DNA of 64,000 nt from Aeromicrobium ginsengisoli (GTDB taxonomy: Bacteria > Actinomycetota > Actinomycetes > Propionibacteriales > Nocardioidaceae), in the NCBI RefSeq assembly GCF_004134905.2, contig NZ_SDPQ02000002.1, positions 434,001 through 498,000 of the forward strand, read 5' to 3'. This document shows positions 1 through 64,000 of the stretch, piece by piece. Made by a program: the position numbers and the translations under genes. The notes beneath the pieces are model-generated. The model saw nothing but the letters and a program-made list of their open reading frames with translations, ran no database searches and was not told the DNA's origin. The number at the start of each line of letters is the position of its first letter. Position 1 is the stretch's first letter.

Positions 1-166
1 CTCGCCCGTGCTGGTCGGCTCCAAGGTGCGCAACCGCGTCGAGCTGCTCGAGGTCGAGGAGATCGAGAAGGGTCAGCGCGCGACGCTCCAGCACACCGTC
101 GAGATCAAGGGCCAGGACAAACCGGCCTGCGTGGCGGAGACCGTCGTGCTCCTCATGGCGTCATGA
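1..166 (+). CDS. MaoC-like hotdog dehydratase, C-terminal fragment
   Basis: Only the last 54 codons are inside the window; the reading frame is open from base 2 to a TGA at 164-166. The visible peptide (SPVLVGSKVRNRVELLEVEE..., ending ACVAETVVLLMAS) resembles the last beta-strands of MaoC/R-specific enoyl-CoA hydratase proteins, which act on acyl-CoA thioesters. The catalytic Asp/His region would lie upstream and cannot be seen. The adenosine deaminase gene follows after 12 bases on the same strand. The family call rests on the tail alone, so another hotdog-fold thioesterase remains possible. Confidence 0.6.
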   Translation, partial: SPVLVGSKVRNRVELLEVEEIEKGQRATLQHTVEIKGQDKPACVAETVVLLMAS

Positions 167-178
167 CACGATGATCCT

Positions 179-1261
179 GTGAGCGCCACGTCCCAACAGA
201 TTGCCAAGGCCCCCAAGGTCGCCCTCCACGAGCACCTCGACGGAGGTGTTCGCCCGGCGACGATCGTCGAGATCGCCGACGAGATCGGCCACGACCTGCC
301 GGCCGGTGACGCCGCGTCGCTCGGTGCGTGGTTCGAGGAGGCGTCCAGCTCTGGCTCGCTCCCGCGCTACCTCGAGACGTTCGTGCACACGGTCGCGGTG
401 ATGCAGCGTCCCGAGGACCTCGCACGCGTCGCCCGTGAGGCGGTCGTCGACCTGGCAACCGACGGCGTCGTCTACGCCGAGCTGCGCTGGGCGCCCGAGC
501 AGCACCTGTCGGCCGGCCTCTCGCTGACCGAGACCGTCGAGGCGGTGCAGGAGGGCATCGTCAAGGGCCAGGAAGAGGCCGCCGGACTGGGTCACCCGAT
601 CGTCGTGGGGCAGCTCCTCACGGCGATGCGGCACGCCAAGCGTGGCCTCGAGATCGCCGAGGTCGCCGTCGAGTACCGCGACCGTGGGGTGGCCGGGTTC
701 GACATCGCCGGCGCCGAGGACGGCTTCCCGCCGATCCTGCACCTCGAGGCGTTCGAGTACCTCCGCCGCGAGAACGCGCACTTCACGATCCACGCCGGCG
801 AGGCGTTCGGCCTGCCGTCGATCTGGCAGGCGATCCAGCGCTGCGGTGCCGAGCGTCTCGGCCACGGTGTGCGCATCGTCGACGACATCGACTTCGATGC
901 CCCGGGCGGCCCCGTGCTCGGCCGCCTCGCGGCCTACATCCGCGACCGGCGCATCCCGCTCGAGATGTGCCCGTCGTCCAACCTGCAGACCAACGCGGTG
1001 CCCGACATGCGCTCGATCGCGGACCACCCGATCGGCAAGCTCAAGGACCTCGGCTTCCGCGTCACGGTCAACTGCGACAACCGGCTCATGAGCGGTACGT
1101 CGATGAGCCGCGAGTTCCAGCTGCTGGTCGACGCGTTCGGCTACGACATCGCGGACCTGCGCTGGTTCACGATCAATGCCATGAAGAGCGCGTTCCTGCC
1201 GTTCGACCAGCGCCTCGCGCTCATCAACGACGTCATCAAGCCCGCCTACGCCGCGTTGTAG
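179..1261 (+). CDS. add: Adenosine deaminase
   Basis: This 360-residue cytosolic enzyme would deaminate adenosine (and deoxyadenosine) to inosine in purine salvage. Visible landmarks are the zinc pair H17-E-H19 in HEHLDGG, the HAGE motif with H205 and the proton donor E208, a GHG motif with H229, and MCPSSNLQT followed by NCDNRLMS, where D300 is the expected zinc/catalytic Asp. The length is normal for the family. The start is a GTG without a Shine-Dalgarno sequence; CACGAT lies seven bases upstream, as in many leaderless starts in this window. It ends 13 bases from the converging korB gene. A PNP gene near 30 kb would act on the inosine produced. Confidence 0.95.
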
Positions 1262-1274
1262 GCGTCGCGGACAG

Positions 1275-2333
1275 TCAGGCCACGGTCCAGGCGTCGGGGC
1301 CGTCGAGCAGCGCTTGCAGCGACGGCGCCTCGCCGGCGAGCACGGACTGCTCGCGGCTCAGGTCGTCGTAGGTCGGCCGCTCGACCTGGCGGAACACGCC
1401 GATCGGCGCCCGCCGCACGGCCCCGCCGTCGGTGATGCGGGACAGCGCGAACGCCGTGGTCGCGTCCGTGGCGTGCGCGTCGTGGACCAGCACGTCACCG
1501 GCGTTGGACTCGTCGACCTCGACGATGTCGACGCCACCGCCGGGCGTACGCACGACGCCGAGCCGGCCGTCTGCGCCGAAACGGATCGGCTCGCCGTGCA
1601 CGAGCGGGATGATCGCGTCGTCGCGCGTCTCCGGGTCCTTGATCGCGTCGAACGCGCCGTCGTTGAAGATCGGGCAGTTCTGATAGATCTCGACCAGCGA
1701 CGTGCCGCGGTGCCGGGCGGCTGCTGACAGGACCGCCGTGAGGTGCTTGCGGTCGGAGTCGATCGTGCGGGCCACGAATGTCGCCTCGGCGCCGAGCGCG
1801 AGAGACAGCGGGTTGAGTGGCGCGTCGATCGAGCCGAACGGCGTCGACTTGGTGACCTTGCCGGGCTCCGACGTGGGGGAGTACTGGCCCTTGGTCAGCC
1901 CGTAGATGCGGTTGTTGAACAACAGGATCGTCATGTTGACGTTGCGCCGAAGCGCATGGATCAGGTGGTTGCCGCCGATCGAGAGCGCATCGCCGTCGCC
2001 GGTCACGACCCACACGCTGAGGTCGGCGCGGGTCGTCGCGATGCCGGTCGCGATCGCGGGCGCCCGGCCGTGGATCGAGTGCAGCCCGTAGGTGTCGAGG
2101 TAGTAGGGGAACCGTGCCGCGCAGCCGATGCCGGAGATGAACACGATGTTCTCGCGGCGCAGCCCCAGCTCGGGCATGAAGCCCTGGACGGCGGCGAGGA
2201 TCGCGTAGTCGCCGCAACCGGGGCACCAACGCACCTCCTGGTCGGACGAGAAGTCCTTGCGCGTCTGCGGCCCGTCAGCAGTCGGTACGCCCTCGAGCCC
2301 GTGGCCCTGCGGCATGCCCAGATCGACGCTCAT
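1275..2333 (-). CDS. korB: 2-oxoacid (2-oxoglutarate):ferredoxin oxidoreductase, beta subunit
   Basis: This 352-residue thiamine-diphosphate subunit of a KorAB-type enzyme would oxidatively decarboxylate a 2-oxoacid, probably 2-oxoglutarate, to the acyl-CoA with ferredoxin as acceptor. WCPGCGDYAIL and GIGC supply Fe-S ligand cysteines. GDGDALSIGGNH followed by NNRIYGLTKGQ is the ThDP/Mg site, and YQNCPIFNDGAF is typical of the family. In M. tuberculosis the pair corresponds to Rv2454c-Rv2455c. The gene starts with ATGA overlapping the stop of a 27-codon micro-ORF that links it to korA, so its translation is probably coupled to korA. Substrate choice between 2-oxoglutarate and pyruvate is inferred from overall resemblance. 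Confidence 0.93.
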   Translation of the reverse strand: MSVDLGMPQGHGLEGVPTADGPQTRKDFSSDQEVRWCPGCGDYAILAAVQGFMPELGLRRENIVFISGIGCAARFPYYLDTYGLHSIHGRAPAIATGIATTRADLSVWVVTGDGDALSIGGNHLIHALRRNVNMTILLFNNRIYGLTKGQYSPTSEPGKVTKSTPFGSIDAPLNPLSLALGAEATFVARTIDSDRKHLTAVLSAAARHRGTSLVEIYQNCPIFNDGAFDAIKDPETRDDAIIPLVHGEPIRFGADGRLGVVRTPGGGVDIVEVDESNAGDVLVHDAHATDATTAFALSRITDGGAVRRAPIGVFRQVERPTYDDLSREQSVLAGEAPSLQALLDGPDAWTVA

Positions 2334-2413
2334 TCAGTCACCTGCCAAGAAGGCCCGCGATGGGCAGATGCCTGCATGAGTGCCTGATGACTCGTTGGCT
2401 GGCGCTCACTCAT
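2330..2413 (-). CDS. 27-residue micro-ORF bridging korA and korB
   Basis: This short frame encodes MSERQPTSHQALMQASAHRG and seven further residues. Its ATG overlaps the korA stop as ATGA, and its TGA overlaps the korB ATG as ATGA. A strong Shine-Dalgarno sequence (AAGGAGG) inside the last codons of korA lies four bases before its ATG. The peptide has no recognisable domain, membrane segment or cysteines. The arrangement suggests a translational bridge carrying ribosomes from korA to korB. A functional peptide is possible but not shown. Confidence 0.5.
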   Translation of the reverse strand: MSERQPTSHQALMQASAHRGPSWQVTE

Positions 2414-4272
2414 TCGCCCTCCTTGATGCACAGCTCGATGAAGTGCTGGCCGAGCTCCGCGGCACCGAACGGCATGCCACGCACGGCGTTGTAGCCCTCG
2501 GCATCGACGAGGTACGTGGCCCGCAGCAGGCTGCGCAGCTGGCCAAGGTTCATCTCCGGCACGATGACCCGGTCGTACGCGGCGAGCACCTCGCCGAGGT
2601 TGGCCGGGAACGGGTTGAGATGGCGCAGGTGAGCCTGCGCGATGCGGTGTCCCGCGAGGCGTGCCCGGCGGCAGCCGGCACCGATCGGTCCGTAGGTCGA
2701 GCCCCAGCCGATCACGAGGATCTTGGCGTGGCCGTCGGGATCGTCGACCTCGACCTCGGGGATCGACGCCGCGATGCCGTCGACCTTGGCCTGGCGCAGG
2801 CGCACCATGTGGTCGTGGTTGGCCGGATCGTACGAGATGTCGCCCGTGCCGTCGGCCTTCTCGAGACCACCGATGCGGTGCTCGAGCCCGGCGATCCCGG
2901 GCGGCGCCCAGGGGCGCGCCAGCGTCTGCGGGTCGCGGGCGTAGGGCAGGAAGGTCGTGTCGGGGTCTGCCGTGGCGAAGCCGGGCTCGATCCGTGGCAA
3001 CGACTCGACGTCGGGCAGGCTCCACGGCTCCGACCCGTTGGCGAGGTAGCCGTCGGACAACAGGATGACGGGCGTGCGATAGGTGATCGCGATCCGGGCC
3101 GCCTCGATCGCCGCGTCGAAGCAGTCGGCGGGCGACTGTGCGGCGACGACCGGCACCGGCGCCTCGCCGTTGCGGCCGTTCATCGCCTGCAGGAGGTCGG
3201 ACTGCTCGGTCTTGGTCGGCAGTCCCGTCGAAGGACCGCCGCGCTGCACGTCGATGACGACGAGCGGCAGCTCGAGCATGACGCCGAGGCCGATCGTCTC
3301 ACCCTTGAGCGCGAGGCCCGGACCTGACGTCGTCGTGACACCCAGTGACCCGGCGAAGCTCGCGCCGAGAGCGGCGCCGACACCCGCGATCTCGTCCTCG
3401 GCCTGGAACGTCGTGACGCCGAACGCCTTGTGCTTCGACAGCTCGTGGAGGATGTCCGAGGCCGGGGTGATGGGGTAGGCGCCGAGGAACACCTGCAGGC
3501 CCGACAGCTGACCGGCGGCGACGATGCCGTACGACAGGGCGGTGTTGCCGGTGATGTTGCGGTAGCGGCCGGACGGGATCACGGCCGGCTTGACGACGTA
3601 CGACACGGCGAACGACTCGGTCGTCTCGCCGTAGTTGTAGCCCGTGCGCAGGGCCGCGACGTTGGCGTCGCGGATCGCCGGCGCCCCGGCGAACTTCTTG
3701 CCGAGGAACGCGATGCTGCCGTCGATCGGTCGGCCGAACATCCAGCTGACGAGTCCGAGGGCGAACATGTTCTTGGCCCGCGAGGCGTCCTTGCGGGACA
3801 GGCCGAACTCCTCGACCGCACCGACGGTCAGGCCGGTCAGGTCGATCGCGTGCAGCTGGTAGTCGCTGAGCGACCCGTCCTCGAGCGGGTTGGACTCGTA
3901 GCCGACCCGCTTGAGGTTGCGATCGGTGAACTCGTGCGCGTCGACGATCGCCGTGCCGCCGGCCTGCAGGTCGCCGATGTTGGCCTTGAGCGCCGCGGGA
4001 TTCATCGCGATCAGGACGTCGGGGTGGTCGCCGGGCGTCAGGATGTCGTAGTCGGCGAAGTGGATCTGGAACGACGAGACGCCGGGCAGCGTGCCTGCCG
4101 GCGCACGGATCTCGGCCGGGAAGTTGGGCAGCGTCGACAGGTCGTTGCCGAAGTCGGCGGTCTCCTGCGTGAACCGGTCGCCGGTCAGCTGCATGCCGTC
4201 GCCGGAGTCACCGGCAAAACGTATGACGACACGCGTGAGCTCTTCGGTCGACTTCGACGCCGTCATCGTCAC
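2410..4272 (-). CDS. korA: 2-oxoacid (2-oxoglutarate):ferredoxin oxidoreductase, fused gamma/alpha subunit
   Basis: This 620-residue subunit partners KorB. Residues about 10-190 form the gamma-type domain that handles the CoA half reaction (start VIRFAGDSGDGMQLTGD, then NFPAEIRAPAG). The remainder is the alpha/pyrimidine-binding domain (GAYPITPASDI, TTSGPGLALKGE, QRGGPSTGLPTK). The fused order and length match actinobacterial KorA. GGCAGGTGACG precedes the ATG at 4272, giving a usable ribosome site. The gene lies downstream of lon on the same strand, but a 174-base gap with a 22-bp palindrome suggests separate transcription. A GTGTG-N8-CACAC inverted repeat just upstream could be its operator. 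Confidence 0.93.
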   Translation of the reverse strand: MTMTASKSTEELTRVVIRFAGDSGDGMQLTGDRFTQETADFGNDLSTLPNFPAEIRAPAGTLPGVSSFQIHFADYDILTPGDHPDVLIAMNPAALKANIGDLQAGGTAIVDAHEFTDRNLKRVGYESNPLEDGSLSDYQLHAIDLTGLTVGAVEEFGLSRKDASRAKNMFALGLVSWMFGRPIDGSIAFLGKKFAGAPAIRDANVAALRTGYNYGETTESFAVSYVVKPAVIPSGRYRNITGNTALSYGIVAAGQLSGLQVFLGAYPITPASDILHELSKHKAFGVTTFQAEDEIAGVGAALGASFAGSLGVTTTSGPGLALKGETIGLGVMLELPLVVIDVQRGGPSTGLPTKTEQSDLLQAMNGRNGEAPVPVVAAQSPADCFDAAIEAARIAITYRTPVILLSDGYLANGSEPWSLPDVESLPRIEPGFATADPDTTFLPYARDPQTLARPWAPPGIAGLEHRIGGLEKADGTGDISYDPANHDHMVRLRQAKVDGIAASIPEVEVDDPDGHAKILVIGWGSTYGPIGAGCRRARLAGHRIAQAHLRHLNPFPANLGEVLAAYDRVIVPEMNLGQLRSLLRATYLVDAEGYNAVRGMPFGAAELGQHFIELCIKEGE

Positions 4273-4280
4273 CTGCCTTT

Positions 4281-4298
4281 GTGTGCTCTACAACACAC
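4281..4298 (-). promoter_or_regulatory. Candidate operator upstream of korA
   Basis: The inverted repeat GTGTG-N8-CACAC begins 9 bases upstream of the korA start codon. Its position suits a repressor or activator site for korAB. No regulator is encoded next to it, so the assignment rests only on symmetry and position. Confidence 0.3.
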
Positions 4299-4367
4299 CG
4301 TACCCATGCAGGAGCAAACAATTGGCCGTTGGGCCCACGGAAACGACGACTCATTCCGTACGCAAAA

Positions 4368-4417
4368 GGTCCTTGAGCTTGTCGAAAGGAGGTTCCCTTT
4401 CGACAAGCTCAAGGACC
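4368..4417. repeat. Perfect 22-bp inverted repeat (REP-like palindrome)
   Basis: The left arm (4368-4389, beginning GGTCCTTGAGCTTG) and right arm (4396-4417) are perfect reverse complements around a 6-base loop. The core TTCGACAAGCTCA is a motif I recall as a dispersed palindromic repeat in several high-GC bacteria. It lies 30 bases after the lon stop codon and could also act as the lon transcription terminator. No second copy was found in this window. Confidence 0.8.
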
Positions 4418-4446
4418 GCGTGGCCGCTCAAGGACTCGGCGGCCCC

Positions 4447-6777
4447 TTAGGCGGCGACCGTCGCGCTGACCTCGGCGACCGGCTCGAGCGCCAGCGCCAG
4501 GATCTCGGCGACGTCGGCCACCGGGCGTACGTCGAGCTCGGCCAGGACGTCCTCGGGGACGTCGACCAGGTCGACCTCGTTGCGCGCAGGGATGAACACG
4601 GTCTTGAGACCGGCTCGCTGCGCGGCCATGAGCTTCTGCTTGACGCCGCCGATCGGCAGCACGCGACCGTTGAGGGTGACCTCGCCGGTCATGCCGACAT
4701 CGGCCCGGACGTTGCGGCCGAGCGCCAGGGACGTCAGCGCCGTGACCATCGTGACGCCCGCGGATGGGCCGTCCTTGGGCACCGCGCCGGCCGGCACGTG
4801 CAGGTGGATCGCCCGCTCGAGCGTCGCCGGATCGATGCCGATCGCGTCGGCGTGCGAGCGTACGTAGGACAGCGCGATCTGCGCCGACTCCTTCATGACG
4901 TCGCCGAGCTGCCCCGTGATCGCGAGGCTGCGGTCACCGTCGTACGCACTGGCCTCGATGAACAGCACGTCGCCGCCGAGGCCCGTCACCGCGAGTCCGG
5001 TCGAGACGCCGGGCACCGCCGTGCGCTCCTCGGACTCCGGGGTGAACCGGGGCCGGCCGACATAGTCGACGAGGGTCTGCTCGTCGACCACGACGGGCTT
5101 CACGACGTCGGGGTCGGTCAGCTTGGTCGTGACCTTGCGGAACACCTTGGCGAGCAGTCGCTCCATCTGGCGCACACCGGCCTCGCGCGTGTAGGACGCG
5201 GCGATCTCGCGCAGCGCCCCGTCCGTGATCTCGACCTCGTCAGTCGTGAGCGCGGCGCGCTCGAGCTGACGCGGTGCAAGGTACGTACGAGCGATCGCGA
5301 CCTTGTCGTCCTCGGTGTAGCCGTCGAGCTGCACGAGCTCCATGCGGTCGAGCAGCGGCTGCGGGATCTGCTCGATGACGTTGGCGGTCGCCAGGAACAG
5401 CACGTCCGACAGGTCAAGATCGAGGTCGAGGTAGTGGTCGCGGAACGTGTGGTTCTGCGCCGGGTCGAGCACCTCGAGCAACGCCGCCGCGGGATCGCCG
5501 CGGTAGTCGGCGCCGACCTTGTCGATCTCGTCGAGCAGCACGACGGGGTTCATCGAGCCTGCCTCGCCGATCGCGCGGACCAGGCGGCCCGGCAGCGCAC
5601 CGACGTACGTCCGACGGTGACCACGGATCTCCGCCTCGTCGCGCACGCCGCCGAGGGCGACGCGGACGAAGTTGCGGCCGAGGGCACGAGCGACACTCTC
5701 CCCGAGGGACGTCTTGCCGACGCCGGGAGGGCCGACGAGCGCCATGACGGCACCCGATCCGCGGCCGCCGACGACCTCGAGGCCCCGCTCGCTGCGGCGC
5801 GCGCGCACGGCGAGGTACTCCACGATGCGGTCCTTGACGTCGTCGAGGCCGTGGTGGTCGGCGTCGAGCACGGCCCGGGCGGCGGTGATGTCGGCGTTGT
5901 CCTCGGTCTTGACGCCCCAAGGGAGCTCGAGCACGGTGTCGAGCCACGTGCGGATGTAGCCGGACTCCGAGTTCTGGTCGCTGCCGCGCTCGAGCTTGCC
6001 GACCTCGCGCAGGGCGGCCTTGCGGACGTCGTCGGGGAGATCGGCCTCCTCGACCCGGGCGCGGTAGTCCTGCGTGCCCTCGGGCTCGTCATCGCCGAGC
6101 TCCTTGCGGATCGCGGCGAGCTGCTGGCGCAGCACGAACTCACGCTGGTTCTTGTCGATGCTCTCCTGCACCGACTCGGAGATCTTCTCGTTGACCTCGC
6201 TCTCGGCGAGGTAGGAGCGCGCCCACTCGATCAGCAGGGTGAGGCGCAGCTCGACCTCGGGGGTCTCGAGGAGCTCACGCTTCTGCTCGAGCTCGAGATA
6301 CGACGCGTAGCCCGCGGTGTCCGCGAGCGCGCTCGGATCGGTCAGGCGCTGGACGGAGTCGATGACCTGCCACGCGTTGCGCTTCTGCAGGATCGTCACG
6401 AGCAGGCCCTTGTAGTCGCCGGCCAGCTCACGGACGTGGTCGGTGACCGGCTCGTCGTCGATCAGCTCGGCCTCGACCCAGAGCGCGGCACCGGGGCCGG
6501 TCACGCCGCCCTGGATGTGGGCGCGCTGCTCGGCCTGGATCACGGCGCCGGGTCCGCCGCCGGGGAGGCGGCCGACCTGCTGGATCGTCGCGATCACGCC
6601 ATGCGTGGCGTAACGGTCCTCGAGTCGGGGGGCGACCAGGAGCCGGTCGTCGTTGCTGGTGCGGGCCGCGTCGACCGCGGCACGCGCGGCGTCGTCGAGC
6701 TCGATGGGGACGACCATGCCGGGCAGGACGACGACGTCCTCGAGTGCCAGCACGGGGAAGGCTTTCAGGTTGCTCAT
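4447..6777 (-). CDS. lon: ATP-dependent Lon protease
   Basis: This 776-residue cytosolic AAA+ serine protease would degrade misfolded and selected regulatory proteins. In order it has the N-terminal substrate-binding domain (about 1-200), a helical linker, the AAA+ module with Walker A GPPGVGKTS near residue 349 and a Walker B VVLLDEIDK, and the C-terminal protease domain with S672 in DGPSAG and K715 in GGVKQKLMAAQ. The Ser/Lys spacing of 43 is the canonical Lon dyad. GGAGGTGACGGC before the ATG is a near-perfect ribosome-binding site. A HAIR-type inverted repeat 96-116 bases upstream suggests heat-shock control by HspR, as known for Streptomyces lon. Confidence 0.97.
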   Translation of the reverse strand: MSNLKAFPVLALEDVVVLPGMVVPIELDDAARAAVDAARTSNDDRLLVAPRLEDRYATHGVIATIQQVGRLPGGGPGAVIQAEQRAHIQGGVTGPGAALWVEAELIDDEPVTDHVRELAGDYKGLLVTILQKRNAWQVIDSVQRLTDPSALADTAGYASYLELEQKRELLETPEVELRLTLLIEWARSYLAESEVNEKISESVQESIDKNQREFVLRQQLAAIRKELGDDEPEGTQDYRARVEEADLPDDVRKAALREVGKLERGSDQNSESGYIRTWLDTVLELPWGVKTEDNADITAARAVLDADHHGLDDVKDRIVEYLAVRARRSERGLEVVGGRGSGAVMALVGPPGVGKTSLGESVARALGRNFVRVALGGVRDEAEIRGHRRTYVGALPGRLVRAIGEAGSMNPVVLLDEIDKVGADYRGDPAAALLEVLDPAQNHTFRDHYLDLDLDLSDVLFLATANVIEQIPQPLLDRMELVQLDGYTEDDKVAIARTYLAPRQLERAALTTDEVEITDGALREIAASYTREAGVRQMERLLAKVFRKVTTKLTDPDVVKPVVVDEQTLVDYVGRPRFTPESEERTAVPGVSTGLAVTGLGGDVLFIEASAYDGDRSLAITGQLGDVMKESAQIALSYVRSHADAIGIDPATLERAIHLHVPAGAVPKDGPSAGVTMVTALTSLALGRNVRADVGMTGEVTLNGRVLPIGGVKQKLMAAQRAGLKTVFIPARNEVDLVDVPEDVLAELDVRPVADVAEILALALEPVAEVSATVAA

Positions 6778-6872
6778 GCCGTCACCTCCGTTGAAAGGGC
6801 ACGGTACGGATGCGCCGGCATGATGGCGCTGTTGGTTCGCTCGCTTCGCTCGTTCACGGGTCTCTCCTCAGA

Positions 6873-6893
6873 GTTGAGTCTGATGGGCTCAAC
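6873..6893 (-). promoter_or_regulatory. HAIR-type HspR operator upstream of lon
   Basis: The sequence GTTGAGT-N7-GCTCAAC matches the HspR-associated inverted repeat consensus CTTGAGT-N7-ACTCAAG at 11 of 14 positions, with perfect TTGAG/CTCAA half-sites and the required 7-base spacer. It lies upstream of lon. HspR control of lon is established in Streptomyces. A confident -35/-10 pair could not be placed. Confidence 0.6.
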
Positions 6894-6953
6894 TGTGCGG
6901 AGGGCGCGGTCATTCCGCCGGCAGCCCCGTGTTCGCTGTCGGCGGACTCGCGG

Positions 6954-7310
6954 TCAGTCGGAGACCGCGTACGCCGCGACGCCGGTGTCCACCAGCACGC
7001 ACGGCTCGTCGCCGACGGTCCACGCATCGTGGCCCGGCTCGATCACCACGACGTCGCCCGGGCTCACGGTGAGCTCGGTCCCGTCGTCGGACCGTACGGT
7101 CATCTGCCCTGACAGGCAGAAGCCGGTGTGCCGGGTCTGGCAGGACTCGGTGCCGGCGATCGGCTTGACGTCCTCGGACCATCGCCAGCCGGGCTCGAAC
7201 ACGCCGCGGCCGAGCGTGAATCCTTCGAGGGTGACGACGTCCAGGTGGCCGTGGGCCTTGAACGGACGGGTCTCGTGCGGGGTCTCGATGTTGAGTGATG
7301 ACGTTGACAT
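6954..7310 (-). CDS. Small cupin-domain protein
   Basis: This 118-residue protein is a single cupin barrel. An ethylene-type repeat of conserved Gly and Pro (FEPGWRWSEDVKP, then HTGFCLSGQMTV and SPGDVVVIEPGHDAWTVGDEP) marks the two cupin motifs. The frame is open further upstream, but the ATG at 7310 is preceded by GGAGATG and by no conserved protein sequence, so the short start was chosen. No DNA-binding domain is present, so it is probably an enzyme or ligand-binding protein rather than a regulator. Its substrate cannot be told. It stands alone between the secreted repeat protein and lon, on the same strand. Confidence 0.75.
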   Translation of the reverse strand: MSTSSLNIETPHETRPFKAHGHLDVVTLEGFTLGRGVFEPGWRWSEDVKPIAGTESCQTRHTGFCLSGQMTVRSDDGTELTVSPGDVVVIEPGHDAWTVGDEPCVLVDTGVAAYAVSD

Positions 7311-7421
7311 GGGGCATCTCCTGGTCGTCGATCCTTCTGGTCGGAAGGCCCCTTCATCGATGATGCGCCTGGTTCGCGGCCGTGTGAAGGGCCGGAGGAC
7401 CCCATGGCTCCGGACAGCACG

Positions 7422-7449
7422 GGAGCCCGGTCCCCGAGGGCCGGGCTCC
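7422..7449 (-). terminator. GC-rich hairpin after the secreted repeat protein gene
   Basis: GGAGCCCGG and CCGGGCTCC form a 9-bp stem with a 10-base loop, 15 bases beyond the stop codon of the gene ending at 7465. There is no T-tract, as is usual for actinobacterial hairpin terminators. Confidence 0.55.
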
Positions 7450-7464
7450 GTGGTGCCGACGGAC

Positions 7465-8727
7465 TCAGTAGACGATCGACCCCGCGACCGCCACGAAGAT
7501 CTCGGCACCGGTCTTCAACCCGCTTCGCGGCGCGAGCAGGGTGACGTGGAGCCCGACCACCTGGTTGCCGGTCGAGCTGACCGTCTGGTCGTTGACGACG
7601 ACCCTGACGACGCCCGGCACCGTGATCGTGAAGTTCGGCGTGGACGCCACGGTGATCGCCTTGCCGCCGATGACCAGCTTCACGACTTGAGTCGTCGGTG
7701 TCTGGATGCGCTCACCAGTGGAGAGCTTCTGTGACCGTGCCGTGGCCTTGACCGCGTCGGCCCTGATCAGCCCGTTCAGCACGTTCAGGCCGACGATCTC
7801 GCTGCTGTGCGTCACGTCCGCCGCTGTCGGGGACGTCACGGCGTTTGCCACGGAACGGATGACCCCGCCGGTGAGGACGAGGGGGACGTTGATCCCGGCC
7901 GTCGTGTTGGTCAGGTCGTACCCGAACGTGCCACCCGGTGGCGTGGCGATCCGGGCGGTCGGACCCGAGATCACGCTGATGCTGTCGCCCCAGACGAGCC
8001 GTGCGGTGGTGCCGTAGGCGAACCCGCCGACCGCGATGTTGTTGGACTGCTCGGTGGGCGCCAGCGTGGAGCTCGTCGGGTTGATCGTGATGGTCGTGCC
8101 GATCGGCGAGCCCTCGTACGCCTTGAGGAGCGTGACCTTGAGGGCAGATCCGGTCGTGGTGACCTTGCCGCCGTTGATGTCGACCTTCTCCTCGTTGAGG
8201 ATGACCGACGCCACGCCGGTGAGCGTGACCCCGAAGTTGTTGCTGACGTTGAGCGGGACGGTCTTGCCCTTGATCGTCACGCCGAGCAGCTGGCTGTTGC
8301 TGTCGCCGCTGAGGACCGTGCCGGTCCGCTTGGCCTCGGTGACGGTCTTGACCGCGTCGACCTTGATGAGCCCGTTGAGCAGTGACACGCCGGCCGTCTC
8401 GGCCTTCGACGTGGCGGTGATCGTCGAGTCGACCTTGGTCGCGGTGGTCTCCGTCGAGATCGCGCCGGCCTTGAGGAGCGTGCCGACCTGGGCCGAAGCC
8501 GTCGTGTTGGTCTGCTGCTTGGGGTACGTCGACCCGATGATGTTGGACGTGGCGGTCGGATCGGACGAGACCGTGCTGCCGAGCACGCGGACGTACGTTC
8601 CTCCGGCATTGGCGGAGTAGCCGTATGGAGTCGACGGATCCGGCTCATTGGCGCTGGCCGGGAGCGCAGCGGCGAGGATGAGCACGGCGGCGGACGACGC
8701 CAGGGCGATGATGTGTCGAGGAGACAT
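7465..8727 (-). CDS. Secreted protein with a duplicated beta-rich domain (choice-of-anchor P-like)
   Basis: The 420-residue product starts with a Sec signal peptide (MSPRHIIALASSAAVLILAA, cleavage probably after ASA near residue 25). The mature part is Thr/Val/Gly-rich and contains two homologous copies of about 180 residues. Each carries a LLNGLIKVDAVK / VLNGLIRADAVK segment followed by GVTIKGKTVPL / KLVIGGKAITV. It resembles actinobacterial exported proteins labelled choice-of-anchor P family; that name is from memory. It has no LPXTG signal or transmembrane tail. The ATG at 8727 was chosen because it begins the signal peptide, and GAGG precedes it by five bases. Function is unknown; a cell-surface structural role is plausible. 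Confidence 0.7.
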   Translation of the reverse strand: MSPRHIIALASSAAVLILAAALPASANEPDPSTPYGYSANAGGTYVRVLGSTVSSDPTATSNIIGSTYPKQQTNTTASAQVGTLLKAGAISTETTATKVDSTITATSKAETAGVSLLNGLIKVDAVKTVTEAKRTGTVLSGDSNSQLLGVTIKGKTVPLNVSNNFGVTLTGVASVILNEEKVDINGGKVTTTGSALKVTLLKAYEGSPIGTTITINPTSSTLAPTEQSNNIAVGGFAYGTTARLVWGDSISVISGPTARIATPPGGTFGYDLTNTTAGINVPLVLTGGVIRSVANAVTSPTAADVTHSSEIVGLNVLNGLIRADAVKATARSQKLSTGERIQTPTTQVVKLVIGGKAITVASTPNFTITVPGVVRVVVNDQTVSSTGNQVVGLHVTLLAPRSGLKTGAEIFVAVAGSIVY

Positions 8728-8897
8728 GGCGACCTCGGAGTTGAGTGTCCCCGATGGTGTGCACGAAGTCCGTGACGCATGGATCAACGAGCCACGGTCC
8801 GGCTGGTGACGGCCCGATGCCCATTTTTGTCCGTGAATCCGGCGAAGTCGGTGTTTGGGCAGGTCAGGGCCGGGGTTCGGGCGACCCACGCTCGCGA

Positions 8898-8903
8898 TAC
8901 GTT
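8898..8903 (+). promoter_or_regulatory. -10 box TACGTT of the E1 gene
   Basis: TACGTT ends six bases before the ATG at 8909, and no Shine-Dalgarno sequence is present. Transcription would start at or next to the start codon, giving a leaderless mRNA. Confidence 0.5.
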
Positions 8904-8908
8904 GAGGC

Positions 8909-11080
8909 ATGCCCGAGTCGATCGACGATCACGTCGTCCGGCGGTTGCGTGGGTGGCCCGCCCGGCCCGGCGCACCTACGTCCGTGCCGGACCCGGAGAC
9001 CCTGCTGGCCTACTTCGACGCCCAGCTCCAGAGCCGTCACCTCGACCTGGCGATCCGCTGGCTGCAGACGCAGGGCGAGGCGTTCTACACGATCGGGTCG
9101 GCCGGTCATGAGAGCAACGCAGCGGTCGCCATGGCGCTGCGACCGAGCGATCCGGCGCTGCTGCACTACAGGTCGGGCGGCTTCTACGCGGCGCGCGCGG
9201 GCCAGGTGGCCGGGTCGACCGCGATCGACGACGTGCTCAACGGCGCTCTCGCGTCGACGAGCGACCCGATCTCCGGGGGCCGGCACAAGGTCTTCGGCAA
9301 CGCCGCCCTCAACGTCATCCCGCAGACCTCGACGATCGGCTCGCACCTGCCGCGAGCGTTCGGCCTGGCGTTCGCGCTCGGACGGGCGCCGCGCTCCGAG
9401 GTCGTTCCGCCCTGGCCACTCGACTCGGTCGTGGTGTGCAGCTTCGGCGACGCATCGGCCAACCACTCGACGGCCGTCGGGGCACTCAACGCCTCGGCCT
9501 ACTGCGCGCATCAGGGTGCGCCGCTGCCGATCCTGTACGTCTGCGAGGACAACGGCATCGGCATCAGCACCAAGTCGCCGGCCGGCTGGGTCGAGCGCTC
9601 GCTGTCGTCGTGGCCGGGCATCGACTACGCGGCTGCTGACGGCACCGACCCGGTCGAGCTGCTCGCCACAGCGGCACGTCTGGCCGATCGCGTGAGGGCG
9701 GAGCGCCGCCCGGCTATCCTGCACCTGCGCACCGTCCGGTTCATGGGGCACGCCGGCTCGGACGCCGAGATCGCCTATCGGTCGCAGCGCGAGATCGAGG
9801 ACGACTACGCCCGCGACCCGGTGCTGGCGACGGCCGGTGTGCTGATCGACGCCGGCGTGCTGACTCCCGAGAGCGCCCTCGCGCGCTACGACGACGCGCG
9901 CGCCACCGTGATGCAGCGGGCCAAGGCGTTGGCCGGTGCCCGGCGACTCGACGACCCCGAGCTGATCGCCGAGCCGATCACGGCCCGCCGAGCGCGCCGC
10001 GACATGCTGGCGACGGCCGAGCGGCGGCAGGCCGTCTTCGGTGGCAGGCTCCCCGAGGACGAGGGTCCGCTGAGCCTGGCGCAGAGCGTCAACGCCGCGC
10101 TCAAGGACGCGCTGGCGGCCCATCCGGAGGCACTGGTGTTCGGCGAGGACATCGGCCGCAAGGGCGGGGTCTACGGCGTGACGCGCGGGCTCCGCAAGGC
10201 GTACGGGGCCAATCGCGTGTTCGACACCCTGCTCGACGAGCAGACGATCCTGGGCACCGCGCTCGGCTCGGCCCTCGCCGGGTTCCTGCCGATTCCCGAG
10301 ATCCAATACCTCGCCTACCTCCACAACGCCGAGGACCAGCTGCGGGGCGAGGCGGCGACCCTGCGCTTCTTCTCCAACGGGCAGTATCAGAACGGCATGG
10401 TCGTACGCGTCGCCGGTCTGGCCTACCAGAAGGGCTTCGGCGGTCACTTCCACAACGACAACTCGGTCGCGGTGCTCCGCGACATCCCCGGACTCATCTT
10501 GGCGGTCCCGAGCCATCCGGCGAACGCACCACAGCTGCTCCGCGAGTGCCTGGCGCTGGCGGGAGAGGGACGGGTCTGCGTCTACCTCGAACCGATCGCG
10601 CTCTACCACCAGCGCGACCTGCAGGACGGTGACGGCGCGTGGACCGGCGCGTACACGCCGCCGGCGGCCTGGCCGGCGGAGTCCAGCGCTGAGCTCGGCC
10701 GCGTGCGCACCTACGGCGAGGGGCGGGACGTCCTGCTGGTGACGTTCGGCAACGGCGTACGCCTGAGCCTGCGCGCGGCGGCCGAGCTCGCACCCACCAT
10801 CGCCTGCACCGTGCTCGACCTGCAGTGGCTGTCACCGCTCCCGCACGAGGAGCTGCTGCGCACCGCCGCCGGCTTCGACCGGGTCGTGGTCGTCGACGAG
10901 ACCCGGCGCAGCGGAGGCGTCTCCGAGTCGATCATCACGGCGCTCGTCGACGGCGGGCACACAGGTCGCATCGTGCGAGTGACCAGCGCCGACAGCTTCA
11001 TCCCGTTGGGCCCCGCCGCCGATCACGTGCTGCTCTCGGAGGGGCTCATCAGCGAGGTCGTCCGGCGGATCGTCGACTAG
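8909..11080 (+). CDS. Branched-chain 2-oxoacid dehydrogenase-type E1, fused alpha and beta subunits
   Basis: This 723-residue ThDP enzyme carries an E1-alpha domain (about 25-350: IGSAGHESNAAVAMALRP, GGRHKVFGN, then the ThDP motif GDASANHSTAVGALNAS) joined to an E1-beta domain (about 385-720: LVFGEDIGRKGGVYGVTRGL, FDTLLDEQTILGTALG, VVVDETRRSGG). Such E1 enzymes decarboxylate 2-oxoacids and acylate the lipoyl group of an E2. Alpha and beta are separate chains in most BCKDH and PDH heterotetramers; here they are one chain. No E2 or E3 gene is adjacent. The flavoprotein at 30.9 kb is unlikely to be the E3 because it lacks the redox disulfide. The substrate is inferred and could be branched-chain or another 2-oxoacid. 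Confidence 0.85.
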   Translation: MPESIDDHVVRRLRGWPARPGAPTSVPDPETLLAYFDAQLQSRHLDLAIRWLQTQGEAFYTIGSAGHESNAAVAMALRPSDPALLHYRSGGFYAARAGQVAGSTAIDDVLNGALASTSDPISGGRHKVFGNAALNVIPQTSTIGSHLPRAFGLAFALGRAPRSEVVPPWPLDSVVVCSFGDASANHSTAVGALNASAYCAHQGAPLPILYVCEDNGIGISTKSPAGWVERSLSSWPGIDYAAADGTDPVELLATAARLADRVRAERRPAILHLRTVRFMGHAGSDAEIAYRSQREIEDDYARDPVLATAGVLIDAGVLTPESALARYDDARATVMQRAKALAGARRLDDPELIAEPITARRARRDMLATAERRQAVFGGRLPEDEGPLSLAQSVNAALKDALAAHPEALVFGEDIGRKGGVYGVTRGLRKAYGANRVFDTLLDEQTILGTALGSALAGFLPIPEIQYLAYLHNAEDQLRGEAATLRFFSNGQYQNGMVVRVAGLAYQKGFGGHFHNDNSVAVLRDIPGLILAVPSHPANAPQLLRECLALAGEGRVCVYLEPIALYHQRDLQDGDGAWTGAYTPPAAWPAESSAELGRVRTYGEGRDVLLVTFGNGVRLSLRAAAELAPTIACTVLDLQWLSPLPHEELLRTAAGFDRVVVVDETRRSGGVSESIITALVDGGHTGRIVRVTSADSFIPLGPAADHVLLSEGLISEVVRRIVD

Positions 11081-11850
11081 GACGAACGCCGACCGCTCAC
11101 GGCGACCGCTCGTGCCGTCAGGGTGAACGGTCCGTCGGGACTGCCGAGCCGTCGGCGACAGCCGTCGCGGAGGCGAGCCAGCGTGGAGGCGTCGAGTGAC
11201 GTCGCGTACGCCCCGCCGGGTCCGATCCCGAGCATGAACGGCTGCCAGTAGTCCTCGAAGTCCGTGTACTCGGTGCTCACCTCGAGCGCCCTCGTGCGTA
11301 CGTCCGTCAGTCCTGAGGTCGCCCACAGCTGCGCGAGCTCGCGCTCGGTCGTGAGCCGCATGGTGCGTGCCTCGTCGGGTGACGCCGGATCGACCTCGTG
11401 AGCGGCGTCCCAGAACGTCCGCAGCATCGTCATGCCGTCGGCGTAGTCCCACGTGCAGGCCGCGATCGTTCCGCCCGGTCGTACGACTCGCAGCATCTCG
11501 GCGACTCCTGCCCCGGGGTCGGGCAGGAAGTTGAGCACGAGCTGCGAGACGACGAGGTCGAAGGTCGCGTCGATCCACGGCAGCTCGGCCGCGACCGCAC
11601 GCCGTACGTCAGCCCCCGGCACCCGATCGGCGCACGCGGCGACGAACGACTCGGACGGGTCGGCAGCCGCGACGTGCGCTGCGCCGAGCCCGGTGGCCAG
11701 CACCTGTGTCAGCGCGCCGGGCCCACAGCCGACGTCGAGGGCTCGGTGGCCGGGTTCTCCGCCGACGAACGACAGGAAGGTGACCGCCAGCTGGTCGGAG
11801 TAGCGGCCCATGTAGCGGTCGTACGCGTCGCGGGTCGCATCGAAGCTCAT
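11077..11850 (-). CDS. Class I SAM-dependent methyltransferase
   Basis: This 257-residue cytosolic protein has the Rossmann-type methyltransferase motif I ALDVGCGPGALTQVLA near residue 40, an acidic post-motif (VAAADPSESFV), and motif III-like FDLVVSQLVLNFLPDPGAGVAEMLRV. The order matches the Methyltransf_11/UbiE-like group. The C-terminal part (FEDYWQPFMLGIGPGGAYATSLD) probably forms the substrate lid. Its last bases overlap the stop of the converging E1 gene by four bases. The acceptor substrate cannot be deduced, and the context gives no hint. Confidence 0.85.
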   Translation of the reverse strand: MSFDATRDAYDRYMGRYSDQLAVTFLSFVGGEPGHRALDVGCGPGALTQVLATGLGAAHVAAADPSESFVAACADRVPGADVRRAVAAELPWIDATFDLVVSQLVLNFLPDPGAGVAEMLRVVRPGGTIAACTWDYADGMTMLRTFWDAAHEVDPASPDEARTMRLTTERELAQLWATSGLTDVRTRALEVSTEYTDFEDYWQPFMLGIGPGGAYATSLDASTLARLRDGCRRRLGSPDGPFTLTARAVAVSGRRSS

Positions 11851-11919
11851 GGCTGCATTGAGCCACCGGTCAGTGCGAGGGTCAACCAGGTGCCGGCCAG
11901 AGGGACGGTCGCCACGTCG

Positions 11920-12492
11920 TCAGGGCAGACTGCGGAGCAGCGCCCTTGCCTCGCGCGGGGTCATCGCCTGGCAGCCGTGGGCGACCGCTTCGGCCACGAT
12001 GCGGGGCTCGTCGTTGAGCAGCCGCCACCCTCGGCGGACGAGGACCCATGGCGACTTGCGGCCCTCGCGCAGGTCGCGGGTGAGGCGCAACGCGAACGTG
12101 ATCACCCGGTGTCGGCGCAGGCAGATCGCGGCGTCGAGGATGCCCGCCTCGCGACAGGCGTCGACGATGACCGGTGCGAACAAGCCCTCGGCGATGAACC
12201 GGCCGCCTGGCGCCGACAACGTCTGGGTCCCGGTACGCCGGCTCGTCGCGATGTCGTAGACCGGGACCTCGACGGTGCCTGCCGCGCACAGCTCGGCGAT
12301 CGTGCCGACGGCGTCGATGGAGCTCCACGACGCCGGATCGTCCCAGTCGATGATGCCGAGGCTCGAGCGCGGCATGTCGGGCTCGTCGATGTCGCGATAG
12401 AAGTCGTCGAGGCGCAGCACCGGCCAGCCGAGGCGCTCAGCCAGATGAGACTTGCCGGACCCCGAGGGCCCGGCGAGGATGACGACGCCCAC
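11920..12492 (-). CDS. Uridine kinase-like P-loop kinase
   Basis: The 190-residue protein opens with a Walker A motif at residues 7-15 (LAGPSGSGKSHLAERL), followed by LRLDDFYRDIDEPDMP, the substrate/base segment typical of uridine kinase and related nucleoside or phosphoribulokinase-like enzymes. A later FIAEGLFAP segment corresponds to the second substrate-binding strand. The C-terminal third is Arg-rich and helical. It lies 36 bases downstream of the half-aldehyde-dehydrogenase gene on the same strand and may be the last gene of the deoC operon, which would fit a nucleoside-salvage role. The exact substrate is not certain. Confidence 0.7.
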   Translation of the reverse strand: MGVVILAGPSGSGKSHLAERLGWPVLRLDDFYRDIDEPDMPRSSLGIIDWDDPASWSSIDAVGTIAELCAAGTVEVPVYDIATSRRTGTQTLSAPGGRFIAEGLFAPVIVDACREAGILDAAICLRRHRVITFALRLTRDLREGRKSPWVLVRRGWRLLNDEPRIVAEAVAHGCQAMTPREARALLRSLP

Positions 12493-12528
12493 AGCGCTCT
12501 CAGACTCTCGACCAGCTGACGATGCCGG

Positions 12529-13392
12529 TCACACGCCGATCGGGTGCCAGACGGTCTTGGTCTCGACGAGTCCTTCGAGGCGCGCGAGCGTCGGCTCGGC
12601 GAGCCAGTCGACGGGAGCCGAGGGCGCGCGCAGCACACGCTTGAGGTTGTCGGCGGCGGCGACCTCGAGCGAGGCGGCGAGCTCGGGATCGTCGACGCCG
12701 GCGAGGTCGAGCGCGTTGACGTCCATGTGCGACGCCAGCCACGGGGCGATCTCGGCGGGCTTGCCGGTGAGGATGTTGACGACGCCGCCCGGCAGGTCCG
12801 AGGTGGCCATGCACTCCGAAAGGGTCACGGCCGGCACGGGGTACTTCTCGCTCGCGATCACGACGACGGTGTTGCCGGTGACGATCGCGGGCGCGATGAC
12901 CGAGACCAGGCCGAGCAGCGGGCCGCTGGGTGCGACGGTGGCCACGACGCCGGTCGGCTCAGGGGTCGACAGGTTGAAGAACGGGCCGGACACGGGGTTG
13001 CCGTTGCCGAGCACCTGGACGTACTTGTCGGCCCAGCCGGCATACCAGACGACGCGGTCGATCGCGGCGTCCACGTAGGTCGTGGCCTTCTTGTCATTGA
13101 GGCCCTCGGCGGCGCGCAGCTGCTCGATGAACTGGTCGCGCCGGCCCTCCATGACCTCGGCGAGGCGGTAGACGACCTGGCCGCGGTTGTAGGGCGTACG
13201 CGTCGACCAGCCGCCGAACGCCTTGCGGGCGGCGAGCACCGCGTCGCGGGCATCCTTGCGCGACGCGAGCGCCATGTTGCCGAGGAATCCGCCCTTGGCG
13301 TCGACGGCCTCGAACGTACGGCCGGACTCCGAGCGGGGGAAGGCCCCGCCGATGTAGAGCTTGTGCGTCTTGCGCACGTCCAACCTCGTCAT
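12529..13392 (-). CDS. Half-length aldehyde dehydrogenase homologue lacking the catalytic domain
   Basis: The 287-residue product matches the N-terminal, NAD-binding part of aldehyde dehydrogenases (LYIGGAFPRSESGRTFEAVD, YNRGQVVYRLAEVMEGRRDQ, GVVATVAPSGPLLGLVSVI, LPGGVVNILTGKP). It then diverges and stops. The ELGG glutamate and the catalytic cysteine region are both absent, so it should not oxidise aldehydes by itself. Its ATG overlaps the stop of the full-length enzyme upstream as ATGA, so the two are translationally coupled. An intact start, coupling and a clean reading frame argue for a maintained protein rather than decay. A structural or regulatory partner of the neighbouring dehydrogenase is the most likely role. 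Confidence 0.85.
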   Translation of the reverse strand: MTRLDVRKTHKLYIGGAFPRSESGRTFEAVDAKGGFLGNMALASRKDARDAVLAARKAFGGWSTRTPYNRGQVVYRLAEVMEGRRDQFIEQLRAAEGLNDKKATTYVDAAIDRVVWYAGWADKYVQVLGNGNPVSGPFFNLSTPEPTGVVATVAPSGPLLGLVSVIAPAIVTGNTVVVIASEKYPVPAVTLSECMATSDLPGGVVNILTGKPAEIAPWLASHMDVNALDLAGVDDPELAASLEVAAADNLKRVLRAPSAPVDWLAEPTLARLEGLVETKTVWHPIGV

Positions 13393-14831
13393 GCGGAAGC
13401 TCCCTGCAGGTAGGCGGCGAGGCCGTGGCGCCCGCCCTCGCGGCCGTAGCCCGACTCCTTGTAGCCGCCGAACGGCGACGCGGGGTCGAACTTGTTGAAC
13501 GTGTTGGCCCAGACGACGCCGGCGCGCAGCTGGTTGGCCATCGACAGGATCCGCGAGCCCTTCTCGGTCCACACGCCCGCAGACAGGCCGTAGGGCGTGT
13601 TGTTGGCCTTCTCGACCGCCTCGGCGGGCGTGCGGAACGTCAGGATCGACAGCACCGGGCCGAAGATCTCCTCGCGGGCGATCCGGTGGGCCTGCGTGAC
13701 GCCGGTGAAGATCGTCGGCGCGAACCAGAAGCCGCTGTCGGGGATCTCGCACGGTGCGGACCACCGCTCGGCGCCCTCGGCGTCACCGACGTCGGACAGC
13801 TCCTTGATGCGGGCGAGCTGCTCGGCGGAGTTGATCGCACCGATGTCGGTGTTCTTGTCGAGCGGGTCGCCGAGGCGCAGCGTCGACATGCGCTGCTTGA
13901 GCTTGTCGATGACCTCGTCGTAGACGCTCTCCTGAACCAGCAGGCGCGACCCGGCGCAGCACACGTGGCCCTGGTTGAAGAAGATGCCGCCGACGATGCC
14001 CTCGACCGCTTGGTCGAGCGGGGCGTCGTCGAACACGATGTTGGCGGCCTTGCCGCCGAGCTCGAGGGTGACCTTCTTGGACGTGCCGGCAACGGAGCGC
14101 GCGATGGCCTTGCCGACCGCGGTCGAACCGGTGAACGCGACCTTGTCGACGTCAGGGTGCTCGACGAGGGCCTGCCCGGTGGCGCCGGCGCCCGTGATGA
14201 TGTTGACGACGCCGGGCGGCAGCTCGGCCTGCTGGCACACCTCGGCGAACAGCAGCGCGGTCAGCGGAGTGGTCTCGGCCGGCTTGAGGACGACGGTGTT
14301 GCCCGCCGCGAGTGCCGGGGCGATCTTCCAGGCCAGCATCATGATGGGGAAGTTCCACGGGATGACCTGGCCCGCGACGCCGAGCGCCTTGGGGTCAGGC
14401 CCGAGGCCCGCGTGGCCGAGCTTGTCGGCCCAGCCGGCGTAGTAGAAGAACCACTGCGAGACCAGAGGCAGGTCGACGTCGCGTGACTCCTTGATCGGCT
14501 TGCCGTTGTCGAGCGACTCCAGCACGGCGAACTCACGGCTGCGCTCGGCCATGATGCGGGCGATGCGGTAGAGGTACTTGGCGCGCTCACTGCCGGGCAG
14601 CTTGGACCAGACCTTGTCGTACGCCTGTCGGGCGGCCTTGACCGCGAGGTCGACGTCGTCGGCGGTCGCCTCGGTGACCTCGGCGAGCACCTCCTCGGTG
14701 GACGGGCTGATCGACTTGAACGAGCCGCCCTTGCCGTCGACGAACTCGCCGCCGATGTAGAGGCCGTAGGAGCTCTTGATGTCGACGATCGAGCGCGACT
14801 CGGGCGCCGGTGCATATTCGAACTTGGTCAT
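13389..14831 (-). CDS. Aldehyde dehydrogenase (NAD-dependent family)
   Basis: This 480-residue, full-length enzyme has the expected landmarks: PWNFPIMMLAWKIAPALAAG (about 159-177), the NAD-site FTGSTAVGK, the general base E257 in LELGGK, and the catalytic C291 in FNQGHVCCAGSR. The C-terminal EEIFGPVLSILTF and PFGGYKESGYGREGG are typical. It starts one base after the deoC stop codon and overlaps the half-length homologue downstream. Beside DeoC, which yields acetaldehyde from deoxyribose 5-phosphate, the likely role is oxidation of acetaldehyde to acetate. Substrate is inferred from context. Confidence 0.93.
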   Translation of the reverse strand: MTKFEYAPAPESRSIVDIKSSYGLYIGGEFVDGKGGSFKSISPSTEEVLAEVTEATADDVDLAVKAARQAYDKVWSKLPGSERAKYLYRIARIMAERSREFAVLESLDNGKPIKESRDVDLPLVSQWFFYYAGWADKLGHAGLGPDPKALGVAGQVIPWNFPIMMLAWKIAPALAAGNTVVLKPAETTPLTALLFAEVCQQAELPPGVVNIITGAGATGQALVEHPDVDKVAFTGSTAVGKAIARSVAGTSKKVTLELGGKAANIVFDDAPLDQAVEGIVGGIFFNQGHVCCAGSRLLVQESVYDEVIDKLKQRMSTLRLGDPLDKNTDIGAINSAEQLARIKELSDVGDAEGAERWSAPCEIPDSGFWFAPTIFTGVTQAHRIAREEIFGPVLSILTFRTPAEAVEKANNTPYGLSAGVWTEKGSRILSMANQLRAGVVWANTFNKFDPASPFGGYKESGYGREGGRHGLAAYLQGASA

Positions 14832-14832
14832 G

Positions 14833-15765
14833 TCAGTCCAACGTCACGTAGTCGGGGCCGGAGTAGTGGCCGGTGGCAATCTTCTGGCGCTGCAGCAGCA
14901 GGTCGTTGAGCAGGCTCGAGGCGCCGAACCGGAACCAGTCGGGGTCGAGCCAGTCCTCGCCGACGATCTCGTTGACCATCACGAGGTACTTGATCGCGTC
15001 CTTCGACGTCTTGATGCCGCCGGCGGGCTTGACGCCGACCTGGCGCCCGGTCTCGGCACGGAAGTCGCGTACGGCCTCGAGCATCACGAGCGTGACCGGC
15101 AGGGTCGCGGCGGGCTGCACCTTGCCCGTGCTGGTCTTGATGAAGTCGGCGCCGGCCATCATCGCGAGCCAGGACGCCTTGCGGACGTTGTCGTACGTCT
15201 GCAGCTCGCCGGTCTCGAAGATGACCTTGAGGTGGGCGTGCGTGCCGTCGGGGCGGGCGCACGCCTCCTTGGTCGCGACGATCTCGTCGAAGACCAGCTC
15301 GTAGTTGCCGGTCAGGAACGCGCCACGGTCGATGACCATGTCGATCTCGTCGGCACCGGCTTCGACGGCGTCGCGCGTGTCGGCGAGCTTGATGTCGAGC
15401 GCGGCGCGACCGGACGGGAACGCGGTGGCGACGCTGGCCACGTTGAGGCCAGAGTCGCCGAGGGTGTCCTTGGCGATCTTGACCATGTCGGGATAGACGC
15501 ACACCGCGGCGGCCGAGGGGCAGCTCGGGTCGGTGGGATCGGGGCGCATGGCCTTGTTGGCCAGCGCGCGGACCTTGCCGGGGGTGTCGGCGCCTTCCAG
15601 CGTCGTGAGGTCGACCATCGAGATCGCCAGGTCGATCGCCCAGGCCTTGGCCGTGGTCTTGATCGACCGGGTGCCGAGTCCGGCGGCCCGGGCCTCGAGC
15701 CCGACCTGGTCGACGCCGGGCAACCCGCCGAGGGTCTTGCGCAGGGACGCGGTGGCGCCAGTCAC
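14833..15765 (-). CDS. deoC: Deoxyribose-phosphate aldolase
   Basis: The 310-residue class I aldolase would cleave 2-deoxy-D-ribose 5-phosphate to glyceraldehyde 3-phosphate and acetaldehyde. The Schiff-base lysine is K210 in ADFIKTSTGK, and the second active-site lysine is K246 in VGVKPAGGIKT. AVCVYPDMV and DEIDMVIDRGAF are family motifs. An ATG further upstream is open, but the GTG at 15765 has AGGAGG four bases before it and was chosen. It is the first gene of the deoC / ALDH / half-ALDH operon, with gaps or overlaps of a few bases only. TAACCT at 15808-15813 is a candidate -10. Confidence 0.95.
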   Translation of the reverse strand: MTGATASLRKTLGGLPGVDQVGLEARAAGLGTRSIKTTAKAWAIDLAISMVDLTTLEGADTPGKVRALANKAMRPDPTDPSCPSAAAVCVYPDMVKIAKDTLGDSGLNVASVATAFPSGRAALDIKLADTRDAVEAGADEIDMVIDRGAFLTGNYELVFDEIVATKEACARPDGTHAHLKVIFETGELQTYDNVRKASWLAMMAGADFIKTSTGKVQPAATLPVTLVMLEAVRDFRAETGRQVGVKPAGGIKTSKDAIKYLVMVNEIVGEDWLDPDWFRFGASSLLNDLLLQRQKIATGHYSGPDYVTLD

Positions 15766-15807
15766 GAATCCTCCTGAATGCGGCCACGTCGTCGGGACCA
15801 CTCGTCA

Positions 15808-15813
15808 AGGTTA
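15808..15813 (-). promoter_or_regulatory. Candidate -10 box TAACCT of the deoC operon
   Basis: TAACCT on the minus strand fits TANNNT and would start a transcript near 15801, leaving a short leader that contains the AGGAGG of deoC. No convincing -35 was seen. Confidence 0.35.
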
Positions 15814-15976
15814 GTTCCTGGATGGGCCGTCCGGCGAATGGCGAGAGCCGCTCCGAAGCCGCCGCACGCGTGAAACGCGCGTTGCAACCCAAACTTCACC
15901 GATTCGACACGTTTCGTCTTCGTAAAACGCGTTGACAAGGTTTCTCAACCGGGGTGAGGTGGCCCTACTCCATTTG

Positions 15977-16001
15977 CTGAGAATCTTCAGATTCCTCTCA
16001 G
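15977..16001 (+). promoter_or_regulatory. Hairpin or operator-like inverted repeat before the 5'-nucleotidase gene
   Basis: CTGAG/CTCAG flank the inner inverted repeat GAATCT-TC-AGATTC, with a small bulge. The element begins 76 bases before the start codon and could be an operator or a leader hairpin. The tiny central loop favours a protein-binding site over an RNA stem. Upstream (15930-15960) a TTGACA is present but without a clear -10. Confidence 0.35.
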
Positions 16002-16052
16002 AGGTGATCGCCACGGGGGCGATCACGGACTCGGGGCTCGAAAGGAACACCT

Positions 16053-18839
16053 GTGAAGTTCGCTTCTCGCCGTCTGCTTGCGACGGCTTCTGCTGCCACC
16101 CTGCTGGCCGCTCCACTGCTCGTCAACACTCCGGCTGACGCCGCGGACGACGTGACGCTCAACCTCATCGGCATCAACGACTTCCACGGTCGCATCGATG
16201 CCAACACGGTCAAGTTCGCCGGCACCGTCGAGAAGATCCGCCAGGAGGGCGGCTCCGACAACTCGCTGCTGATCTCGGCCGGTGACAACGTCAGCGCCTC
16301 GCTGTTCGCCTCGGCGACGCAGGGCGACATCCCGACGATCGACGTGCTGAACGCGCTGCACCTCGACGCCTCGGCCGCCGGCAACCACGAGTTCGACAAG
16401 GGTGCCGACGACCTGGTCGGCCGGCTCTCCGACGCTGCCGACTTCCCGTTCCTCGCCGCCAACGTGTTCCGCAACGGCGCGCCGCTCCTGGACAAGTCGG
16501 CCACGTTCGACGTCAACGGCGTCTCGGTCGCCGTCGTCGGAGCCGTCACCAAGGAGACCCTCTCGCTGGTCAGCCCCGGCGGCATGGCCGGCGTGACGAT
16601 CACGGACCCGACCGACGCGATCAACGACACCGTCACCGAGCTCGAGGCCTCGCAGACGCCGCCTGACGTCATCGTCGCCTCGATCCACGAGGGCGCGCCT
16701 GACGGCACCCAGAGCTACGCGTACGAGGTCGCGCACAGCGAGGTGTTCAAGAAGATCGCCGAGGAGACGTCGCCCGACGTCGACGCGATCTTCATGGGCC
16801 ACACACACCAGGCGTACACCTACGACGCGCCGATCCCCGGCGAGCCGGGCAAGACGCGGCCGATCATCCAGACCGGCAACTACGGCTCCAACGTCGGCAA
16901 CATCAAGCTCACGGTCGACGGCGACACCGGCGACGTGAAGTCGTACACGCAGTCCAACATCGCCCGTGTCACGACCGACGACGCGACGCTCGTGCAGACC
17001 TACCCCGACGTGGCCCAGGTCAAGACCATCACCGACGCGGCACTCGCGGTCGCCGCCGAGCGTGGCAACCAGGTCGTCGCCACCCAGACGGCCGACATCA
17101 CGACGGCCTACCTGGGCGGCAAGCGCGACGACCGGGCGAGCGAGTCCACGCTGGGCAACCTGGTGGCGGACGCGCTCCTGTCCGCGGTCGGCAAGACCCC
17201 GGCCGGCGCCGACATCGCCGTCACCAACTCCGGCGGCCTGCGCGCGGAGCTGCTGTACGCCGGATCCACGCCGGCGACCGGCGCCAACGGCGAGATCACG
17301 TTCGCCGAGGCCAATGGCGTCCTGCCGTTCGTCAACAACCTCAGCACCACGACCCTCTCGGGCGCGAACTTCAAGAAGGTGCTCGAGCAGCAGTGGCAGC
17401 GTGACGTCGACGGCAACGTGCCGACCCGGTCCTACCTGCAGCTGGGTCTGTCCAAGAACGTCCACTACACGTACGACCCGACGCGGCCGGAGACCGATCG
17501 CATCACCTCGATCTCGATCGATGGCCAGCCGATCGACCCGGCCAAGAACTACCGGATCGCGCTGCCGGCCTTCCTCACCACGGGCGGCGACAACTTCCGT
17601 GCCTTCACGCTCGGGACGTCGGTCGACAGCGGTCTGGTCGACTACCAGTCGTTCATCGACTACCTGGACGCCAGCTCGCCGGTGTCCCCGGACTTCGCGC
17701 GTCGCTCGCTCGCGGTCACGGGCGTCAAGAGCTCGTACGAGGCCGGCGACTCGGTCTCGGTGACGCTCCCGAAGCTCGACCTCACGTCGCTCGGCAGCCC
17801 GGCCAACACCTCCGTCACGGCGAAGCTGAAGTCCGGCGACACCACGACGGATCTCGGTAGCTTCCCGGTCACCGCAGGCTCGGCGACCGTGGCGTTCGAC
17901 CTGCCCGCGGGCCTGATCGGTCCGGCGTCCCTCGAGGTCGTCGCGGCGCCGACCGGCACCACGACCACCATCCCGCTGACGGTCGACAAGGCCACGTCGA
18001 CGACGACCGCCACGGCTCCGGCCAAGGCCAAGACCGGCACGACGTTCACGGTCGAGGCAACCGTCGCATCAGAGTCCGGCGTCACGCCGACCGGCACGGT
18101 CACGGTCAAGGACGGCTCGACCGTGCTCGCGAGTGGCCCGCTCGTCGACGGATCAGCGTCGGTCGAGGTCAACGCGAGCAAGCTCAGCGCAGACGACCAC
18201 ACGCTGACGGTGTCCTACTCCGGCGACACCCTGCACGAGGCGTCATCGGCGTCGACCGAGCCCATCGAGATCGTCAAGGGCGGCTCGGGCTTCGGCGCGG
18301 TCGTCGGGTCGACCAAGTACGGCACCTCTCCCGTCGTCGAGGTCACGGCTGACGCCGAGGCATCCGGCCTCGTCTATGTCACGTACGGCGGCGAGCTGGT
18401 CGGCATGGGCTTCATGACCGACGGCGCGGGCACCGTGACGCTGGGCAAGACCGCGTTCAAGCCCGGTTCGTACGACCTCAAGGTGTTCTACGCCGGGGAC
18501 GAGAAGTTCGACCCGACCAGCACGACGGCGACCCTCACGGTGACGCGAGGCGCGACCAAGGCCACCAAGTCGTACGTCACCGGCAAGGTCGTCCGCAACA
18601 AGACCGCTGCGACGGTCAAGGTCAAGGTCACGGGCACCGGATTCACGGTGACCTCCGGGACCGTTCGCATCTACCGCGGCAGCACCCAGTACGGGTGGGC
18701 GACGGTCAAGAACGGCCTGGCGACGGTGACGCTCAAGAAGTTCACGAGCGCCGGCACCCAGAAGATGACGGCGAGCTACGGCGGCAACAGCGTGGCCCTG
18801 CCCTCGACGTCGGCGTTCACGATCTCCGTCGTCAACTAA
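16053..18839 (+). CDS. Secreted 5'-nucleotidase / metallophosphoesterase with Ig-like repeats
   Basis: This 928-residue exported enzyme would dephosphorylate extracellular nucleotides to nucleosides. A Sec signal peptide (MKFASRRLLATASAATLLAA, cleavage near ADA) is followed by a calcineurin-like phosphoesterase domain (about 36-290) with NDFHGRID, SAGDN, GNHEFDKG and GHTHQAY metal-binding motifs. A 5'-nucleotidase C-terminal domain (about 355-540) carries ESTLGNLVADALL and NSGGLRAELLY. The remaining third is four Ig-like domains without an anchoring signal. GTG at 16053 has AAAGGA seven bases upstream. The next gene encodes a secreted nuclease with the same type of tail, so the pair likely scavenges extracellular nucleic acid for phosphate and nucleosides. 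Confidence 0.92.
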   Translation: MKFASRRLLATASAATLLAAPLLVNTPADAADDVTLNLIGINDFHGRIDANTVKFAGTVEKIRQEGGSDNSLLISAGDNVSASLFASATQGDIPTIDVLNALHLDASAAGNHEFDKGADDLVGRLSDAADFPFLAANVFRNGAPLLDKSATFDVNGVSVAVVGAVTKETLSLVSPGGMAGVTITDPTDAINDTVTELEASQTPPDVIVASIHEGAPDGTQSYAYEVAHSEVFKKIAEETSPDVDAIFMGHTHQAYTYDAPIPGEPGKTRPIIQTGNYGSNVGNIKLTVDGDTGDVKSYTQSNIARVTTDDATLVQTYPDVAQVKTITDAALAVAAERGNQVVATQTADITTAYLGGKRDDRASESTLGNLVADALLSAVGKTPAGADIAVTNSGGLRAELLYAGSTPATGANGEITFAEANGVLPFVNNLSTTTLSGANFKKVLEQQWQRDVDGNVPTRSYLQLGLSKNVHYTYDPTRPETDRITSISIDGQPIDPAKNYRIALPAFLTTGGDNFRAFTLGTSVDSGLVDYQSFIDYLDASSPVSPDFARRSLAVTGVKSSYEAGDSVSVTLPKLDLTSLGSPANTSVTAKLKSGDTTTDLGSFPVTAGSATVAFDLPAGLIGPASLEVVAAPTGTTTTIPLTVDKATSTTTATAPAKAKTGTTFTVEATVASESGVTPTGTVTVKDGSTVLASGPLVDGSASVEVNASKLSADDHTLTVSYSGDTLHEASSASTEPIEIVKGGSGFGAVVGSTKYGTSPVVEVTADAEASGLVYVTYGGELVGMGFMTDGAGTVTLGKTAFKPGSYDLKVFYAGDEKFDPTSTTATLTVTRGATKATKSYVTGKVVRNKTAATVKVKVTGTGFTVTSGTVRIYRGSTQYGWATVKNGLATVTLKKFTSAGTQKMTASYGGNSVALPSTSAFTISVVN
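17998..18836 (+). repeat. Ig-like tail, copy 1 (shared with the neighbouring nuclease)
   Basis: Three consecutive Ig-like domains form the last ~280 residues of the 5'-nucleotidase. They match the last ~280 residues of the nuclease in order and in motifs (TATAPA..., GTVTVKDGS, LGKTAFKPG, SAGTQK). Around 18437 the DNA is identical to the copy near 21859 for about 29 bases. Confidence 0.8.
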
Positions 18840-18850
18840 CCACCTGGTGA

Positions 18851-18885
18851 CCGCTCGGGGACGGCTGCGCGCCGTCCCCGGGCGG
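18851..18885 (+). terminator. Strong GC-rich hairpin after the 5'-nucleotidase gene
   Basis: A stem of 15 pairs with one mismatch (arms 18851-18865 and 18871-18885, inner GGGGACGGC) encloses the loop TGCGC. It begins 11 bases beyond the stop codon and probably terminates or attenuates transcription before the nuclease gene. Confidence 0.7.
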
Positions 18886-18914
18886 TTCCGGATCCATCTC
18901 GGAAAGAAGCCCTC

Positions 18915-21900
18915 ATGAAGATGTCCTTCGTCGCCCGGTGGGGGGTCGGCCTCGCGCTGGCCGCCTCGACGCTCGCGATGCCCAGCACGGCCGACGCGAC
19001 GCCCGCGGGCGACAACGTCGTGATCAACGAGGTGTACGTCAACGGTGGCAGCACGGGTGCCACCTACCTCAACAAGTTCGTCGAGCTCTACAACCCCACC
19101 TCCAAGGTGATCGACCTCAACGGATGGTCGGTCCAGTACCGGTCCTACTCCTCGACGGGCAACTTCACGGGCGTCACGGCGCTCGGTGACCACCACATCG
19201 AGCCGGGCGGGTCGTTCCTGATCGGCGGCAACGCCAACTCGACGAACGGCGCGGCGCTGCCGACACCGGACGTCAGCGACACGTCCTATTCGTACGCCGG
19301 CAGTGCCAACGGCGGGACGCTCGCGCTGGCCAAGTCGACGACGCCTCTGACCGGTGACCGGGCGACGGTGCTCGCGAACGGCAACCTGGTGGACCTCGTC
19401 GGCTACGGCGCGTCCGCGACCTACGAGGGCGCCGTCAAGGCCTCCGGCTACTCCGTCACCGCGTCGCTCACGCGTACCGGTGCCGCTGACACCGACAACA
19501 ACGCCAGCGACTTCGTGTCCGCCGCACCCACGCCCGTCGCCTGCGGCGCGGACTGCGGCGGTGGTGGGGTCGACCCGGGCGACCCGACCGAGGCGACGAT
19601 CGCCGAGATCCAGGGCACCGGCACCGACAGCCCGTTGGCCGGCACGACCGTGACGACGCAGGGCGTCGTGACGGCGGTCTACAAGACCGGCGGGTTCTCC
19701 GGCGCCTACATCCAGACCGACGGCACCGGTGGTGCCGTCGACCTGTCGACCCACCATGCGTCGGACGGCCTCTTCGTGTTCTCGTCGGCTTTTGCGGCAG
19801 GCGTCGACAAGGGCGACCTGGTCGAGGTCACGGGTGCGGTCAGCGAGTTCAACGGGCTGACCGAGCTGTCGACGACGACCGGCAACTTCGAGAAGCTGGC
19901 CGGTCCGGCCCAAGGCGTCGAGCCGGCGACCGTGTCGTTCCCACTGAGCACGGCTCAGAAGGAGTCGCTCGAGGGCATGCTCCTGGCGCCGCAGGGTGAC
20001 TTCACGATCACCAACAACTACGCGACCAACCAGTACGCCGAGATCGGGCTCGCTCCGGGCACCAAGCCGTTCGACACCCCGACCAACGTCGTCGCCCCCG
20101 GAGCACCGGCGTTGGCGCTCCAGGCGCAGAACGACGAGAAGCTCATCACGCTCGACGACGGTGCATCACTCAACTTCTTCTCCGCCGCCAGCCAGGGCAT
20201 TGCCCTGCCATGGCTGACTGCGGACAACGAGGTGCGCACCGGTGCGCCGGTCACGTTCGACGACCCGGTCGTCCTCGACTACCGCAACAGCGCGTGGAAG
20301 CTGCAGCCGACGCAGCAGCTCGTCGCGGGCGGCAACGAGCCGGTCGTGATCGGCAACACGCGCAAGGCCGCGCCCGAGCCGGTCGGCGGTGACCTCACGC
20401 TGGGCACGTTCAACGTGCTCAACTACTTCACGACGACCGCGGCCGACTTCGTGGCGGGTGGTGGCTCGTGCACCTACTACAACGACCGCGAGGGCAACCA
20501 CATCACGGCCAACACGTGCACGCCCGACGGCCCGCGTGGCGCTGCCGACGACGCCAACCTCGAGCGACAGCAGGCCAAGATCGTCTCGGCGATCAACACG
20601 CTCGACGCGAATGTCGTGTCGCTGGAGGAGATCGAGAACTCGGCCGCCTTCGGCGTCGACCGTGACGATGCCTTGCACCACCTGGTGGCGGCGCTCAACA
20701 CCGCTGCCGGCACCGATCGATGGGCCGCAGTCCCGTCGCCGGCCACGATCCCGGTCAACGGTGAGGACGTCATCCGTACGGCGTTCATCTACCAGCCGGC
20801 CAAGGTCGAGACCGTCGGAACGTCCGTGGCGCTCGACGACCCTGCGTTCTCCAACGCTCGCGCACCTCTCGCGCAGGAGTTCCGTCCGGCGGGTGGGGCG
20901 GCGTACGAGGACTTCCTGGTCATCGTCAACCACTTCAAGTCCAAGGGCTCCGGCTCGGGCGTGGACGCCGACCAGGGTGACGGCCAGGGCGCGTCCAACC
21001 ACGCACGTACGCTCCAGGCGCACGCGCTCATGGCGTTCGCCGCTGAGCGGGAGGCGGCGGCCAAGACCGATCGGGTCTTCCTGACCGGCGACTTCAACTC
21101 GTACAACGAGGAGGATCCGGTCGGCATCATCGAGGACGGCGGGTTCGTCAACGTGCCGCGCGCGCTGACCGACAAGCAGACCTACCAGTTCGACGGGGCG
21201 GTCGGCTCGCTCGACCACGTGTTCGCGTCGAGCGAGGCCTACGCCGACGTGACGGGTGCGGACATCTGGAACATCAACTCGTACGAGTCGGTGGCCCGGG
21301 AGTACAGCCGCTACAACTACAACGTCACGGACTTCTACAAGCCCAACCCCTACCGGGCCAGCGACCACGACCCGGAGATCATCGGCTTCAACAATGCCGA
21401 GGCGCCGGGACCCGTCGCCTCGACGACGACGGCGACCGCACCCGCCACGGCGGCGTACGGCTCGACGTTCCAGGTCGAGGCCAAGGTCGAGGCCGGGGAC
21501 GACGTCACGCCGACCGGCACGGTGACGGTCAAGGACGGCTCGGTCGTCCTCGCGACCGGCGACCTGATCGACGGTGAGGTCTCGTTGCCGGTCGATGCCG
21601 GTCAGCTGTCGGTCGATGACCACACGCTGACGGTGTCGTACGCGGGTGACGCCGGGCACGACCCGTCGTCCACCACGGTGACGGTCGAGGTCGTCAAGGG
21701 CGATCCCGGACTGGCGGCGACGGTGGCGACGACCAAGTACGGCAAGTCGGCGGTCGTCGACGTCACGGCGGAGGCGGGCGTCTCGGGACTCGTCACCGTC
21801 ACCCACGAGGGGGCATACGCCGGCATGGGCTTCCTGCTCGACGGGTCCGGCAAGGTCACGCTGGGCAAGACCGCGTTCAAGCCCGGCACGTACGAGCTCA

Positions 21901-22262
21901 CCGTCGCCTATGGCGGCAGCGAGACGTACAAGTCGGACACGACGACGGCGAGCCTGACGATCGTGCGGGGCACCACGACGACCAAGAAGGGCAGCTTCAC
22001 CGCCAAGGTCGTCGAGGACCGGACGCGCGCCAACGTCCCGTTCACCGTCACCGCGCCCGGCTACACCGTGGCCACCGGCACCGTCCGGGTCTATCGGGGC
22101 AGCACGCTGGTGGGCCACGGCACGGTCGCCAACGGCAAGGTGACGGTCCGGCTCGCGACGTTCGCCTCGGCGGGCACGCAGAAGTTGGTGGCGAAGTACG
22201 GCGGCAACACCTACGGGGAGCCGTCCGAGGTGGCCTTCACCCTGAAGGTCGTCAAGAAGTAG
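18915..22262 (+). CDS. Secreted ExeM/NucH-type endonuclease with lamin-tail domain and Ig-like repeats
   Basis: The 1115-residue product has a signal peptide (to about residue 28, ending STADA), then a lamin-tail domain (about 32-200: VVINEVYVNGGS, KFVELYNPTSKVIDLNGWSVQY), an OB-like segment (about 220-330) and an endonuclease/exonuclease/phosphatase domain (about 495-822). The last has LGTFNVLNYF, SLEEIENSAAFG, VNHFKSKGSG, LTGDFNSYNEEDP and the final ASDHDPEI, the catalytic Asp-His. Three Ig-like domains end the protein. Enzymes of this type degrade extracellular DNA. The ATG at 18915 follows GGAAAGAAG. The gene lies just behind the 5'-nucleotidase. No cell-wall sorting signal was seen. Confidence 0.9.
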   Translation: MKMSFVARWGVGLALAASTLAMPSTADATPAGDNVVINEVYVNGGSTGATYLNKFVELYNPTSKVIDLNGWSVQYRSYSSTGNFTGVTALGDHHIEPGGSFLIGGNANSTNGAALPTPDVSDTSYSYAGSANGGTLALAKSTTPLTGDRATVLANGNLVDLVGYGASATYEGAVKASGYSVTASLTRTGAADTDNNASDFVSAAPTPVACGADCGGGGVDPGDPTEATIAEIQGTGTDSPLAGTTVTTQGVVTAVYKTGGFSGAYIQTDGTGGAVDLSTHHASDGLFVFSSAFAAGVDKGDLVEVTGAVSEFNGLTELSTTTGNFEKLAGPAQGVEPATVSFPLSTAQKESLEGMLLAPQGDFTITNNYATNQYAEIGLAPGTKPFDTPTNVVAPGAPALALQAQNDEKLITLDDGASLNFFSAASQGIALPWLTADNEVRTGAPVTFDDPVVLDYRNSAWKLQPTQQLVAGGNEPVVIGNTRKAAPEPVGGDLTLGTFNVLNYFTTTAADFVAGGGSCTYYNDREGNHITANTCTPDGPRGAADDANLERQQAKIVSAINTLDANVVSLEEIENSAAFGVDRDDALHHLVAALNTAAGTDRWAAVPSPATIPVNGEDVIRTAFIYQPAKVETVGTSVALDDPAFSNARAPLAQEFRPAGGAAYEDFLVIVNHFKSKGSGSGVDADQGDGQGASNHARTLQAHALMAFAAEREAAAKTDRVFLTGDFNSYNEEDPVGIIEDGGFVNVPRALTDKQTYQFDGAVGSLDHVFASSEAYADVTGADIWNINSYESVAREYSRYNYNVTDFYKPNPYRASDHDPEIIGFNNAEAPGPVASTTTATAPATAAYGSTFQVEAKVEAGDDVTPTGTVTVKDGSVVLATGDLIDGEVSLPVDAGQLSVDDHTLTVSYAGDAGHDPSSTTVTVEVVKGDPGLAATVATTKYGKSAVVDVTAEAGVSGLVTVTHEGAYAGMGFLLDGSGKVTLGKTAFKPGTYELTVAYGGSETYKSDTTTASLTIVRGTTTTKKGSFTAKVVEDRTRANVPFTVTAPGYTVATGTVRVYRGSTLVGHGTVANGKVTVRLATFASAGTQKLVAKYGGNTYGEPSEVAFTLKVVKK
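21418..22259 (+). repeat. Ig-like tail, copy 2 (shared with the 5'-nucleotidase)
   Basis: These three Ig-like domains correspond one-to-one with those at 17998-18836. The longest identical DNA run seen is around LGKTAFKPG. The copies are otherwise diverged, which suggests an old duplication with possible gene conversion. Confidence 0.8.
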
Positions 22263-22272
22263 CCGGTTCGGC

Positions 22273-23208
22273 TCAGCCCACCATCGCCCGATGGTGGGCT
22301 GGGCTGACTCCGCGTACGCGCTTGAAGGCGGCGCTGAGGGCGAACGGGCTGCCGTAGCCGACCTGGCGCGCGACCGCGGCGATCGTCAGGTCGGGCTCGC
22401 GGAGCAGGTCGGCGGCGAGGTCGAGTCGCAGGCTCGTGAGGTAGGCCATCGCGGGCTCGCCGAGCACGGTGGAGAACCGCCGTGCCAACCCTGCCCGGGA
22501 CACCCCGACCTCCGCGGCGAGCGACGCCAGGGTCCACGGGCGGGCGACGTCGTCCTCGAGCAGGCGGAGAGCGGGCCCGAGCACGGGGTCCGCGGCGGCC
22601 CGGTGCCAGGCCGGTGCGCGCGAGGCGTCGCGGGTGAACCAGTCGCGTACGGCGGCGATGACGACGAGGTCGAGCAACCGGTCGAGGAAGACCTCCTGGC
22701 CGAGATCCTCGCGCTGCATCTCGGCGCACAGCACGGCGACGAGCTCACCGTTCCACTCGCCGTCGCGGAGCACGAACAGCTGCGGCAGGCTGCGCAGCAG
22801 TCGCGCGCTGATCGCCCGCGTGCTCTCGTAGGTGCCGGTCACGATCATCGTCGCGCCCTCCGGGTCGTTGCCCCACGACCTCGTGCCGAGCGTCATGACG
22901 TCCTCGAGGCTGTTGCCCTCGGCGTCGGTGCAGTGCTGGCCCGGGTTGATGAAGACCTGCGGCTCGGAGTCAGGCAGGTCTGCGACGGTGTAGGGCTCGG
23001 GACCGCGGGCGACCATGACGTCGCCGGGGCCCAGGCGTACGGGTTCGTCGCCATCCGGCACGACCCAGGCCTCACCGCGTACGACGACCGCGATCGACAA
23101 CGGCGCCTCGTCCTGGATGCGCAGCGACCACGGCGACGTCAGCACGGATCGCATGAGGAACGCGCCGTTGGCGCGAGGACCGTCGAGCAGGCCGCTGAGG
23201 GTGTCCAT
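22273..23208 (-). CDS. AraC-family transcriptional regulator with cupin sensor
   Basis: The 311-residue protein has an N-terminal cupin sensor domain of the AraC_binding_6 / cupin_6 type (about 1-190; EAPLSIAVVVRGEAWVVPDGDE, PGDVMVARGPEPYTVAD). A C-terminal AraC double HTH follows (about 205-311; WTLASLAAEVGVSRAGLARRFSTVLGEPAMAYLTSLRLDLA and VARQVGYGSPFALSAAFKRVRGVSPAHHR). It is divergent from a DUF1772 membrane protein gene, its likely target. The ATG at 23208 was chosen because it begins the conserved domain and a TACCCT -10 ends eight bases upstream, indicating a leaderless transcript. The end of the gene lies inside a hairpin shared with the nuclease gene. Confidence 0.9.
   Translation of the reverse strand: MDTLSGLLDGPRANGAFLMRSVLTSPWSLRIQDEAPLSIAVVVRGEAWVVPDGDEPVRLGPGDVMVARGPEPYTVADLPDSEPQVFINPGQHCTDAEGNSLEDVMTLGTRSWGNDPEGATMIVTGTYESTRAISARLLRSLPQLFVLRDGEWNGELVAVLCAEMQREDLGQEVFLDRLLDLVVIAAVRDWFTRDASRAPAWHRAAADPVLGPALRLLEDDVARPWTLASLAAEVGVSRAGLARRFSTVLGEPAMAYLTSLRLDLAADLLREPDLTIAAVARQVGYGSPFALSAAFKRVRGVSPAHHRAMVG
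22274..22301. terminator. Perfect 13-bp hairpin between convergent nuclease and AraC genes
   Basis: CAGCCCACCATCG and its exact complement are separated by two bases. The hairpin begins 12 bases after the nuclease stop and covers the last codons of the araC-type gene. It could serve as a terminator for the plus-strand transcript. Confidence 0.65.
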
Positions 23209-23215
23209 GATGCTC

Positions 23216-23221
23216 AGGGTA
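23216..23221 (-). promoter_or_regulatory. -10 box TACCCT of the AraC-type regulator
   Basis: TACCCT on the minus strand ends eight bases before the ATG at 23208, without a ribosome site between, consistent with a leaderless mRNA. Confidence 0.45.
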
Positions 23222-23232
23222 GACGTTCGCGT

Positions 23233-23258
23233 ATGCCTATGGGCATTTCGACTATGGG
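23233..23258 (+). promoter_or_regulatory. Candidate AraC operator between the divergent genes
   Basis: An inverted repeat ATGCC-N4-GGCAT (23233-23246) overlaps the first of two direct CTATGGG repeats (23237-23243 and 23252-23258), spaced 15 bases apart. AraC-type dimers often bind direct repeats. Its place in the 81-base divergent gap suits control of both genes. Confidence 0.45.
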
Positions 23259-23289
23259 AAGTCTCAACCCGCACTGATGTCATGGAGCC

Positions 23290-23745
23290 ATGACCAAGAC
23301 TGCACTCCTCGCCGCGACCGCCCTCATGGGCCTGTCGGCCGGCTTGTTCGCCACCTTCTCGTACGTGATCATGCCGGGGCTCCGGCGCGCGTCGGACGCC
23401 TCTTTCGTCGACGCGATGCGCGGCATCAACGTCGCGATCCTCAATCCCGTGTTCGCCCTGACGTTCGGCGGCGCGTTCTTCGTCGGGCTCCTGGCGCTCG
23501 TGCTCGGCTGGGGCGACGCGTCGCGGCCCTGGGTCGTCGCCGGTCTCGTCCTCTACGTCGCCGGCGCGTACGTCATCACGTTCGCGGTCAACGTCCCGAT
23601 GAACGACACGTTGGAGGCGGGCCGGGGGAGTGCTGCGTCGTTGCGCGAGGCGTTCGAGGACAGGTGGACGATGTGGAACCACGCGCGCTCGGTGCTGACG
23701 ACTGCCGGCTTCGTGTGCCTTGTCGTCGGCGCGCTGAAGATCTGA
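23290..23745 (+). CDS. DUF1772 (anthrone oxygenase-like) membrane protein
   Basis: The 151-residue protein has four hydrophobic segments (about 5-28, 55-75, 80-102, 130-150). It also has the family signature N-VPMND (FAVNVPMNDTLE) before the last helix and a W-x-x-W-N-H-A-R motif (RWTMWNHARSV). DUF1772 proteins are small membrane proteins, some called anthrone oxygenases; the true activity in actinobacteria is unknown. It is transcribed divergently from the AraC-type regulator, and a pair of direct repeats lies between them. An ATG at 23281 gives only three codons, so the start at 23290 with GGAG just before it is used. Confidence 0.8.
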   Translation: MTKTALLAATALMGLSAGLFATFSYVIMPGLRRASDASFVDAMRGINVAILNPVFALTFGGAFFVGLLALVLGWGDASRPWVVAGLVLYVAGAYVITFAVNVPMNDTLEAGRGSAASLREAFEDRWTMWNHARSVLTTAGFVCLVVGALKI

Positions 23746-23748
23746 GGG

Positions 23749-24279
23749 TCAGGCCGGCCGCGGTGTGCGGTTGCGCTTGATCGCGACGACCAGCACGATC
23801 ACGAACGCCGCGATCCCGGAGACCACGGCGAGCACTCCGCCGCCGACGCCGAACAGCACGTAGCGGCCGATGCGCGGGTTGTCGGCATAGCCGAAGTCGC
23901 CGGTGGGGTCGCACCTGACGAGATGCTTCGACCCCGGTTGACCCTTGACGATCCCGACACGGCTCCAGGTCTGCCCGCCGTCGGTGATCGTCACCTTGGA
24001 GGCGGAGCCGCCGTCGAGCGACGGCTGCTGGGTGTCGATGTCTGTGGCGACGCAGCTCGTCGGGGTGTCCTGGGGTGAGACCCAGATCGCGACACCGCGG
24101 TCGCCGACCGTGACGGTCGTGGAGTCCTCCTGCTCGAACGGAGTCACGGAGTAGCCGGCGACGGCGCGCCCGATCCACACCGCGAGGAACACGATGAGCG
24201 CAGCGGCGATGACGGCCAGGCCGGTGGCCACGACGTACCACCCGCGGCCGGGTCGCTGGGGCGCGATCGGTGTCGACAT
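23749..24279 (-). CDS. Membrane protein with an extracytoplasmic loop, unknown function
   Basis: The 176-residue protein has two transmembrane helices (about 15-38 and 142-165) that flank an exported domain of about 100 residues. The domain contains two cysteines (TSCVATD and VRCDPTG) that could form a disulfide. A short basic cytoplasmic tail (KRNRTPRPA) follows. It is convergent with the DUF1772 gene and divergent from the four-gene hydrolase cassette. A perfect TAGGCT -10 ends seven bases before the ATG, so the mRNA is probably leaderless. No family was recognised. Confidence 0.75.
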   Translation of the reverse strand: MSTPIAPQRPGRGWYVVATGLAVIAAALIVFLAVWIGRAVAGYSVTPFEQEDSTTVTVGDRGVAIWVSPQDTPTSCVATDIDTQQPSLDGGSASKVTITDGGQTWSRVGIVKGQPGSKHLVRCDPTGDFGYADNPRIGRYVLFGVGGGVLAVVSGIAAFVIVLVVAIKRNRTPRPA

Positions 24280-24285
24280 GGCAGG

Positions 24286-24291
24286 AGCCTA
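24286..24291 (-). promoter_or_regulatory. -10 box TAGGCT of the membrane protein gene
   Basis: TAGGCT on the minus strand, then six bases, then ATG: the spacing seen before many leaderless genes in this window. Confidence 0.6.
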
Positions 24292-24343
24292 GGGGCTGTG
24301 GGCGGCGCTGTTCCGAGAACTGTGCGTTCCGTCCCCGATCCCG

Positions 24344-24349
24344 TATGTT
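24344..24349 (+). promoter_or_regulatory. Candidate -10 box TATGTT of the hydrolase cassette
   Basis: TATGTT would start a transcript near 24356, 28 bases before the GTG at 24384. It is the only good TANNNT box in the divergent gap on this strand. Confidence 0.4.
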
Positions 24350-24383
24350 CTCCGTATCGGTGGCACTCGTGATCGGGGGATTC

Positions 24384-24872
24384 GTGTCAGAGACCGGCAA
24401 CCCCCTGCTCGACGCGTTCAGGCGGCTGCAGCCCGACGTGGACGTCGTGGTCCTGCTGCCCGAGCCGTCGTTCGACCTCCTCGACCTGTCCCAGCCGGCT
24501 GAGGCGATCCACGCGGCGGTCGCGACGCGTGCGGCTGCGATGTCCCTGGCCGAAGAAGTCGGCGTTGCGGGAGAGCCGGTGGTGCTCGAGCGCTGGAGCC
24601 GGCTCCAGCCCCAGATCTATCGCCACCGGACCCGGCTTCGCGCCGACCTCGCCGACCCGACGGCTGCGCTAGCGGCCATGCTCGACGTCCTGGACTCGCT
24701 CAACGGCGGCGGATGGGAAGCCCGCCCCGTCGACGCACCCATTCCGTGGCTCGTCGCGCGGTCGCCGCTCTCCTCCAGGCCGCTCCTGACTGCCGACGTG
24801 GCGGTGCACGGCTCCACGCTCGTGGTCACGGTCGAGAGTGCCCCGCTCAAGCTCGAGCAGGACCCGTCATGA
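24384..24872 (+). CDS. Unknown protein, first gene of the hydrolase/lipoprotein cassette
   Basis: The 162-residue product (if started at GTG 24384) has an N-terminal VVVLLPEPSFDLLDLSQPAEA segment, a long amphipathic helical middle, and a C-terminal strand-rich end (LLTADVAVHGSTLVVTVESAP). It has no signal peptide or membrane helix from this start. An in-frame ATG at 24345 would add a hydrophobic stretch, but it overlaps the likely -10 box. Its stop overlaps the ATG of the next gene as ATGA. Position suggests a dedicated cytosolic helper of the hydrolase; no family was recognised. Confidence 0.65.
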   Translation: MSETGNPLLDAFRRLQPDVDVVVLLPEPSFDLLDLSQPAEAIHAAVATRAAAMSLAEEVGVAGEPVVLERWSRLQPQIYRHRTRLRADLADPTAALAAMLDVLDSLNGGGWEARPVDAPIPWLVARSPLSSRPLLTADVAVHGSTLVVTVESAPLKLEQDPS

Positions 24873-25264
24873 CCACGTTCATGCTGAGGCTCTCCGCAGT
24901 CCGCAATGCCTCGGATCTCTGGGACGACCAGGCCGAGCAGCTGCGGGGCGGTCACAAGCGCCTCACGGACGCGAACGGCTCCATCGACGAGCTCGGCGAC
25001 CGCGTCGGACCCAAGGCGGGCGCCTACCTTGCGACGTGGCTCTCCGAGGTCACCACGCTGGCCACCGCCGCGCAGAACCGGGCCGACGGCCTTGACGAGT
25101 TCACGGTCAGCACCGTGCAGCTCGACGAGCAGGGCGCGGCCGACCTGCGCGCGTCGTTGCCGTGGGCGAATCAGGACGCCGTGGCCAAGAGGCTCGGCGA
25201 CATCAATCCATTTCCCACGGATGACCCGGGACCCGCCCCACCGACCTATCCGGACGTCCCATGA
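24869..25264 (+). CDS. Small helical protein, WXG100-like partner of the DUF1023 hydrolase
   Basis: The 131-residue protein starts with about 85 residues of predicted amphipathic helix in two stretches broken near DRVGPKAGAYLATW. This recalls the helix-turn-helix hairpin of WXG100/Esx proteins, but the exact WXG motif is missing. It ends in a Pro-rich tail (DDPGPAPPTYPDVP). There is no signal peptide. Both neighbours are coupled by ATGA overlaps. A role as partner or targeting factor for the hydrolase encoded next is inferred from gene order; the WXG100 relation is a structural guess. Confidence 0.65.
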   Translation: MTTFMLRLSAVRNASDLWDDQAEQLRGGHKRLTDANGSIDELGDRVGPKAGAYLATWLSEVTTLATAAQNRADGLDEFTVSTVQLDEQGAADLRASLPWANQDAVAKRLGDINPFPTDDPGPAPPTYPDVP

Positions 25265-27036
25265 CCCAGGTCGACGTCCCCGGCACGATGCCGCCCTGCA
25301 CCTACACGAGCGCAGGACGGTCGGTCGTGTCCGGTGTGCGTGCCTGCGCCACGGTCATCTCCGACGTCGCCGAGACGATGCACGCCAACGCGGCGCCCGC
25401 GGGCATCGAGGGTGACCCCGCGGCCGTGGCGCACCACGCCATGACCAACACGGCCGGCAAGGTGGACGCGGCGGCGGCTGCGATGATCACCGGCCTGACG
25501 GCGCTCGACGCGTACTGCGACCGCATGGACGAGCTGAAGTCCAGGTGGCACGAGCTCGAGAACGTGAAGGGTGCTCTCGACCTCTCGGTGAGCTCGCTCC
25601 GGACCCGCCAGAAGAGCGCGGACCCGGCTGATGCCACGCTCGACACCGACATTCGCGCCCACAACAGCAAGGTCGCCACCTACGACGCCGACGTGAGCGC
25701 ATGGACGCGCCACGTGAGGGCCGCCGAGGACCGTGTGATCGCGGCGCTGGGCCGGGCCGACAGCCTCTCGGAGGCCGAGGGCCTGGTCGGGTCGGTGCCC
25801 AACGTCCCCACACTCATCAAAGAGCTCGACAAGCTCGGCAAGGACCCCGTCGCCGTCAACGCGTGGTGGCTGGCGTTGAGCGCAGCCGAGCGCGAGGCGC
25901 TCAAGGTGAGCGACCCGGGCCGCATCGGCAACACCGACGGCATTCCCATCCAAGATCGCGACGACGCCAATCGGGCCCAGCTCAGCGCCCAGCTCAACAC
26001 GCTCAAGCAGATGAAGGCCGACGGCGAGACGCTGTCGAAGGAACAGCAGAAGCTTGTCGACCAGGCGCAGGCGATCTACGACGGTCTGGCGAAAGCCAAT
26101 GGCGAGGTCGACCTCTACGGCAACCCCCTCCCGGCCTACCTCATGGTCTACGACCCCCATGCCGGAGGCGGCGACGGTTACGGCGCGATCGCGTTCGGCA
26201 ATCCCGAGACCGCAGACCATGTGTCGGTCAACGTGCCAGGATTCGGAAACACGCTGACCGGCATCGACAGCCTGGCGGAGTCGGCGTTCGACGTGCGGGA
26301 GACCGCCGAGTGGCAGAGCAACGGCTCGGTCGCCTCCATCGCCTGGATGGGCTACGACGCCCCGGAGTTCGACGCCTCGGTCAACGGCGTCATTGACGGG
26401 CTCAACGTGGCCGGCGAGTTCAGGGCGGAGGATGGCGCCCGCAATCTCGAGGCGTTCGTCGACGGGCTGCGGGCCACGCGCCACGGCGCCGAACCGCACA
26501 TGACGGTCATCGGTCACAGCTACGGCTCCACCACGGTCGCCAAGGCGGCGGGACACGACGGCACGCTCGACGTCGACGACATCGTCCTCGTCGGCTCACC
26601 GGGTGCAGGTGACGAGAACCCGCATGCGTCGGACCTGCGCGGCAACGTGTACGCCGGATCCGCGGGCGACGACTTCGTCTCCCGTCTCGGCAGCAACAAC
26701 GCCCTCTCGTTGGGCGTCGACCCCGCCTCGAAAGGGTTCGGCGCCACTCGCTTCGAGGTCGACACCCCCGGCGATTTCGCGTTCGACGACTGGAAGACGA
26801 ATCTTGACATCCACACCTCGTACTTCGACCGTGACTCCTCGTCGCTCGCCAACGTCGGCAAGGTCGTCGCAGGCAACGGCGGCGACGTCGACGAGGTCGA
26901 CCAGCGGGTCGCGCCCAACTCCTTGTGGTTCGCGCAGGAGGCTGCCGAGGACGGATGGCGGGCCACCCGGGCCGGTTACGAGGCGGCCCAGGACGGAGTC
27001 AAGGAATGGTTCAAGAATCGGTTCGGGCTCGGCTGA
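25261..27036 (+). CDS. DUF1023-family alpha/beta hydrolase with N-terminal helical domain
   Basis: The 591-residue protein has a helical N-terminal region (about 1-200) rich in Ala and charged residues, then the DUF1023 module. The module opens with NAWWLALSAAEREAL and IGNTDGIPIQDRDDANR and carries the nucleophile S420 in the elbow GHSYGS. D470/D471 (GDDFVS) and H518 (DIHTSYFD) are likely triad partners. Such modules are predicted esterases or lipases. There is no signal peptide, although the helical front resembles type VII-secreted proteins. ATG overlaps the preceding stop as ATGA, and a lipoprotein gene follows 16 bases later. A secreted lipase toxin with lipoprotein partner is one reading; a housekeeping esterase is another. 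Confidence 0.85.
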   Translation: MTQVDVPGTMPPCTYTSAGRSVVSGVRACATVISDVAETMHANAAPAGIEGDPAAVAHHAMTNTAGKVDAAAAAMITGLTALDAYCDRMDELKSRWHELENVKGALDLSVSSLRTRQKSADPADATLDTDIRAHNSKVATYDADVSAWTRHVRAAEDRVIAALGRADSLSEAEGLVGSVPNVPTLIKELDKLGKDPVAVNAWWLALSAAEREALKVSDPGRIGNTDGIPIQDRDDANRAQLSAQLNTLKQMKADGETLSKEQQKLVDQAQAIYDGLAKANGEVDLYGNPLPAYLMVYDPHAGGGDGYGAIAFGNPETADHVSVNVPGFGNTLTGIDSLAESAFDVRETAEWQSNGSVASIAWMGYDAPEFDASVNGVIDGLNVAGEFRAEDGARNLEAFVDGLRATRHGAEPHMTVIGHSYGSTTVAKAAGHDGTLDVDDIVLVGSPGAGDENPHASDLRGNVYAGSAGDDFVSRLGSNNALSLGVDPASKGFGATRFEVDTPGDFAFDDWKTNLDIHTSYFDRDSSSLANVGKVVAGNGGDVDEVDQRVAPNSLWFAQEAAEDGWRATRAGYEAAQDGVKEWFKNRFGLG

Positions 27037-27052
27037 TGGACGGAGCGATGCG

Positions 27053-27622
27053 ATGACCCGGGTGCGTCACGTCGTCGCGGCCGTCGTGGTCCTCGTGCTG
27101 ATGGCGGGATGCAACGATGGCGGTGTGAGAGCCGAGCCGAAGGACACGACGAAGGTCGGCGCTGCCGACCTGAAGTCCACGCGAGCCGAGATCCTCGACC
27201 TCATCGACACCGCGGTCACGACGGCGTCAGCCATGGCCGGCGGGCAGGAGCGCCCGAGGAGCGGTGAGGTCAAGTCGGTCGGCTGCGATGCGATCTACCC
27301 GCGACGCTTCCGCCATGTCGAGGCGAACGGTGCCTTCGTCGTGCCGGACGCCGACCGCGTCACCGTGGTGCGCAAGATCCGTGATGCCTGGCAGGCCGAG
27401 GGCTGGAAGCCCGAGGTCGGGGGCAAGGAGGTGGTCGGTGAGGACGGGGAGGTCCTGACCACCCGAACGGCGTCGAGCGGTGTCCCGCTGACCATCCGTG
27501 CGATCGTGCTGGAGAGCCCGTCTGGGCAGGCCGCTGTCAACGTCGACGTCCGGACGTCCTGCCTCGAGCTGTCGCGGGACGCGCTCGACGCCCTCGACCA
27601 GGCGGCAGACGACGACCGCTAG
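27053..27622 (+). CDS. Lipoprotein, last gene of the hydrolase cassette
   Basis: The 189-residue product begins with a lipoprotein signal peptide (VVVLVLMAGC; lipobox LMAG-C with C20 as lipidated residue). It should therefore sit on the outer face of the cytoplasmic membrane. The mature part is a small alpha/beta domain with cysteines in VGCDAIYP and TSCLEL that may pair. The ATG at 27053 follows GGAGCGATGCG. Its stop overlaps by three bases the converging phosphomannomutase gene. By position it could protect the cell from, or work with, the hydrolase encoded upstream. No family was recognised with certainty. Confidence 0.75.
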   Translation: MTRVRHVVAAVVVLVLMAGCNDGGVRAEPKDTTKVGAADLKSTRAEILDLIDTAVTTASAMAGGQERPRSGEVKSVGCDAIYPRRFRHVEANGAFVVPDADRVTVVRKIRDAWQAEGWKPEVGGKEVVGEDGEVLTTRTASSGVPLTIRAIVLESPSGQAAVNVDVRTSCLELSRDALDALDQAADDDR

Positions 27623-29238
27623 AGACCCAGCGCCTCCGACAAGTCGTGCTTGATCGCCGCGATCTTCTCGTCGGCGATCTCGCGCGACGCCTCGATCGAC
27701 TCGTCCACCGGCACCACGACCTCGATGTAGCACTTGAGCTTGGGCTCGGTGCCGGACGGCCGGGCGATGATCCGCGTGTTGCCCTCGAGCCCCAGACGGA
27801 TGCCGTCGGTCGGCGGGAGGCCGTGATAGCCGTTGGCGAGGTCGTCGACCGACGTCACGGCGAGACCGCCCAACGAAGACGGGGGAGAGGTCCGCAGCGT
27901 CTGCATCGCCCGGGCGATGATCGACAGGTCGTCGACGCGCACCGACAGCTGCGACGTCGCATGCAGGCCGTGCTCGCGATAGATGTCGTCGAGCTGGTCG
28001 ATCAGCGTACGGCCGTCGGCCTTGAGCGCAGCCGCCATCTCCAGCACCGTGATGATCGCCGAGACGCCGTCCTTGTCGCGGGCGATGTCGGGGGCGACGC
28101 TGTAGCCGAGCGCCTCCTCGTAGCCGAACACCAGCGTCGGGATCTTGCCGAGCCACTTGAACCCGGTCAACGTCTGCTCCCACGGCTGCCCGTGCGCCGC
28201 CGCCTGGCGGCCGAGCAGGTCCGACGAGACGATCGATGCGGCGTAGGTGCCCTGCACACCCTTGCGCAGCAGGAAGTCACCGAGCAGCACGCCGACCTGA
28301 TCGCCGGTGAGCATCCGGTACGACTCACCGTCGCGCACGCCCACCGCACACCGGTCGGCGTCGGGATCGTTGGCGACGATGATGTCGGCGCCGACCTCGG
28401 ACGACAGCTTGAGCGCGAGGTCCATCGCGCCCGGCTCCTCCGGATTGGGAAACGCAACGGTCGGGAAGTCGGGATCGGGCTCGGCCTGGTCGCGTACGAC
28501 GTGCAGCGCCGGGAAGCCCGCCCGAGACACCGCCTCGACGAGCGTGTCGCGACCCACCCCGTGCATCGGCGTGTAGACCGCGACGATGTCGCGCGGCCCG
28601 TCCGACGGCAGCGCGATCACGGCCTCGACGTACGCCTCGGCGACCTCGGGACCCAGCAGCTCGTACGCCTCGCTGCGCGGCATCTCGTCGACCCGGCCGA
28701 CGGCATCGATCGCCGCCGAGATCTCGGCATCGGCGGGCGGCACGATCTGGCTCGAGTCCTCGAGATAGACCTTGTAGCCGTTGTCCTGCGGTGGGTTGTG
28801 CGATGCCGTGACCATGACGCCGGCGCTGCAGCCGAGGTGCCGGATCGCGAACGCCAGCACCGGTGTCGGCAGGTGCGTGGGCAGCAGATGGGCGTGGACG
28901 CCGGCGCCCTCCATGATCTCGGCGGTGTCGCGGGCGAACACGTCGGAGTTGTGCCGCGCGTCGTAGCCGACGACGACCGACGGCTTCGAGCCGTGCTCCA
29001 GCAGGTATGCGGCGAGGCCGGCCGCGGCCTGCGCGACGATGACCCGGTTCATGCGGTTGGGACCGGCACCCAAGGCGCCGCGCAGCCCGGCGGTGCCGAA
29101 CTGCAGCCGCTCCTTGAACCTGTCCTCGAGTCCTGCGGTGTCGCCGGAGTCGATCAGCCCCTGCAGCTCCTCGACGGTGCGCGGATCGGGGTCCTGGCTC
29201 AGCCACTCGCGGGCACGGGCGAGGAGTTCGTCGGTCAT
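27619..29238 (-). CDS. pmmB: Phosphomannomutase / phosphoglucomutase (phosphohexomutase family)
   Basis: The 539-residue alpha-D-phosphohexomutase has the phosphoserine S146 in VMVTASHNPPQDNGYKVY, the metal loop NDPDADR, the sugar-binding GYEEALGY and the C-terminal phosphate-binding RPSGTEPKLKCY. It matches PmmB (Rv3308 of M. tuberculosis), whose gene also neighbours the purine nucleoside phosphorylase. Substrate could be hexose 1-phosphate or, given the salvage context, ribose or deoxyribose 1-phosphate. The ATG at 29238 begins the conserved sequence; AAGGGAAACCC precedes it. It lies 10 bases from the epimerase gene upstream, in an operon PNP / epimerase / mutase. Confidence 0.93.
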   Translation of the reverse strand: MTDELLARAREWLSQDPDPRTVEELQGLIDSGDTAGLEDRFKERLQFGTAGLRGALGAGPNRMNRVIVAQAAAGLAAYLLEHGSKPSVVVGYDARHNSDVFARDTAEIMEGAGVHAHLLPTHLPTPVLAFAIRHLGCSAGVMVTASHNPPQDNGYKVYLEDSSQIVPPADAEISAAIDAVGRVDEMPRSEAYELLGPEVAEAYVEAVIALPSDGPRDIVAVYTPMHGVGRDTLVEAVSRAGFPALHVVRDQAEPDPDFPTVAFPNPEEPGAMDLALKLSSEVGADIIVANDPDADRCAVGVRDGESYRMLTGDQVGVLLGDFLLRKGVQGTYAASIVSSDLLGRQAAAHGQPWEQTLTGFKWLGKIPTLVFGYEEALGYSVAPDIARDKDGVSAIITVLEMAAALKADGRTLIDQLDDIYREHGLHATSQLSVRVDDLSIIARAMQTLRTSPPSSLGGLAVTSVDDLANGYHGLPPTDGIRLGLEGNTRIIARPSGTEPKLKCYIEVVVPVDESIEASREIADEKIAAIKHDLSEALGL

Positions 29239-29248
29239 GGGTTTCCCT

Positions 29249-30028
29249 TCAGAAGGCTGCTGGTAGCTGGAGCTGGCTGACATGAGGACCGCCGACGTAC
29301 GCATTCTCGGCGTCGTCCCCCGGGCTCGGCGTCACGGTGTCGGCGTACGCCTCGGCGTCGTCCAGCGGGTCGTACCCCAACGCGCGACCCGGACGCAGGT
29401 CCCACCAGCCCCGGGTGTTGGCGGAGATGCCGTAGAGGACGTGGAAGCCGGCCTCGGTGGTGCGGATTGCCGCGTCGGCCATGCGTACGGCATCGTCGGG
29501 TGACAGCCACGTCGAGAGCTCGCGGACGCTGGTCGGTCGCTCGCGGAACGAGCCGATCCGCATCGCGACCGAGCTGATCTCGCGGCGGTCGGCGTAGAGG
29601 CTGAGCAGCGCCTCGGCGGCGGCTTTTGCGACGCCGTAGTAGGTGTCCGGTCGCGGCCGGACGTCGATCGTCAGCGGCTTGCCGGACGGTGTGTGCCCGA
29701 CGGCGTGGTTGCTGCTGGCGTACGCCATGCGGTCGACGCCGGCCGCGACCATCGCCTCGAGCAACCGCCCGGTGCTGTGGACGTGCGACTCGAGGCTCTC
29801 GGGCAGCGACGCCTCGTTGGGGTTGCCGGCGAGGTGGACGACGGCGTCGACACCGGCCACGGCCTCGGCGGCGACGGCGGGATCAAGGCAGTCGCCGGTG
29901 ATCCAGCCGAGCGGCAGCTCCGGGCCGTCCACGAGGTCGAGGCCGCGCAGCTCGTGCCCGAGCGCTGGCAGTCCTCGTACGAGGGTGCGGCCGATCGAGC
30001 CGGCAGCTCCCGTGACGAGGACCTTCAT
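29249..30028 (-). CDS. NAD-dependent epimerase/dehydratase (uronate dehydrogenase-like SDR)
   Basis: This 259-residue extended short-chain dehydrogenase has an N-terminal Rossmann fingerprint VTGAAGSIGRTLV, DAVVHLAGNP, a catalytic Tyr/Lys in YYGVAKAAAE, and MRIGSF. The shape of the last third (STWLSPDD, GWWDLRPGRALGYDP) resembles uronate dehydrogenases and related sugar dehydrogenases. Its ATG overlaps the PNP stop by one base (TGATG), and the mutase follows, so the enzyme is co-translated with sugar-salvage genes. Whether it oxidises uronates or another sugar cannot be told. Confidence 0.82.
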   Translation of the reverse strand: MKVLVTGAAGSIGRTLVRGLPALGHELRGLDLVDGPELPLGWITGDCLDPAVAAEAVAGVDAVVHLAGNPNEASLPESLESHVHSTGRLLEAMVAAGVDRMAYASSNHAVGHTPSGKPLTIDVRPRPDTYYGVAKAAAEALLSLYADRREISSVAMRIGSFRERPTSVRELSTWLSPDDAVRMADAAIRTTEAGFHVLYGISANTRGWWDLRPGRALGYDPLDDAEAYADTVTPSPGDDAENAYVGGPHVSQLQLPAAF

Positions 30029-30819
30029 CAGATCCTCGGCAGCACGTCGCCGAGCAGGGCGCCCATCCGCGTCGCCGCGGCCTTGCCGGCCTCGAGGACC
30101 TCTTCGTGGTTGAGCGGCTCACCGGTCATGCCGGCTGCCGCGTTGGTGACGAGCGAGATGCCGAGGATCTCCATGCCGGCGGCCCGGGCCGCGATGGCTT
30201 CGAGCGTCGTCGACATGCCGACGAGATCACCGCCGATCGCGCGGACCATGCCGATCTCGGCCGGCGTCTCGTAGTGAGGGCCGGGCAGCTGGACGTAGAC
30301 GCCCTCGTCGAGGCTCGGGTCGGCCTCGCGACACAGCGCGCGCAGCCGCGACGAGTAGAGGTCGGTGAGGTCGACGAAGTTGGCGCCCTCGAGCGGCGAT
30401 GTCGCGGTCATGTTGATGTGGTCGCTGATGAGCACCGGCGTGCCGGGCGCCCACGCCGGGTTGAGCCCGCCGCAGCCGTTGGTCAGCACGAGCGTCTTGA
30501 CGCCGGCGGCGGCAGCCGTGCGTACGCCGTGCACGACGGCCGCGACGCCCTTGCCCTCGTAGTAGTGGGTGCGGCCCAGGAAGATCAGCAGACGCCGGTC
30601 ACCCAGGCGCACCGAACGCACGGTGCCGCCGTGGCCCTCGACCGCCGGAGCGCTGAATCCGGGCAGCTCGGCGAGCGGGATCTCGTGGTCGGCGGTGCCC
30701 AGCGCGTCGGCCGCCGGCAGCCAGCCCGAGCCCATCACCAGGGCGATGTCGTGGTCGACTCCGCCGGTACGTTCGCGCAGCGCGTCAGCGGCCTGTTGAG
30801 CCAGCTCCTGAGTAGTCAC
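30028..30819 (-). CDS. punA: Purine nucleoside phosphorylase
   Basis: The 263-residue cytosolic enzyme would phosphorolyse inosine and guanosine to base and (deoxy)ribose 1-phosphate. Landmarks are the phosphate-site [17 protein letters not shown], the base-binding [32 protein letters not shown] and VTNAAAG. It belongs to the trimeric, inosine/guanosine-specific class (PunA / DeoD of mycobacteria). The start is GTG at 30819; TAATGT at 30827-30832 lies eight bases before it, and the mRNA looks leaderless. Downstream genes encode a sugar dehydrogenase and a phosphohexomutase that could use the sugar 1-phosphate. Confidence 0.95.
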
Positions 30820-30826
30820 CTGCCGT

Positions 30827-30832
30827 ACATTA
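30827..30832 (-). promoter_or_regulatory. -10 box TAATGT of the PNP operon
   Basis: TAATGT on the minus strand ends eight bases before the GTG start at 30819, implying a leaderless transcript for the PNP / epimerase / mutase operon. Confidence 0.5.
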
Positions 30833-30893
30833 CGACAGCCCTCGGTGCACCGACCGGTGGCGACCCGCTCGGCGGCAATGGGAGACTGATCAG

Positions 30894-32264
30894 GTGACCC
30901 ATGTGACGATCGTCGGCGGCGGACCGGGTGGATACGAAGCGGCTCTCGTGGCCTCCAGGCTCGGGGCGGAGGTCACCCTCATCGAGCGCGACGGCCTCGG
31001 CGGATCGACGGTCCTGACCGACTGCGTGCCCAGCAAGACGCTCATCGCGACCTCGGACCTGCTGACCGAGGTCGGCACGTCGGCCGAGCTCGGGGTGCAG
31101 CTGCCCAAGGACGTACGTGCCGACATCGCGGCGGTCAACGCCCGCGTGCTGACACTCGCCCAGGCTCAGTCCGACGACATCGCGAAGCGCCTCACGACGA
31201 GCAATGTCACGATGATCGACGGCACCGCGACGCTGGAGTCCGCCGGTGTCGTGACCGCCACGACCGCCGACGGCGAGGTACGGATCGAGACCGACGCGAT
31301 CCTGCTCGCCACCGGCGCGCACCCGCGGGTCAGCTCGGACGCGCAGCCGGACGGTGAGCGCATTCTCACGTGGGAGCAGGTCTACAACCTGCAGGACCTG
31401 CCGGAGCACATGATCGTCGTGGGTTCGGGTGTCACGGGCGCCGAGTTCGCCAGTGCCTACAACGGGCTCGGGGCCGCGGTGACGCTGGTGTCGAGCCGCG
31501 ACCGGGTGCTGCCCGGCGAGGACATCGACGCCGCCAACGTCATCGAGGCCGTGTTCACGCGGCGTGGCATGACGGTCATGGGCAACTCGCGGATGGCGTC
31601 TGTCGAGCGTACGGGCGAGGGCGTCCGCGTCACGCTGACCGACGGACGTACGGTCGACGGCTCGCACTGCCTGCTGGCGATCGGCTCGATCCCCAACACC
31701 GAGGGCCTCGGGCTCGAAGAGGTGGGCGTCGCGCTCAACGAGCACGGGTTCGTCCACGTCGACCGGGTCTCCCGCACCAGCGTCCGCGGCATCTACGCCG
31801 CCGGCGACGTCACGGGCGTGCTGATGCTGGCGTCGGTCGCGGCCCAGCAGGGACGCATCGCGATGTCCCACCTGCTCGGCGACGCGGTGCACCCGCTCGA
31901 CCTCGGCAAGGTGGCGAGCAACGTCTTCACCTCGCCCGAGATCGCCACGGTGGGGCTGTCGCAGCAGCAGGTCGACGAGTCCGACCTCCAGATCGACGTC
32001 GCGATGCTGCCGCTGGCGTCCAACCCGCGCGCCAAGATGCAGGGCGTGCACGACGGGTTCGTCAAGATCTTCGCCCGGCGGGGGATGGGCATCGTCGTCG
32101 GCGGCGTCGTCGTCGCGCCCCGCGCCAGCGAGCTGATCCATGCACTGTCGCTCGCGGTCTCAGCGTCGTTGACGGTCGACCAGGTCGCGGACGCGTTCAC
32201 GGTCTACCCGTCGCTGTCCGGGTCGGTCGCCGAGGCGGCGCGGCGCCTGCACCGCCTCGGCTGA
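30894..32264 (+). CDS. lpdA: LpdA-type NAD(P)H:quinone dehydrogenase flavoprotein
   Basis: The 456-residue pyridine nucleotide-disulfide oxidoreductase fold has FAD motif [17 protein letters not shown] motif [29 protein letters not shown] and a C-terminal dimerisation domain. The redox-active CXXXXC of dihydrolipoamide dehydrogenases is incomplete: [15 protein letters not shown] keeps only one Cys. This matches M. tuberculosis LpdA (Rv3303c), a quinone reductase rather than an E3 subunit. It is divergent from the PNP operon. The GTG start has GGGAG nine bases away, and GAGACT lies at the leaderless spacing, so the initiation mode is unclear. Confidence 0.88.
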
Positions 32265-32355
32265 GCTCCGGTCCAGCCCCTGCAACCGCAGGAATGACAC
32301 GGTTGTAGTTCGCGCGATCGCCGATTTTCGGTGGAACTTCGGGCAAAACTGTGGG

Positions 32356-32361
32356 CATAAT
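32356..32361 (+). promoter_or_regulatory. Candidate -10 box CATAAT of the amidase-SpoIID gene
   Basis: CATAAT with TGGAAC 18 bases upstream is the best promoter-like pair in the 158-base gap. It would give a leader of about 55 bases. No riboswitch fold was recognised in this leader. Confidence 0.35.
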
Positions 32362-32422
32362 CGGTCGGAAAACCTCATCCGTCACTTGAGTCACACCCGT
32401 TACACAGGATCGGACTTCCCCC

Positions 32423-35400
32423 ATGCTTTCCTGGCGTACGGCTCGGCGTACGTCGGGCCTCTCCATCGCAGCCGTGCTGATGCTCGGTGTGCTGGCGCCG
32501 TCGACCGCCCACGCGGCCGGCACCGAGGTCACGGGTGGAGCGCCGGGCAAGACCGCTGCCGCGCCCAAGCCGCCGCCGGTCAAGGTCGCCAAGACCAAGG
32601 TCCCGGCCGTCTCGAGGGGCGGCACCGGCAAGGTCGTCGCCGAGCTCGCCAAGACCTCGACCTCGAAGTTCCGCATGATCGGTGTGACCTGGTCGCAGCA
32701 GGGCCTGGCGTACGGCGTCAAGGTCGAGGTTCGCACGCGCACCAACGGGACCTGGTCGTCGTGGACGCCTCTGGACTACGACGGCGACGGCGACGACGGC
32801 GAGGGTGGCAACCCCGGCACCGATCCGCTGTGGGTCGGCAACGCCGACGGCGTCGCGGCGCGGGTCTCCAGCACGGTCGGCACCCCGCAGGACGTACGCA
32901 TCACCACGATCGACCCCGGCACCGACGGCCAACTGGCGACCGCGTCGACCGCCTCGGACACCTCGTACGACGGCGTCGCCCACACGTCGACGGCCGTGGA
33001 CCTCGGCGACGGCACCCCGAGCTACACGCCCAAGCCCACGATCATCACCCGCAGCCAGTGGGGCGCCTCGAGCGGGACGTCTTGCGACTCGCCGCTGACC
33101 GGCGACCGCACGCGCGGCGTCGTGGTGCACCACACCGCGGGCTCCAACACGTACGCCAAGGCCGACTCGGCGGCAATCGTCCGGGCCACGCAGGCCTATC
33201 ACGTCAAGGGTCGCGGCTGGTGCGACATCGGCTACAACTTCCTGGTCGACAAGTACGGCCAGATCTTCGAGGGTCGCCGTGGCGGCGTGGATCGCGCGGT
33301 CCGGGCTGCGCACTCGGGCAACCTCGAGGTCAACACGTACACCATGGGCGTCTCGATGATGGGCAACTACGACGTCACGCGGCCGTCAGCGGCGCTGAAG
33401 GCCGCGATGGTCAAGCTCATCGGCTGGCGGCTCGGCACCAACTTCATCAAGGCCAAGGGCACCTACTCGATCGGCGGGCTGACGCTCAACCGCATCGCCG
33501 GGCACCGCAACGTCGTGAGCACCGAGTGCCCCGGCCGGTACGGCTACGCCTGGCTGTCGCAGGAGGGCGGCCTGCGCGATCGCGTCGAGGCGTACATGTC
33601 GAAGTACTCGACGCCGATCAAGACGCTCTACACGTCGCTCGGCAGCAGCAAGACCGGGGCGATCTACATCGGCGAGGCCCGATCCTCCACCGGCGCGAAG
33701 CTCGACGCCAAACTCATGGATCTCTACGCCCGCACCGGCGCGACCGCGCACTACGTCTCGGGTCGTATCCGTACCGAGTACGACCGGCTCGACTCGCGTG
33801 CCGGCACGCTCGGCTACCCCAAGGACAACCCGCGCACGGTCGACGGCGTGATCCGCCAGCACTTCGACCGCGGCAGCGTGTACGCGGTCTCGGGCAAGCC
33901 CAAGGCGTTCAACGTGCTCGGTGACATCGCGAAGGTCTACACCAAGCTCGGTGAGTCGACCGGCACGCTCGGCGCCCCGATCTCGTCGACCTACACCGTC
34001 AAGACCGGCGTCACGCGCGTCGACTTCGCGCACGGCCGGATCATCTCGACCGCGTCGACCGACAAGACCGTCGCCTACTCCTCGACAGGCAAGGTCATCG
34101 GCACCAGCGCGACGACACGTCCCGCGACGATCACGAGCCTGACGCTCAAGGTCGGCCTCGGCTCGGTCCGCGTGTCCTGGCCCGCGGTGTCCGGCGCCAC
34201 GAGCTACGACGTGTGCCTGATGGCCGACAAGACGCAGACGACCTGCAGCCGCCTGGTGACCAAGCTGACCACGACGAACGTGCAGCTCACCGGGCTCAAG
34301 CCAACCGCCGGCACCGATTGGTACGTCAAGGTGCGAGCCGTCAACGGTGACCTCAGGGGTCTGTGGTCGGCGCTGCGCGGCTTCAACCTGCTCTTCGCGG
34401 GCGACTCCGTGACGGTGCCGAGCACCCGCCAGATCACGGTGACGGGTCACGGCTACGGCCACGGCATCGGCATGAGCCAGTACGGCGCTCAGGGGGCGGC
34501 GAAGCAAGGCGTGACGTACGACAAGATCCTCTCGCGCTACTACCCGGGCACGACGCTCGGCAGCAAGAGCGGGCAGATCAGGGTGCTGATCTCGCAGGAC
34601 ACCGACGACCCGGTCACGATCGCCGGTCGTTCTGGGTTGGTGTTCCGTGAGGTGTCAGCGGGGAAGACCCTGAAGCTGCCCACCTCGATCGGCGGCGAGA
34701 CCGTCGTACGCTGGCGCATCCTGCAGGTCACGAGCGACAAGACCCGCTCGACGCTGCAGTACAAGACGACCGGCGACTACCGCAGCTACCTGGGCACCAG
34801 GTGGACCGGCAACGGCCAGTTCGAGAACCCGTCGACGATGTCGCTGATCCTGCCGGACGGCTCGGCGGTCAAGTATCGCGGCACGTTGCGCTCGGCGATC
34901 CCCTCGACGGGCTCCACGGCCCGCAACACGGTCAACATCCTGCCGATCGAGTACTACGTCCGCGGTGTCATCGCCGCGGAGATGCCGTCGAGCTGGATGC
35001 CGGAGGCCCTCAAGGCGCAGGCCGTCGCCGCCCGTACGTACGGCGTGCGCGCCATGACGAGCTCGCGCTACTACGACATCTGCAGCACCACGGCGTGCCA
35101 GGTGTACGGCGGGGCGAGCCGCGAGACCACGAGCACGACGGCGGCGGCCCAGGCGACCGCCGGCAAGATCGTCACGTACGACAGCAAGCCCGCGTTCACG
35201 CAGTTCTCCTCGTCGTCGGGCGGCTACACGGCCGTGGGCAGCCAGCCGTACCTCACGGCCGTGAACGACCCGTGGGACGACTGGTCGGGCAATGCCAACC
35301 ACTCGTGGACCACGACGGTCGCGGCCTCGACGATCGAGAAGGCCTACCCGTCGATCGGCACCCTCAAGCAGCTCAAGATCGCGACGCGCAACGGCTTCGG

Positions 35401-35518
35401 CGACTGGGGCGGCCGGGTCAAGACCATCAGTCTGGTCGGCTCGGCGAAGACCGTGACGATCTCGGGCGACGACGCGCGCTGGGCCTTCGGCCTCAAGTCG
35501 AACTGGTTCAGGTTCTGA
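32423..35518 (+). CDS. Secreted PGRP amidase / LGFP / fibronectin III / SpoIID fusion
   Basis: The 1031-residue exported protein has a signal peptide (to about residue 32, ending THAAG), then a peptidoglycan-recognition amidase domain (about 206-375; HH in VVVHHTAG, the Tyr of YNFLVDKYG, H and C in GHRNVVSTECPG). Two LGFP repeats follow (about 449-545), a fibronectin III-like domain (about 570-650), and a SpoIID domain (about 668-1025; GHGYGHGIGMSQYGAQG). In SpoIID, VIAAEMPSSW holds the expected catalytic Glu, E853. The amidase would strip peptides from glycan strands, and SpoIID-type lytic transglycosylases cut stripped glycan, so both steps may be joined. It precedes a paralogue without SpoIID. 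Confidence 0.9.
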   Translation: MLSWRTARRTSGLSIAAVLMLGVLAPSTAHAAGTEVTGGAPGKTAAAPKPPPVKVAKTKVPAVSRGGTGKVVAELAKTSTSKFRMIGVTWSQQGLAYGVKVEVRTRTNGTWSSWTPLDYDGDGDDGEGGNPGTDPLWVGNADGVAARVSSTVGTPQDVRITTIDPGTDGQLATASTASDTSYDGVAHTSTAVDLGDGTPSYTPKPTIITRSQWGASSGTSCDSPLTGDRTRGVVVHHTAGSNTYAKADSAAIVRATQAYHVKGRGWCDIGYNFLVDKYGQIFEGRRGGVDRAVRAAHSGNLEVNTYTMGVSMMGNYDVTRPSAALKAAMVKLIGWRLGTNFIKAKGTYSIGGLTLNRIAGHRNVVSTECPGRYGYAWLSQEGGLRDRVEAYMSKYSTPIKTLYTSLGSSKTGAIYIGEARSSTGAKLDAKLMDLYARTGATAHYVSGRIRTEYDRLDSRAGTLGYPKDNPRTVDGVIRQHFDRGSVYAVSGKPKAFNVLGDIAKVYTKLGESTGTLGAPISSTYTVKTGVTRVDFAHGRIISTASTDKTVAYSSTGKVIGTSATTRPATITSLTLKVGLGSVRVSWPAVSGATSYDVCLMADKTQTTCSRLVTKLTTTNVQLTGLKPTAGTDWYVKVRAVNGDLRGLWSALRGFNLLFAGDSVTVPSTRQITVTGHGYGHGIGMSQYGAQGAAKQGVTYDKILSRYYPGTTLGSKSGQIRVLISQDTDDPVTIAGRSGLVFREVSAGKTLKLPTSIGGETVVRWRILQVTSDKTRSTLQYKTTGDYRSYLGTRWTGNGQFENPSTMSLILPDGSAVKYRGTLRSAIPSTGSTARNTVNILPIEYYVRGVIAAEMPSSWMPEALKAQAVAARTYGVRAMTSSRYYDICSTTACQVYGGASRETTSTTAAAQATAGKIVTYDSKPAFTQFSSSSGGYTAVGSQPYLTAVNDPWDDWSGNANHSWTTTVAASTIEKAYPSIGTLKQLKIATRNGFGDWGGRVKTISLVGSAKTVTISGDDARWAFGLKSNWFRF

Positions 35519-35546
35519 CGATCGGTCGGTGACAGGGTCTCTGGGT

Positions 35547-35552
35547 TAGGGT
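35547..35552 (+). promoter_or_regulatory. -10 box TAGGGT of the second PGRP amidase
   Basis: TAGGGT ends eight bases before the ATG at 35560 with no ribosome site, indicating a leaderless transcript that starts inside the short gap after the SpoIID fusion gene. Confidence 0.5.
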
Positions 35553-35559
35553 CGAACCC

Positions 35560-37209
35560 ATGCGTCCTTTCATCTCGGGAACGATCGCAGCGCTGGCGGT
35601 CCTGGCCACGATCTCCGCCCCTGCCCACGCCGAAGACACCCAGGCCCGGCCCAAGGCCGACCCCGTCGACATCGCGACGACCCGCGTCCCAGCCGTCAGC
35701 GACACGGTCGCGCAGGCAGCTGAGCGGGCCGACGACGACGCGGCCGACCTGGTCGCCCAGCTGCCTGCGCGCCGCACCGACGACTTCGGGCTGGTCGGGG
35801 TCACCTGGGCCCGCGGCTTCGACGACCGGGGCATGACGGTCCAGGTGCGGCTGCGCACCGATGGTGCGTGGGCGGGCTGGGAGGAGCTCGACGTCGAGAG
35901 CGACGAGGGCGAGGGCGGCCGCGACGGCACCGAGCCGTTGTGGGCCGGTTCCGCCGACGGCGTCGCCGTTCGCGTGACGAGCCCGACCGGCCAGCGGCCG
36001 AGCGGGCTCACGGTCTCGACGATCGACCCCGGCAGCACACCCGCGCAGGCCGTCACGGCGAGCAACGCGTTCTACGACGCGGCCGGCGATGACGCCGTCA
36101 CCACGGTCGCCGACGGCTCGCCGACCTACACCCCCAAGCCGGCGATCATCTCCCGCTCGGCGTGGGGCGCGAAGAAGAACACCTACTGCGACGCCCCGCG
36201 CACCGGCAGCGAGACCCGTGGCGTCGTCGTGCATCACACGGCAGGCACCAACACCTACACCAAGGCCCAGTCCGCAGGCATCGTCCGCGCCGTGCAGGCG
36301 TACCACATGAGCGGACGCGACTGGTGCGACATCGGCTACAACTTCCTGGTCGACAAGTACGGCCAGATCTTCGAGGGCCGCAACGGCGGCGTCGACAAGC
36401 CGGTCCGCGGTGCGCACGCAGGCAACAAGTCGGTCAACACCTACACGATGGGTGTGTCGATGATGGGCACGTTCACCAGCACCCAGCCGACGGACGCCAC
36501 CAAGGACGCGATGGTCAAGCTCATCGGCTGGCGGCTCGGCACGACGTTCCACGCCGCCAAGGGCAAGTACACCCTCGGTGGCGTCGTGCTCGATCGCATC
36601 GCGGGGCACCGCGACGTCGTGAGCACGGCCTGCCCGGGTCAGGCGGCGTACGAGTGGCTCAGCGCCTCCGGTGGCCTGCGGGACCGCGTCGAGGACTACA
36701 TCGCCAACTACACCTCACCCATCAAGACCAAGGTCATCGCGATGGGGCGGGCGACGACCGGTCCGGTGTACGTCGGTGAGTACCCGTTCACGACCAGCCC
36801 GACCGGCCGCAAGGCTCGCCTCGGCCGGCTCGACATGTACTCGACGACGACCTACGGCACGTTCTCGGTCGGCGGCAGCTTCCGGGACGGCTACAACGCC
36901 AGCGGCGCCCAGGCCGGGCGCCTCGGGGTGCCGATCGCGAACCACCAGTCGACCCCGGTCAGCAGCGTCACGCTCCAGCGCTTCGCCCGCGGCACGGTCT
37001 ATCGCGTGCAGCGAGGCAGTGTCGGTGTGCCCTACTTCCTCTACGGGAAGATCGAGGACAGGTACGTCGCGATCGGCGAAGCCACGAGCTCGCTGGGTGC
37101 GCCGAGGTCGAGCATGAGCCGGCTGTCGAATGGCGCCTACCGGGCCTACTTCGCGCACGGTTCGATCGTCCAGCACACCAACGGGGTCGTCTCGGTCTAC
37201 CCGACCTGA
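35560..37209 (+). CDS. Secreted PGRP-type N-acetylmuramoyl-L-alanine amidase with LGFP repeats
   Basis: The 549-residue protein has a signal peptide (to about residue 24, APAHA-E), a region paralogous to the preceding gene (DIATTRVPAVSD...), an amidase/PGRP domain (about 194-365; VVVHHTAG, YNFLVDKYGQIFEGR, GHRDVVSTACPG give the zinc His, His, Cys and the catalytic Tyr) and two degenerate LGFP repeats near the C-terminus (GRLGVP, SSLGAP). It would hydrolyse the muramoyl-alanine bond of peptidoglycan outside the membrane. It lies 41 bases behind its larger paralogue but seems to have its own promoter. No SpoIID domain is present. Confidence 0.9.
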   Translation: MRPFISGTIAALAVLATISAPAHAEDTQARPKADPVDIATTRVPAVSDTVAQAAERADDDAADLVAQLPARRTDDFGLVGVTWARGFDDRGMTVQVRLRTDGAWAGWEELDVESDEGEGGRDGTEPLWAGSADGVAVRVTSPTGQRPSGLTVSTIDPGSTPAQAVTASNAFYDAAGDDAVTTVADGSPTYTPKPAIISRSAWGAKKNTYCDAPRTGSETRGVVVHHTAGTNTYTKAQSAGIVRAVQAYHMSGRDWCDIGYNFLVDKYGQIFEGRNGGVDKPVRGAHAGNKSVNTYTMGVSMMGTFTSTQPTDATKDAMVKLIGWRLGTTFHAAKGKYTLGGVVLDRIAGHRDVVSTACPGQAAYEWLSASGGLRDRVEDYIANYTSPIKTKVIAMGRATTGPVYVGEYPFTTSPTGRKARLGRLDMYSTTTYGTFSVGGSFRDGYNASGAQAGRLGVPIANHQSTPVSSVTLQRFARGTVYRVQRGSVGVPYFLYGKIEDRYVAIGEATSSLGAPRSSMSRLSNGAYRAYFAHGSIVQHTNGVVSVYPT

Positions 37210-37239
37210 CAGGTGGTCACTCCGCGGCGAGAGGTCTGG

Positions 37240-37245
37240 GATACT
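37240..37245 (+). promoter_or_regulatory. -10 box GATACT of the small membrane protein gene
   Basis: GATACT ends seven bases before the ATG at 37252, the spacing expected of a leaderless transcript. Confidence 0.45.
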
Positions 37246-37251
37246 CAACGC

Positions 37252-37623
37252 ATGACGGCCCTTCTCAAGTCGGTGGCGATCTCTGCTGCCGCCAACGCGG
37301 CGGCCCTGGCGGTCGCTGCGTGGCTCTTCGATCGCTTCAACATCCGGTTCGGCTGGTTCGTCGTCGCGGTGGTGCTGTTCACGGCACTGACCGTGGTGCT
37401 GCGCGGTGTCGTGGTCAGCACCGTCAACCGGTTCGCCAGGGGCTACACGATCGCCGGCGGCCTGGTCCTGACCTTGCTGGGCCTGGTGCTGACCGACCTG
37501 GTCGTGCCCGCGAGCGGCTTCGCGATCGACGGCGTCGGCACGTGGATCGGCGTCACGCTGATCGTCTGGGCAGCCGGCATCGCGTTCGGCGAGGTCGACT
37601 CCGCCCCACCGCCCAAGCGCTGA
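37252..37623 (+). CDS. Small four-helix membrane protein
   Basis: The 123-residue protein consists almost entirely of four hydrophobic segments (about 8-27, 33-53, 64-85 and 96-116) with short loops and a basic C-terminus. An in-frame GTG at 37213 is open, but the ATG at 37252 fits the -10 spacing and removes a charged non-conserved extension. It resembles small actinobacterial membrane proteins of the holin-superfamily type in length and layout; no residue-level signature supports a function. It converges with accA3, with a small hairpin (37622-37638) between them. Confidence 0.7.
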   Translation: MTALLKSVAISAAANAAALAVAAWLFDRFNIRFGWFVVAVVLFTALTVVLRGVVVSTVNRFARGYTIAGGLVLTLLGLVLTDLVVPASGFAIDGVGTWIGVTLIVWAAGIAFGEVDSAPPPKR

Positions 37624-37638
37624 GGCCTACTCGGCCTC
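37622..37638. terminator. Small hairpin between convergent genes
   Basis: GAGGCC-N5-GGCCTC lies at the end of the membrane protein gene and over the last codons of accA3. The stem is only six pairs, so terminator function is uncertain. Confidence 0.35.
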
Positions 37639-39402
37639 TGTGGCGCTCTTGATCTCCGCGATGACTTCGCCGGACGTCACAGTCGCGCCGACCTCGATGG
37701 CCAGGCCGGTCACGACGCCGTCCTTGTGCGCGTTGATCGGCTGCTCCATCTTCATGGCCTCGACCACGACGATCTGGTCGCCCGCCGCGACGGTCTGACC
37801 CTCCTCGACCGTGACCTTGACGACGGTGCCCTGCATGGGCGCGGTCAGCGAGTCGCCGCTGGCGGCGGCTCCGGCAGCCTTGCCGCCCTTGCGCTTGGCC
37901 TTCTTGGCGCCTCCGGCCGGCGCCGCCGATGCGCCGAGTCCACCCGGGAGCACGACCTCGACGCGCTTGCCGCCGACCTCGACCGTGACGCGCTCGCGCT
38001 CGTCCGGCTCCGCGGTCTCGGAGGTGCCGGCGTAGGGCTCGAGCTCGTTGACGTAGTCGGTCTCGATCCACGTCGTGTAGACCTCGAAGTTGCCGTCGGC
38101 GGCGGTGAACGCCGGATCGTCGACGACCGAGCGGTGGAACGGGATGACGGTCGGCATGCCGTCGACGACGAACTCGTCGAGGGCGCGGCGGGAGCGCTCG
38201 AGCACCTGCTGGCGGCTCGTGCCGGTGACGATGAGCTTGGCGACGAGGGAGTCGAACGATCCGGGGATCGTCTCGCCCTCCTCGTAGCCGCCGTCGAGGC
38301 GGATGCCGGGGCCCGACGGGGGAGCCCACTTGGTCAGGGTGCCGGGGGCGGGGAGGAAGCCGCGGCCACCGTCCTCGGCGTTGATGCGGAACTCCATCGA
38401 GTGGCCGCGGATCTCGGGGTCGTCGTAGCCGAGCTCCTCGCCGGCGGCGATGCGGAACATCTCGCGGACGAGGTCGAGGCCGGTGACCTCCTCGGAGACC
38501 GGGTGCTCGACCTGGAGGCGGGTGTTGACCTCGAGGAAGCTGATCGTGCCGTCGCGAGCGACGAGGAACTCGCACGTGCCGGCACCGACGTAGCCGGCTT
38601 CCTTGAGGATGGCCTTGGACGAGGCGTAGAGGCGCTCGATCTGGTCGTCGGTCAGGTAGGGCGCGGGCGCCTCCTCGACGAGCTTCTGGTGACGGCGCTG
38701 CAGCGAGCAGTCGCGGGTCGAGACCACGACGACGTTGCCGTGGGAGTCGGCGAGGCACTGGGTCTCGACGTGGCGCGGCTTGTCGAGGAACTTCTCGACG
38801 AGGCACTCGCCGCGGCCGAAGGCGCTGATCGCCTCGCGGACCGCGGACTCGTAGAGCTCGGGGATCTCCTCGATCGTGCGGGCGACCTTGAGCCCGCGAC
38901 CGCCGCCGCCGAACACGGCCTTGATCGCGACGGGCAGGCCGTTCTCCTTGGCGAAGGCGACGACCTCGTCGGCGTCCTTGACGGCGTCCTTGGTGCCGGG
39001 CGCCAGAGGTGCGTCGGCCTTGAGGGCGAGCTGCTTGGCCTTGGCCTTGTCGCCGAGGTTCTCGATCGCGTGGGGCGGCGGGCCGATCCAGATCAGTCCG
39101 GCGTCGATGACGGCCTGGGCGAACTCGGCGTTCTCGGCGAGGAAGCCGTAGCCGGGGTGCACGCTGTCGGCGCCACTGCGCTCGGCGACGGCGAGGATCT
39201 TCTCGATCGACAGGTAGGAGTCGCCGGGCGTCGAGCCCTCGAGGGAGTAGGCCTCGTCGGCGAGGCGTACGAACACCGCGTCACGGTCGGGCTCCGCGTA
39301 GACCGCGACGCTGCCGATGCCGGCGTCCTTGCACGCGCGGATCACGCGCACGGCGATCTCGCCGCGGTTGGCGATCAGAACCTTGGTCAGGGGCTTGCTC
39401 AC
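37627..39402 (-). CDS. accA3: Acyl-CoA carboxylase alpha subunit (biotin carboxylase plus BCCP)
   Basis: The 591-residue subunit carboxylates its own biotin with ATP and bicarbonate and serves acetyl-/propionyl-CoA carboxylases. It has a biotin-carboxylase N domain ([20 protein letters not shown]), an ATP-grasp domain ([44 protein letters not shown]) and a C-terminal biotinyl domain with K551 in [10 protein letters not shown] Lys/Ala-rich linker joins them. The beta and epsilon subunits lie 7 kb away in the same window. The GTG start follows GAGGAGA. A TAGACT -10 (39441-39446) lies upstream. It is divergent from an acyl-CoA dehydrogenase. Confidence 0.95.
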
Positions 39403-39440
39403 TGAAGTGTTCTCCTCGATCCGACACGGTTGCCTGCCGC

Positions 39441-39446
39441 AGTCTA
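39441..39446 (-). promoter_or_regulatory. -10 box TAGACT of accA3
   Basis: TAGACT on the minus strand would start a transcript about 30 bases before the accA3 GTG, leaving room for the GAGGAGA ribosome site. Confidence 0.45.
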
Positions 39447-39513
39447 GGGCGTCGGTCGGTCTCTGGCCCTATGAGGTTGGTTACGGTCGCGTCTCCCGAA
39501 CCTGTGGCCGCTG

Positions 39514-39541
39514 GTTAACGTTGGTTAACGGTTGTTAACAT
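39514..39541 (+). promoter_or_regulatory. Three GTTAAC boxes at 10-bp spacing over a leaderless promoter
   Basis: The palindrome GTTAAC occurs at 39514, 39524 and 39534, exactly 10 bp apart. The last overlaps the -10 box TAACAT (39536-39541), which ends seven bases before the ATG at 39548. The array covers the -35 to -10 region, so a bound factor would block RNA polymerase on one face of the helix. Confidence 0.65.
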
Positions 39542-39547
39542 GCTGCC

Positions 39548-40714
39548 ATGACTTTCGCCTTGTCCCGTGAGCACGAGACGTTCCGCCAGACCGTTCGCGA
39601 GTTCGCCGAGGCGGAGGTCGCGCCGCACGTCGCGCAGTGGGACAAGGAGCACCACTTCCCGATCGACCTCGTCAAGAAGATGGGCGACCTCGGACTGTTC
39701 GGGCTCACCGCCCCTGACGAGTTCGGCGGCGCCGACGGCGACTTCACGAGCCTGTGCGTGGCGATCGAGGAGCTCGGCCGGGTCGACCAGTCGATCGGCA
39801 TCACGCTCGAAGCCGCGGTTGGTCTCGGCATCAACCCGATCCTCACGTTTGGCACGCAAGAGCAGAAGGAACGCTGGCTGCCCGACCTCGTCGCCGGCCA
39901 AGCGCTTGCCGGCTTCGGCCTCACCGAGCCCGGCGCCGGCTCCGACGCCAGCGCCACCAAGACCAAGGCCGAGCTCGACGGCGATCAGTGGGTCGTCAAC
40001 GGCGCCAAGCAGTTCATCACCAACTCCGGCAGCGAGATCACCTCACTCGTCACGGTCACGGCCCGCACCGGGACGCGCGAGAACGGATCGCCCGAGCTCT
40101 CCACGATCGTGCTGCCTTCAGGTACGCCGGGGTTCATCGTCGAGCCGGCGTACGACAAGCTCGGCTGGCACATCTCGGACACGCACCCGCTGTCGTTCGT
40201 CGACGCCAGGGTGCCGGCGGATCACCTGCTGGGGGAGCGCGGCCGCGGCTACGCGCAGTTCCTCGCCACGCTCGACGACGGTCGTGTCGCGATCGCGGCC
40301 CTCGCCGTGGGCTGCATCCAGGCGTGCCTCGACCTGTGCGTCCAGTACGCCGGCGAGCGTACGACGTTCGGCGTGCCGATCGGCACCAAGCAGGGCGTCG
40401 CGTTCCAGATCTCCGACCTCGCGGTCATGGCCCAGGCGGGCCGCGCGCTGACCTATCAGGCGGCCGCCCTCAAGGACGCCGGTGCGCCCGCCAAGGAGTT
40501 CAAGCAGGCCGCGGCGATCGCCAAGCTCTACACCTCGGAGTCCGCCGTGACCGCGACGCGCATTGCGACGCAGGTGTTCGGCGGCTACGGATTCATGGAG
40601 GAGTACCCGGTCGCCCGGTTCTACCGTGACGCCAAGATCCTCGAGATCGGCGAGGGCACCTCAGAGGTGCAGCGGATGCTGATCGCGCGAGGACTCGGCC
40701 TGCCGGTCGAGTAA
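39548..40714 (+). CDS. Acyl-CoA dehydrogenase
   Basis: The 388-residue flavoenzyme would introduce the alpha-beta double bond into an acyl-CoA in fatty-acid or branched-chain degradation. Signatures are GFGLTEPGAGSDASATKTKA (FAD contact), VGCIQACLDLCVQYAGERTTFG, and the C-terminal FGGYGFMEEYPVARFYRDAKI followed by EGTSEVQ, in which E369 is the expected catalytic base. Length is standard. No Shine-Dalgarno is present before the ATG; the TAACAT box at leaderless spacing and the GTTAAC array make 39548 the likely start. It is divergent from accA3, linking breakdown and carboxylation of acyl-CoAs. Confidence 0.93.
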   Translation: MTFALSREHETFRQTVREFAEAEVAPHVAQWDKEHHFPIDLVKKMGDLGLFGLTAPDEFGGADGDFTSLCVAIEELGRVDQSIGITLEAAVGLGINPILTFGTQEQKERWLPDLVAGQALAGFGLTEPGAGSDASATKTKAELDGDQWVVNGAKQFITNSGSEITSLVTVTARTGTRENGSPELSTIVLPSGTPGFIVEPAYDKLGWHISDTHPLSFVDARVPADHLLGERGRGYAQFLATLDDGRVAIAALAVGCIQACLDLCVQYAGERTTFGVPIGTKQGVAFQISDLAVMAQAGRALTYQAAALKDAGAPAKEFKQAAAIAKLYTSESAVTATRIATQVFGGYGFMEEYPVARFYRDAKILEIGEGTSEVQRMLIARGLGLPVE

Positions 40715-40742
40715 AACCCTCACTTTGCCGGGGCGCAATCCC

Positions 40743-40748
40743 TACTCT
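40743..40748 (+). promoter_or_regulatory. -10 box TACTCT of the two-gene unknown operon
   Basis: TACTCT ends seven bases before the ATG at 40755, the leaderless spacing. Confidence 0.5.
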
Positions 40749-40754
40749 GTCCGG

Positions 40755-41423
40755 ATGAGTGACAGCGATCGGCTGGCGGACTACCGCGACTACTACCGCT
40801 CGCGGGCGCGACGATCGGCCGCCAACACCCTGTATCCGGAGACGGCAGCAGCCCAGCAGTCGATGGCCGACGCGGCCGACGCCGCCTCGTCGATCGAGGA
40901 CCTGCAGGCGACCTCGGTCGAGCTGTCTCTCGCGATGGGGCACGCCCTCGCCCGCGACCAGGCCAACGCCAGGGCAGCGGTCTACGCCGAGACCGCTGAG
41001 ACCGTACGAGCCCAGGGTCCCGCCGAGGTCCTCGCCGGCGTCGAGTCGGCGGCTGACGCTCCGGCCCTCGCCTCACTGCTGGCCGCGATCGAGCAGCGCA
41101 CCGGCATCGCGGTGACGGTCGACGAGCTGACCCGGCTGTGGGCGATGTCGCTGACGACGTTGGAGAACGTCGAGATGTGGCGGACGGCTCAGGTCCCGGA
41201 TCGCTGGCGCGCCGAGCTCGAGACGTACGCGGCTGAGGCGATCGCCGCCGAGCGCGACGCCTGGGCGCAGGTGGAGACCGAGGGACGCCGGCACCAGGCT
41301 GGGTGGTCCTTCGACCCGCAGGTCGCGCGCGCCGAGCGGCACCGTCGCCTCGTGCCGGTCGCCGACGCGGTCTTCGAGCGCAGGCTCGCTGAGCACGGCT
41401 CACTCGTTCGCGGAGGCCGCTGA
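40755..41423 (+). CDS. Unknown helical protein, first of a coupled pair
   Basis: The 222-residue product is Ala- and Glu-rich and predicted almost wholly helical (LADYRDYYRSRARRSAAN, then repeated AA-rich helices). It has no signal peptide or membrane segment, and a middle segment AIEQRTGIAVTVDELTRLWAMSL may be a small packed domain. Twelve codons or fewer of extra frame lie upstream of the chosen ATG, which is placed by the TACTCT box. The downstream gene starts within its stop (TGATG). No family was recognised; the coupling suggests a two-component complex. Confidence 0.7.
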   Translation: MSDSDRLADYRDYYRSRARRSAANTLYPETAAAQQSMADAADAASSIEDLQATSVELSLAMGHALARDQANARAAVYAETAETVRAQGPAEVLAGVESAADAPALASLLAAIEQRTGIAVTVDELTRLWAMSLTTLENVEMWRTAQVPDRWRAELETYAAEAIAAERDAWAQVETEGRRHQAGWSFDPQVARAERHRRLVPVADAVFERRLAEHGSLVRGGR

Positions 41424-42475
41424 TGCCCGTCGATCCAGCGATGGTGGACGCGATGCTCGGCACGTTCCGCGACCTGCTCAACGGCGTCAGGACCTCGGGT
41501 TCGACCGGTGAGGACGTCGACGAGATGGCGGCCGCGCTCGCTGAGATGGAGGCGCTCGGCCAGGAGCTCAGCGACGTCGGAGACTTCTCGGCGAAGCTGG
41601 CCGGCGGTGGCCACTACCAGCGGTTCACCGACGCCTACACCCGCGTCATGACCGCGGCGGCCGGTGCTGGGACGACCGGCGCTCCGGCGACGATCCCCGA
41701 CGACGAGACGTTGCTGGCGCAGTCACTGCAGGCGTACGAGGCGTCCCTGCAGCAGCTGCGCACCATGAGCGGGCAGGAGGAGGCGATCGGGGTGCTGGAG
41801 CAGCTGCTCGTGATCGGCCGCTCCGGTGTGACGTATCCGGTGTTCCTCCGGCAGGTCGACGAGGCGGGTCTCAACGAGGCGCTCGGCGGGACGATCACCC
41901 CGGCCCGAGAGGCCCTCGCGGCTGTCGTCGAGCAGTCGCGCTCGACCGGAGACGTCGCCCGTGAAGCCGCGGCGATCGCGCTGCTCGAGCGCCGTGACGC
42001 CATGGCGGCCGCCTCGCCGACGGGCTCGATCGACCCGTTCACGTTCGAGCTGGAGCGGTTCCGCATCGCGGCGCAGCATGCCCCCGCGATCGCCCTGCGT
42101 GACGCGGTCGTGCAGCGGATCCCGCGGCTCCTGGATCTCGTCGTCGACTGGCTCGACGCCCACACGACCTGGGCGGCGCGCGACGATCGCTTCACCGGGC
42201 CGAGTGCCGCGGAGACGCAGCGCCGCATCGAGATGGCACGTGAGTGCAACCCGGGCTTCTACGCCGTACGTGTGGCCCAGTTCGCGGAGGCGTTCGGGCC
42301 GGGCCCGTGGTGGCAGCGGCCCGAGCTCGAGCAGGAGCGCGCGGCAGGCCGGATCCTCTGGACCGACACACGAATGCAGCTGGCGATGGACGCCCTGCCG
42401 GCGTGCGTGCCCATGGCAACGGCGCCGACCGAGCTCGTGGCTCGAGCCGAGGCATTCGGCCCGAACGTGTTCTGA
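41423..42475 (+). CDS. Unknown helical protein, second of a coupled pair
   Basis: The 350-residue protein is predicted mostly helical, with an acidic front (SGSTGEDVDEMAAALAEME) and a middle with YEASLQQLRTMSGQEEAIGVLEQL. The more conserved-looking C-terminal half contains AARDDRFTGPSAAETQRRIEM and WWQRPELEQERAAGRILWTD. It is rich in Trp and Arg there, which suggests a folded binding domain. No signal peptide or membrane helix is visible. The ATG overlaps the previous stop by one base. I do not recognise the family. Nothing nearby indicates a pathway. Confidence 0.7.
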   Translation: MPVDPAMVDAMLGTFRDLLNGVRTSGSTGEDVDEMAAALAEMEALGQELSDVGDFSAKLAGGGHYQRFTDAYTRVMTAAAGAGTTGAPATIPDDETLLAQSLQAYEASLQQLRTMSGQEEAIGVLEQLLVIGRSGVTYPVFLRQVDEAGLNEALGGTITPAREALAAVVEQSRSTGDVAREAAAIALLERRDAMAAASPTGSIDPFTFELERFRIAAQHAPAIALRDAVVQRIPRLLDLVVDWLDAHTTWAARDDRFTGPSAAETQRRIEMARECNPGFYAVRVAQFAEAFGPGPWWQRPELEQERAAGRILWTDTRMQLAMDALPACVPMATAPTELVARAEAFGPNVF

Positions 42476-42500
42476 GCTGCACCTGTCAGGGCGGACGACG

Positions 42501-43196
42501 TCAGTGCGGATAGTTCATGACGACGACATCCTGCGAGTCGCCCTTGGCCGCGATCAGGGTTTCTCCGGCGTCGTCCGGGCCCGAGATGCCGTGCCCCTCC
42601 CGCGAGATGCCCGCTCGGTATCTCGGGGCGTACGGGATCGTGACGGTCAACGTCGCTTCGCACGTACCGTCAGCCAGCCTCGTGCCCTGCTTGGGAATCG
42701 TGAACTCGGCGTCCTTCAGGGGTCGGTTCTCGTACTGCTTGTCAGGACCGGAGAACCCGAGCCGGTCCTGGAAGTCGGTGTTGCCACGGATCGCGGCGCA
42801 TGTCCCGGGCGTGTAGGAGATTCCCTTGTCCCGGATGGTGACGTTCAGCTCGTGTGTCTTCGGATCACCGGGAGCCGGCACATAGGTCCGTTCGGGCCGA
42901 GGTGTTGGCCCGGTCGTCTCCTGGGTTCGGGGCGTCGTTGTCGGAGTCGACGGGGGACCTTGTGAGGCGGGCCCGACGGGACGCGTGTCGTTCGACGAGA
43001 GAGAGTTCCTCGCGAAGACCGCTCCGCCGGCGAGCGCGGCGACGACCGCCGCCGCCGATGCCAGCAGCAGGAGTCGGTGGGGCGTGCTTCTGGTCGCTCG
43101 TGCCGAGTCGAGGATGGCTCGCCTGGTTTCGGACTCCCACGTCGGGGGGAGGTCGGGAACCACGGGGCGCAGCTCGTCGATGATGTGCGATCTCAT
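42501..43196 (-). CDS. Single-pass membrane protein paired with an ECF sigma factor
   Basis: The 231-residue protein has a 40-residue cytoplasmic front (ELRPVVPDLPPTWESETRRAIL), one transmembrane helix (about 42-62), a Thr/Pro-rich stalk and an exported beta-rich domain with two Cys (GTCAAIRG, DGTCEATL). Its ATG overlaps the sigma factor stop as ATGA, so the two are co-translated. The layout suggests an anti-sigma-like sensor, but the cytoplasmic part is shorter than a typical zinc-finger anti-sigma domain and lacks HXXXCXXC. A sensory or effector role is therefore inferred from position. Confidence 0.75.
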   Translation of the reverse strand: MRSHIIDELRPVVPDLPPTWESETRRAILDSARATRSTPHRLLLLASAAAVVAALAGGAVFARNSLSSNDTRPVGPASQGPPSTPTTTPRTQETTGPTPRPERTYVPAPGDPKTHELNVTIRDKGISYTPGTCAAIRGNTDFQDRLGFSGPDKQYENRPLKDAEFTIPKQGTRLADGTCEATLTVTIPYAPRYRAGISREGHGISGPDDAGETLIAAKGDSQDVVVMNYPH

Positions 43197-43735
43197 GACT
43201 TCTCCTGCGGGTCGATGTCGGCACTCGGGGGAAACTCGTTGACGTCGATTGCCGCTCGTGCTCTGCTGATGCGTTTGCGTACGGCGGCCGGGCTGACTCC
43301 CAACAACCGTGCGGCCTCTTCTGCACTCAGTCCGTCCCAGGCGGTCAGCAGGAGAGCTTCTCGCTCCTTCTCGCTGAGCGCGGCCAACCTCTGGAGCGCT
43401 TCAAGGCGTTCCGCGAAGTCCAGGTGGGGACTGCTCTGGCTCGTCACTGCTGTGAGGAGACGGACTCGGTCCTGCAGCCGCCGGCCTCTCTGCAGCGTCC
43501 GTACGTGATTCGCGACGACATGGCGTGCGACGCCCAGCAGCCAGGGGAACGGCGGGTCGCTCATGTGGTCCCACCGCCGCCACGCGATGGTGAACGTCTC
43601 GGCAGCAACGTCGTGGGCATCCGCCGACCCCACGTGGCGGGCCGCGTAGAGGAAGATTCGCGGCATCTCATCACGCCACACGCGCTCGAACGCAAGCTCG
43701 CGGCCCCGGACGTCCAGGAAGTTACTCACAATCAC
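43193..43735 (-). CDS. ECF-type RNA polymerase sigma factor
   Basis: The 180-residue protein has sigma region 2 (about 12-75; DEMPRIFLYAARHVGSADAH, AAETFTIAWRRWDHM, PFPWLLGVARHVVANH) and region 4 (about 112-165; LSEKEREALLLTAWDGLSAEEAARLLGVS, AVRKRISRARAAID). It lacks regions 1.1 and 3, as ECF factors do. Two in-frame GTG codons at 43735 and 43729 are possible starts; no ribosome site decides between them. It is coupled to the membrane protein downstream. No ECF-type promoter (GGAAC...GTT) was found upstream to prove autoregulation. Confidence 0.88.
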   Translation of the reverse strand: MIVSNFLDVRGRELAFERVWRDEMPRIFLYAARHVGSADAHDVAAETFTIAWRRWDHMSDPPFPWLLGVARHVVANHVRTLQRGRRLQDRVRLLTAVTSQSSPHLDFAERLEALQRLAALSEKEREALLLTAWDGLSAEEAARLLGVSPAAVRKRISRARAAIDVNEFPPSADIDPQEKS

Positions 43736-43813
43736 CAGGTGTCCGGCACCGGTGGGTTTGTGACAGCAGGTTCACCACCAGTCGTGACGCCGGTCGCGGG
43801 CTGCGCAGCATTC

Positions 43814-44035
43814 CTACAAGTTGGTCATCTTGGCGCAGGGGAGAGGTATGTGCTTGACCTCGTCGCCGAAGTCGACCTGGGCCGACTGGGTGCCCTGGAG
43901 GCTGACGATGCGGCCGAGGCCGAACGTGTCATGTGAGACGCGTGCCCCGACTTCGTAGACCTCGTCCGCGACCTCTGGTTTCGCCTGGAAGGGACTGGAC
44001 GGGTGGTAGCGGCGTCGCCGCGGTGAAGTTGCCAT
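43814..44035 (-). CDS. Small Tudor-like domain protein (PcrA/UvrD C-terminal type)
   Basis: The 73-residue protein has a basic, disordered front (MATSPRRRRYHPSSPFQ) and a compact beta-barrel segment. In the segment, VGARVSHDTFGLGRIVSLQG and AQVDFGDEVKHIPLP fit the Tudor/SH3-like domain found at the C-terminus of PcrA/UvrD helicases, a protein or RNA polymerase docking module. No helicase is present here, so this is a stand-alone domain. The ATG at 44035 begins the basic segment. A role in binding the transcription or repair machinery is inferred from the fold only. It lies 44 bases downstream of Maf on the same strand. Confidence 0.65.
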   Translation of the reverse strand: MATSPRRRRYHPSSPFQAKPEVADEVYEVGARVSHDTFGLGRIVSLQGTQSAQVDFGDEVKHIPLPCAKMTNL

Positions 44036-44079
44036 CGTCCGTCCAGTCTCCCACTGTTTGCCACGAGAGACCAACGGAT

Positions 44080-44673
44080 TCAGGTCTTCGGCAATGACCA
44101 GAGGTCGGTCCACGCGATCCCGAGGTCACCGACGAGGTCGCGGAGCAGCGGCAGGGAGATCCCCACGACGTTGTGGTGATCGCCCTCGATGGCGGTGATG
44201 AAGGCGCCGCCCAGGCCGTCGATCGTGAACGCCCCGGCAACCTGCAGCGGTTCGCCGGTGGCGACGTACGCGTCGATCTCGGCGTCGCTGATGTCGGCGA
44301 AGTGCACGATCGTCGATGCCGTCTCGACGAACTCCTCGTCGCCACGGCGTACGCAATGACCCGAGTGCAGCACGCCGCTGTGGCCGCGCATGCGGCGCCA
44401 CCGGCCGGCCGCCTCGACCGGTCCCGCGGGCTTGCCGAAGATCTCGCCCTCGAACGCCAGCACCGAGTCGCACCCGATGACCAGGGCGTCTGACTCGACC
44501 TGCGCCGCGACGGTGCGGCACTTGAGCTGCGCCAAGGCAGCGGCGAGGTTGGCGGCGTCGGTCGACGTGATGCGCTCCTCGTCGACGCCGGACACGATGA
44601 CCTCGGGCTCGATCCCGGCCGACCGCAGGGTGGCGAGGCGGGCCGGTGAGGCGGAGGCCAGGACGATCCTCAT
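44080..44673 (-). CDS. maf: Maf-family nucleotide pyrophosphatase
   Basis: The 197-residue cytosolic enzyme would hydrolyse non-canonical or excess nucleoside triphosphates to monophosphates. It begins with the signature LASASPARLATLRSAG (S-S-P-R-R type), then VSGVDEE, VIGCDSVLAFEGEIFGKP with the catalytic Asp, TSTIVHF-like ASTIVHFADIS and the conserved AGAFTIDGLGGAFI. The ATG overlaps the stop of the upstream unknown gene. In M. tuberculosis maf (Rv3282) likewise follows the accD5-accE5 genes. The substrate specificity (dTTP/UTP versus others) is not deduced. Confidence 0.93.
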   Translation of the reverse strand: MRIVLASASPARLATLRSAGIEPEVIVSGVDEERITSTDAANLAAALAQLKCRTVAAQVESDALVIGCDSVLAFEGEIFGKPAGPVEAAGRWRRMRGHSGVLHSGHCVRRGDEEFVETASTIVHFADISDAEIDAYVATGEPLQVAGAFTIDGLGGAFITAIEGDHHNVVGISLPLLRDLVGDLGIAWTDLWSLPKT

Positions 44674-45335
44674 CGCAGAGCTCCTTCGTCGTAGCGCATG
44701 CGGACGACCTCGAGGCGGGGGTCGGCCAGCAGGTCGCCGATCAGCGCCGCTGTGCCACCGACTCCCGTCCATGTGCTCTCGATGTTGGTCGTCACGAACC
44801 AGGCACGGTCGGCGGGCCACATGAGGTTGGGGCTGTTGATGTCTCGGCTGATCGCGTGGCCGTAGCTCGTCGCGCCCCACTCGCCGGCCTCGGCGAGTGC
44901 TCCGCCGAACAGCAGGTAGTCGTGGAAGAACGTGACCTTGGGTCCCTCGAGGACCGAGATCGGGAACGCCGGGGGCACGGGCGGTGGCGGCTTCTCCTTG
45001 CCGAACATCCGGCTCGGCCACCGCGTCGGGCCGCTGAACGCGGTGAGGAAACGCACGGCTTCCCCGCCGTACAGCTCGCCATAGCCGTCCCACAGCCCGA
45101 AGAAGCAGTCGTTGGGGGTGGCGGTGTGCCGGGCCAGGACCTCGCACAGGGCATCGAGCAGATGCTCCTCGAGGTGACCCTCGTAGCGGTCGTCGTCGGG
45201 TCCCATCGGGCTGTGCAGCACCCGGACGTACGACTCGAAGCCCGACGGGCCGAGGTGAGCGCGCAACGCTGTCGGAGCGTCGTCGCCGACGAACCACTCG
45301 GCAGGCGACACGTCCGCGAGCGGGCGCAGCGTCAT
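44670..45335 (-). CDS. Unknown protein, tandem paralogue 1
   Basis: The 221-residue soluble protein starts MTLRPLADVSPAEWFV and ends with LMWPADRAWFVTTNIESTWT and GVGGTAALIGDLL. It shares these motifs, plus FFGLWDGYG and YLLFGGALAE, with the gene upstream, so the two are tandem duplicates (about 45 residues longer in this copy, with a Pro-rich insert near PPPPVPP). The frame continues upstream, but the ATG at 45335 starts the shared sequence and overlaps the paralogue stop as ATGA. No signal peptide is visible. The family is not one I can name; function unknown. Confidence 0.75.
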   Translation of the reverse strand: MTLRPLADVSPAEWFVGDDAPTALRAHLGPSGFESYVRVLHSPMGPDDDRYEGHLEEHLLDALCEVLARHTATPNDCFFGLWDGYGELYGGEAVRFLTAFSGPTRWPSRMFGKEKPPPPVPPAFPISVLEGPKVTFFHDYLLFGGALAEAGEWGATSYGHAISRDINSPNLMWPADRAWFVTTNIESTWTGVGGTAALIGDLLADPRLEVVRMRYDEGALR

Positions 45336-45856
45336 CGGGTCTCCCAGTCGGTCGCGTCGTACGCGGATCGCGTGGCGTCGAGGCCTGGGGCGGCGAGCAC
45401 CTCGTCGACCAGCGCCTGGGTGCCACCTACGCCGATCCAGTCCGGATCGACATCTGCGGCTACGCACCACGCGTGATCGGCCGGCCACATCAGGTGTGGC
45501 GGGTCGCCCTCCCACCTGCCGCTGTCGTCGAGCGCGCCGGCGAACAGGTGGTAGTCGCGCACCGCATGATGCGTCTCCTCGTCGATCACCGAGAACGTCG
45601 TGCCAGTCGGTGGCAGCGGCGGCTCCCATCCACTGCCGTCCCACTGGGCGAAGTAGCAGTCGTCCGCCGTGGTGGTGTGGTGCGGCAGGATGCGGCGCAA
45701 CGTCGTGGTGCTGGCGTCGGTGAGGTCGGGGATCAGCTGCAGTCGTGCGTCCGCGTCGAAGCCCGGTGCGCCCAGGCACACCCTGGTCCACCACGGTGCG
45801 TTCGCCTCGACGAACCACTCGGCTGGCGACACGTCCGCCAACGCGCGCAACGGCAT
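45332..45856 (-). CDS. Unknown protein, tandem paralogue 2
   Basis: The 174-residue soluble protein opens with MPLRALADVSPAEWFVEANA and ends with LMWPADHAWCVAADVDPDWI and GVGGTQALVDEVL, matching the downstream paralogue. YFAQWDGSGW and YHLFAGALDD are also shared. It lacks the central insert of its partner. The conserved Trp- and Asp-rich C-terminal block suggests a ligand- or partner-binding site. It starts three bases after the accE stop codon and is probably in the accD / accE / paralogues / maf operon. Function unknown. Confidence 0.75.
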   Translation of the reverse strand: MPLRALADVSPAEWFVEANAPWWTRVCLGAPGFDADARLQLIPDLTDASTTTLRRILPHHTTTADDCYFAQWDGSGWEPPLPPTGTTFSVIDEETHHAVRDYHLFAGALDDSGRWEGDPPHLMWPADHAWCVAADVDPDWIGVGGTQALVDEVLAAPGLDATRSAYDATDWETR

Positions 45857-45858
45857 CG

Positions 45859-46125
45859 TCAGCCGCCGAAGGCCGACCGGCGCCACAGGTCCGGACCGAC
45901 GCGGTGCGGCGCGCGGGCCATGCGGGCGGGGTGGCCCCACTGCGACCGGACCTTGGGCTCGGTGCGGGCGGCGGCGTGCGCGGCAGCGGCGTTGCGGGCC
46001 GCGACGACCGCCACGAGCGCGGCCAGCTCCTCCGGGGTCAGGTCGCCCTTGACGACCCGCAGGATCGGCTTGTGCGCGGGGGCTTCGACGGGCTCAACCG
46101 GCGAGTCGGGCTTCTCGTCGCTCAC
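45859..46125 (-). CDS. accE: Acyl-CoA carboxylase epsilon subunit
   Basis: The 88-residue protein has a Pro/Glu-rich front ([19 protein letters not shown]), the conserved [22 protein letters not shown] helix and a basic C-terminal tail containing SQWGHP and [10 protein letters not shown]. These are typical of AccE5-like epsilon subunits that stabilise the AccA3-AccD5 carboxylase in actinobacteria. The GTG start overlaps the accD stop as GTGA, so the two are co-translated. Its presence marks the neighbouring AccD as the AccD5/propionyl-type beta subunit rather than AccD4 or AccD6. Confidence 0.88.
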
Positions 46126-47714
46126 AGGGGGATGTTCCCGTGCTTCTTGGGCGGCAGCGTCTCGCGCTTGGTCTTGAGCAGTCGCAGCGCCTTGACGACC
46201 TCGGCGCGGGTCTGCGCGGGCTCGATGACCGCGTCGACGTAGCCGCGCTCGGCCGCGAGGTAGGGGTTGCAGAGCTCGTCCTCGTACGCCGTCATGAGCT
46301 CGGCGCGCTTGGCTTCCGGGTCGTCCGCCGCCGCGATCTCCTTGCGGTAGAGGATGCCGACTGCGCCGGACGCACCGACGACGGCGATCTGGGCCGAGGG
46401 CCAGGCGATGTTGATGTCGGCGCCGAGGTGCTTGGATCCCATCACGTCGTACGCGCCGCCGTACGCCTTGCGGGTGATGACCGTGACGAGCGGGACGGTG
46501 GCCTCGGCGTACGCGTAGATGAGCTTGGCGCCGCGGCGGATGATGCCGTCCCACTCCTGGCCGGTGCCGGGCAGGAAGCCGGGTACGTCGACGAACGTGA
46601 GGACCGGGATGTTGAACGCGTCGCACGTGCGGACGAAGCGGGCCGCCTTCTCCGACGCGTCGATGTCGAGGCAGCCGGCGAGCTGCATCGGCTGGTTGGC
46701 GACGATGCCGACGCTGCGACCCTCGACGCGGCCGTAGCCGATGATGATGTTGGGCGCGAACAGCGGCATGACCTCGAGGAAGTCGCCGTCGTCGACGACC
46801 GACTCGATCACGGTGTGCATGTCGTACGGCTGGTTGGCCGAGTCCGGCACGAGGGTGTTGAGCGCGAGATCGGTCTCGGTGAGCTCGAGGTCGGCGATCT
46901 CGTCGTACGGCTCGGGCTCCTCCATGTTGTTCTGCGGCAGGTAGGAGATCAGCGCCTTGACGTACTCGAGGGCGTCCTCCTCGTCGGCCGCCATGTAGTG
47001 CGCGTTGCCCGACTTGGTGTTGTGCGTGCGGGCGCCGCCGAGGTCCTCCATCGTGACGTCCTCGCCGGTGACGGTCTTGATGATGTCAGGGCCGGTGATG
47101 AACATGTTGGACGTCTTGTCGACCATCACGACGAAGTCGGTGACGGCGGGGGAGTAGACGTGGCCGCCGGCGTTGGTGCCCATGATCAGCGAGATCTGCG
47201 GGATGACGCCCGAGGCGTGCACGTTGCGCTTGAAGATCTCGCCATAGAGGCCGAGCGAGACGACGCCCTCCTGGATGCGTGCGCCGGCGCCTTCGTTGAT
47301 GCCGATGATGGGGCAGCCGGACTTGATCGCGAGGTCCATGACCTTGGTGATCTTCTCGCCGTAGACCTGCCCGAGGCTGCCGCCGAAGATCGAGAAGTCC
47401 TGGCTGAAGACACACACCTGGCGGCCGTCGATCGTGCCGTAGCCGGTGATGACACCGTCGCCGAGAGGCCGGTTCTCCTGCAGCCCGAACGCCGTGCTGC
47501 GGTGCCGGGCGAGGGCGTCGAGCTCGACGAACGAGCCCTCGTCGAGGAGGTCCTCGATGCGCTGACGAGCGGATCCGCGGCCCTTCTTGGCCTGCTTCTC
47601 CGCCGCGCGCTCGGCCATGTCGACCGTGGCTTCCTTCTGGCGTCGCTGGAAGTCAGCGAGCTTGCCGGCGGTCGTGTGGAGCTCGGGATGGGCTTCGATC
47701 TCGTGTTCGGTCAC
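46122..47714 (-). CDS. accD5: Acyl-CoA (propionyl-CoA) carboxylase beta subunit
   Basis: The 530-residue carboxyltransferase moves the carboxyl group from biotin on AccA3 to acyl-CoA. Both crotonase-like halves are visible, with acyl-CoA site [13 protein letters not shown] and [11 protein letters not shown] in the N half, and [24 protein letters not shown] plus [15 protein letters not shown] in the C half. Length and context (accE, birA, PH protein) equal the M. tuberculosis accD5 region, so propionyl-CoA is the likely substrate. The GTG at 47714 lacks a ribosome site, and TACGCT (47722-47727) sits at leaderless spacing. It is divergent from birA in a 51-base gap. Confidence 0.93.
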
Positions 47715-47721
47715 GGGGGTC

Positions 47722-47727
47722 AGCGTA
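47722..47727 (-). promoter_or_regulatory. -10 box TACGCT of accD
   Basis: TACGCT on the minus strand ends eight bases before the GTG at 47714. The divergent birA start is 51 bases away, so the two promoters must overlap. Confidence 0.45.
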
Positions 47728-47765
47728 ACGATCAGAGGCTCTGACCGGTATGTGAGTCTGTTCTC

Positions 47766-48575
47766 ATGACTTATCGCGACCTGGACCGACCGCCTCTCGA
47801 CGCCGCTGCCCTGCGCGCGGCCGTCGCCGGCCCGGGCCGGTTCTGGACCGACATCGTCGTCACCACCGAGACCGGCAGCACGAACGCCGACGTCGCAGCG
47901 GCCGCGCGGGCCGGGGCGCCGGAGGGCACGGTGCACACAACCGATCTGCAGACCGCCGGCCGCGGCCGCCTCGACCGGGCGTGGGAGTCGCCGGCCGGCT
48001 CCGGCGTCATCGTCTCGGTGCTGCTGCGCCCCGACGGCGTACCAGCCGCGCGATGGGTCTGGCTGCCCCTGCTGGTCGGCCTTGCCGTCGACGCGACGGT
48101 GCATGAGTGCGGTGTCGAGTCGGGGCTCAAGTGGCCCAACGACGTGCTGGTCGACGGTCGCAAGATCGCCGGCATCCTGCTCGAGCGGGTCGACACGCCG
48201 CAGGGCTCGGCGGCGATCATCGGTGTCGGGCTCAACGTGTCGCTGCGCCGGGACGAGCTGCCGGTGGAGACCGCGACGTCCTTGGCGCTCGAAGGCGCGA
48301 CCGAGACCGATCGCACGATCGTCCTTCGCGCGTTCCTGCGCAACCTCGAGGCGCTCTACCGCGCCTGGGCCGCGGCCGGCGGCGATCCAGGCTCCGGCAT
48401 CCGTGACTCGTACGTCCGGCGGTGCGTCACGTTGGGCACGCGGGTGCGGGTCAGCCTCCCGGACGGCAACGCGCTCGAGGGCCAGGCGACGGGAATCGAC
48501 GAGCTCGGCCGCCTGCTGGTCGACGGCCAGGCCATCAGCGCGGGCGATATCACCCACGTGCGACCGGCCACGTGA
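47766..48575 (+). CDS. birA: Biotin--[biotin carboxyl carrier protein] ligase, monofunctional
   Basis: The 269-residue enzyme adenylates biotin and transfers it to the BCCP lysine (AccA3 K551 here). Key motifs are [15 protein letters not shown], the biotinoyl-AMP loop [32 protein letters not shown] and [10 protein letters not shown]-terminal SH3-like domain follows ([14 protein letters not shown]). It has no N-terminal winged-helix domain, so it is not the repressor type. It is divergent from accD, giving the ligase and its client carboxylase a shared control region. GAGTCT lies at leaderless spacing before the ATG, but is a weak -10. Confidence 0.94.
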
Positions 48576-48588
48576 GAAAATTACAAGC

Positions 48589-49101
48589 ATGAGCCTTCCG
48601 CGCAAGCTGATGATCGATGGCGAACAGGTCATCGCCACGACCCGCACCCACGTCAAGGTGCTGTTCCTGCCCTTCCTGATCCTGCTCGTCGTGGCCGGCA
48701 TCGGAGGCTGGGCGATCAGCGAGGTGGGCGACTCCGGCAGCGGCGTCCCGCGCTGGATCGTCGTCGCCGCGATGGTCGTCCTGATCCTGTGGGGCTCGGT
48801 CCTGCCGTTCCTCAAGTGGCTGACCTGGACCTACACGCTGACCAACAAGCGCATCGTCGAGCAGAAGGGGTTGCTGACCCGTACGGGCCGGGTCATCCCG
48901 CTGAGCCGCATCAACGACGTCGCGTTCGAGAAGAACCTCAACGACCGCATCCTCGGTTGCGGCACGCTGATCATCCACGACGCCAGCGAGCAGGCCGGGC
49001 TCGAGCTCAACGACATCCCGCACATCGAGGCGTTCCACCGCACCGTGACCAACCTCGTGTTCGAGAAGCACGACAAGACGGCGACGGATGAGTCGGTCTG
49101 A
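48589..49101 (+). CDS. PH-domain (DUF304-type) membrane protein
   Basis: The 170-residue protein has two transmembrane helices (about 24-46 and 54-76) in its first half. A bacterial PH-like domain follows ([36 protein letters not shown]). Such domains sit on the cytoplasmic membrane face and occur next to birA/accD5 in many actinobacteria (Rv3278c in M. tuberculosis). The frame extends upstream through birA, but the ATG at 48589 starts the conserved sequence, 13 bases after the birA stop. Its end overlaps the adenylate cyclase start by 14 bases. Biochemical role unknown. Confidence 0.85.
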
Positions 49102-50077
49102 GCTTCGTGACGAGCTCGCGCGCCTGATCCTGGGCGGCGAGCTGACCCTCAGCAGCTCCGAGGTCGCCGACAAGGGTGGGTTGAGCCTCGAGGACGGCCA
49201 GCGGTTGTGGCGTGCCCTCGGGTTCCCCGACACCGGCGACGCCATCGCGTACGGCGAGCCGGATGTCGCGGCCGTGGCGACGGTCGCGGCGGCGATCGAG
49301 TCGGGCACGCTCGACGAGGAGACCGTCTACCGCATCACGCGCGCCCTCGGCACCACGATGTCGCGGCTCGCCGACTGGCAGGTCTCGACGCTGGTCGACC
49401 AGGTCGAGCTGGACGTCCAGGGCGGCAAGTCCCCCAGCCGGCTCGGTGCTGCCATCGGCCTGGCGACCGACGTCGCACCGAGCTTCGAGCAGCTCATGAT
49501 CTATGCCTGGCGGCGCCATCTCGCGGCTGCGGCTGCGCGGATCGAGGCACTGGGGGCGGCCGACGAAGAGCTGCTGTCGACCGTCATGACGGTCGGCTTC
49601 GCGGATCTCTCGCGGTTCACCTCGTTGTCCAACGAGCTCGACGACTCGACCCTCGGTGCCCTGGTCGAGAACTTCGAGACCCGCTGCACCGACATCGTCA
49701 CGGCCCACGGCGGACGGGTCGTCAAGACCCTCGGCGACGCCGTCCTGTTCGTGATCGGTGATGCCCGTGAAGGCACGCGCACCGCGCTCGACCTGGTCAG
49801 CCAGATCGCGTCGCGCGACGACATGCCCGACATCCGTGTGGGGCTGGCGACCGGCTCGGCGATCAGCCGGCTCGGCGACGTCTTCGGCCCCCCGGTCAAT
49901 CTCGCCGCACGCCTGTCGCACGTCGCGCGCAGCAACCGCGTGCTGATCGACGCGGCCACGGCCGCGACCCTGGGCGACGAGTTCGACACCCGCACGTTGC
50001 CGCCCCGGCCGCTGCGCGGGTTCGGCAACGTCTCGCCCATCACGGTGAGCGAACGCCGCGGCTTCCGCTCCCGATAG
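49088..50077 (+). CDS. Class III adenylate cyclase with N-terminal regulatory domain
   Basis: The 329-residue protein has a helical front (about 1-150; LILGGELTLSSSEVADKGGLS, TRALGTTMSRLADWQ) similar in kind to the autoinhibitory domain of the pH-responsive M. tuberculosis cyclase Rv1264. A class III catalytic domain follows (about 160-329). MTVGFADLSRFT holds the first metal Asp, HGGRVVKTLGDAVLFV the second, and VFGPPVNLAARLS the transition-state Asn/Arg. No membrane helix is present. It would make cAMP from ATP. The ATG lies inside the 3' end of the PH-domain gene, so translation is likely coupled. Confidence 0.9.
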   Translation: MSRSELRDELARLILGGELTLSSSEVADKGGLSLEDGQRLWRALGFPDTGDAIAYGEPDVAAVATVAAAIESGTLDEETVYRITRALGTTMSRLADWQVSTLVDQVELDVQGGKSPSRLGAAIGLATDVAPSFEQLMIYAWRRHLAAAAARIEALGAADEELLSTVMTVGFADLSRFTSLSNELDDSTLGALVENFETRCTDIVTAHGGRVVKTLGDAVLFVIGDAREGTRTALDLVSQIASRDDMPDIRVGLATGSAISRLGDVFGPPVNLAARLSHVARSNRVLIDAATAATLGDEFDTRTLPPRPLRGFGNVSPITVSERRGFRSR

Positions 50078-50080
50078 GCT
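50075..50080 (+). promoter_or_regulatory. -10 box TAGGCT of purK-purE
   Basis: TAGGCT ends seven bases before the GTG at 50087 and overlaps the stop of the cyclase gene. It suggests a leaderless purK-purE transcript. Confidence 0.55.
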
Positions 50081-50086
50081 GGCGTC

Positions 50087-51223
50087 GTGCCTTCACCCCA
50101 GCTCGCGGTCATCGGTGGTGGACAGCTGGCTCGCATGATGCAGCAGGCCGCGATCGGCCTCGGCATCCGCATCCGGCTCCTTGCCGAGGCGCCCGACGTC
50201 TCGGCCGCCCAGGTCGTCCCTGACCACGTCGTCGGCGACTACACCGATCTCGACACGCTGCGTGCGATCGTGGCCGACGCGCCGGTCGTGACGTTCGACC
50301 ATGAGCACGTGCCGCCCGAGCATCTCCGCGCCCTCGAGGCCGAGGGGCACGCCTGCCGGCCGGGGCCCCACGCGCTGCTGTACGCCCAGGACAAGGGCGA
50401 CATGCGAGAGCGTCTCTCCGGCATGGGCATCCCTGCTCCTTCCTGGGTCGCACTGCCGTCTCACGGCGGGCTCGAGGCGCTTGCTGAGTTCGGCTTCCCC
50501 GCTGTGGTCAAGACGACCCGCGGCGGCTATGACGGCAAGGGCGTGTGGGTCGTACGTTCGACCGCCGACGCCGCGGAGGCGTTCTCCTCGGACCGCCCGC
50601 TGCTGGCCGAGGAGCTCGTCGACTTCACGCGCGAGCTGTCGGCGCTCGTCGCCCGTTCGCCGTCCGGCGAGGTGCGCACCTATCCGGTCGTCGAGTCGCG
50701 CCAGGCCGACGGCGTGTGTGCCGAGGTCATCGCCCCGGCCCCTTCGCTGGACCCCGCGCTCGACGCCGAGGCCCGCGCCATGGCCGAGCGCATCGCGACC
50801 GAGCTCGACGTCACCGGCATCCTCGCCGTCGAGCTGTTCGAGACCACCGACGGTCGGCTGCTGGTCAACGAGCTGGCGATGCGCCCGCACAACACGGGGC
50901 ACTGGTCGATCGACGGAGCCGTCACGAGCCAGTTCGAGAACCACCTGCGGGCGGTTCTCGACCTGCCACTGGGCGCCACCGATGCTCGTGCGCCGTGGTC
51001 CGTGATGGTCAACATCCTGGGTGGCGCCGTCGAGGACCTCGAGGCCCAGCGTGCCGTCGTCCTGGCCGCCGAGCCGGACGTCAAGATCCACCTCTACGGC
51101 AAGTCCGTCAAGGCCGGCCGCAAGGTGGGCCACGTGACGGCGTACGGACCAGATCTCGACGACGTGCTCGCCCGGGCCCGCCGTTCAGCCGCACTGTTCA
51201 CCACAGGAGTGACCCATGACTGA
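50087..51223 (+). CDS. purK: N5-carboxyaminoimidazole ribonucleotide synthase
   Basis: The 378-residue ATP-grasp enzyme makes N5-CAIR from AIR, bicarbonate and ATP in purine biosynthesis. It has a nucleotide-binding front ([20 protein letters not shown]), [15 protein letters not shown]-grasp residues in [35 protein letters not shown] and the C-terminal [32 protein letters not shown] (family signature). The GTG start is set by TAGGCT at leaderless spacing. It overlaps purE by eight bases. The purK-purE-acyl-CoA dehydrogenase order is the same as around M. tuberculosis Rv3274c-Rv3276c. Confidence 0.96.
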
Positions 51224-51737
51224 TCGCACCACCGCACGCGTCGGGATCGTGATGGGCTCGGACTCCGACTGGCCGACGATGGAGGCGGCGGCAACGGCAC
51301 TCGGCGAGTTCGGCATCCCCTACGAGGCCGATGTCGTCTCGGCCCACCGCATGCCCGACGAGATGCTGGCGTACGGCCGCGAGGCCCATGCGCGGGGCAT
51401 CGAGGTCATCATCGCCGGCGCCGGGGGAGCCGCCCACCTGCCCGGCATGCTCGCCGCCGTCACGCCGTTGCCGGTCATCGGCGTCCCGGTCGCGCTCAAG
51501 CACCTCGACGGCATGGACTCGCTGCTGTCGATCGTCCAGATGCCGGCCGGCGTGCCGGTGGCCACGGTGTCGATCGGCAACGCCCGCAACGCCGGCCTGC
51601 TCGCCGTACGCATCCTGGCGACCGGCGATGCGGAGCTGACGGAGCGGATGCTCGCGTTCCAGGCCGATCTCGCCGACATCGCCCGCGCCAAGGGCGAGAA
51701 GATTCGCAACCCCTCCGGTGGCCTCGGCTTCCGCTGA
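51216..51737 (+). CDS. purE: N5-carboxyaminoimidazole ribonucleotide mutase
   Basis: The 173-residue class I PurE rearranges N5-CAIR to CAIR. The signature [32 protein letters not shown] with the active-site His, and the [24 protein letters not shown] loop are all intact. CAGGAG, inside the purK end, is the ribosome site for the ATG at 51216. The gene is expressed with purK and converges with a PPOX-type flavoprotein six bases further. Confidence 0.96.
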
Positions 51738-51743
51738 CGCCTG

Positions 51744-52364
51744 TCAGCTCGTGTAGAGCTTCTCCGCGTACTGCGGGCCGTAGTAGGCCTCGAGCTCCTC
51801 GAGCGAGTCGTCAGGCCGTTCGAGGGACTTGGCGATCTGCGCGCGGCTCGGCACCCGCTCGGGGTGCCACGTCTCCGGGTCCCAGAGCGTGGATCGCAGG
51901 AACGCCTTGGAGCAGTGGAAGAAGATCTGCTCGACCGCGACCTCGAGGATCACCGTGGGCTGGTGGCCCTTGACGACCATGTGCTCTGCATACGGCGCAT
52001 CGGCCAGCAGTGTCGCGCGACCGTTGACCCGGAGCGTGTCGCCGCGGCCGGGGACGAAGAAGATCAGGCCCACGTGCGGGTTCTGCAGGATGTTGGAGAA
52101 CCCGTCGGCGCGCTTGTTGCCGGGCCGTTCGGGGATCGCCAGCGTCGTGTCGTCGACGATGTAGCCGAAACCGGCGGGATCGCCCTTGGGTGAGACGTCG
52201 CAGGCACCCGATGCGTCAGACGTCGCGACAAGGCAGAACGGCGATGCCGCGAGCCACGCGCGGTGCTCGGGCAGGAAGACGTCGGAGTCCTTGTCGAGCA
52301 CTCGCTGCATCGGTTCACCGAGCAGCTCACGCAGCTCGGCCTCGTTCGTGATCTCGGTCCGCAT
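51744..52364 (-). CDS. PPOX-type FMN-binding flavoprotein (MSMEG_1061-like)
   Basis: The 206-residue protein has the pyridoxamine 5'-phosphate oxidase-like split barrel (FCLVATSDASGACDVSPKGDPAGFGYI, TLAIPERPGNKRADGFSNILQNPHVGLIFF, GRGDTLRVNGRATL). Its C-terminal part (FFHCSKAFLRSTLW, then WHPE) is the hallmark of the subfamily I recall from M. smegmatis. A flavin-dependent reductase or oxidase role is likely; no substrate can be named. The ATG start is leaderless, with TAGATT (52372-52377) at eight-base spacing. It is downstream of the unknown gene ending at 52375 but has its own promoter. Confidence 0.85.
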   Translation of the reverse strand: MRTEITNEAELRELLGEPMQRVLDKDSDVFLPEHRAWLAASPFCLVATSDASGACDVSPKGDPAGFGYIVDDTTLAIPERPGNKRADGFSNILQNPHVGLIFFVPGRGDTLRVNGRATLLADAPYAEHMVVKGHQPTVILEVAVEQIFFHCSKAFLRSTLWDPETWHPERVPSRAQIAKSLERPDDSLEELEAYYGPQYAEKLYTS

Positions 52365-52371
52365 GACCCTG

Positions 52372-52377
52372 AATCTA
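52372..52377 (-). promoter_or_regulatory. -10 box TAGATT of the flavoprotein gene
   Basis: TAGATT on the minus strand overlaps the stop region of the upstream gene and ends eight bases before the ATG at 52364. Confidence 0.45.
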
Positions 52378-52968
52378 CTCGCGCACGTACGACGTCAGCG
52401 TGGTGAGCGTCGGCTTGCCGGGTGCCGAGGCGAACCCGAAGCGTACGGGCGGCTGGACCGGCGACAGCTCGCCGAGCTCCTCACCCTCCCAGGTCGCTCT
52501 GGCGCTGACGAGATGGCGGACGTCCGTGGCGGCGTACCACTCGGTCCGTCCGTTGCCCGCCGATCCATACGTCCGTACGCCCGGCATGACCCGAGCGGCG
52601 ACGGGGTCGCAGACCTTGGCCCACGTCGCGGTCCGTCGCAGCGGCGGCGGCACGAGGCCGAGCAGCGGACCGACCCAGAGGCGCCGGCCGGGCCTGAACC
52701 GCAGCTGCAGCGACCGGGTGTGGACCGACCACTCGTCTCCGCTCTCGACGGACACGGGCTCGATGCGGACCTCGTCGAACGTGTAGGTCGACGCGACGAA
52801 GTCGGCGACGGTCAGCCGTGGTGCGATCAGGGTGCGGTGGCCGGCGGCGTCCTCGATCATGACGTCGGCGAACGGGCCGAACGGGCTCGCGTCCCAGGCG
52901 CCCACCACGATGCGTACGCCTGACGACGTCCCGAAGCCGGCGATGTGCCCGGTGAAGGAGCTGGTCAT
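52375..52968 (-). CDS. Conserved protein of unknown function
   Basis: The 197-residue soluble protein is predicted mainly beta-strand (SSFTGHIAGFGTSSGVRIVVG, DVMIEDAAGHRTLIAPR, VRFGFASAPGKPTLTTLTSYVRE). It has a central RPGRRLWVGPLLGLVPPPLRR and a conserved-looking WAKVCDPVAARVMPGVRTYG. There is no signal peptide. The ATG at 52968 is followed at once by the conserved front; CACACT sits at leaderless spacing. It is divergent from the FadE25-like acyl-CoA dehydrogenase. It may belong to a family of small actinobacterial proteins of the DUF type, which I cannot name. Confidence 0.7.
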   Translation of the reverse strand: MTSSFTGHIAGFGTSSGVRIVVGAWDASPFGPFADVMIEDAAGHRTLIAPRLTVADFVASTYTFDEVRIEPVSVESGDEWSVHTRSLQLRFRPGRRLWVGPLLGLVPPPLRRTATWAKVCDPVAARVMPGVRTYGSAGNGRTEWYAATDVRHLVSARATWEGEELGELSPVQPPVRFGFASAPGKPTLTTLTSYVRE

Positions 52969-53061
52969 GCGGCCAGTGTGTCCGATGCCACCAGACGATC
53001 GGCCGGACGCGGTCGAACACGGAGGTATCATTACTAGGTCGTCCTACTATCGGGAGTCCAC

Positions 53062-54222
53062 GTGTCCGACATGTTCGTCCTCTCCGAGGAGCACCAAGCC
53101 ATCCGCGAAGCGGTCCGCGCCGTCGCCGAGGCCAAGATCGCCCCGTACGCCGCTGATGTCGACGAGCACGCGCGCTGGCCGCGCGAGGCCGCCGCCGCGC
53201 TGCTTGCCGCCGACTTCCACGCGCCGCACGTCCCCGAGGCGTACGGCGGCGCCGGTGCTGACGCGCTCGCGACGGTCCTGGTCATCGAGGAGATCGCCCG
53301 CGTCGACGTGTCGGCGTCCCTGATCCCGGCGGTCAACAAGCTCGGCTCGCTGCCGCTCATGATCGCCGGCGACGAACAGCTCAAGAAGAACTACCTCTCG
53401 CGGCTGGCCCACGGTGAGGGCTTCTCCTACTGCCTGTCCGAGCCCGAGGCCGGCAGTGACGCCGCCAACCAGAAGACCCGTGCCGTCCGCGACGGCGACG
53501 GGTGGGTGCTCAACGGGGTCAAGCGCTGGATCTCCAACGCCGGCGAGTCCGAGTTCTACACCGTCCTGGCGGTCACCGACCCCGACAAGCGTACGAAGGG
53601 CATCTCGGCGTTCGTCGTCGAGAAGTCCGACGAGGGCGTGTCGTTCGGGGCGCCGGAGCGCAAGCTCGGCATCAAGGGCTCACCGACCTGTGAGGTCTAC
53701 CTCGACAACGTCCGCATCCCCGGCGACCGGATGATCGGCGCCGAGGGCACCGGCTTCGCGACGGCGATGAAGACACTCGACCACACCCGCGTGACGATCG
53801 CCGCGCAGGCCGTCGGCGTCGCGCAGGGCGCGCTGGACTACGCGCTCGGCTACGTCCAGGAGCGCAAGCAGTTCGGTCACCCCATCAGCGACTTCCAGGG
53901 CCTGCAGTTCATGCTCGCCGACATGGGCATGAAGGTCGAGGCCGCACGGCAGCTGACCTACGCCGCCGCGGGCCGCTCCGAGCGCGGCGACAAGGACCTC
54001 ACCTTCTTCGGTGCGGCGGCCAAGGCGTTCGCGTCCGACACCGCGATGCAGGTCACCACCGATGCGGTGCAGCTGCTCGGTGGCTACGGCTTCACCCGCG
54101 ACTATCCGCTCGAGCGCATGATGCGCGACGCCAAGATCACCCAGATCTACGAAGGCACCAACCAGGTGCAGCGCGTCGTCATGGCCCGCCAGCTGCTCGC
54201 CGGAGTCCAGTCAACGCTCTGA
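53062..54222 (+). CDS. fadE25: Acyl-CoA dehydrogenase, FadE25-like
   Basis: The 386-residue FAD enzyme has SYCLSEPEAGSDAANQKTRAV, KRWISNAGESEFYTVLAV, KTLDHTRVTIAAQAVGVAQGAL, YVQERKQFGHPISDFQGLQ and YGFTRDYPLERMMRDAKITQIYEGTNQVQ. In the last, E364 is the catalytic base. The position beside purE-purK matches M. tuberculosis fadE25 (Rv3274c). It is distinct from the dehydrogenase at 39.5 kb (EGTSEVQ). The GTG start at 53062 follows GGGAG by five bases; a TACTAT box lies at 53045-53050. Substrate is probably a short-chain or branched acyl-CoA, but this is inferred. Confidence 0.9.
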   Translation: MSDMFVLSEEHQAIREAVRAVAEAKIAPYAADVDEHARWPREAAAALLAADFHAPHVPEAYGGAGADALATVLVIEEIARVDVSASLIPAVNKLGSLPLMIAGDEQLKKNYLSRLAHGEGFSYCLSEPEAGSDAANQKTRAVRDGDGWVLNGVKRWISNAGESEFYTVLAVTDPDKRTKGISAFVVEKSDEGVSFGAPERKLGIKGSPTCEVYLDNVRIPGDRMIGAEGTGFATAMKTLDHTRVTIAAQAVGVAQGALDYALGYVQERKQFGHPISDFQGLQFMLADMGMKVEAARQLTYAAAGRSERGDKDLTFFGAAAKAFASDTAMQVTTDAVQLLGGYGFTRDYPLERMMRDAKITQIYEGTNQVQRVVMARQLLAGVQSTL

Positions 54223-54242
54223 CACCGGCCACCTCTGGGCGC

Positions 54243-54248
54243 TAGCCT
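54243..54248 (+). promoter_or_regulatory. -10 box TAGCCT of the double-HTH regulator
   Basis: TAGCCT ends seven bases before the ATG at 54255, giving a probable leaderless mRNA. Confidence 0.55.
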
Positions 54249-54254
54249 GCCGGG

Positions 54255-56057
54255 ATGGACGATCGGGGCACCGTCGCGCGGGCGGTCGACCTCATGGTCG
54301 AAGGACGGGCTGACCAGGTCGTTGCCGAGCTCGAGGAGCAGGTCGGGTCGACCGCTCGGTCGATGATCGGCATGGCGCACTTCTGGCTGGGTGAGTTCGA
54401 GGCGGCCGAGCGCGCGGGTCGTGCTGCGTTGACTGGCGCTGGCTCCGAGGTCGACCGCCGCCTGGCCCTTGCGGTTGTGGCGCTCGCGGACGCCGGTCTC
54501 ATGCGGCCGACACTCTCATCGGCCCTGGATGACGTCGTCGCCGCGCTGGGGCCCTCTGACGATGCGTTGGACGACTTCGTCCGCTACCTCGTGGCCGAAG
54601 CTGCGCTGACCCAGGCGCGTCTTGGAGTCGCCGCGTCGTTGTGGGACGACACGGTCACCGAGTCGTGGCGGGGGCATTCCTACCGGGCCATGATGCTGGC
54701 GACCGGTGCGCGGATCGCAGCGTTCGGTGGCCGTATCGACGAGGCACAGGTCTCGGCTCGTCAGGCCGTGGCCGAGGCCGACAGTGAGCGGGCTCGTCTG
54801 CTGACGATGTCCGTCGCCGGGCTGGTGTCCGGCAACAGCTCTGACGTCATGTCGACGACCTCGCTGGTGGATGAGATCCAAGCGGCCGGGCTGTCGGCCC
54901 ATGACCACTTGAGTCGCGGGCTCCATCTGCTGGCGGCCTTCGCCGCAGTGGCGATCGGCGACGTCGCGCAGAGCGCCTCGCTCGTCCTCATCGCCGGCGG
55001 GGACGCGGGTCTGTCGCGGTTCACCGTCATCGACCGGGCCTTGGGCCTTGAGCTCCTGGTTGCGGCTGCGGTCGAGCTGGGCGATCGGGACGCGGCCGAG
55101 GCGTGGGGCGCGCAGGCGGAGACCCTCGTGGACCACCCGATCGCGCGACCGACGATCCTCCGGCTCAAGGCCCGCCTCGCGGAGATGGCGGGTGAGCGCG
55201 AACGGGCGATCGAGCTGGCCGAGCAGGCGGTCGAGGGGTGCCGGTTGGACAGCCGCAACGTGGAGCTGGCCGAGACGGAGGTCGTCCTGGCGCGGGTCCG
55301 TGTGGCCGGCAACGACGTGTCGACGGCGGTCCGGTCGATGCGCGATCTGGTGGCCGCCAGCGACCGCCTCGGCCACCACGCCGTACGCCGGGCAGCTGGT
55401 CAGACCTTGGGTCGCGCGGGTCGTCGCCTTCCGCCGGTGATCGGTGACGGCTGGCCGGCGCTCTCCGCCAGGGAGGCCGAGATCGCCCGCCTGATCATGG
55501 CGGGTCGCGAGACGACCCAGATCGCTCGGCTCCTGTTCATCTCGCCCCACACCGTGCGGGTGCACACGTCGCGGATCCTCGCCGCGTTCGGCGTCGGCAC
55601 CCGGGTCCAGCTCCTCGCTCACGCGGCCCCTCCCTCGCAGGCTGCGGGATCGGCAATGGGCGAGGTGCTGACGCCGCGACAACGCGACGTCGTCGCGCTC
55701 GTGGCCGAGGGGCTGTCGAACGCTGAGGTCGCCGCCCGGCTCGACGTCACCGTGAAGGCGGTCGAGAAGCATGTCTCGGCGGCCCTTCGGCGATCCGGTG
55801 CCCGGTCACGCCTCGACCTCGCCCACGCCTGGGCGTCAGGCTCAGTGGAGCTTGGCGTCGGCGAGGGTGAGGACCTTGCGCCCGAGCTCTTCGAGCGCGG
55901 CCCGGTCGAGGCCCTGGCCCTGCTGGATCGTGATGACCGCGATGACCTTCCCGTCGGTGGTGCCGCCCGAGACCTGGAGGCTCTCGCCGCCGAACATCGT
56001 CCCGAATGCCAGGAAGGCCTTGGTCCCGATGCCGTCGACGTCGATGACCTCAGGTGA
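54255..56057 (+). CDS. LuxR-family regulator with two tandem HTH domains
   Basis: The 600-residue frame has a helical, TPR-like front (about 1-385) with repeated Ala/Leu/Glu helices. Two LuxR/GerE-type HTH domains follow one another: about 400-455 (ALSAREAEIARLIMAGRETT, then LLFISPHTVRVHTSRI) and about 472-530 (LTPRQRDVVALVAEGLSNAE, then LDVTVKAVEKHVSAAL). Most relatives have one such domain. The sequence after residue 530 is low in similarity to anything and runs antisense through the lipoprotein gene for 216 bases, so the natural end may be near 55850. The TAGCCT box marks the start. Ligand and targets unknown. Confidence 0.8.
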   Translation: MDDRGTVARAVDLMVEGRADQVVAELEEQVGSTARSMIGMAHFWLGEFEAAERAGRAALTGAGSEVDRRLALAVVALADAGLMRPTLSSALDDVVAALGPSDDALDDFVRYLVAEAALTQARLGVAASLWDDTVTESWRGHSYRAMMLATGARIAAFGGRIDEAQVSARQAVAEADSERARLLTMSVAGLVSGNSSDVMSTTSLVDEIQAAGLSAHDHLSRGLHLLAAFAAVAIGDVAQSASLVLIAGGDAGLSRFTVIDRALGLELLVAAAVELGDRDAAEAWGAQAETLVDHPIARPTILRLKARLAEMAGERERAIELAEQAVEGCRLDSRNVELAETEVVLARVRVAGNDVSTAVRSMRDLVAASDRLGHHAVRRAAGQTLGRAGRRLPPVIGDGWPALSAREAEIARLIMAGRETTQIARLLFISPHTVRVHTSRILAAFGVGTRVQLLAHAAPPSQAAGSAMGEVLTPRQRDVVALVAEGLSNAEVAARLDVTVKAVEKHVSAALRRSGARSRLDLAHAWASGSVELGVGEGEDLAPELFERGPVEALALLDRDDRDDLPVGGAARDLEALAAEHRPECQEGLGPDAVDVDDLR

Positions 56058-56411
56058 GTCCATCGCGCCTGACGCGCCGGACCGGGCGGCCTCGTAGCCT
56101 CCGGTGCCCGAGTCGTCGGCGATCGCACCGATCGATCCGGACACGGCCCGAGGGTCCTCCTGGTTGAAGGCACATCCTCCACCGGGCTGGGCCTCGGTGG
56201 TCACCGTGGCGCCGATGGCGGTTCCGAGCTCTTCGGCGGTGAAGGCCGAGCAGATGTCATCGGGGATCTTCGGCGCCGAGCTCGTGGCCGTCGCGGACTT
56301 GTCGTTCGCCAATTCGGCGTCGTCGTCTCCGCTACTGCCCGATCCACAGGCGGCAAGGGCGACCAGCATCGTGGCGGCGGTGAGCGTACGGGCGAGCAGT
56401 GGCAGGCGCAT
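55842..56411 (-). CDS. DUF3558-like lipoprotein
   Basis: The 189-residue product has a lipoprotein signal peptide (LLARTLTAATMLVALAAC; C22 lipidated) followed by a Ser/Asp-rich spacer. The body resembles DUF3558 lipoproteins (DDICSAFTAEELGTAIGATV, GGGCAFNQEDPRAVSGSI, VIAVITIQQGQGLD), with two Cys that may bridge. It would sit on the outer face of the membrane. The gene codes on the strand opposite the 3' end of the double-HTH regulator. Codon use and the signal peptide make this the real gene of the overlap. Function unknown. Confidence 0.8.
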   Translation of the reverse strand: MRLPLLARTLTAATMLVALAACGSGSSGDDDAELANDKSATATSSAPKIPDDICSAFTAEELGTAIGATVTTEAQPGGGCAFNQEDPRAVSGSIGAIADDSGTGGYEAARSGASGAMDSPEVIDVDGIGTKAFLAFGTMFGGESLQVSGGTTDGKVIAVITIQQGQGLDRAALEELGRKVLTLADAKLH

Positions 56412-56448
56412 GGGATTCCTCGATAGGTCGGTCGATGGTCGGGTTGAG

Positions 56449-56913
56449 TCAGTCGGTGTCGCTGAGACGGCCCCTGGCCCGCCTCAGCGCCCGATAGAAC
56501 GTGGCCCGGCTCAGATGGAGCTCCCGCTGAGCCGCGAGGTGCCCACCATGAGCGTCGAGATAGCCACGCACGATCGCCGTGTGCATCAGCACGTCCGCGG
56601 CCGAGCTCCCGAAGGCGAGGTCGACCCGCTCGCGTACGACTCGTCGCGCAGCGGCCGCTCGGGCCGGCGCACTGCCCGCGTTGTCGGCGAAAGCGCAGCC
56701 GGCCATCCAGTCGTCGTCGTGGAACCGGCGCACGGCCTCGACCAACGAACCGTCGTGGCGCGGCACCAGCGTGCTGATCAGCCCGACCATCTCCTCCGCC
56801 GCGGCCTCGATGACGAGCCGGTCGACGCCGCCGAGGGGGCCGTCGCTCAGGCGCTGGACCACGAGGTCGTGCAGGCCCGAAGAGGGCTTGAGCACCACCA
56901 TGTCGACCGCCAT
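56449..56913 (-). CDS. Small regulator with C-terminal HTH
   Basis: The 154-residue protein ends in a helix-turn-helix-like segment (VRGYLDAHGGHLAAQRELHL, SRATFYRALRRARGRLSD). It resembles the C-terminal DNA-binding part of PucR- or ATPase-type activators. The front (about 1-100) is helical, with no recognised sensor. No signal or membrane segment is present. It lies upstream of the lipoprotein gene by 37 bases on the same strand, so it may regulate or be co-transcribed with it. ATG at 56913 is taken because little extra frame is open. Confidence 0.6.
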   Translation of the reverse strand: MAVDMVVLKPSSGLHDLVVQRLSDGPLGGVDRLVIEAAAEEMVGLISTLVPRHDGSLVEAVRRFHDDDWMAGCAFADNAGSAPARAAAARRVVRERVDLAFGSSAADVLMHTAIVRGYLDAHGGHLAAQRELHLSRATFYRALRRARGRLSDTD

Positions 56914-56995
56914 GCAAGCAGGATGACCGCTGCCCGGGCCGTACGTCCGGAGGATGACGGTAGGGATGTGGCGTAATGGCCTGCGCGGCCCTGCC

Positions 56996-57001
56996 TAGGC
57001 T
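56996..57001 (+). promoter_or_regulatory. -10 box TAGGCT of the APH-like kinase gene
   Basis: TAGGCT ends seven bases before the GTG at 57008. It has the same hexamer and spacing as purK. Confidence 0.6.
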
Positions 57002-57007
57002 CGTGAC

Positions 57008-57907
57008 GTGAGCCTGCTGCCGTTCGACCTGCCGCCGGCCTTCCTCGCAGCGGCGAGTCGCAGTCCCGAATGGGCCGCTTGGGTCGACGGGGTGCCCCGC
57101 ACGGTCCGGGACCTGCTCGACGAGTGGGACCTGGTGGTCGACGGCGAGCCGATGCACGGCTGGACCTCCCTGGTCGTCCCGGTACGCGCCGACGGCCGTA
57201 CGGCAGTGCTCAAGGTCGCGTGGCCGTACGAGGAGTGCCAGCACGAGATCCTTGCGCTGCAGCACTGGCACGGCAGGGGAGCGGTGCTGATGCTGCGCGC
57301 CGACCCGCGCCGCAATGCGATGCTGCTCGAGCGGCTGTCGCCCCGCGACCTGACGCAGCTCCCCGACATCGAGGCGTGCGAGCTCATCGCCGGGCTCTAC
57401 ACGCGGCTGCATGTTGCGGCGCCGCCCCAGATGCTGACGCTGAGCTCGTACATCGAGCGCTACAGCGACGATCTCGAGCGGCTGCCACGGGATGCGGCGA
57501 TCCCTCGACGCATCGTCGAGCAGGCAGTGCGACTCGGCCGCGACCTCGCGGGCGATCCGGAGACGAACGGCACGCTGATCCACGGCGACCTGCACTTCGA
57601 GAACGTGCTCGCCGGCGACCGGGCGCCGTGGCTCGTGATCGACCCGCAGCCGGTGTCCGGCGATCCGCACTACGAGGTCGACATGCTGCTGTTCAACCGT
57701 TGGGACGAGATCGTGGCGTCCGGCGACGTACGGGCGGCGGTGCGGCGGCGCTTCCACACCGCCGTCGATGTGGCGCATCTCGATGAGGAGCGCGCCCGCG
57801 ACTGGGTCATCGTGCGCGAGGCGCACAACGCGATGTGGGCGATCGAGGACGGCGATCCCGAGCGGGTCACCACCGCGATGGCCGTCATCAAGGCCGTCCA
57901 GGACTAG
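57008..57907 (+). CDS. Aminoglycoside/hydroxyurea phosphotransferase-like kinase
   Basis: The 299-residue protein has a kinase-like fold of the aminoglycoside 6-phosphotransferase type (PF04655). LPPAFLAAASRSPEWAAWVD and VLKVAWPYEECQHEILALQ form the N lobe, and the catalytic loop is LIHGDLHFENVL (H-x-D-x4-N), followed by LVIDPQPVSGDPHYEVDMLLFN with the metal-binding Asp. Members can phosphorylate streptomycin or hydroxyurea; others have unknown housekeeping substrates. No resistance genes neighbour it, so antibiotic resistance is not implied. The leaderless TAGGCT box fixes the GTG start. It converges with a TetR remnant. Confidence 0.85.
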   Translation: MSLLPFDLPPAFLAAASRSPEWAAWVDGVPRTVRDLLDEWDLVVDGEPMHGWTSLVVPVRADGRTAVLKVAWPYEECQHEILALQHWHGRGAVLMLRADPRRNAMLLERLSPRDLTQLPDIEACELIAGLYTRLHVAAPPQMLTLSSYIERYSDDLERLPRDAAIPRRIVEQAVRLGRDLAGDPETNGTLIHGDLHFENVLAGDRAPWLVIDPQPVSGDPHYEVDMLLFNRWDEIVASGDVRAAVRRRFHTAVDVAHLDEERARDWVIVREAHNAMWAIEDGDPERVTTAMAVIKAVQD

Positions 57908-58224
57908 ACGTCTGCGAGCGTCTCGACGATGCGGTCGACGTACGCCGTGAACGCCTTGCCCTTGGGCAGCTGGCCGGGTGTGGCGTGGGCGAGCTGTGCG
58001 TGCCCGAGATAGGCGGCGTACGTCAGCCGGGCGCGATCACGGGCGTCCGGCCGTGACAGTCCCTGCTCGGCGAACAGCGACTCGAGCGTCGACATGCGGC
58101 GCTCGGTGACCCGGGCCAGGACGGGCGCGACCATCGGGTGGTCGGCGTGCGGCTGCAACGCGAGCTCGATCGAGCCGGCTCCCGGCGTGCCGATGACGGC
58201 CTGCACGGGTCCCCGTGGCAGCGA
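57904..58224 (-). pseudogene. TetR-family regulator remnant lacking the DNA-binding domain
   Basis: The frame closing at 57904 encodes about 106 residues that match the C-terminal ligand-binding half of TetR regulators (ELALQPHADHPMVAPVLARV, then ERRMSTLESLFAEQGLSRPD, ARLTYAAYLGHAQLAHATPG). The N-terminal HTH is missing: upstream the plus-strand VOC gene begins at 58264, and the frame through it shows no HTH-like sequence. An internal ATG near HPMVAP could still make a short protein. A deletion that removed the regulator front is the likely history. It overlaps the APH-like gene stop by four bases. Confidence 0.7.
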
Positions 58225-58263
58225 TGGCTCGCTGAAGGGGACAGGCTGTGGCAGGCTGAATTC

Positions 58264-58935
58264 ATGCCTCTCGTGACCTACCAAGCACTCTGCATCGACG
58301 CCAGCGACGTCTCCGCGGTCAAGGACTTCTGGGCCGACACGCTCGGCTACGAGATCGTCGAGCACGACGACGGTGACGCTCACCTGGTCGGCTCCGAGCC
58401 CGGCGAGGAGGTGTGGCTCAACACGGTCCCCGAGCCGCTGACCGTCAAGCAACGCGTGCACCTCGACGTACGCGCCGAGTCCATGGCGCCCTTCGCCGAC
58501 TTCGAGCGCATCACCAAGGAGGGCGAGTTCCCGTGGACGACGCTCGCGGACCCCGAGGGTGGCGAGTTCTGCGTGTTCACCTACGACGAGCCGCCGGCCA
58601 AGAAGTTCAAGTCGACCGTGATCGACGCCGCCGACCACGTCGCCATCTCCGACTGGTGGGCCGAGGTCATCGGCGGCGACGTCTCGCACGACGACGGCTA
58701 CTCGCCGCTCGAGAACATCCCGGGCCTGCCGACCGAGGGCTTCGACTTCGTGCCGGTGCCCGAGCCCAAGACCGTCAAGAACCGGATCCACTGGGACGTC
58801 AAGCTCCTGCCCGGCGTGACGCTCGACGACCTGGTCGCCGCGGGTGCCACGATCCTGACACCGGCAGGAGCAAAGCCGTGGACCGTCATGGCCGATCCGG
58901 AGGGCAACGAGTTCTGCGTCTTCCCGAGCGAGTGA
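58264..58935 (+). CDS. VOC-superfamily protein with two glyoxalase-like domains
   Basis: The 223-residue soluble protein carries two copies of the Glyoxalase_6-type module. Copy 1 (about 1-115) has YQALCIDASDVSAVKDFWAD, and DPEGGEFCVF closes it. Copy 2 (about 116-223) has TVIDAADHVAISDWWAEVIG, ending DPEGNEFCVFPSE. Both have the W-A-D/G-x-x-G beta-alpha-beta shape and the closing Glu typical of metal-binding VOC folds, although the first metal His of each domain is unclear. Upstream frame is open but covers the TetR remnant; the ATG at 58264 begins domain 1, with CAGGCT at leaderless spacing. Substrate unknown. Confidence 0.85.
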   Translation: MPLVTYQALCIDASDVSAVKDFWADTLGYEIVEHDDGDAHLVGSEPGEEVWLNTVPEPLTVKQRVHLDVRAESMAPFADFERITKEGEFPWTTLADPEGGEFCVFTYDEPPAKKFKSTVIDAADHVAISDWWAEVIGGDVSHDDGYSPLENIPGLPTEGFDFVPVPEPKTVKNRIHWDVKLLPGVTLDDLVAAGATILTPAGAKPWTVMADPEGNEFCVFPSE

Positions 58936-58972
58936 CAGCCGGTGGTGTGGCGCCACGTGGTGGAATGAACCC

Positions 58973-60034
58973 GTGCCAGCACTCGACCTGACCGCCGACA
59001 TCGTCAGCCTCACCGCCGCGCTCGTCGACATCCCGTCCGAGAGCCTCGACGAGCAGGTCATCGCCGACGCGGTCGAGGCAGCGCTGCGCGAGCTGCCGCA
59101 CCTCGAGGTCGTGCGCGATGGTCACACGATCGTCGCCCGTACGTCGCTCGGTCGTCCCGAACGCATCGTCATCGCAGGGCACCTTGACACGGTGCCCGCC
59201 AACGGCAACCTGCCGTCGCGGCTGGAGGGTGGCGTCCTCCACGGGCTGGGCACCTGCGACATGAAGGGTGGCGTGGCGATCGCACTGCAGATGGCCGCCA
59301 CCGTGCCCGAGCCCGTCCGCGACGTGACCTACGTGTTCTACGACGGCGAGGAGATCGCGGCGGAGTTCAACGGCCTCGGCCGGCTCGCGCGTGAGCGGCC
59401 CGAGCTGCTCGCCGGCGACTTCGCGATCCTCATGGAGCCGTCCAACGCCGGCGTCGAGGCCGGCTGCCAGGGCACGATGCGCGCCGACATCCGGACGACC
59501 GGTGAGCGGGCCCACACGGCGCGCGCCTGGATGGGCAGCAACGCGATCCACGCGCTCGCCCCGGTGCTCGACGGCCTCAACGCGTACGTGCCCCGCATGG
59601 TCGAGATCGACGGACTGACCTATCGCGAAGGGCTCAACGCCGTGGCGATCAGGGGCGGTGTCTCGGGCAACGTGGTTCCCGACGAGGCGGTCGTGACGGT
59701 CAACTACCGCTTCGCGCCCGACCGCAGCGAGGAGCAGGCGCACCAGCACCTGCAGGAAACCTTTGAGGGGTTCGGCCTCACGATCACCGACTCGGCGCCT
59801 GGAGCGCTGCCGGGGCTGTCGCACCCCGCCGCGGCGGCGTTCGTCGAGGCCGTCGGCGGTGAGGTCAACCCGAAGTTCGGCTGGACCGACGTCGCGCAGT
59901 TCACGCTGCTGGGCGTACCCGCGGTCAACTACGGGCCCGGCGATCCGACGTTCGCCCACAAGGCCGACGAGCACGTCCCCGTCGAGCACCTGCACCGGGT
60001 GCGCGACCGACTCGAGAAATGGCTCACGACATGA
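58973..60034 (+). CDS. dapE: Succinyl-diaminopimelate desuccinylase
   Basis: The 353-residue M20 metallopeptidase removes succinate from N-succinyl-LL-diaminopimelate, leading to meso-DAP and lysine. It has IVIAGHLDTVPANGN with the first zinc His and Asp, LGTCDMKGGVAIAL with the bridging Asp, VFYDGEEIAAEFNGLG with the catalytic Glu, and VVTVNYRFAPDRS in the lid domain. A C-terminal GPGDPTFAHKADEHVP supplies the last ligand His. The GTG start has no ribosome site, and TGGAAT lies at leaderless spacing. Its stop overlaps the LOG ATG as ATGA. The dapE / LOG / folP order resembles that around M. tuberculosis Rv1202-Rv1207. Confidence 0.94.
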   Translation: MPALDLTADIVSLTAALVDIPSESLDEQVIADAVEAALRELPHLEVVRDGHTIVARTSLGRPERIVIAGHLDTVPANGNLPSRLEGGVLHGLGTCDMKGGVAIALQMAATVPEPVRDVTYVFYDGEEIAAEFNGLGRLARERPELLAGDFAILMEPSNAGVEAGCQGTMRADIRTTGERAHTARAWMGSNAIHALAPVLDGLNAYVPRMVEIDGLTYREGLNAVAIRGGVSGNVVPDEAVVTVNYRFAPDRSEEQAHQHLQETFEGFGLTITDSAPGALPGLSHPAAAAFVEAVGGEVNPKFGWTDVAQFTLLGVPAVNYGPGDPTFAHKADEHVPVEHLHRVRDRLEKWLTT

Positions 60035-60771
60035 CTTCTGCAGACCAGCCGAGGCCCGACCACCGCAAGGGGCCCGTACGCCTGCGCGGCGCACAGCGGC
60101 CGACGAGCACGACGGACCAGCGGCTGCTCGACTCGCGTGGCCCCAGCGACTGGGTGCACACCGACCCCTGGCGGGTGCTGCGCATCCAGTCCGAATTCGT
60201 CGAGGGCTTCGGCGCGCTCGCCGAGCTCGGCCCGGCGGTCAGCATCTTCGGCTCCGCGCGGACGAAGCCCGACGACCCGATGTACGAGGCCGGGCGCCAG
60301 ATCGCCGCCAAGCTCTGCGGCGAGGGCTACGCCGTCATCACCGGCGGCGGTCCCGGTGCGATGGAGGCCGCCAACCGCGGCGCCAGCGAGTGCGGCGGCG
60401 TGTCCGTCGGTCTCGGCATCGAGCTGCCGCACGAGCAGGGCATGAACGAGTGGGTCGACCTCGGCATCAACTTCCGCTACTTCTTCGTCCGCAAGACGAT
60501 GTTCGTCAAGTACGCCCAGGGCTATGTCGTGCTGCCCGGCGGCTTCGGCACGATGGACGAGCTGTTCGAGGCGCTGACGCTGGTGCAGACCCAGAAGATC
60601 ACGTCGTTCCCGATCGTGTTGTTCGGCACCGAGTACTGGGGCGGCCTGATCGACTGGCTGCGCACGACGATGCTGACCGACGGCAAGATCGGCCAGCCCG
60701 ACATCGACATGTTGCACCTCACCGACGACGTCGACGAGGCAGTCGCCTGGTTCGTCGCCAAGGACAGCTGA
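60031..60771 (+). CDS. LOG family protein (TIGR00730 Rossmann fold, phosphoribohydrolase type)
   Basis: The 246-residue cytosolic protein has a LOG-type nucleotide-binding fold: SIFGSARTKPDDPMYEAG, VITGGGPGAMEAANRGA, and the signature YVVLPGGFGTMDELFEAL (PGG-x-GT-x-x-E). Homologues act as cytokinin riboside 5'-monophosphate phosphoribohydrolases or AMP-like nucleotide hydrolases; the M. tuberculosis relative is Rv1205. A 12-residue longer frame exists, but the ATG at 60031 overlaps the dapE stop as ATGA and was chosen. The substrate is not certain. It converges with the ABC permease. Confidence 0.9.
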   Translation: MTSADQPRPDHRKGPVRLRGAQRPTSTTDQRLLDSRGPSDWVHTDPWRVLRIQSEFVEGFGALAELGPAVSIFGSARTKPDDPMYEAGRQIAAKLCGEGYAVITGGGPGAMEAANRGASECGGVSVGLGIELPHEQGMNEWVDLGINFRYFFVRKTMFVKYAQGYVVLPGGFGTMDELFEALTLVQTQKITSFPIVLFGTEYWGGLIDWLRTTMLTDGKIGQPDIDMLHLTDDVDEAVAWFVAKDS

Positions 60772-60789
60772 CGTCACTCCCAGCGAGGC

Positions 60790-61989
60790 CTAGAACCGAA
60801 TGGCGTCGATGATCTTGACGCGCACGGCGATGAGCGCCGGCAGCAACCCGGCGAGACTGCCGACGGCGAGGGACACGACGAGGCCCAGCATCGCGGCCGA
60901 GATCGGGAACGGGGGTATGTCGGTCACGTTCGTGATGACGTGATCGGCGATCAGGGGACTGTTGACGATGCCGACCGCGCCGACGACGCCGACCAGGCCG
61001 GCGACGAACGTCGCGACGACGCTCTCCATCATGACCGAGAAGAACACGCGTGACGTGGTGGCGCCGAAGCTGCGGCGGATGCCGATCTCGCGCACGCGTT
61101 GCTTGATTGTCACCAGCGCGATGTTGAGCAGGCTCATGGCGCCCAGCAGCAGGATGAGGGCGCTGATGCCGCCGACGACGTACTTGAACGTCGTGAACGA
61201 CTCTCCGCGATCGGCCGAATCCTGCCGGTTGACCTGGACCTGGAGACCGGGGAGCTGCGACCGGAACTCCTGGGCGACCGCCTTGCTCAGCGGCTTCGCG
61301 CCCTTGGGTGGCACCCACATCTGGAAGTTGACGTCGAACATCTGCTGGGTCGCACCGAACCATCGGTCGTACGCGTCGAACAGGATGTAGGCCGTCGACC
61401 GGCCGGACTGCTCGTCCTTGCGCACCTGGCCGACGATCGTCGCCGTGATGGGTGTCTCGCCGCCGAACGTCACGGTGGCCGGCAGCGAGTCGGGGCCGAG
61501 GCGCAGTGCCTTCATGAGTCGGGCGTCGACCACGACGGCCGGGCTGAGGTTCTGCGCATCCTTGGCGTCGAGCCAGCGGCCTTGCACGGGGACCATGCGA
61601 CGCAGGTCGGCGTACGCGACGTCGACGGCGCGCAGCGAGATGTGCCTCGAGCCGGTGGGGAGCACCACCAAGGCGTCGGACTCGCCGATCGCCGAGTGGT
61701 AGGTGATGTCGAACTCGTCCATGATCGTGCTGAACACGCGTCGGGTCTCCGCAGGCGGCGGTGGCTCGCCGGTCTCGTTGCTGTAGGCGTAGAGCCCGTA
61801 CGTCGTGGGCCGCCCGCCCTCGCGCTCGGCCTGCTCGACGAGGGCCTGCTTCGCGATGCTGCTGACCGCGACGGCGCAGGTCAGGGCGCAGACCGCGACG
61901 CCGACGCCGATCAGTGAGAGCAGGACGCGGAGTCGGTGGATGCGGAGCTCCTGCCACGCCTCCGCGATCGCCGCAGCCAGTCCGGTCAT
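60790..61989 (-). CDS. ABC transporter permease (MacB/FtsX type)
   Basis: The 399-residue membrane protein has a first transmembrane helix (about 22-45; LIGVGVAVCALTCAVAV), a large extracytoplasmic MacB-type domain (about 46-265), and a C-terminal FtsX core with three helices (about 277-395; YVVGGISALILLLGAMSLLNIAL, VKQRVREIGIRRSFGATTSRVFF-type signature). The REIGIRRSFGA motif is the coupling helix contacting the ATPase. With the ATPase and HlyD-like protein encoded just upstream, it forms a MacAB-like tripartite-style exporter or lipoprotein-related efflux pump. The substrate is unknown. Confidence 0.9.
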   Translation of the reverse strand: MTGLAAAIAEAWQELRIHRLRVLLSLIGVGVAVCALTCAVAVSSIAKQALVEQAEREGGRPTTYGLYAYSNETGEPPPPAETRRVFSTIMDEFDITYHSAIGESDALVVLPTGSRHISLRAVDVAYADLRRMVPVQGRWLDAKDAQNLSPAVVVDARLMKALRLGPDSLPATVTFGGETPITATIVGQVRKDEQSGRSTAYILFDAYDRWFGATQQMFDVNFQMWVPPKGAKPLSKAVAQEFRSQLPGLQVQVNRQDSADRGESFTTFKYVVGGISALILLLGAMSLLNIALVTIKQRVREIGIRRSFGATTSRVFFSVMMESVVATFVAGLVGVVGAVGIVNSPLIADHVITNVTDIPPFPISAAMLGLVVSLAVGSLAGLLPALIAVRVKIIDAIRF

Positions 61990-62002
61990 GCCGCTGCCGC
62001 CC

Positions 62003-62701
62003 TCATGCCGGCACGTCGACGAGGCTGTGCAGCCGGCCGCCCTCGAGGCGGAATCGCTGCCGTGCCATGGCCGCGACGGCGACGTCGTGGGTGATCGTGA
62101 TGAGCGCCGCCCCGGTCTCGTGCGTGATGCCGTCGAGCAGGCTCATGACCTCGGCGCCGGTCTCGAGGTCGAGCGCTCCCGTGGGCTCGTCGGCCAGCAC
62201 GATCTTGGGACCCCGGACGATGGCCCTGGCGATCGCGACGCGCTGCTGCTCGCCGCCCGACAGGCTCTCGGGCATTGAGTCGAGCCGCGCGCCGAGGCCT
62301 ACACGTTCGAGCATCGTCGCAGCGATCTCGCGGCGCTTCCAGAACGCACTGCCGGGTGCGTACATGAGCGGTGCCGCGACGTTCTCGAGCGCCGTACGTC
62401 CCGGCAGCAGGTTGAATTGCTGGAAGACGAAACCGACGTCGCGGCCGCGGATGTGAGCGGCCGCCCGCGCCCGCAGCGTACGGGTGTCATGGCCGGCCCA
62501 CGCGAGGGTGCCGGTCGTCGGGCGGTCGAGCAGGCCCAGGAGGTTGAGCAGCGTGGACTTGCCGGTGCCCGATCGCCCGATGATGCCGATGTGGTCGCCG
62601 GTCGAGACCGTGAGGTCGACACCCGTGAGGATGTGCAGGTCGGTGTCGTCGGGCAGCTTGACGGTCCGGGTCACGTCGGTGAGTCGCAGCAGCTCGGACA
62701 T
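62003..62701 (-). CDS. ABC transporter ATP-binding protein (MacB/LolD type)
   Basis: The 232-residue ATPase has Walker A GIIGRSGTGKSTLLN, Q-loop VFQQFNLLPGRTALENV, signature LSGGEQQRVAIARAIV, Walker B IVLADEPTGALD, and the switch His in TITHD. This is the typical MacB/LolD nucleotide-binding subunit. The ATG overlaps the stop of the adaptor gene by one base (TGATG). It is separated from the permease by 13 bases, so adaptor, ATPase and permease form one operon. No substrate is indicated. Confidence 0.94.
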   Translation of the reverse strand: MSELLRLTDVTRTVKLPDDTDLHILTGVDLTVSTGDHIGIIGRSGTGKSTLLNLLGLLDRPTTGTLAWAGHDTRTLRARAAAHIRGRDVGFVFQQFNLLPGRTALENVAAPLMYAPGSAFWKRREIAATMLERVGLGARLDSMPESLSGGEQQRVAIARAIVRGPKIVLADEPTGALDLETGAEVMSLLDGITHETGAALITITHDVAVAAMARQRFRLEGGRLHSLVDVPA

Positions 62702-63738
62702 CAGCCGACCCCCTGCCCCATGTCCCCGTTGAGGTCCTCGGGGGAGGCTCCCGGGACGAACTCGAGGATCTCCTCGCCCTCCTTGAGGCCCTTGCGGATC
62801 TCGACGTTCTGCCCGTCGCTGAGCCCCAGGCGCACGCGACGCGGGGTCGGCTCGCCGTTCGTGACGACCCACACCGTGCCGGTGCCGACCACGCCGCGAA
62901 CGGCCGTGATGGGTACGACCAGGACGTCCTCGGCGCGTCCGGCGTTGATCGACATCGTCATGGCGAGGCCATCGAAGACGCGTACGTCGTCGGGCACGCG
63001 GCACGCGATGCTGGCACCGCCACCGCCCTCGCCGCCCTCACCATCGCCGGGGCCGGTGTAGCCGCTGGGGTCGATCTGCCCTGCGTCGCCCGCACCATCG
63101 CCCGTGTTGGTCGTGTCGGTCACCGGGTCACCGATCGCGAGGTCGCCGCACGAGAACGGCTTGGGGCCGCCCGTGATCGTGACTCGTGCCGACCGGGGCA
63201 TGTGGAGCAGGCGGTACTGGTCGACCGGCTTGATCGAGCCCGTCGCGCGGTAGGTGTCGAGTCGTACGGTCGCCACCGCGTCGCCCTTGGTCACCGGGTC
63301 GTCGAGCTCTTTCGCGTACGAGGCGATGCGGCCGGCCTTGGTGGCCAGCACGTTGTAGTAGCGGACCTGGGGCTTCGCCTCCTCCTCGTCGTCGCCCGTC
63401 GGCGCCTCGGTCTCCTCGGACTTGACCTGGAAGATCGGCTCGCCGACCTTGACCTTCGCACCCACGGGCAGGAAGAAGTGGTTGACGACGCCGTCGTGGT
63501 CGGCTTTCGCGGTGACCGGCGCGTCGACCTCGATCGTGCCGCGGAGCGTGAGGGTGTTCTCGATCGTGCCGCGACTGACCCCGGCGTTGCTGACCGGGAT
63601 CTTGCCGGTCGGCGTCAGCCCGCTGCGGGGCGGCTCAGGATCGTCGTTGCCGAACGCCATGACCGCCAGGCTCACGGCGATCGTGGCGAAGATCGCCACC
63701 CAGGCCACCGGGAGCACCACTTTGCGAAAGACTCTCAC
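62701..63738 (-). CDS. Membrane-fusion/HlyD-like periplasmic adaptor
   Basis: The 345-residue protein has an N-terminal membrane anchor (about 8-30; VVLPVAWVAIFATIAVSLAV), a lipoyl/barrel-sandwich domain (about 50-150), and a beta-barrel part (SIKPVDQYRLLHMPRSARV). A Gly/Asp-rich insert (GDGAGDAGQIDPSGYTG...) separates this from the membrane-proximal domain (VLVVPITAVRGVVGTGTVWVV). In a Gram-positive cell it would act outside the membrane as a partner to the ABC permease. The Gly-rich insert is unusual. GTG at 63738 follows GAGGAACGACAACC. Confidence 0.85.
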   Translation of the reverse strand: MRVFRKVVLPVAWVAIFATIAVSLAVMAFGNDDPEPPRSGLTPTGKIPVSNAGVSRGTIENTLTLRGTIEVDAPVTAKADHDGVVNHFFLPVGAKVKVGEPIFQVKSEETEAPTGDDEEEAKPQVRYYNVLATKAGRIASYAKELDDPVTKGDAVATVRLDTYRATGSIKPVDQYRLLHMPRSARVTITGGPKPFSCGDLAIGDPVTDTTNTGDGAGDAGQIDPSGYTGPGDGEGGEGGGGASIACRVPDDVRVFDGLAMTMSINAGRAEDVLVVPITAVRGVVGTGTVWVVTNGEPTPRRVRLGLSDGQNVEIRKGLKEGEEILEFVPGASPEDLNGDMGQGVG

Positions 63739-63826
63739 GGTTGTCGTTCCTCGCTGTCGACGCAGGCCATTCAGGCCCGGGAACCTGCATCGTACGTGCT
63801 TCGTGACACCCGTGACTCGAACTCGT

Positions 63827-63838
63827 GGAACGCGTTCC
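63827..63838. promoter_or_regulatory. Perfect 12-bp palindrome between folP and the ABC operon
   Basis: GGAACGCGTTCC is a perfect palindrome 88 bases upstream of the adaptor start and 11 bases beyond the folP stop codon. Its symmetry and location would suit an operator for the exporter operon. No regulator gene is adjacent. Confidence 0.35.
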
Positions 63839-63849
63839 GTCCGAGTGGG

Positions 63850-64000
63850 TCAGGCGAGGCCGCGCCGGGCGACCGCTGGCGGCCGGTCGCCGCGGATGGA
63901 CGCGATCATGTCGAGGACCTGTCGCGTCTCGGCCACGTTGTGCGCGCGGAACACCCGCGCCCCCTGCCACGCCGAGACTGCCGTCGCGGCGAGCGTGCCG
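63850..64000 (-). CDS. folP: Dihydropteroate synthase, C-terminal fragment
   Basis: Only the last 49 codons lie inside the window, the rest beyond its right edge. The peptide begins GTLAATAVSAWQGARVFRAH and continues NVAETRQVLDMIASIRGDRP. The GA-R-V-x-R-x-H-N/D-V-x-E-T pattern is that of the last helix-strand of dihydropteroate synthases, which join pterin pyrophosphate and p-aminobenzoate in folate synthesis. It ends PAVARRGLA. The order dapE / LOG / folP fits the folP2 neighbourhood of mycobacteria. Whether this is the active folP1-like or the FolP2-like paralogue cannot be told from the tail. Confidence 0.8.
   Translation of the reverse strand, partial: GTLAATAVSAWQGARVFRAHNVAETRQVLDMIASIRGDRPPAVARRGLA

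Follow-up and report, generated by a model that had tools for sequence, protein, structure and literature searches.

The window analyzed here, a 64,000-nucleotide stretch of Aeromicrobium ginsengisoli DNA, encodes a single chain that joins a peptidoglycan amidase domain to a SpoIID domain, raising the question of what a SpoIID enzyme does outside sporulation. In the SpoIID/SpoIIP engulfment machinery of B. subtilis and C. difficile, SpoIIP acts first and SpoIID second, according to the available text of PMC6221140. The present protein shares with that machinery the SpoIID fold, the catalytic Glu, a partner amidase, and the expected amidase-first order, but here the SpoIID domain is permuted, a PGRP/Amidase_2 domain replaces SpoIIP, and both enzymes lie in one chain. 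Moreover, SpoIIP and Spo0A (PF07454 and PF08769) were not found in its own genome, which is 99.94% complete; as a control, the same search detected both in B. subtilis. Their absence bears out the suggestion of an earlier note, made from the sequence alone, that the organism does not sporulate. A role for SpoIID without sporulation is already published (PMC6635528, in its available passages).

We consider it probable, though well short of certain, that the fused protein is a secreted two-step peptidoglycan hydrolase, that is, a sporulation-free relay from amidase to lytic transglycosylase. The PGRP half, a putative zinc N-acetylmuramoyl-L-alanine amidase, would strip the stem peptides, and the permuted SpoIID half, a putative lytic transglycosylase with E853 as acid/base, would next cut the bared glycan, with the LGFP and FnIII regions as putative wall-binding part and spacer. 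Such a protein would do the job of SpoIIP and SpoIID of Bacillus without sporulation, using an amidase of another family, and the process served is likely septal splitting or wall turnover.

The gene (32423 to 35518, + strand, as are all features below) starts with ATG, contains no internal stops, and encodes 1,031 aa plus a stop codon. Inspection of the translation by eye reveals a putative signal peptide ending in AHA (residues 1 to 31; 32423 to 32515) and no obvious membrane anchor. An N-terminal domain without a Pfam match (residues ~60 to 195; 32600 to 33007), common to the downstream paralogue and to many other PGRPs of gene pairs, precedes the PGRP domain (residues 202 to 379; 33026 to 33559), which is defined by residue conservation and by a Pfam Amidase_2 match at residues 228 to 371 (3.7e-16, 60.1 bits against a cut-off of 26). 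In the LGFP region (residues ~415 to 553; 33665 to 34081), only one stretch exceeds the Pfam cut-off (residues 463 to 514; 33809 to 33964; 6.1e-11, 42.9 bits against 22); the region also matches protein PS1 (residues 443 to 540), and the full-length model, which is of low confidence, hints at roughly three LGFP units. The fibronectin type III-like linker (residues 574 to 649; 34142 to 34369) matches fn3 at 3.9e-4 and 21 bits, under the cut-off of 25. The SpoIID half then comprises a moved block (GHGYGHGIGMSQYGAQGA..., residues 669 to 715; 34427 to 34567), which classical SpoIID has at its C-terminal end, a beta-rich part assigned from the model and inside the range of structural matches (residues 716 to 832; 34568 to 34918), and a catalytic block recognized by profiles, structure matches, and conserved residues (residues 833 to 1031; 34919 to 35515). 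This half matches SpoIID (PF08486) at residues 835 to 919 (3e-26, 92.3 bits against a cut-off of 23) and NCBIfam SpoIID_LytB TIGR02669 (204.6 bits against 83.3), and it scores below the cut-off of the stage II sporulation protein D equivalog TIGR02870 (146.6 against 234.75 bits). In the closest named locus, L032, the SpoIID domain is 80% identical. Altogether, the exported PGRP-LGFP-FnIII-SpoIID chain described in the earlier note holds, with its signal peptide read by eye and its fn3 match below cut-off.

By its sequence matches, the SpoIID domain is circularly permuted, with the GHGxGMSQxGA block placed before the catalytic block. In TIGR02669, the catalytic block comes first and the GHGxGMSQxGA block last; in the fused protein, residues 655 to 735 match positions 223 to 269 of this profile, and residues 770 to 1031 match positions 2 to 195. 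The same segment swap is seen against 4rwr, 5i1t, and 5txu. Since Foldseek and VIA-align keep chain order and leave the moved block unaligned, the permutation rests on these sequence matches. We considered that the front GHG block might be an artefact of the search profile. This was refuted by an order check on 60 phylum loci, found with PF08486 alone and scored with separate profiles for each block, built from permuted proteins, which gave 20 classical and 40 permuted proteins. Both orders thus occur in Actinomycetota, and one supported branch of the SpoIID tree separates them. Nor is the permuted order limited to this phylum: among the 8 plasmid records examined of 22 matched, a Fusobacterium animalis protein has the block in front, as does a Rhodococcus protein, and the classical ones are three Bacillota, two cyanobacterial, and one Thermus protein. 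These results indicate that the SpoIID domain tolerates natural circular permutation, which offers a way to learn what segments of this little-studied fold build the active site.

Structure prediction agrees with the SpoIID fold that the earlier note had proposed. The AlphaFold2 model of the SpoIID half (pLDDT 93.7, pTM 0.89) finds its best match in C. difficile SpoIID (5i1t; Z 16.5, 199 residues, 2.0 Å), with model residues 49 to 365 aligned and the moved block (residues 1 to 48) unaligned, followed by 4rwr (Z 13.3) and the SleC lytic transglycosylase (Z 8.8). The VIA-align matches that rank under the two SpoIIDs and SleC are NAD/lipid kinases and similar proteins (Z of about 7 or less), which we take as a common arrangement. 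The full-length model, built from the 19-row alignment A2, was too poor (pLDDT 69.7, pTM 0.45) to tell how the two active sites are oriented toward one another; it was rejected for that use and served only as the hint on LGFP unit number.

The putative catalytic residues of both halves are conserved. E853 (codon 34979 to 34981), the Glu of VIAAEMPSSW that had been named as the expected catalytic residue and that belongs to the EMPxxW motif, is invariant in alignments A1 and A2 and lies in a block that also contains R871, C887, and C892. Both E853 and R871 are kept in 195/195 permuted and 16/16 classical SpoIID rows. In the PGRP half, H236, Y271, H361, T367, and C369 are present in 74/74 sequences, and we presume their zinc and catalytic roles from PGRP-LB and T7 lysozyme.

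Only 41 bases downstream of the fused gene lies a PGRP-LGFP paralogue of 549 aa (35560 to 37209), which is 50% identical to the fused protein over residues 14 to 541. Like other actinobacterial PGRP-LGFP amidases, it shares the N-terminal domain, PGRP, and LGFP but is without the SpoIID half. The two genes are possibly on one transcript; a scan for promoters and terminators over 32100 to 37700 found none. They account for the only two Amidase_2 matches in the whole genome. Upstream, a minus-strand ORF (30816 to 32141) was discounted as a gene, since a pyridine nucleotide-disulphide oxidoreductase is encoded there on the plus strand. The tandem paralogue goes beyond the earlier note, as do the permuted SpoIID order and the unfused PGRP/SpoIID gene pairs of relatives.

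The coupling of amidase and SpoIID is upheld by relatives, since fusion or gene neighbourhood recurs in the class. All 19 Aeromicrobium genomes with a SpoIID match carry the fusion. Outside this genus, a PGRP gene often adjoins the permuted SpoIID gene, with PGRP upstream in 25/34 cases, and the fused protein would represent the merger of a gene pair left as two genes in other Actinomycetes. Linkage is seen at 12/40 class and 10/20 family loci; in genomes with a Pfam amidase, the counts are 11/25 (class; 0.12 expected) and 10/19 (family; 0.15 expected). Of 22 distinct pairs with PGRP upstream, 15 have a candidate in-frame SpoIID start that runs into the PGRP stop by 4 or 1 bases (5.3 expected under random frame). 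All these expectations assume that genomes or pairs are independent, which they are not. Fusions in families f86 and f90 fall on other branches in both trees, which are quick searches; in building the SpoIID tree, we removed 8 of the 220 catalytic blocks because they were under 110 aa long (6 of these were classical), and thinning of close relatives reduced 212 rows to 182. In this tree, one Aeromicrobium row (L174) branches away from its genus on an open fork and provides one of the 4 changes of fusion label. Fusion in separate lineages, together with the start-stop overlap, suggests dependence between the two enzymes.

Several points weigh against the relay, among them the LytB and chlamydial SpoIID findings taken up below. 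Linkage is not general, the stretch being without a PGRP gene at 28/40 class, 57/60 phylum, 10/20 family, and 60/80 named loci; the commoner state of permuted SpoIID is to have no PGRP gene nearby. Of 60 genomes, 16 are without a Pfam Amidase_2 match, although in one of these SpoIID is fused to a PGRP domain detected with our own profile. In addition, SpoIID itself is patchy, missing from 151/296 class, 129/296 phylum, and 4/23 genus genomes. The locus counts refer to chosen sets: the 60 phylum loci were hand-picked from about the stronger half of the matches listed, with two genomes contributing two loci each and most matches near a contig start omitted; the 40 class loci were likewise hand-picked, almost all from different genera; the family set has 20 loci, one per genus; and the named set holds the best 80 of 560 loci. 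The sets overlap (same contigs, judged by equal length: L032/L182, L035/L247, L038/L251, L040/L254, and L047/L236), and therefore the single family-set fusion, L247, is the Aeromicrobium locus L035.

How, then, might the SpoIID half act if not as the second step of a relay? It could bind glycan and stimulate or position the amidase, with little or no cleavage of its own, as LytB (CwbA) does for LytC, an amidase of the Amidase_3 family, in B. subtilis. That pair also combines a SpoIID-domain protein with an amidase, in separate proteins, and available passages report that LytB stimulates LytC and that one assay, unlike a later one, saw SpoIIP stimulated by inactive SpoIID (PMC6934232), while LytB is listed as a non-hydrolytic modifier of peptidoglycan in part of PMC10653849. 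Such an enhancer would fit the fusion and gene pairing equally well; nevertheless, E853, R871, Q866, and Q893 are each conserved in at least 209 of 211 SpoIID rows, some of which belong to genomes that lack a Pfam Amidase_2 match. We regard this explanation as unlikely, though it is the main rival of the relay.

Staphylococcal Atl-type autolysins likewise carry an amidase and a glycan-cutting domain in one secreted precursor, but with another glycosidase family and amidase set and with proteolytic processing. By analogy, the two enzymes could work side by side on ordinary peptidoglycan, SpoIID having no need of denuded strands. Denuding need not come first, because a chlamydial SpoIID acts on intact peptidoglycan too (PMC6635528, in part); this septal SpoIID of Waddlia chondrophila also acts on wall glycan in a non-sporulating host, and the available text mentions no fused amidase. 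The frequency of permuted SpoIID without a nearby PGRP points the same way, as does the lack of an Amidase_2 match in some of the genomes concerned. We nonetheless find this arrangement rather improbable, given the dependence suggested by separate-lineage fusions and start-stop overlap and the inactivity of C. difficile SpoIID without SpoIIP (PMC6221140, in part). Least credible, and very improbable in our judgment, is that the protein mainly degrades the walls of other bacteria or shed fragments: its putative signal peptide and lack of an obvious anchor would allow this, but the gene is the genome's single SpoIID copy, is present in 19/23 genus genomes, and lies beside the PGRP paralogue and housekeeping genes; none of the scanned neighbours matched a toxin or immunity family, and several of them matched no family at all.

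The relay remains our preferred reading, and it may extend beyond this gene. PGRP amidases and SpoIID are tied in non-sporulating Actinomycetes via fusion, gene overlap, and neighbourhood. Tentatively, and with slightly less than even confidence, we propose that a relay of PGRP amidase and permuted SpoIID exists in Actinomycetes and has been fused repeatedly by selection, where the N-terminal placement of the swapped block, beside the amidase linker, may let both active sites share one strand. The protein would present the SpoIIP-SpoIID relay as one natural chain, in which substrate hand-over becomes testable. Separately, five long PGRP genes elsewhere in Nocardioidaceae were considered as SpoIID fusions and rejected (0/5 match SpoIID profiles); the three of them that were Pfam-scanned carry FG-GAP repeats.

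The open reading frame at window positions 32423-35518 (+) runs uninterrupted for 1031 codons in translation. Its product carries Pfam matches to Amidase_2 (residues 228-371), LGFP (463-514) and SpoIID (835-919), together with an fn3-like stretch (574-649) below the Pfam cut-off and an NCBIfam SpoIID_LytB match of 204.6 bits. These matches bear out the chain of PGRP amidase, LGFP, FnIII and SpoIID that the earlier note had read in one protein. We take LGFP to be a wall binder. The nearest named relative, from Aeromicrobium sp. 9AM, is 80% identical across the SpoIID domain, which fits the placement in Propionibacteriales implied by the earlier note. Nameable neighboring genes are housekeeping genes, namely those of the phosphoglucomutase/phosphomannomutase and purine nucleoside phosphorylase families, a pyridine nucleotide-disulphide oxidoreductase, biotin carboxylase and acyl-CoA dehydrogenase. 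The genome has only two Amidase_2 genes, the fused gene and the next one (35560-37209, +).

We used phmmer to compare the protein with solved structures, and B. anthracis SpoIID (4rwr) was matched in two stretches of swapped order: residues 834-1029 correspond to chain positions 60-267, and residues 670-713 to positions 275-318. The SpoIID domain is, on this sequence evidence, circularly permuted, with the GHGxGMSQxGA block (residues 669-715) moved in front of the catalytic block. Alignment A1, built from 24 members of the family, matched three chains in all (4rwr, 5i1t and 5txu) and showed the same swap in each; the moved block alone matched 4rwr with an i-Evalue of 1.7e-13. In addition, when cut out, residues 655-735 matched positions 223-269 of the 270-position TIGR02669 (5.1e-19), and residues 770-1031 matched positions 2-195 (2.2e-41). 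The full-length structure model is of low confidence; the AlphaFold2 model of the permuted domain has a pLDDT of 93.7 and a pTM of 0.89. VIA-align placed 199 residues of it (model range 49-365) on 5i1t at 2.0 A with Z 16.5, and gave Z 13.3 for 4rwr, so the predicted fold agrees with the SpoIID assignment of the second half in the earlier note. The moved block stayed unaligned against 5i1t; VIA-align preserves chain order, so this was expected. Within this block, H680 is present in 202/205 permuted and 20/22 classical ORFs, Q686 in 204/205 and 22/22, and G688 in all 205 and 22. In the open-licence literature we found no mention of a circularly permuted SpoIID, nor of SpoIID joined with an amidase plus LGFP or with a peptidoglycan recognition protein.

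The permuted order was found in 40 of 60 SpoIID loci surveyed across the phylum (20 classical) and in 37 of 40 across the class (2 classical); the remaining class locus lacks the block because a contig end cuts its frame. In a tree of 182 rows, built from the catalytic block alone, a branch with support 96 sets the 15 classical rows apart from all the others, and therefore a single change of order suffices. Among the plasmid records (8 of 22 matched records opened), the order is permuted in Fusobacterium animalis, outside the phylum, and in Rhodococcus ruber (Actinomycetota), and classical in Acetoanaerobium, Monoglobus, Priestia, Nostoc, Leptolyngbya and Thermus. In the F. animalis SpoIID/LytB protein (L263:724-2277), the GHG block precedes the catalytic block, whose final part seems to be missing. 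Several Nocardioides loci (L044, L045, L049, L052, L054, L058, L059 and L067) hold second permuted SpoIID copies, in tandem or nearby.

Both halves look catalytically alive, judging by residue conservation. Specifically, E853, previously proposed as the catalytic Glu, is indeed the Glu of the EMPxxW motif and is kept, like R871, in 195/195 permuted and 16/16 classical rows, while H236, H237, Y271, H361, T367 and C369 are kept in 74/74 PGRP domains. In alignment A1, C887 and C892 fall opposite the two cysteines of the zinc site in SpoIID of C. difficile, for which C140, H145 and C146 are named (PMC6221140). Since C887 and C892 are kept in only 126/195 and 128/195 permuted rows, and H145 has no counterpart in the fused protein, a zinc site or disulphide may, but need not, be present.

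Profile searches that found SpoIIP and Spo0A in a B. subtilis control found neither in the window genome, which agrees with the earlier view of a non-sporulating organism whose SpoIID serves another process and rules out a part in endospore engulfment. Together with the published behavior of SpoIID and LytB, this absence leads us to favor, with some reserve, an amidase-to-transglycosylase relay, in which the PGRP half would act first and the SpoIID half would then cut the bared glycan. C. difficile SpoIID is active only once the SpoIIP amidase has bared the glycan (PMC6221140), which speaks against two parallel, independent activities. That reading draws on the septal SpoIID of a non-sporulating bacterium, which cuts both intact peptidoglycan and denuded strands (PMC6635528), and we consider it improbable. 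Somewhat less doubtful, though still unlikely, is that the SpoIID half enhances the amidase: LytB stimulates LytC (PMC6934232) and is classed as non-hydrolysing toward peptidoglycan (PMC10653849), and a dead SpoIID stimulated SpoIIP in one assay, unconfirmed by another (PMC6934232). Action of the fused protein on foreign walls would be the least expected role, with very little probability. The abstract of PMC2447325 names the LGFP repeat in cell-surface proteins.

SpoIID matches occur in 105/120 family, 145/296 class and 167/296 phylum genomes. Of the 23 genomes in the genus, 19 have one; G069, G080, G091 and G097, all 99-100% complete, show no PF08486 match, and the gene thus appears dispensable for some species. 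All 19 genus genomes with SpoIID carry the fusion (18 loci fetched plus the window). Beyond the genus, loci were chosen by hand from match listings. In a family sample that covered 20 other genera with a single locus apiece, a PGRP gene lay directly upstream on the same strand in 9 and was missing from the stretch in 10; the single fused locus, L247, is on the same contig as the Aeromicrobium locus L035. The class sample (n = 40) gave 3 fusions, PGRP genes upstream in 6, downstream in 2 and on the opposite strand in 1, and none in 28. A PGRP was next door in 3/60 phylum loci, and a set of 80 named loci held 7 fusions, 13 separate PGRP genes adjoining or at most about 3 kb away, and 60 loci without any. 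Because most sampled SpoIID loci have no PGRP gene beside them, SpoIID there must also act alone or with other amidases.

The pairing exceeds expectation from Amidase_2 numbers (0 to 4 per genome among 60 sampled, at least one in 44): with genomes treated as independent, 11/25 class genomes with a Pfam amidase are linked versus 0.12 expected, and 10/19 family genomes versus 0.15. Separate PGRP neighbors lie upstream on the same strand in 25/34 cases, and 17 of these 25 pairs have a candidate SpoIID start codon, in frame, with a 4- or 1-base overlap with the PGRP stop. With repeated contigs removed the count is 15/22 against 5.3/22 for a random frame (P = 7.7e-7 if pairs are independent), an excess that suggests translational coupling. 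In Rhodococcus ruber, the permuted SpoIID gene adjoins a divergent gene annotated as N-acetylmuramoyl-L-alanine amidase and matched by our own PGRP profile. In Blastococcus haudaquaticus (L094:7191-12421), the PGRP gene probably overlaps the SpoIID gene. LGFP repeats stand at the end of both, which looks like copying of the anchor from one partner to the other.

The fusion probably arose more than once. On the SpoIID tree the fusion label needs 4 changes, at least 2 of them forced by well-supported branches, and on the PGRP tree the halves of fusions from two other families (f86 and f90) are separated from the Aeromicrobium ones by a branch with support 99; both trees are quick searches, and losses or partner swaps may account for the distribution instead. 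The order PGRP, moved block, catalytic block holds in every fused protein found. The linkers differ, however: the window protein has an LGFP and an FnIII region, and both scanned fusions from other families, including L217 of f90, have a FlgD-like Ig domain; the f90 fusions L217 and L223 have a divergent catalytic motif (ISEVSxSW).

The fused protein, its neighbor and many other pair PGRPs have an N-terminal domain in common (window 32600-33007 and 35560-36130; motif VGVTW...VRTR..G.WS.W..L...PLWVG.ADGV), which had no match in a Pfam scan and is perhaps carbohydrate binding. Other possible solutions to surface attachment are seen at L255-L257 and L259: FG-GAP repeats in three PGRP amidases (about 970-1050 aa) from Nocardioidaceae, and SLH domains in one relative from the class.

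Follow-up and report, generated by a model that had tools for sequence, protein, structure and literature searches.

The closest described counterparts of the system reported here are TetR-family regulators of leucine and isovalerate degradation, and the regulator, operator and pathway are already known in Streptomyces and Mycobacterium. In Streptomyces avermitilis, AccR is reported to repress accD1A1-hmgL-fadE4 through the motif GTTAA-N6-TTAAC (PMC10933834), and methylcrotonyl-CoA, propionyl-CoA and acetyl-CoA are reported as its ligands (PMC8546615). The mycobacterial regulator BkaR (Rv2506, MSMEG_4718) has the core motif GTTA(N)T(N4)A(N)TAAC, a single copy of which is bound by a dimer; in M. 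smegmatis it is autoregulated and lies beside accD1-accA1-fadE19, which is derepressed by its deletion, and it represses further genes too (PMC3920632). BkaR has been equated with Fad35R of M. tuberculosis (PMC3920632), the protein of structure 4G12, for which palmitoyl-CoA and tetracycline have been reported (PMC4418694). In Micrococcus luteus, deletion of the TetR-family gene Mlut_06840 induces the leucine-degradation cluster (PMC5857589). The Pseudomonas regulator LiuR also controls leucine/isovalerate genes (PMC8070244, PMC9636800), but it belongs to a different protein family, MerR, and is not the regulator here. Our literature search found no paper describing the regulator, the operator or the pathway in Aeromicrobium. 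The new elements are a dehydrogenase gene detached from its operon with an operator of its own, the overlap of that operator with a leaderless -10 element, and an overlapping double operator.

The site lies in a 64,000-nucleotide stretch of the Aeromicrobium ginsengisoli genome (the window; 69.4% GC), in which three GTTAAC hexamers occupy positions 39514-39519, 39524-39529 and 39534-39539, at a pitch of 10 bp. Direct reading confirmed this arrangement, which had been picked out by eye in the initial annotation, and the hexamer occurs nowhere else in the window, for which about 1.1-1.2 copies would be expected. The array had also been held to be improbable by chance, and a genome-wide search for GTTAAC-N4-GTTAAC had been proposed. 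With an order-1 Markov model trained on the window, the expectation per 4-Mb genome is ~0.0015 such pairs and ~3e-8 triples at 10-bp pitch, in agreement with that judgement; a whole-genome motif search of the organism's own genome (G000; 4.0 Mb, 7 contigs) recovered three exact pairs, two of them overlapping at the array and one at C3:720182, and a reversed-pattern control returned none. It is extremely unlikely that the array is a functionless repeat produced by chance or by 10-bp slippage. The three-hexamer form is rare and its extra unit resembles a 10-bp tandem duplication, but such an origin could apply to the distal hexamer alone, the proximal pair being kept throughout the genus, and it would have to be set against the low number of pairs expected per genome.

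The initial annotation treated the three 6-bp palindromes as the unit. Judged from the sequence comparisons, the functional unit appears instead to be the 16-bp dyad GTTAA-N6-TTAAC, of which the array contains two overlapping copies, neither assigned to a strand: a proximal operator, GTTAACGGTTGTTAAC (39524..39539), which is the conserved BkaR/AccR-type dyad overlapping the -10 element, and a distal one, GTTAACGTTGGTTAAC (39514..39529), which has the middle hexamer in common with it. Both sites (39514-39539) match GTTAA-N6-TTAAC and GTTA-N8-TAAC exactly. The half-sites and spacing are thus identical to those described for AccR (PMC10933834), and the 16-bp length and GTTA/TAAC ends are those of the BkaR dyad, whereas the inner bases differ, being C/G here and for the most part T/A in Mycobacterium. 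A relaxed search of the own genome allowing three mismatches gave 172 matches against 108 in the control and is mostly noise. One dyad with a single mismatch, GTTAACGCTGGGTAAC, was seen at L035:8660-8675 (G000:C2:517659), ~32 bp upstream of the gene for a further acyl-CoA dehydrogenase (415 aa), and is a possible weak extra target.

The only exact dyad outside the array, at C3:720182, sits between a TetR-family gene (G000:C3:719602-720150), unlinked to the array, and a divergent accD gene; downstream of accD come a biotin carboxylase gene and an HMG-CoA lyase gene. The encoded regulator carries the Pfam domain TetR_N (2e-15), and its top PDB matches are 6yl2 (7e-44) and 4g12 (1e-43), the next, Mce3R, being far weaker; it is 47% identical to 6yl2_B over the aligned part. 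Its closest relatives in a scan of named genomes are from Aeromicrobium. Assignment to the BkaR/AccR type further agrees with the position of the gene, divergent from accD-accA of the methylcrotonyl-CoA-carboxylase type as in most of 80 named actinobacterial loci, and with the dyad in its own promoter, the geometry of autoregulation. Among those 80 loci an exact dyad is present in 77 and a one-mismatch dyad lies near the regulator gene in the other three. The protein scores 242.7 bits against the closest NCBIfam equivalog, NF050111 (SACE_7040 family regulator), below its cut-off of 250, and is not assigned to that family. The HMG-CoA lyase clears its NCBIfam subfamily cut-off, and the carboxylase subunits are identified by Pfam domains. 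We place the probability at about 92% that the array is the operator of this unlinked BkaR/AccR-type repressor, which would silence the downstream dehydrogenase until released by pathway acyl-CoA.

The distribution of the dyad in relatives follows that of the regulator. A dyad precedes the orthologous dehydrogenase gene in all 43 same-genus genomes that have the regulator and a readable 5' end of the dehydrogenase, and across all genomes compared it is found at this promoter in 48/50 with the regulator and 1/23 without (Fisher p = 2e-15, ignoring phylogeny; the genomes are not phylogenetically independent). The sole exception of the latter kind, G048, is a draft that is 88% complete. The degenerate pattern GTTARYN4RYTAAC, searched in 37 genomes of the genus, gives two or three matches where the regulator is present (one in a single draft) against zero or one in the control, and no match in G030 and G032, from which both regulator and dehydrogenase are absent. 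Within another genus of the family (g7) the dyad precedes the dehydrogenase in 10/10 genomes examined, nine of them new, a count made irrespective of the presence of the regulator in each genome. Two genomes (G017, G042) have an altered half-site, GCTAAC, common to the promoters of the regulator and the dehydrogenase, which is to be expected if one protein reads both.

Two genomes, G058 and G059, have the regulator yet lack the dyad at the dehydrogenase, where a different palindrome is found. This palindrome, TTACGTTnACGTAA, precedes the orthologous dehydrogenase in these two and in most relatives that lack the regulator, usually with a Shine-Dalgarno sequence (L141-L157, L264, L265, L283-L299). 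It is presumably a LiuR-like (MerR family) site, and its occurrence in relatives without a BkaR-type regulator has the appearance of a regulator replacement.

The promoter itself is conserved along with the operator. On the plus strand a -10 element, TAACAT (39536..39541), is followed by six bases (gctgcc) and the ATG at 39548, and the last GTTAAC overlaps it. The initial annotation read this as a leaderless promoter, and the geometry of operator and -10 element proved to be conserved in relatives: 41/48 orthologous promoters bearing the dyad have a TAnnnT hexamer ending 6-7 nt upstream of the start codon, and nearly all of the 41 are without a Shine-Dalgarno sequence. The count is conservative, since for part of the remaining seven the script chose an upstream in-frame ATG. 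Because of this conserved spacing between the -10 element and the start codon, a leaderless start of the dehydrogenase is well supported. Two positions account for most of the dyads: 8-9 nt ahead of the start, where the dyad overlaps the -10 element, and 21-23 nt ahead of it, immediately upstream of that element. From either position a bound protein would hinder RNA polymerase. Three relatives in which the dehydrogenase faces the regulator gene (G002, G004, G069) have a Shine-Dalgarno-like sequence instead of the leaderless layout.

The gene controlled by this promoter (39548..40714, plus strand) encodes an acyl-CoA dehydrogenase of 388 aa with Pfam domains Acyl-CoA_dh_N/M/1. It reaches no NCBIfam equivalog cut-off, and its probable role as an isovaleryl-CoA or short-branched-chain dehydrogenase (LiuA/FadE19/AcdH-like) combines the acyl-CoA dehydrogenase domains with a leucine-pathway gene context, the substrate being assigned from context only. 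The orthologue is directly divergent from the regulator gene in G002, G004 and G069, and in the last two of these it is followed by accD-accA. At most Streptomyces, Amycolatopsis and comparable loci, the accD operon ends in a dehydrogenase with 54-61% identity to this enzyme; these arrangements place the enzyme in the leucine pathway by context. AccR likewise targets genes for a carboxylase, an HMG-CoA lyase and an acyl-CoA dehydrogenase (PMC10933834), but most of the Streptomyces loci compared keep a dehydrogenase in the cluster, whereas here it is unlinked, beside accA3, with its own operator. The regulon also differs from that of BkaR in M. smegmatis, which adds bkdABC and fadA4, as exact dyads here mark two promoter regions only. 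The initial annotation had suggested a fatty-acid-responsive repressor. A repressor-type site, its overlap with the -10 element and a link to acyl-CoA metabolism all stand; the pathway, however, would be that of leucine and isovalerate rather than of general fatty acids, since the regulator is encoded beside methylcrotonyl-CoA-carboxylase-type genes, and by analogy with AccR a short-chain acyl-CoA, or one from the leucine pathway, would probably act as the signal.

As the initial annotation noted, the array is flanked on its other side by accA3, and both gene calls are right. The divergent neighbour (37627..39402, minus strand) encodes an AccA3-like biotin carboxylase/carrier fusion of 591 aa and has its own -10-like element, TAGACT (39441-39446, minus strand), conserved in relatives. 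The location of the array in the accA3/dehydrogenase intergenic region, with the two genes divergent in most relatives, could suggest that a different regulator owns the site, for example a fatty-acid-responsive TetR protein or a FasR-like protein acting on both genes. We consider this very unlikely, as the same dyad stands beside the BkaR-type gene and tracks its presence across genomes. Moreover, accA3 is probably not a target of the array at all: in G026 it lies ~2 kb away with the array intact, in the three relatives named above the dehydrogenase faces the regulator gene instead, and accA3 has, besides its own -10 element, a distinct conserved element upstream. The array is thus better read as the operator of the BkaR/AccR-type repressor at the dehydrogenase promoter.

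The element upstream of the accA3 -10 sequence (window 39471-39484, minus strand) reads GTAACCAACCTCAT, or GTGACGTACCTCAT in other species, and is found in many, not all, relatives, including G026, where accA3 is not beside the dehydrogenase. It may be bound by a separate regulator; its likeness to FasR-type motifs is only loose. We also considered a regulator shared between accA3 and fatty-acid genes, and set this candidate aside as no fatty-acid gene was found to carry a further close copy of the element.

In a separate observation from the same window, two adjacent large ORFs (32423-37209; 1031 and 549 aa), both with a start resembling a signal peptide, have long similar stretches in common, for example GVVVHHTAGSNTYAKA and GVVVHHTAGTNTYTKA, which suggests that a gene for a secreted, amidase-like protein has been duplicated in tandem.

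The initial annotation had named conservation of the spacing in relatives as a test; the proximal dyad is found genus-wide, the third hexamer in only 3/49 genomes of the genus (G000, G026 and G035). The dehydrogenases of these three are 99% identical. The distal hexamer appears to be a recent addition, which creates a second operator overlapping the first at the middle hexamer. Among 342 genomes of the family a single further triple was found, GTTAGCATGCGTTAACGATCATTAAC in G372, a member of another genus, where it has arisen independently at the accD promoter in the intergenic region between that gene and the regulator gene (L276:1501-1526). A comparison of G000, G026 and G035 shows unchanged hexamers beside a variable distal spacer (GTTG, GTCG, GATG) and diverged upstream DNA, a weak sign of selection in a sample of three.

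It was earlier proposed that a protein bound to all three hexamers covers one face of the DNA, that is, that several protomers or two dimers sit together on a specialised cooperative operator. Retention of the hexamers in these three genomes despite diverged surroundings, and the independent triple in G372, would fit such an arrangement, but it is unlikely: the third hexamer is dispensable in 46/49 genomes of the genus, a BkaR dimer occupies one motif (PMC3920632), and two dimers offset by 10 bp would have to contact one and the same major groove, at the hexamer they share. Since both dyads use the middle hexamer, TetR-family geometry implies that two dimers should exclude each other. A tentative alternative, which we regard as possible though doubtful, is that the array has been selected as a register-switching operator, on which one dimer alternates between two 16-bp registers, over the -10 and the -35 regions.

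In our preferred reading, in which the array is the operator of the unlinked repressor, a dimer would bind one 16-bp GTTAA-N6-TTAAC dyad, and occupancy of 39524-39539 would cover the leaderless -10 element, block RNA polymerase and so silence the dehydrogenase. Acting at the third exact dyad of the genome, the one outside the array, the same protein would repress its own gene together with accD-accA-hmgL. Rising levels of pathway acyl-CoAs, which by analogy with AccR may include methylcrotonyl-CoA, propionyl-CoA and acetyl-CoA, would release it, so that the unlinked dehydrogenase would be induced together with the carboxylase and the lyase. The hexamer at 39514 would add an overlapping register placed over the -35 region; as two dimers should be unable to share the middle hexamer at once, the extra register would act through raised occupancy.

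A motif first spotted by eye thus becomes a defined regulon of two promoter regions across the genus. The apparent regulator replacement, with another palindrome in relatives that lack the repressor, is open to study. Register switching, if true, would tighten repression without a second protein. A pathway gene that lies apart from its operon would nevertheless stay under the same switch, by way of an operator placed on a conserved leaderless promoter.
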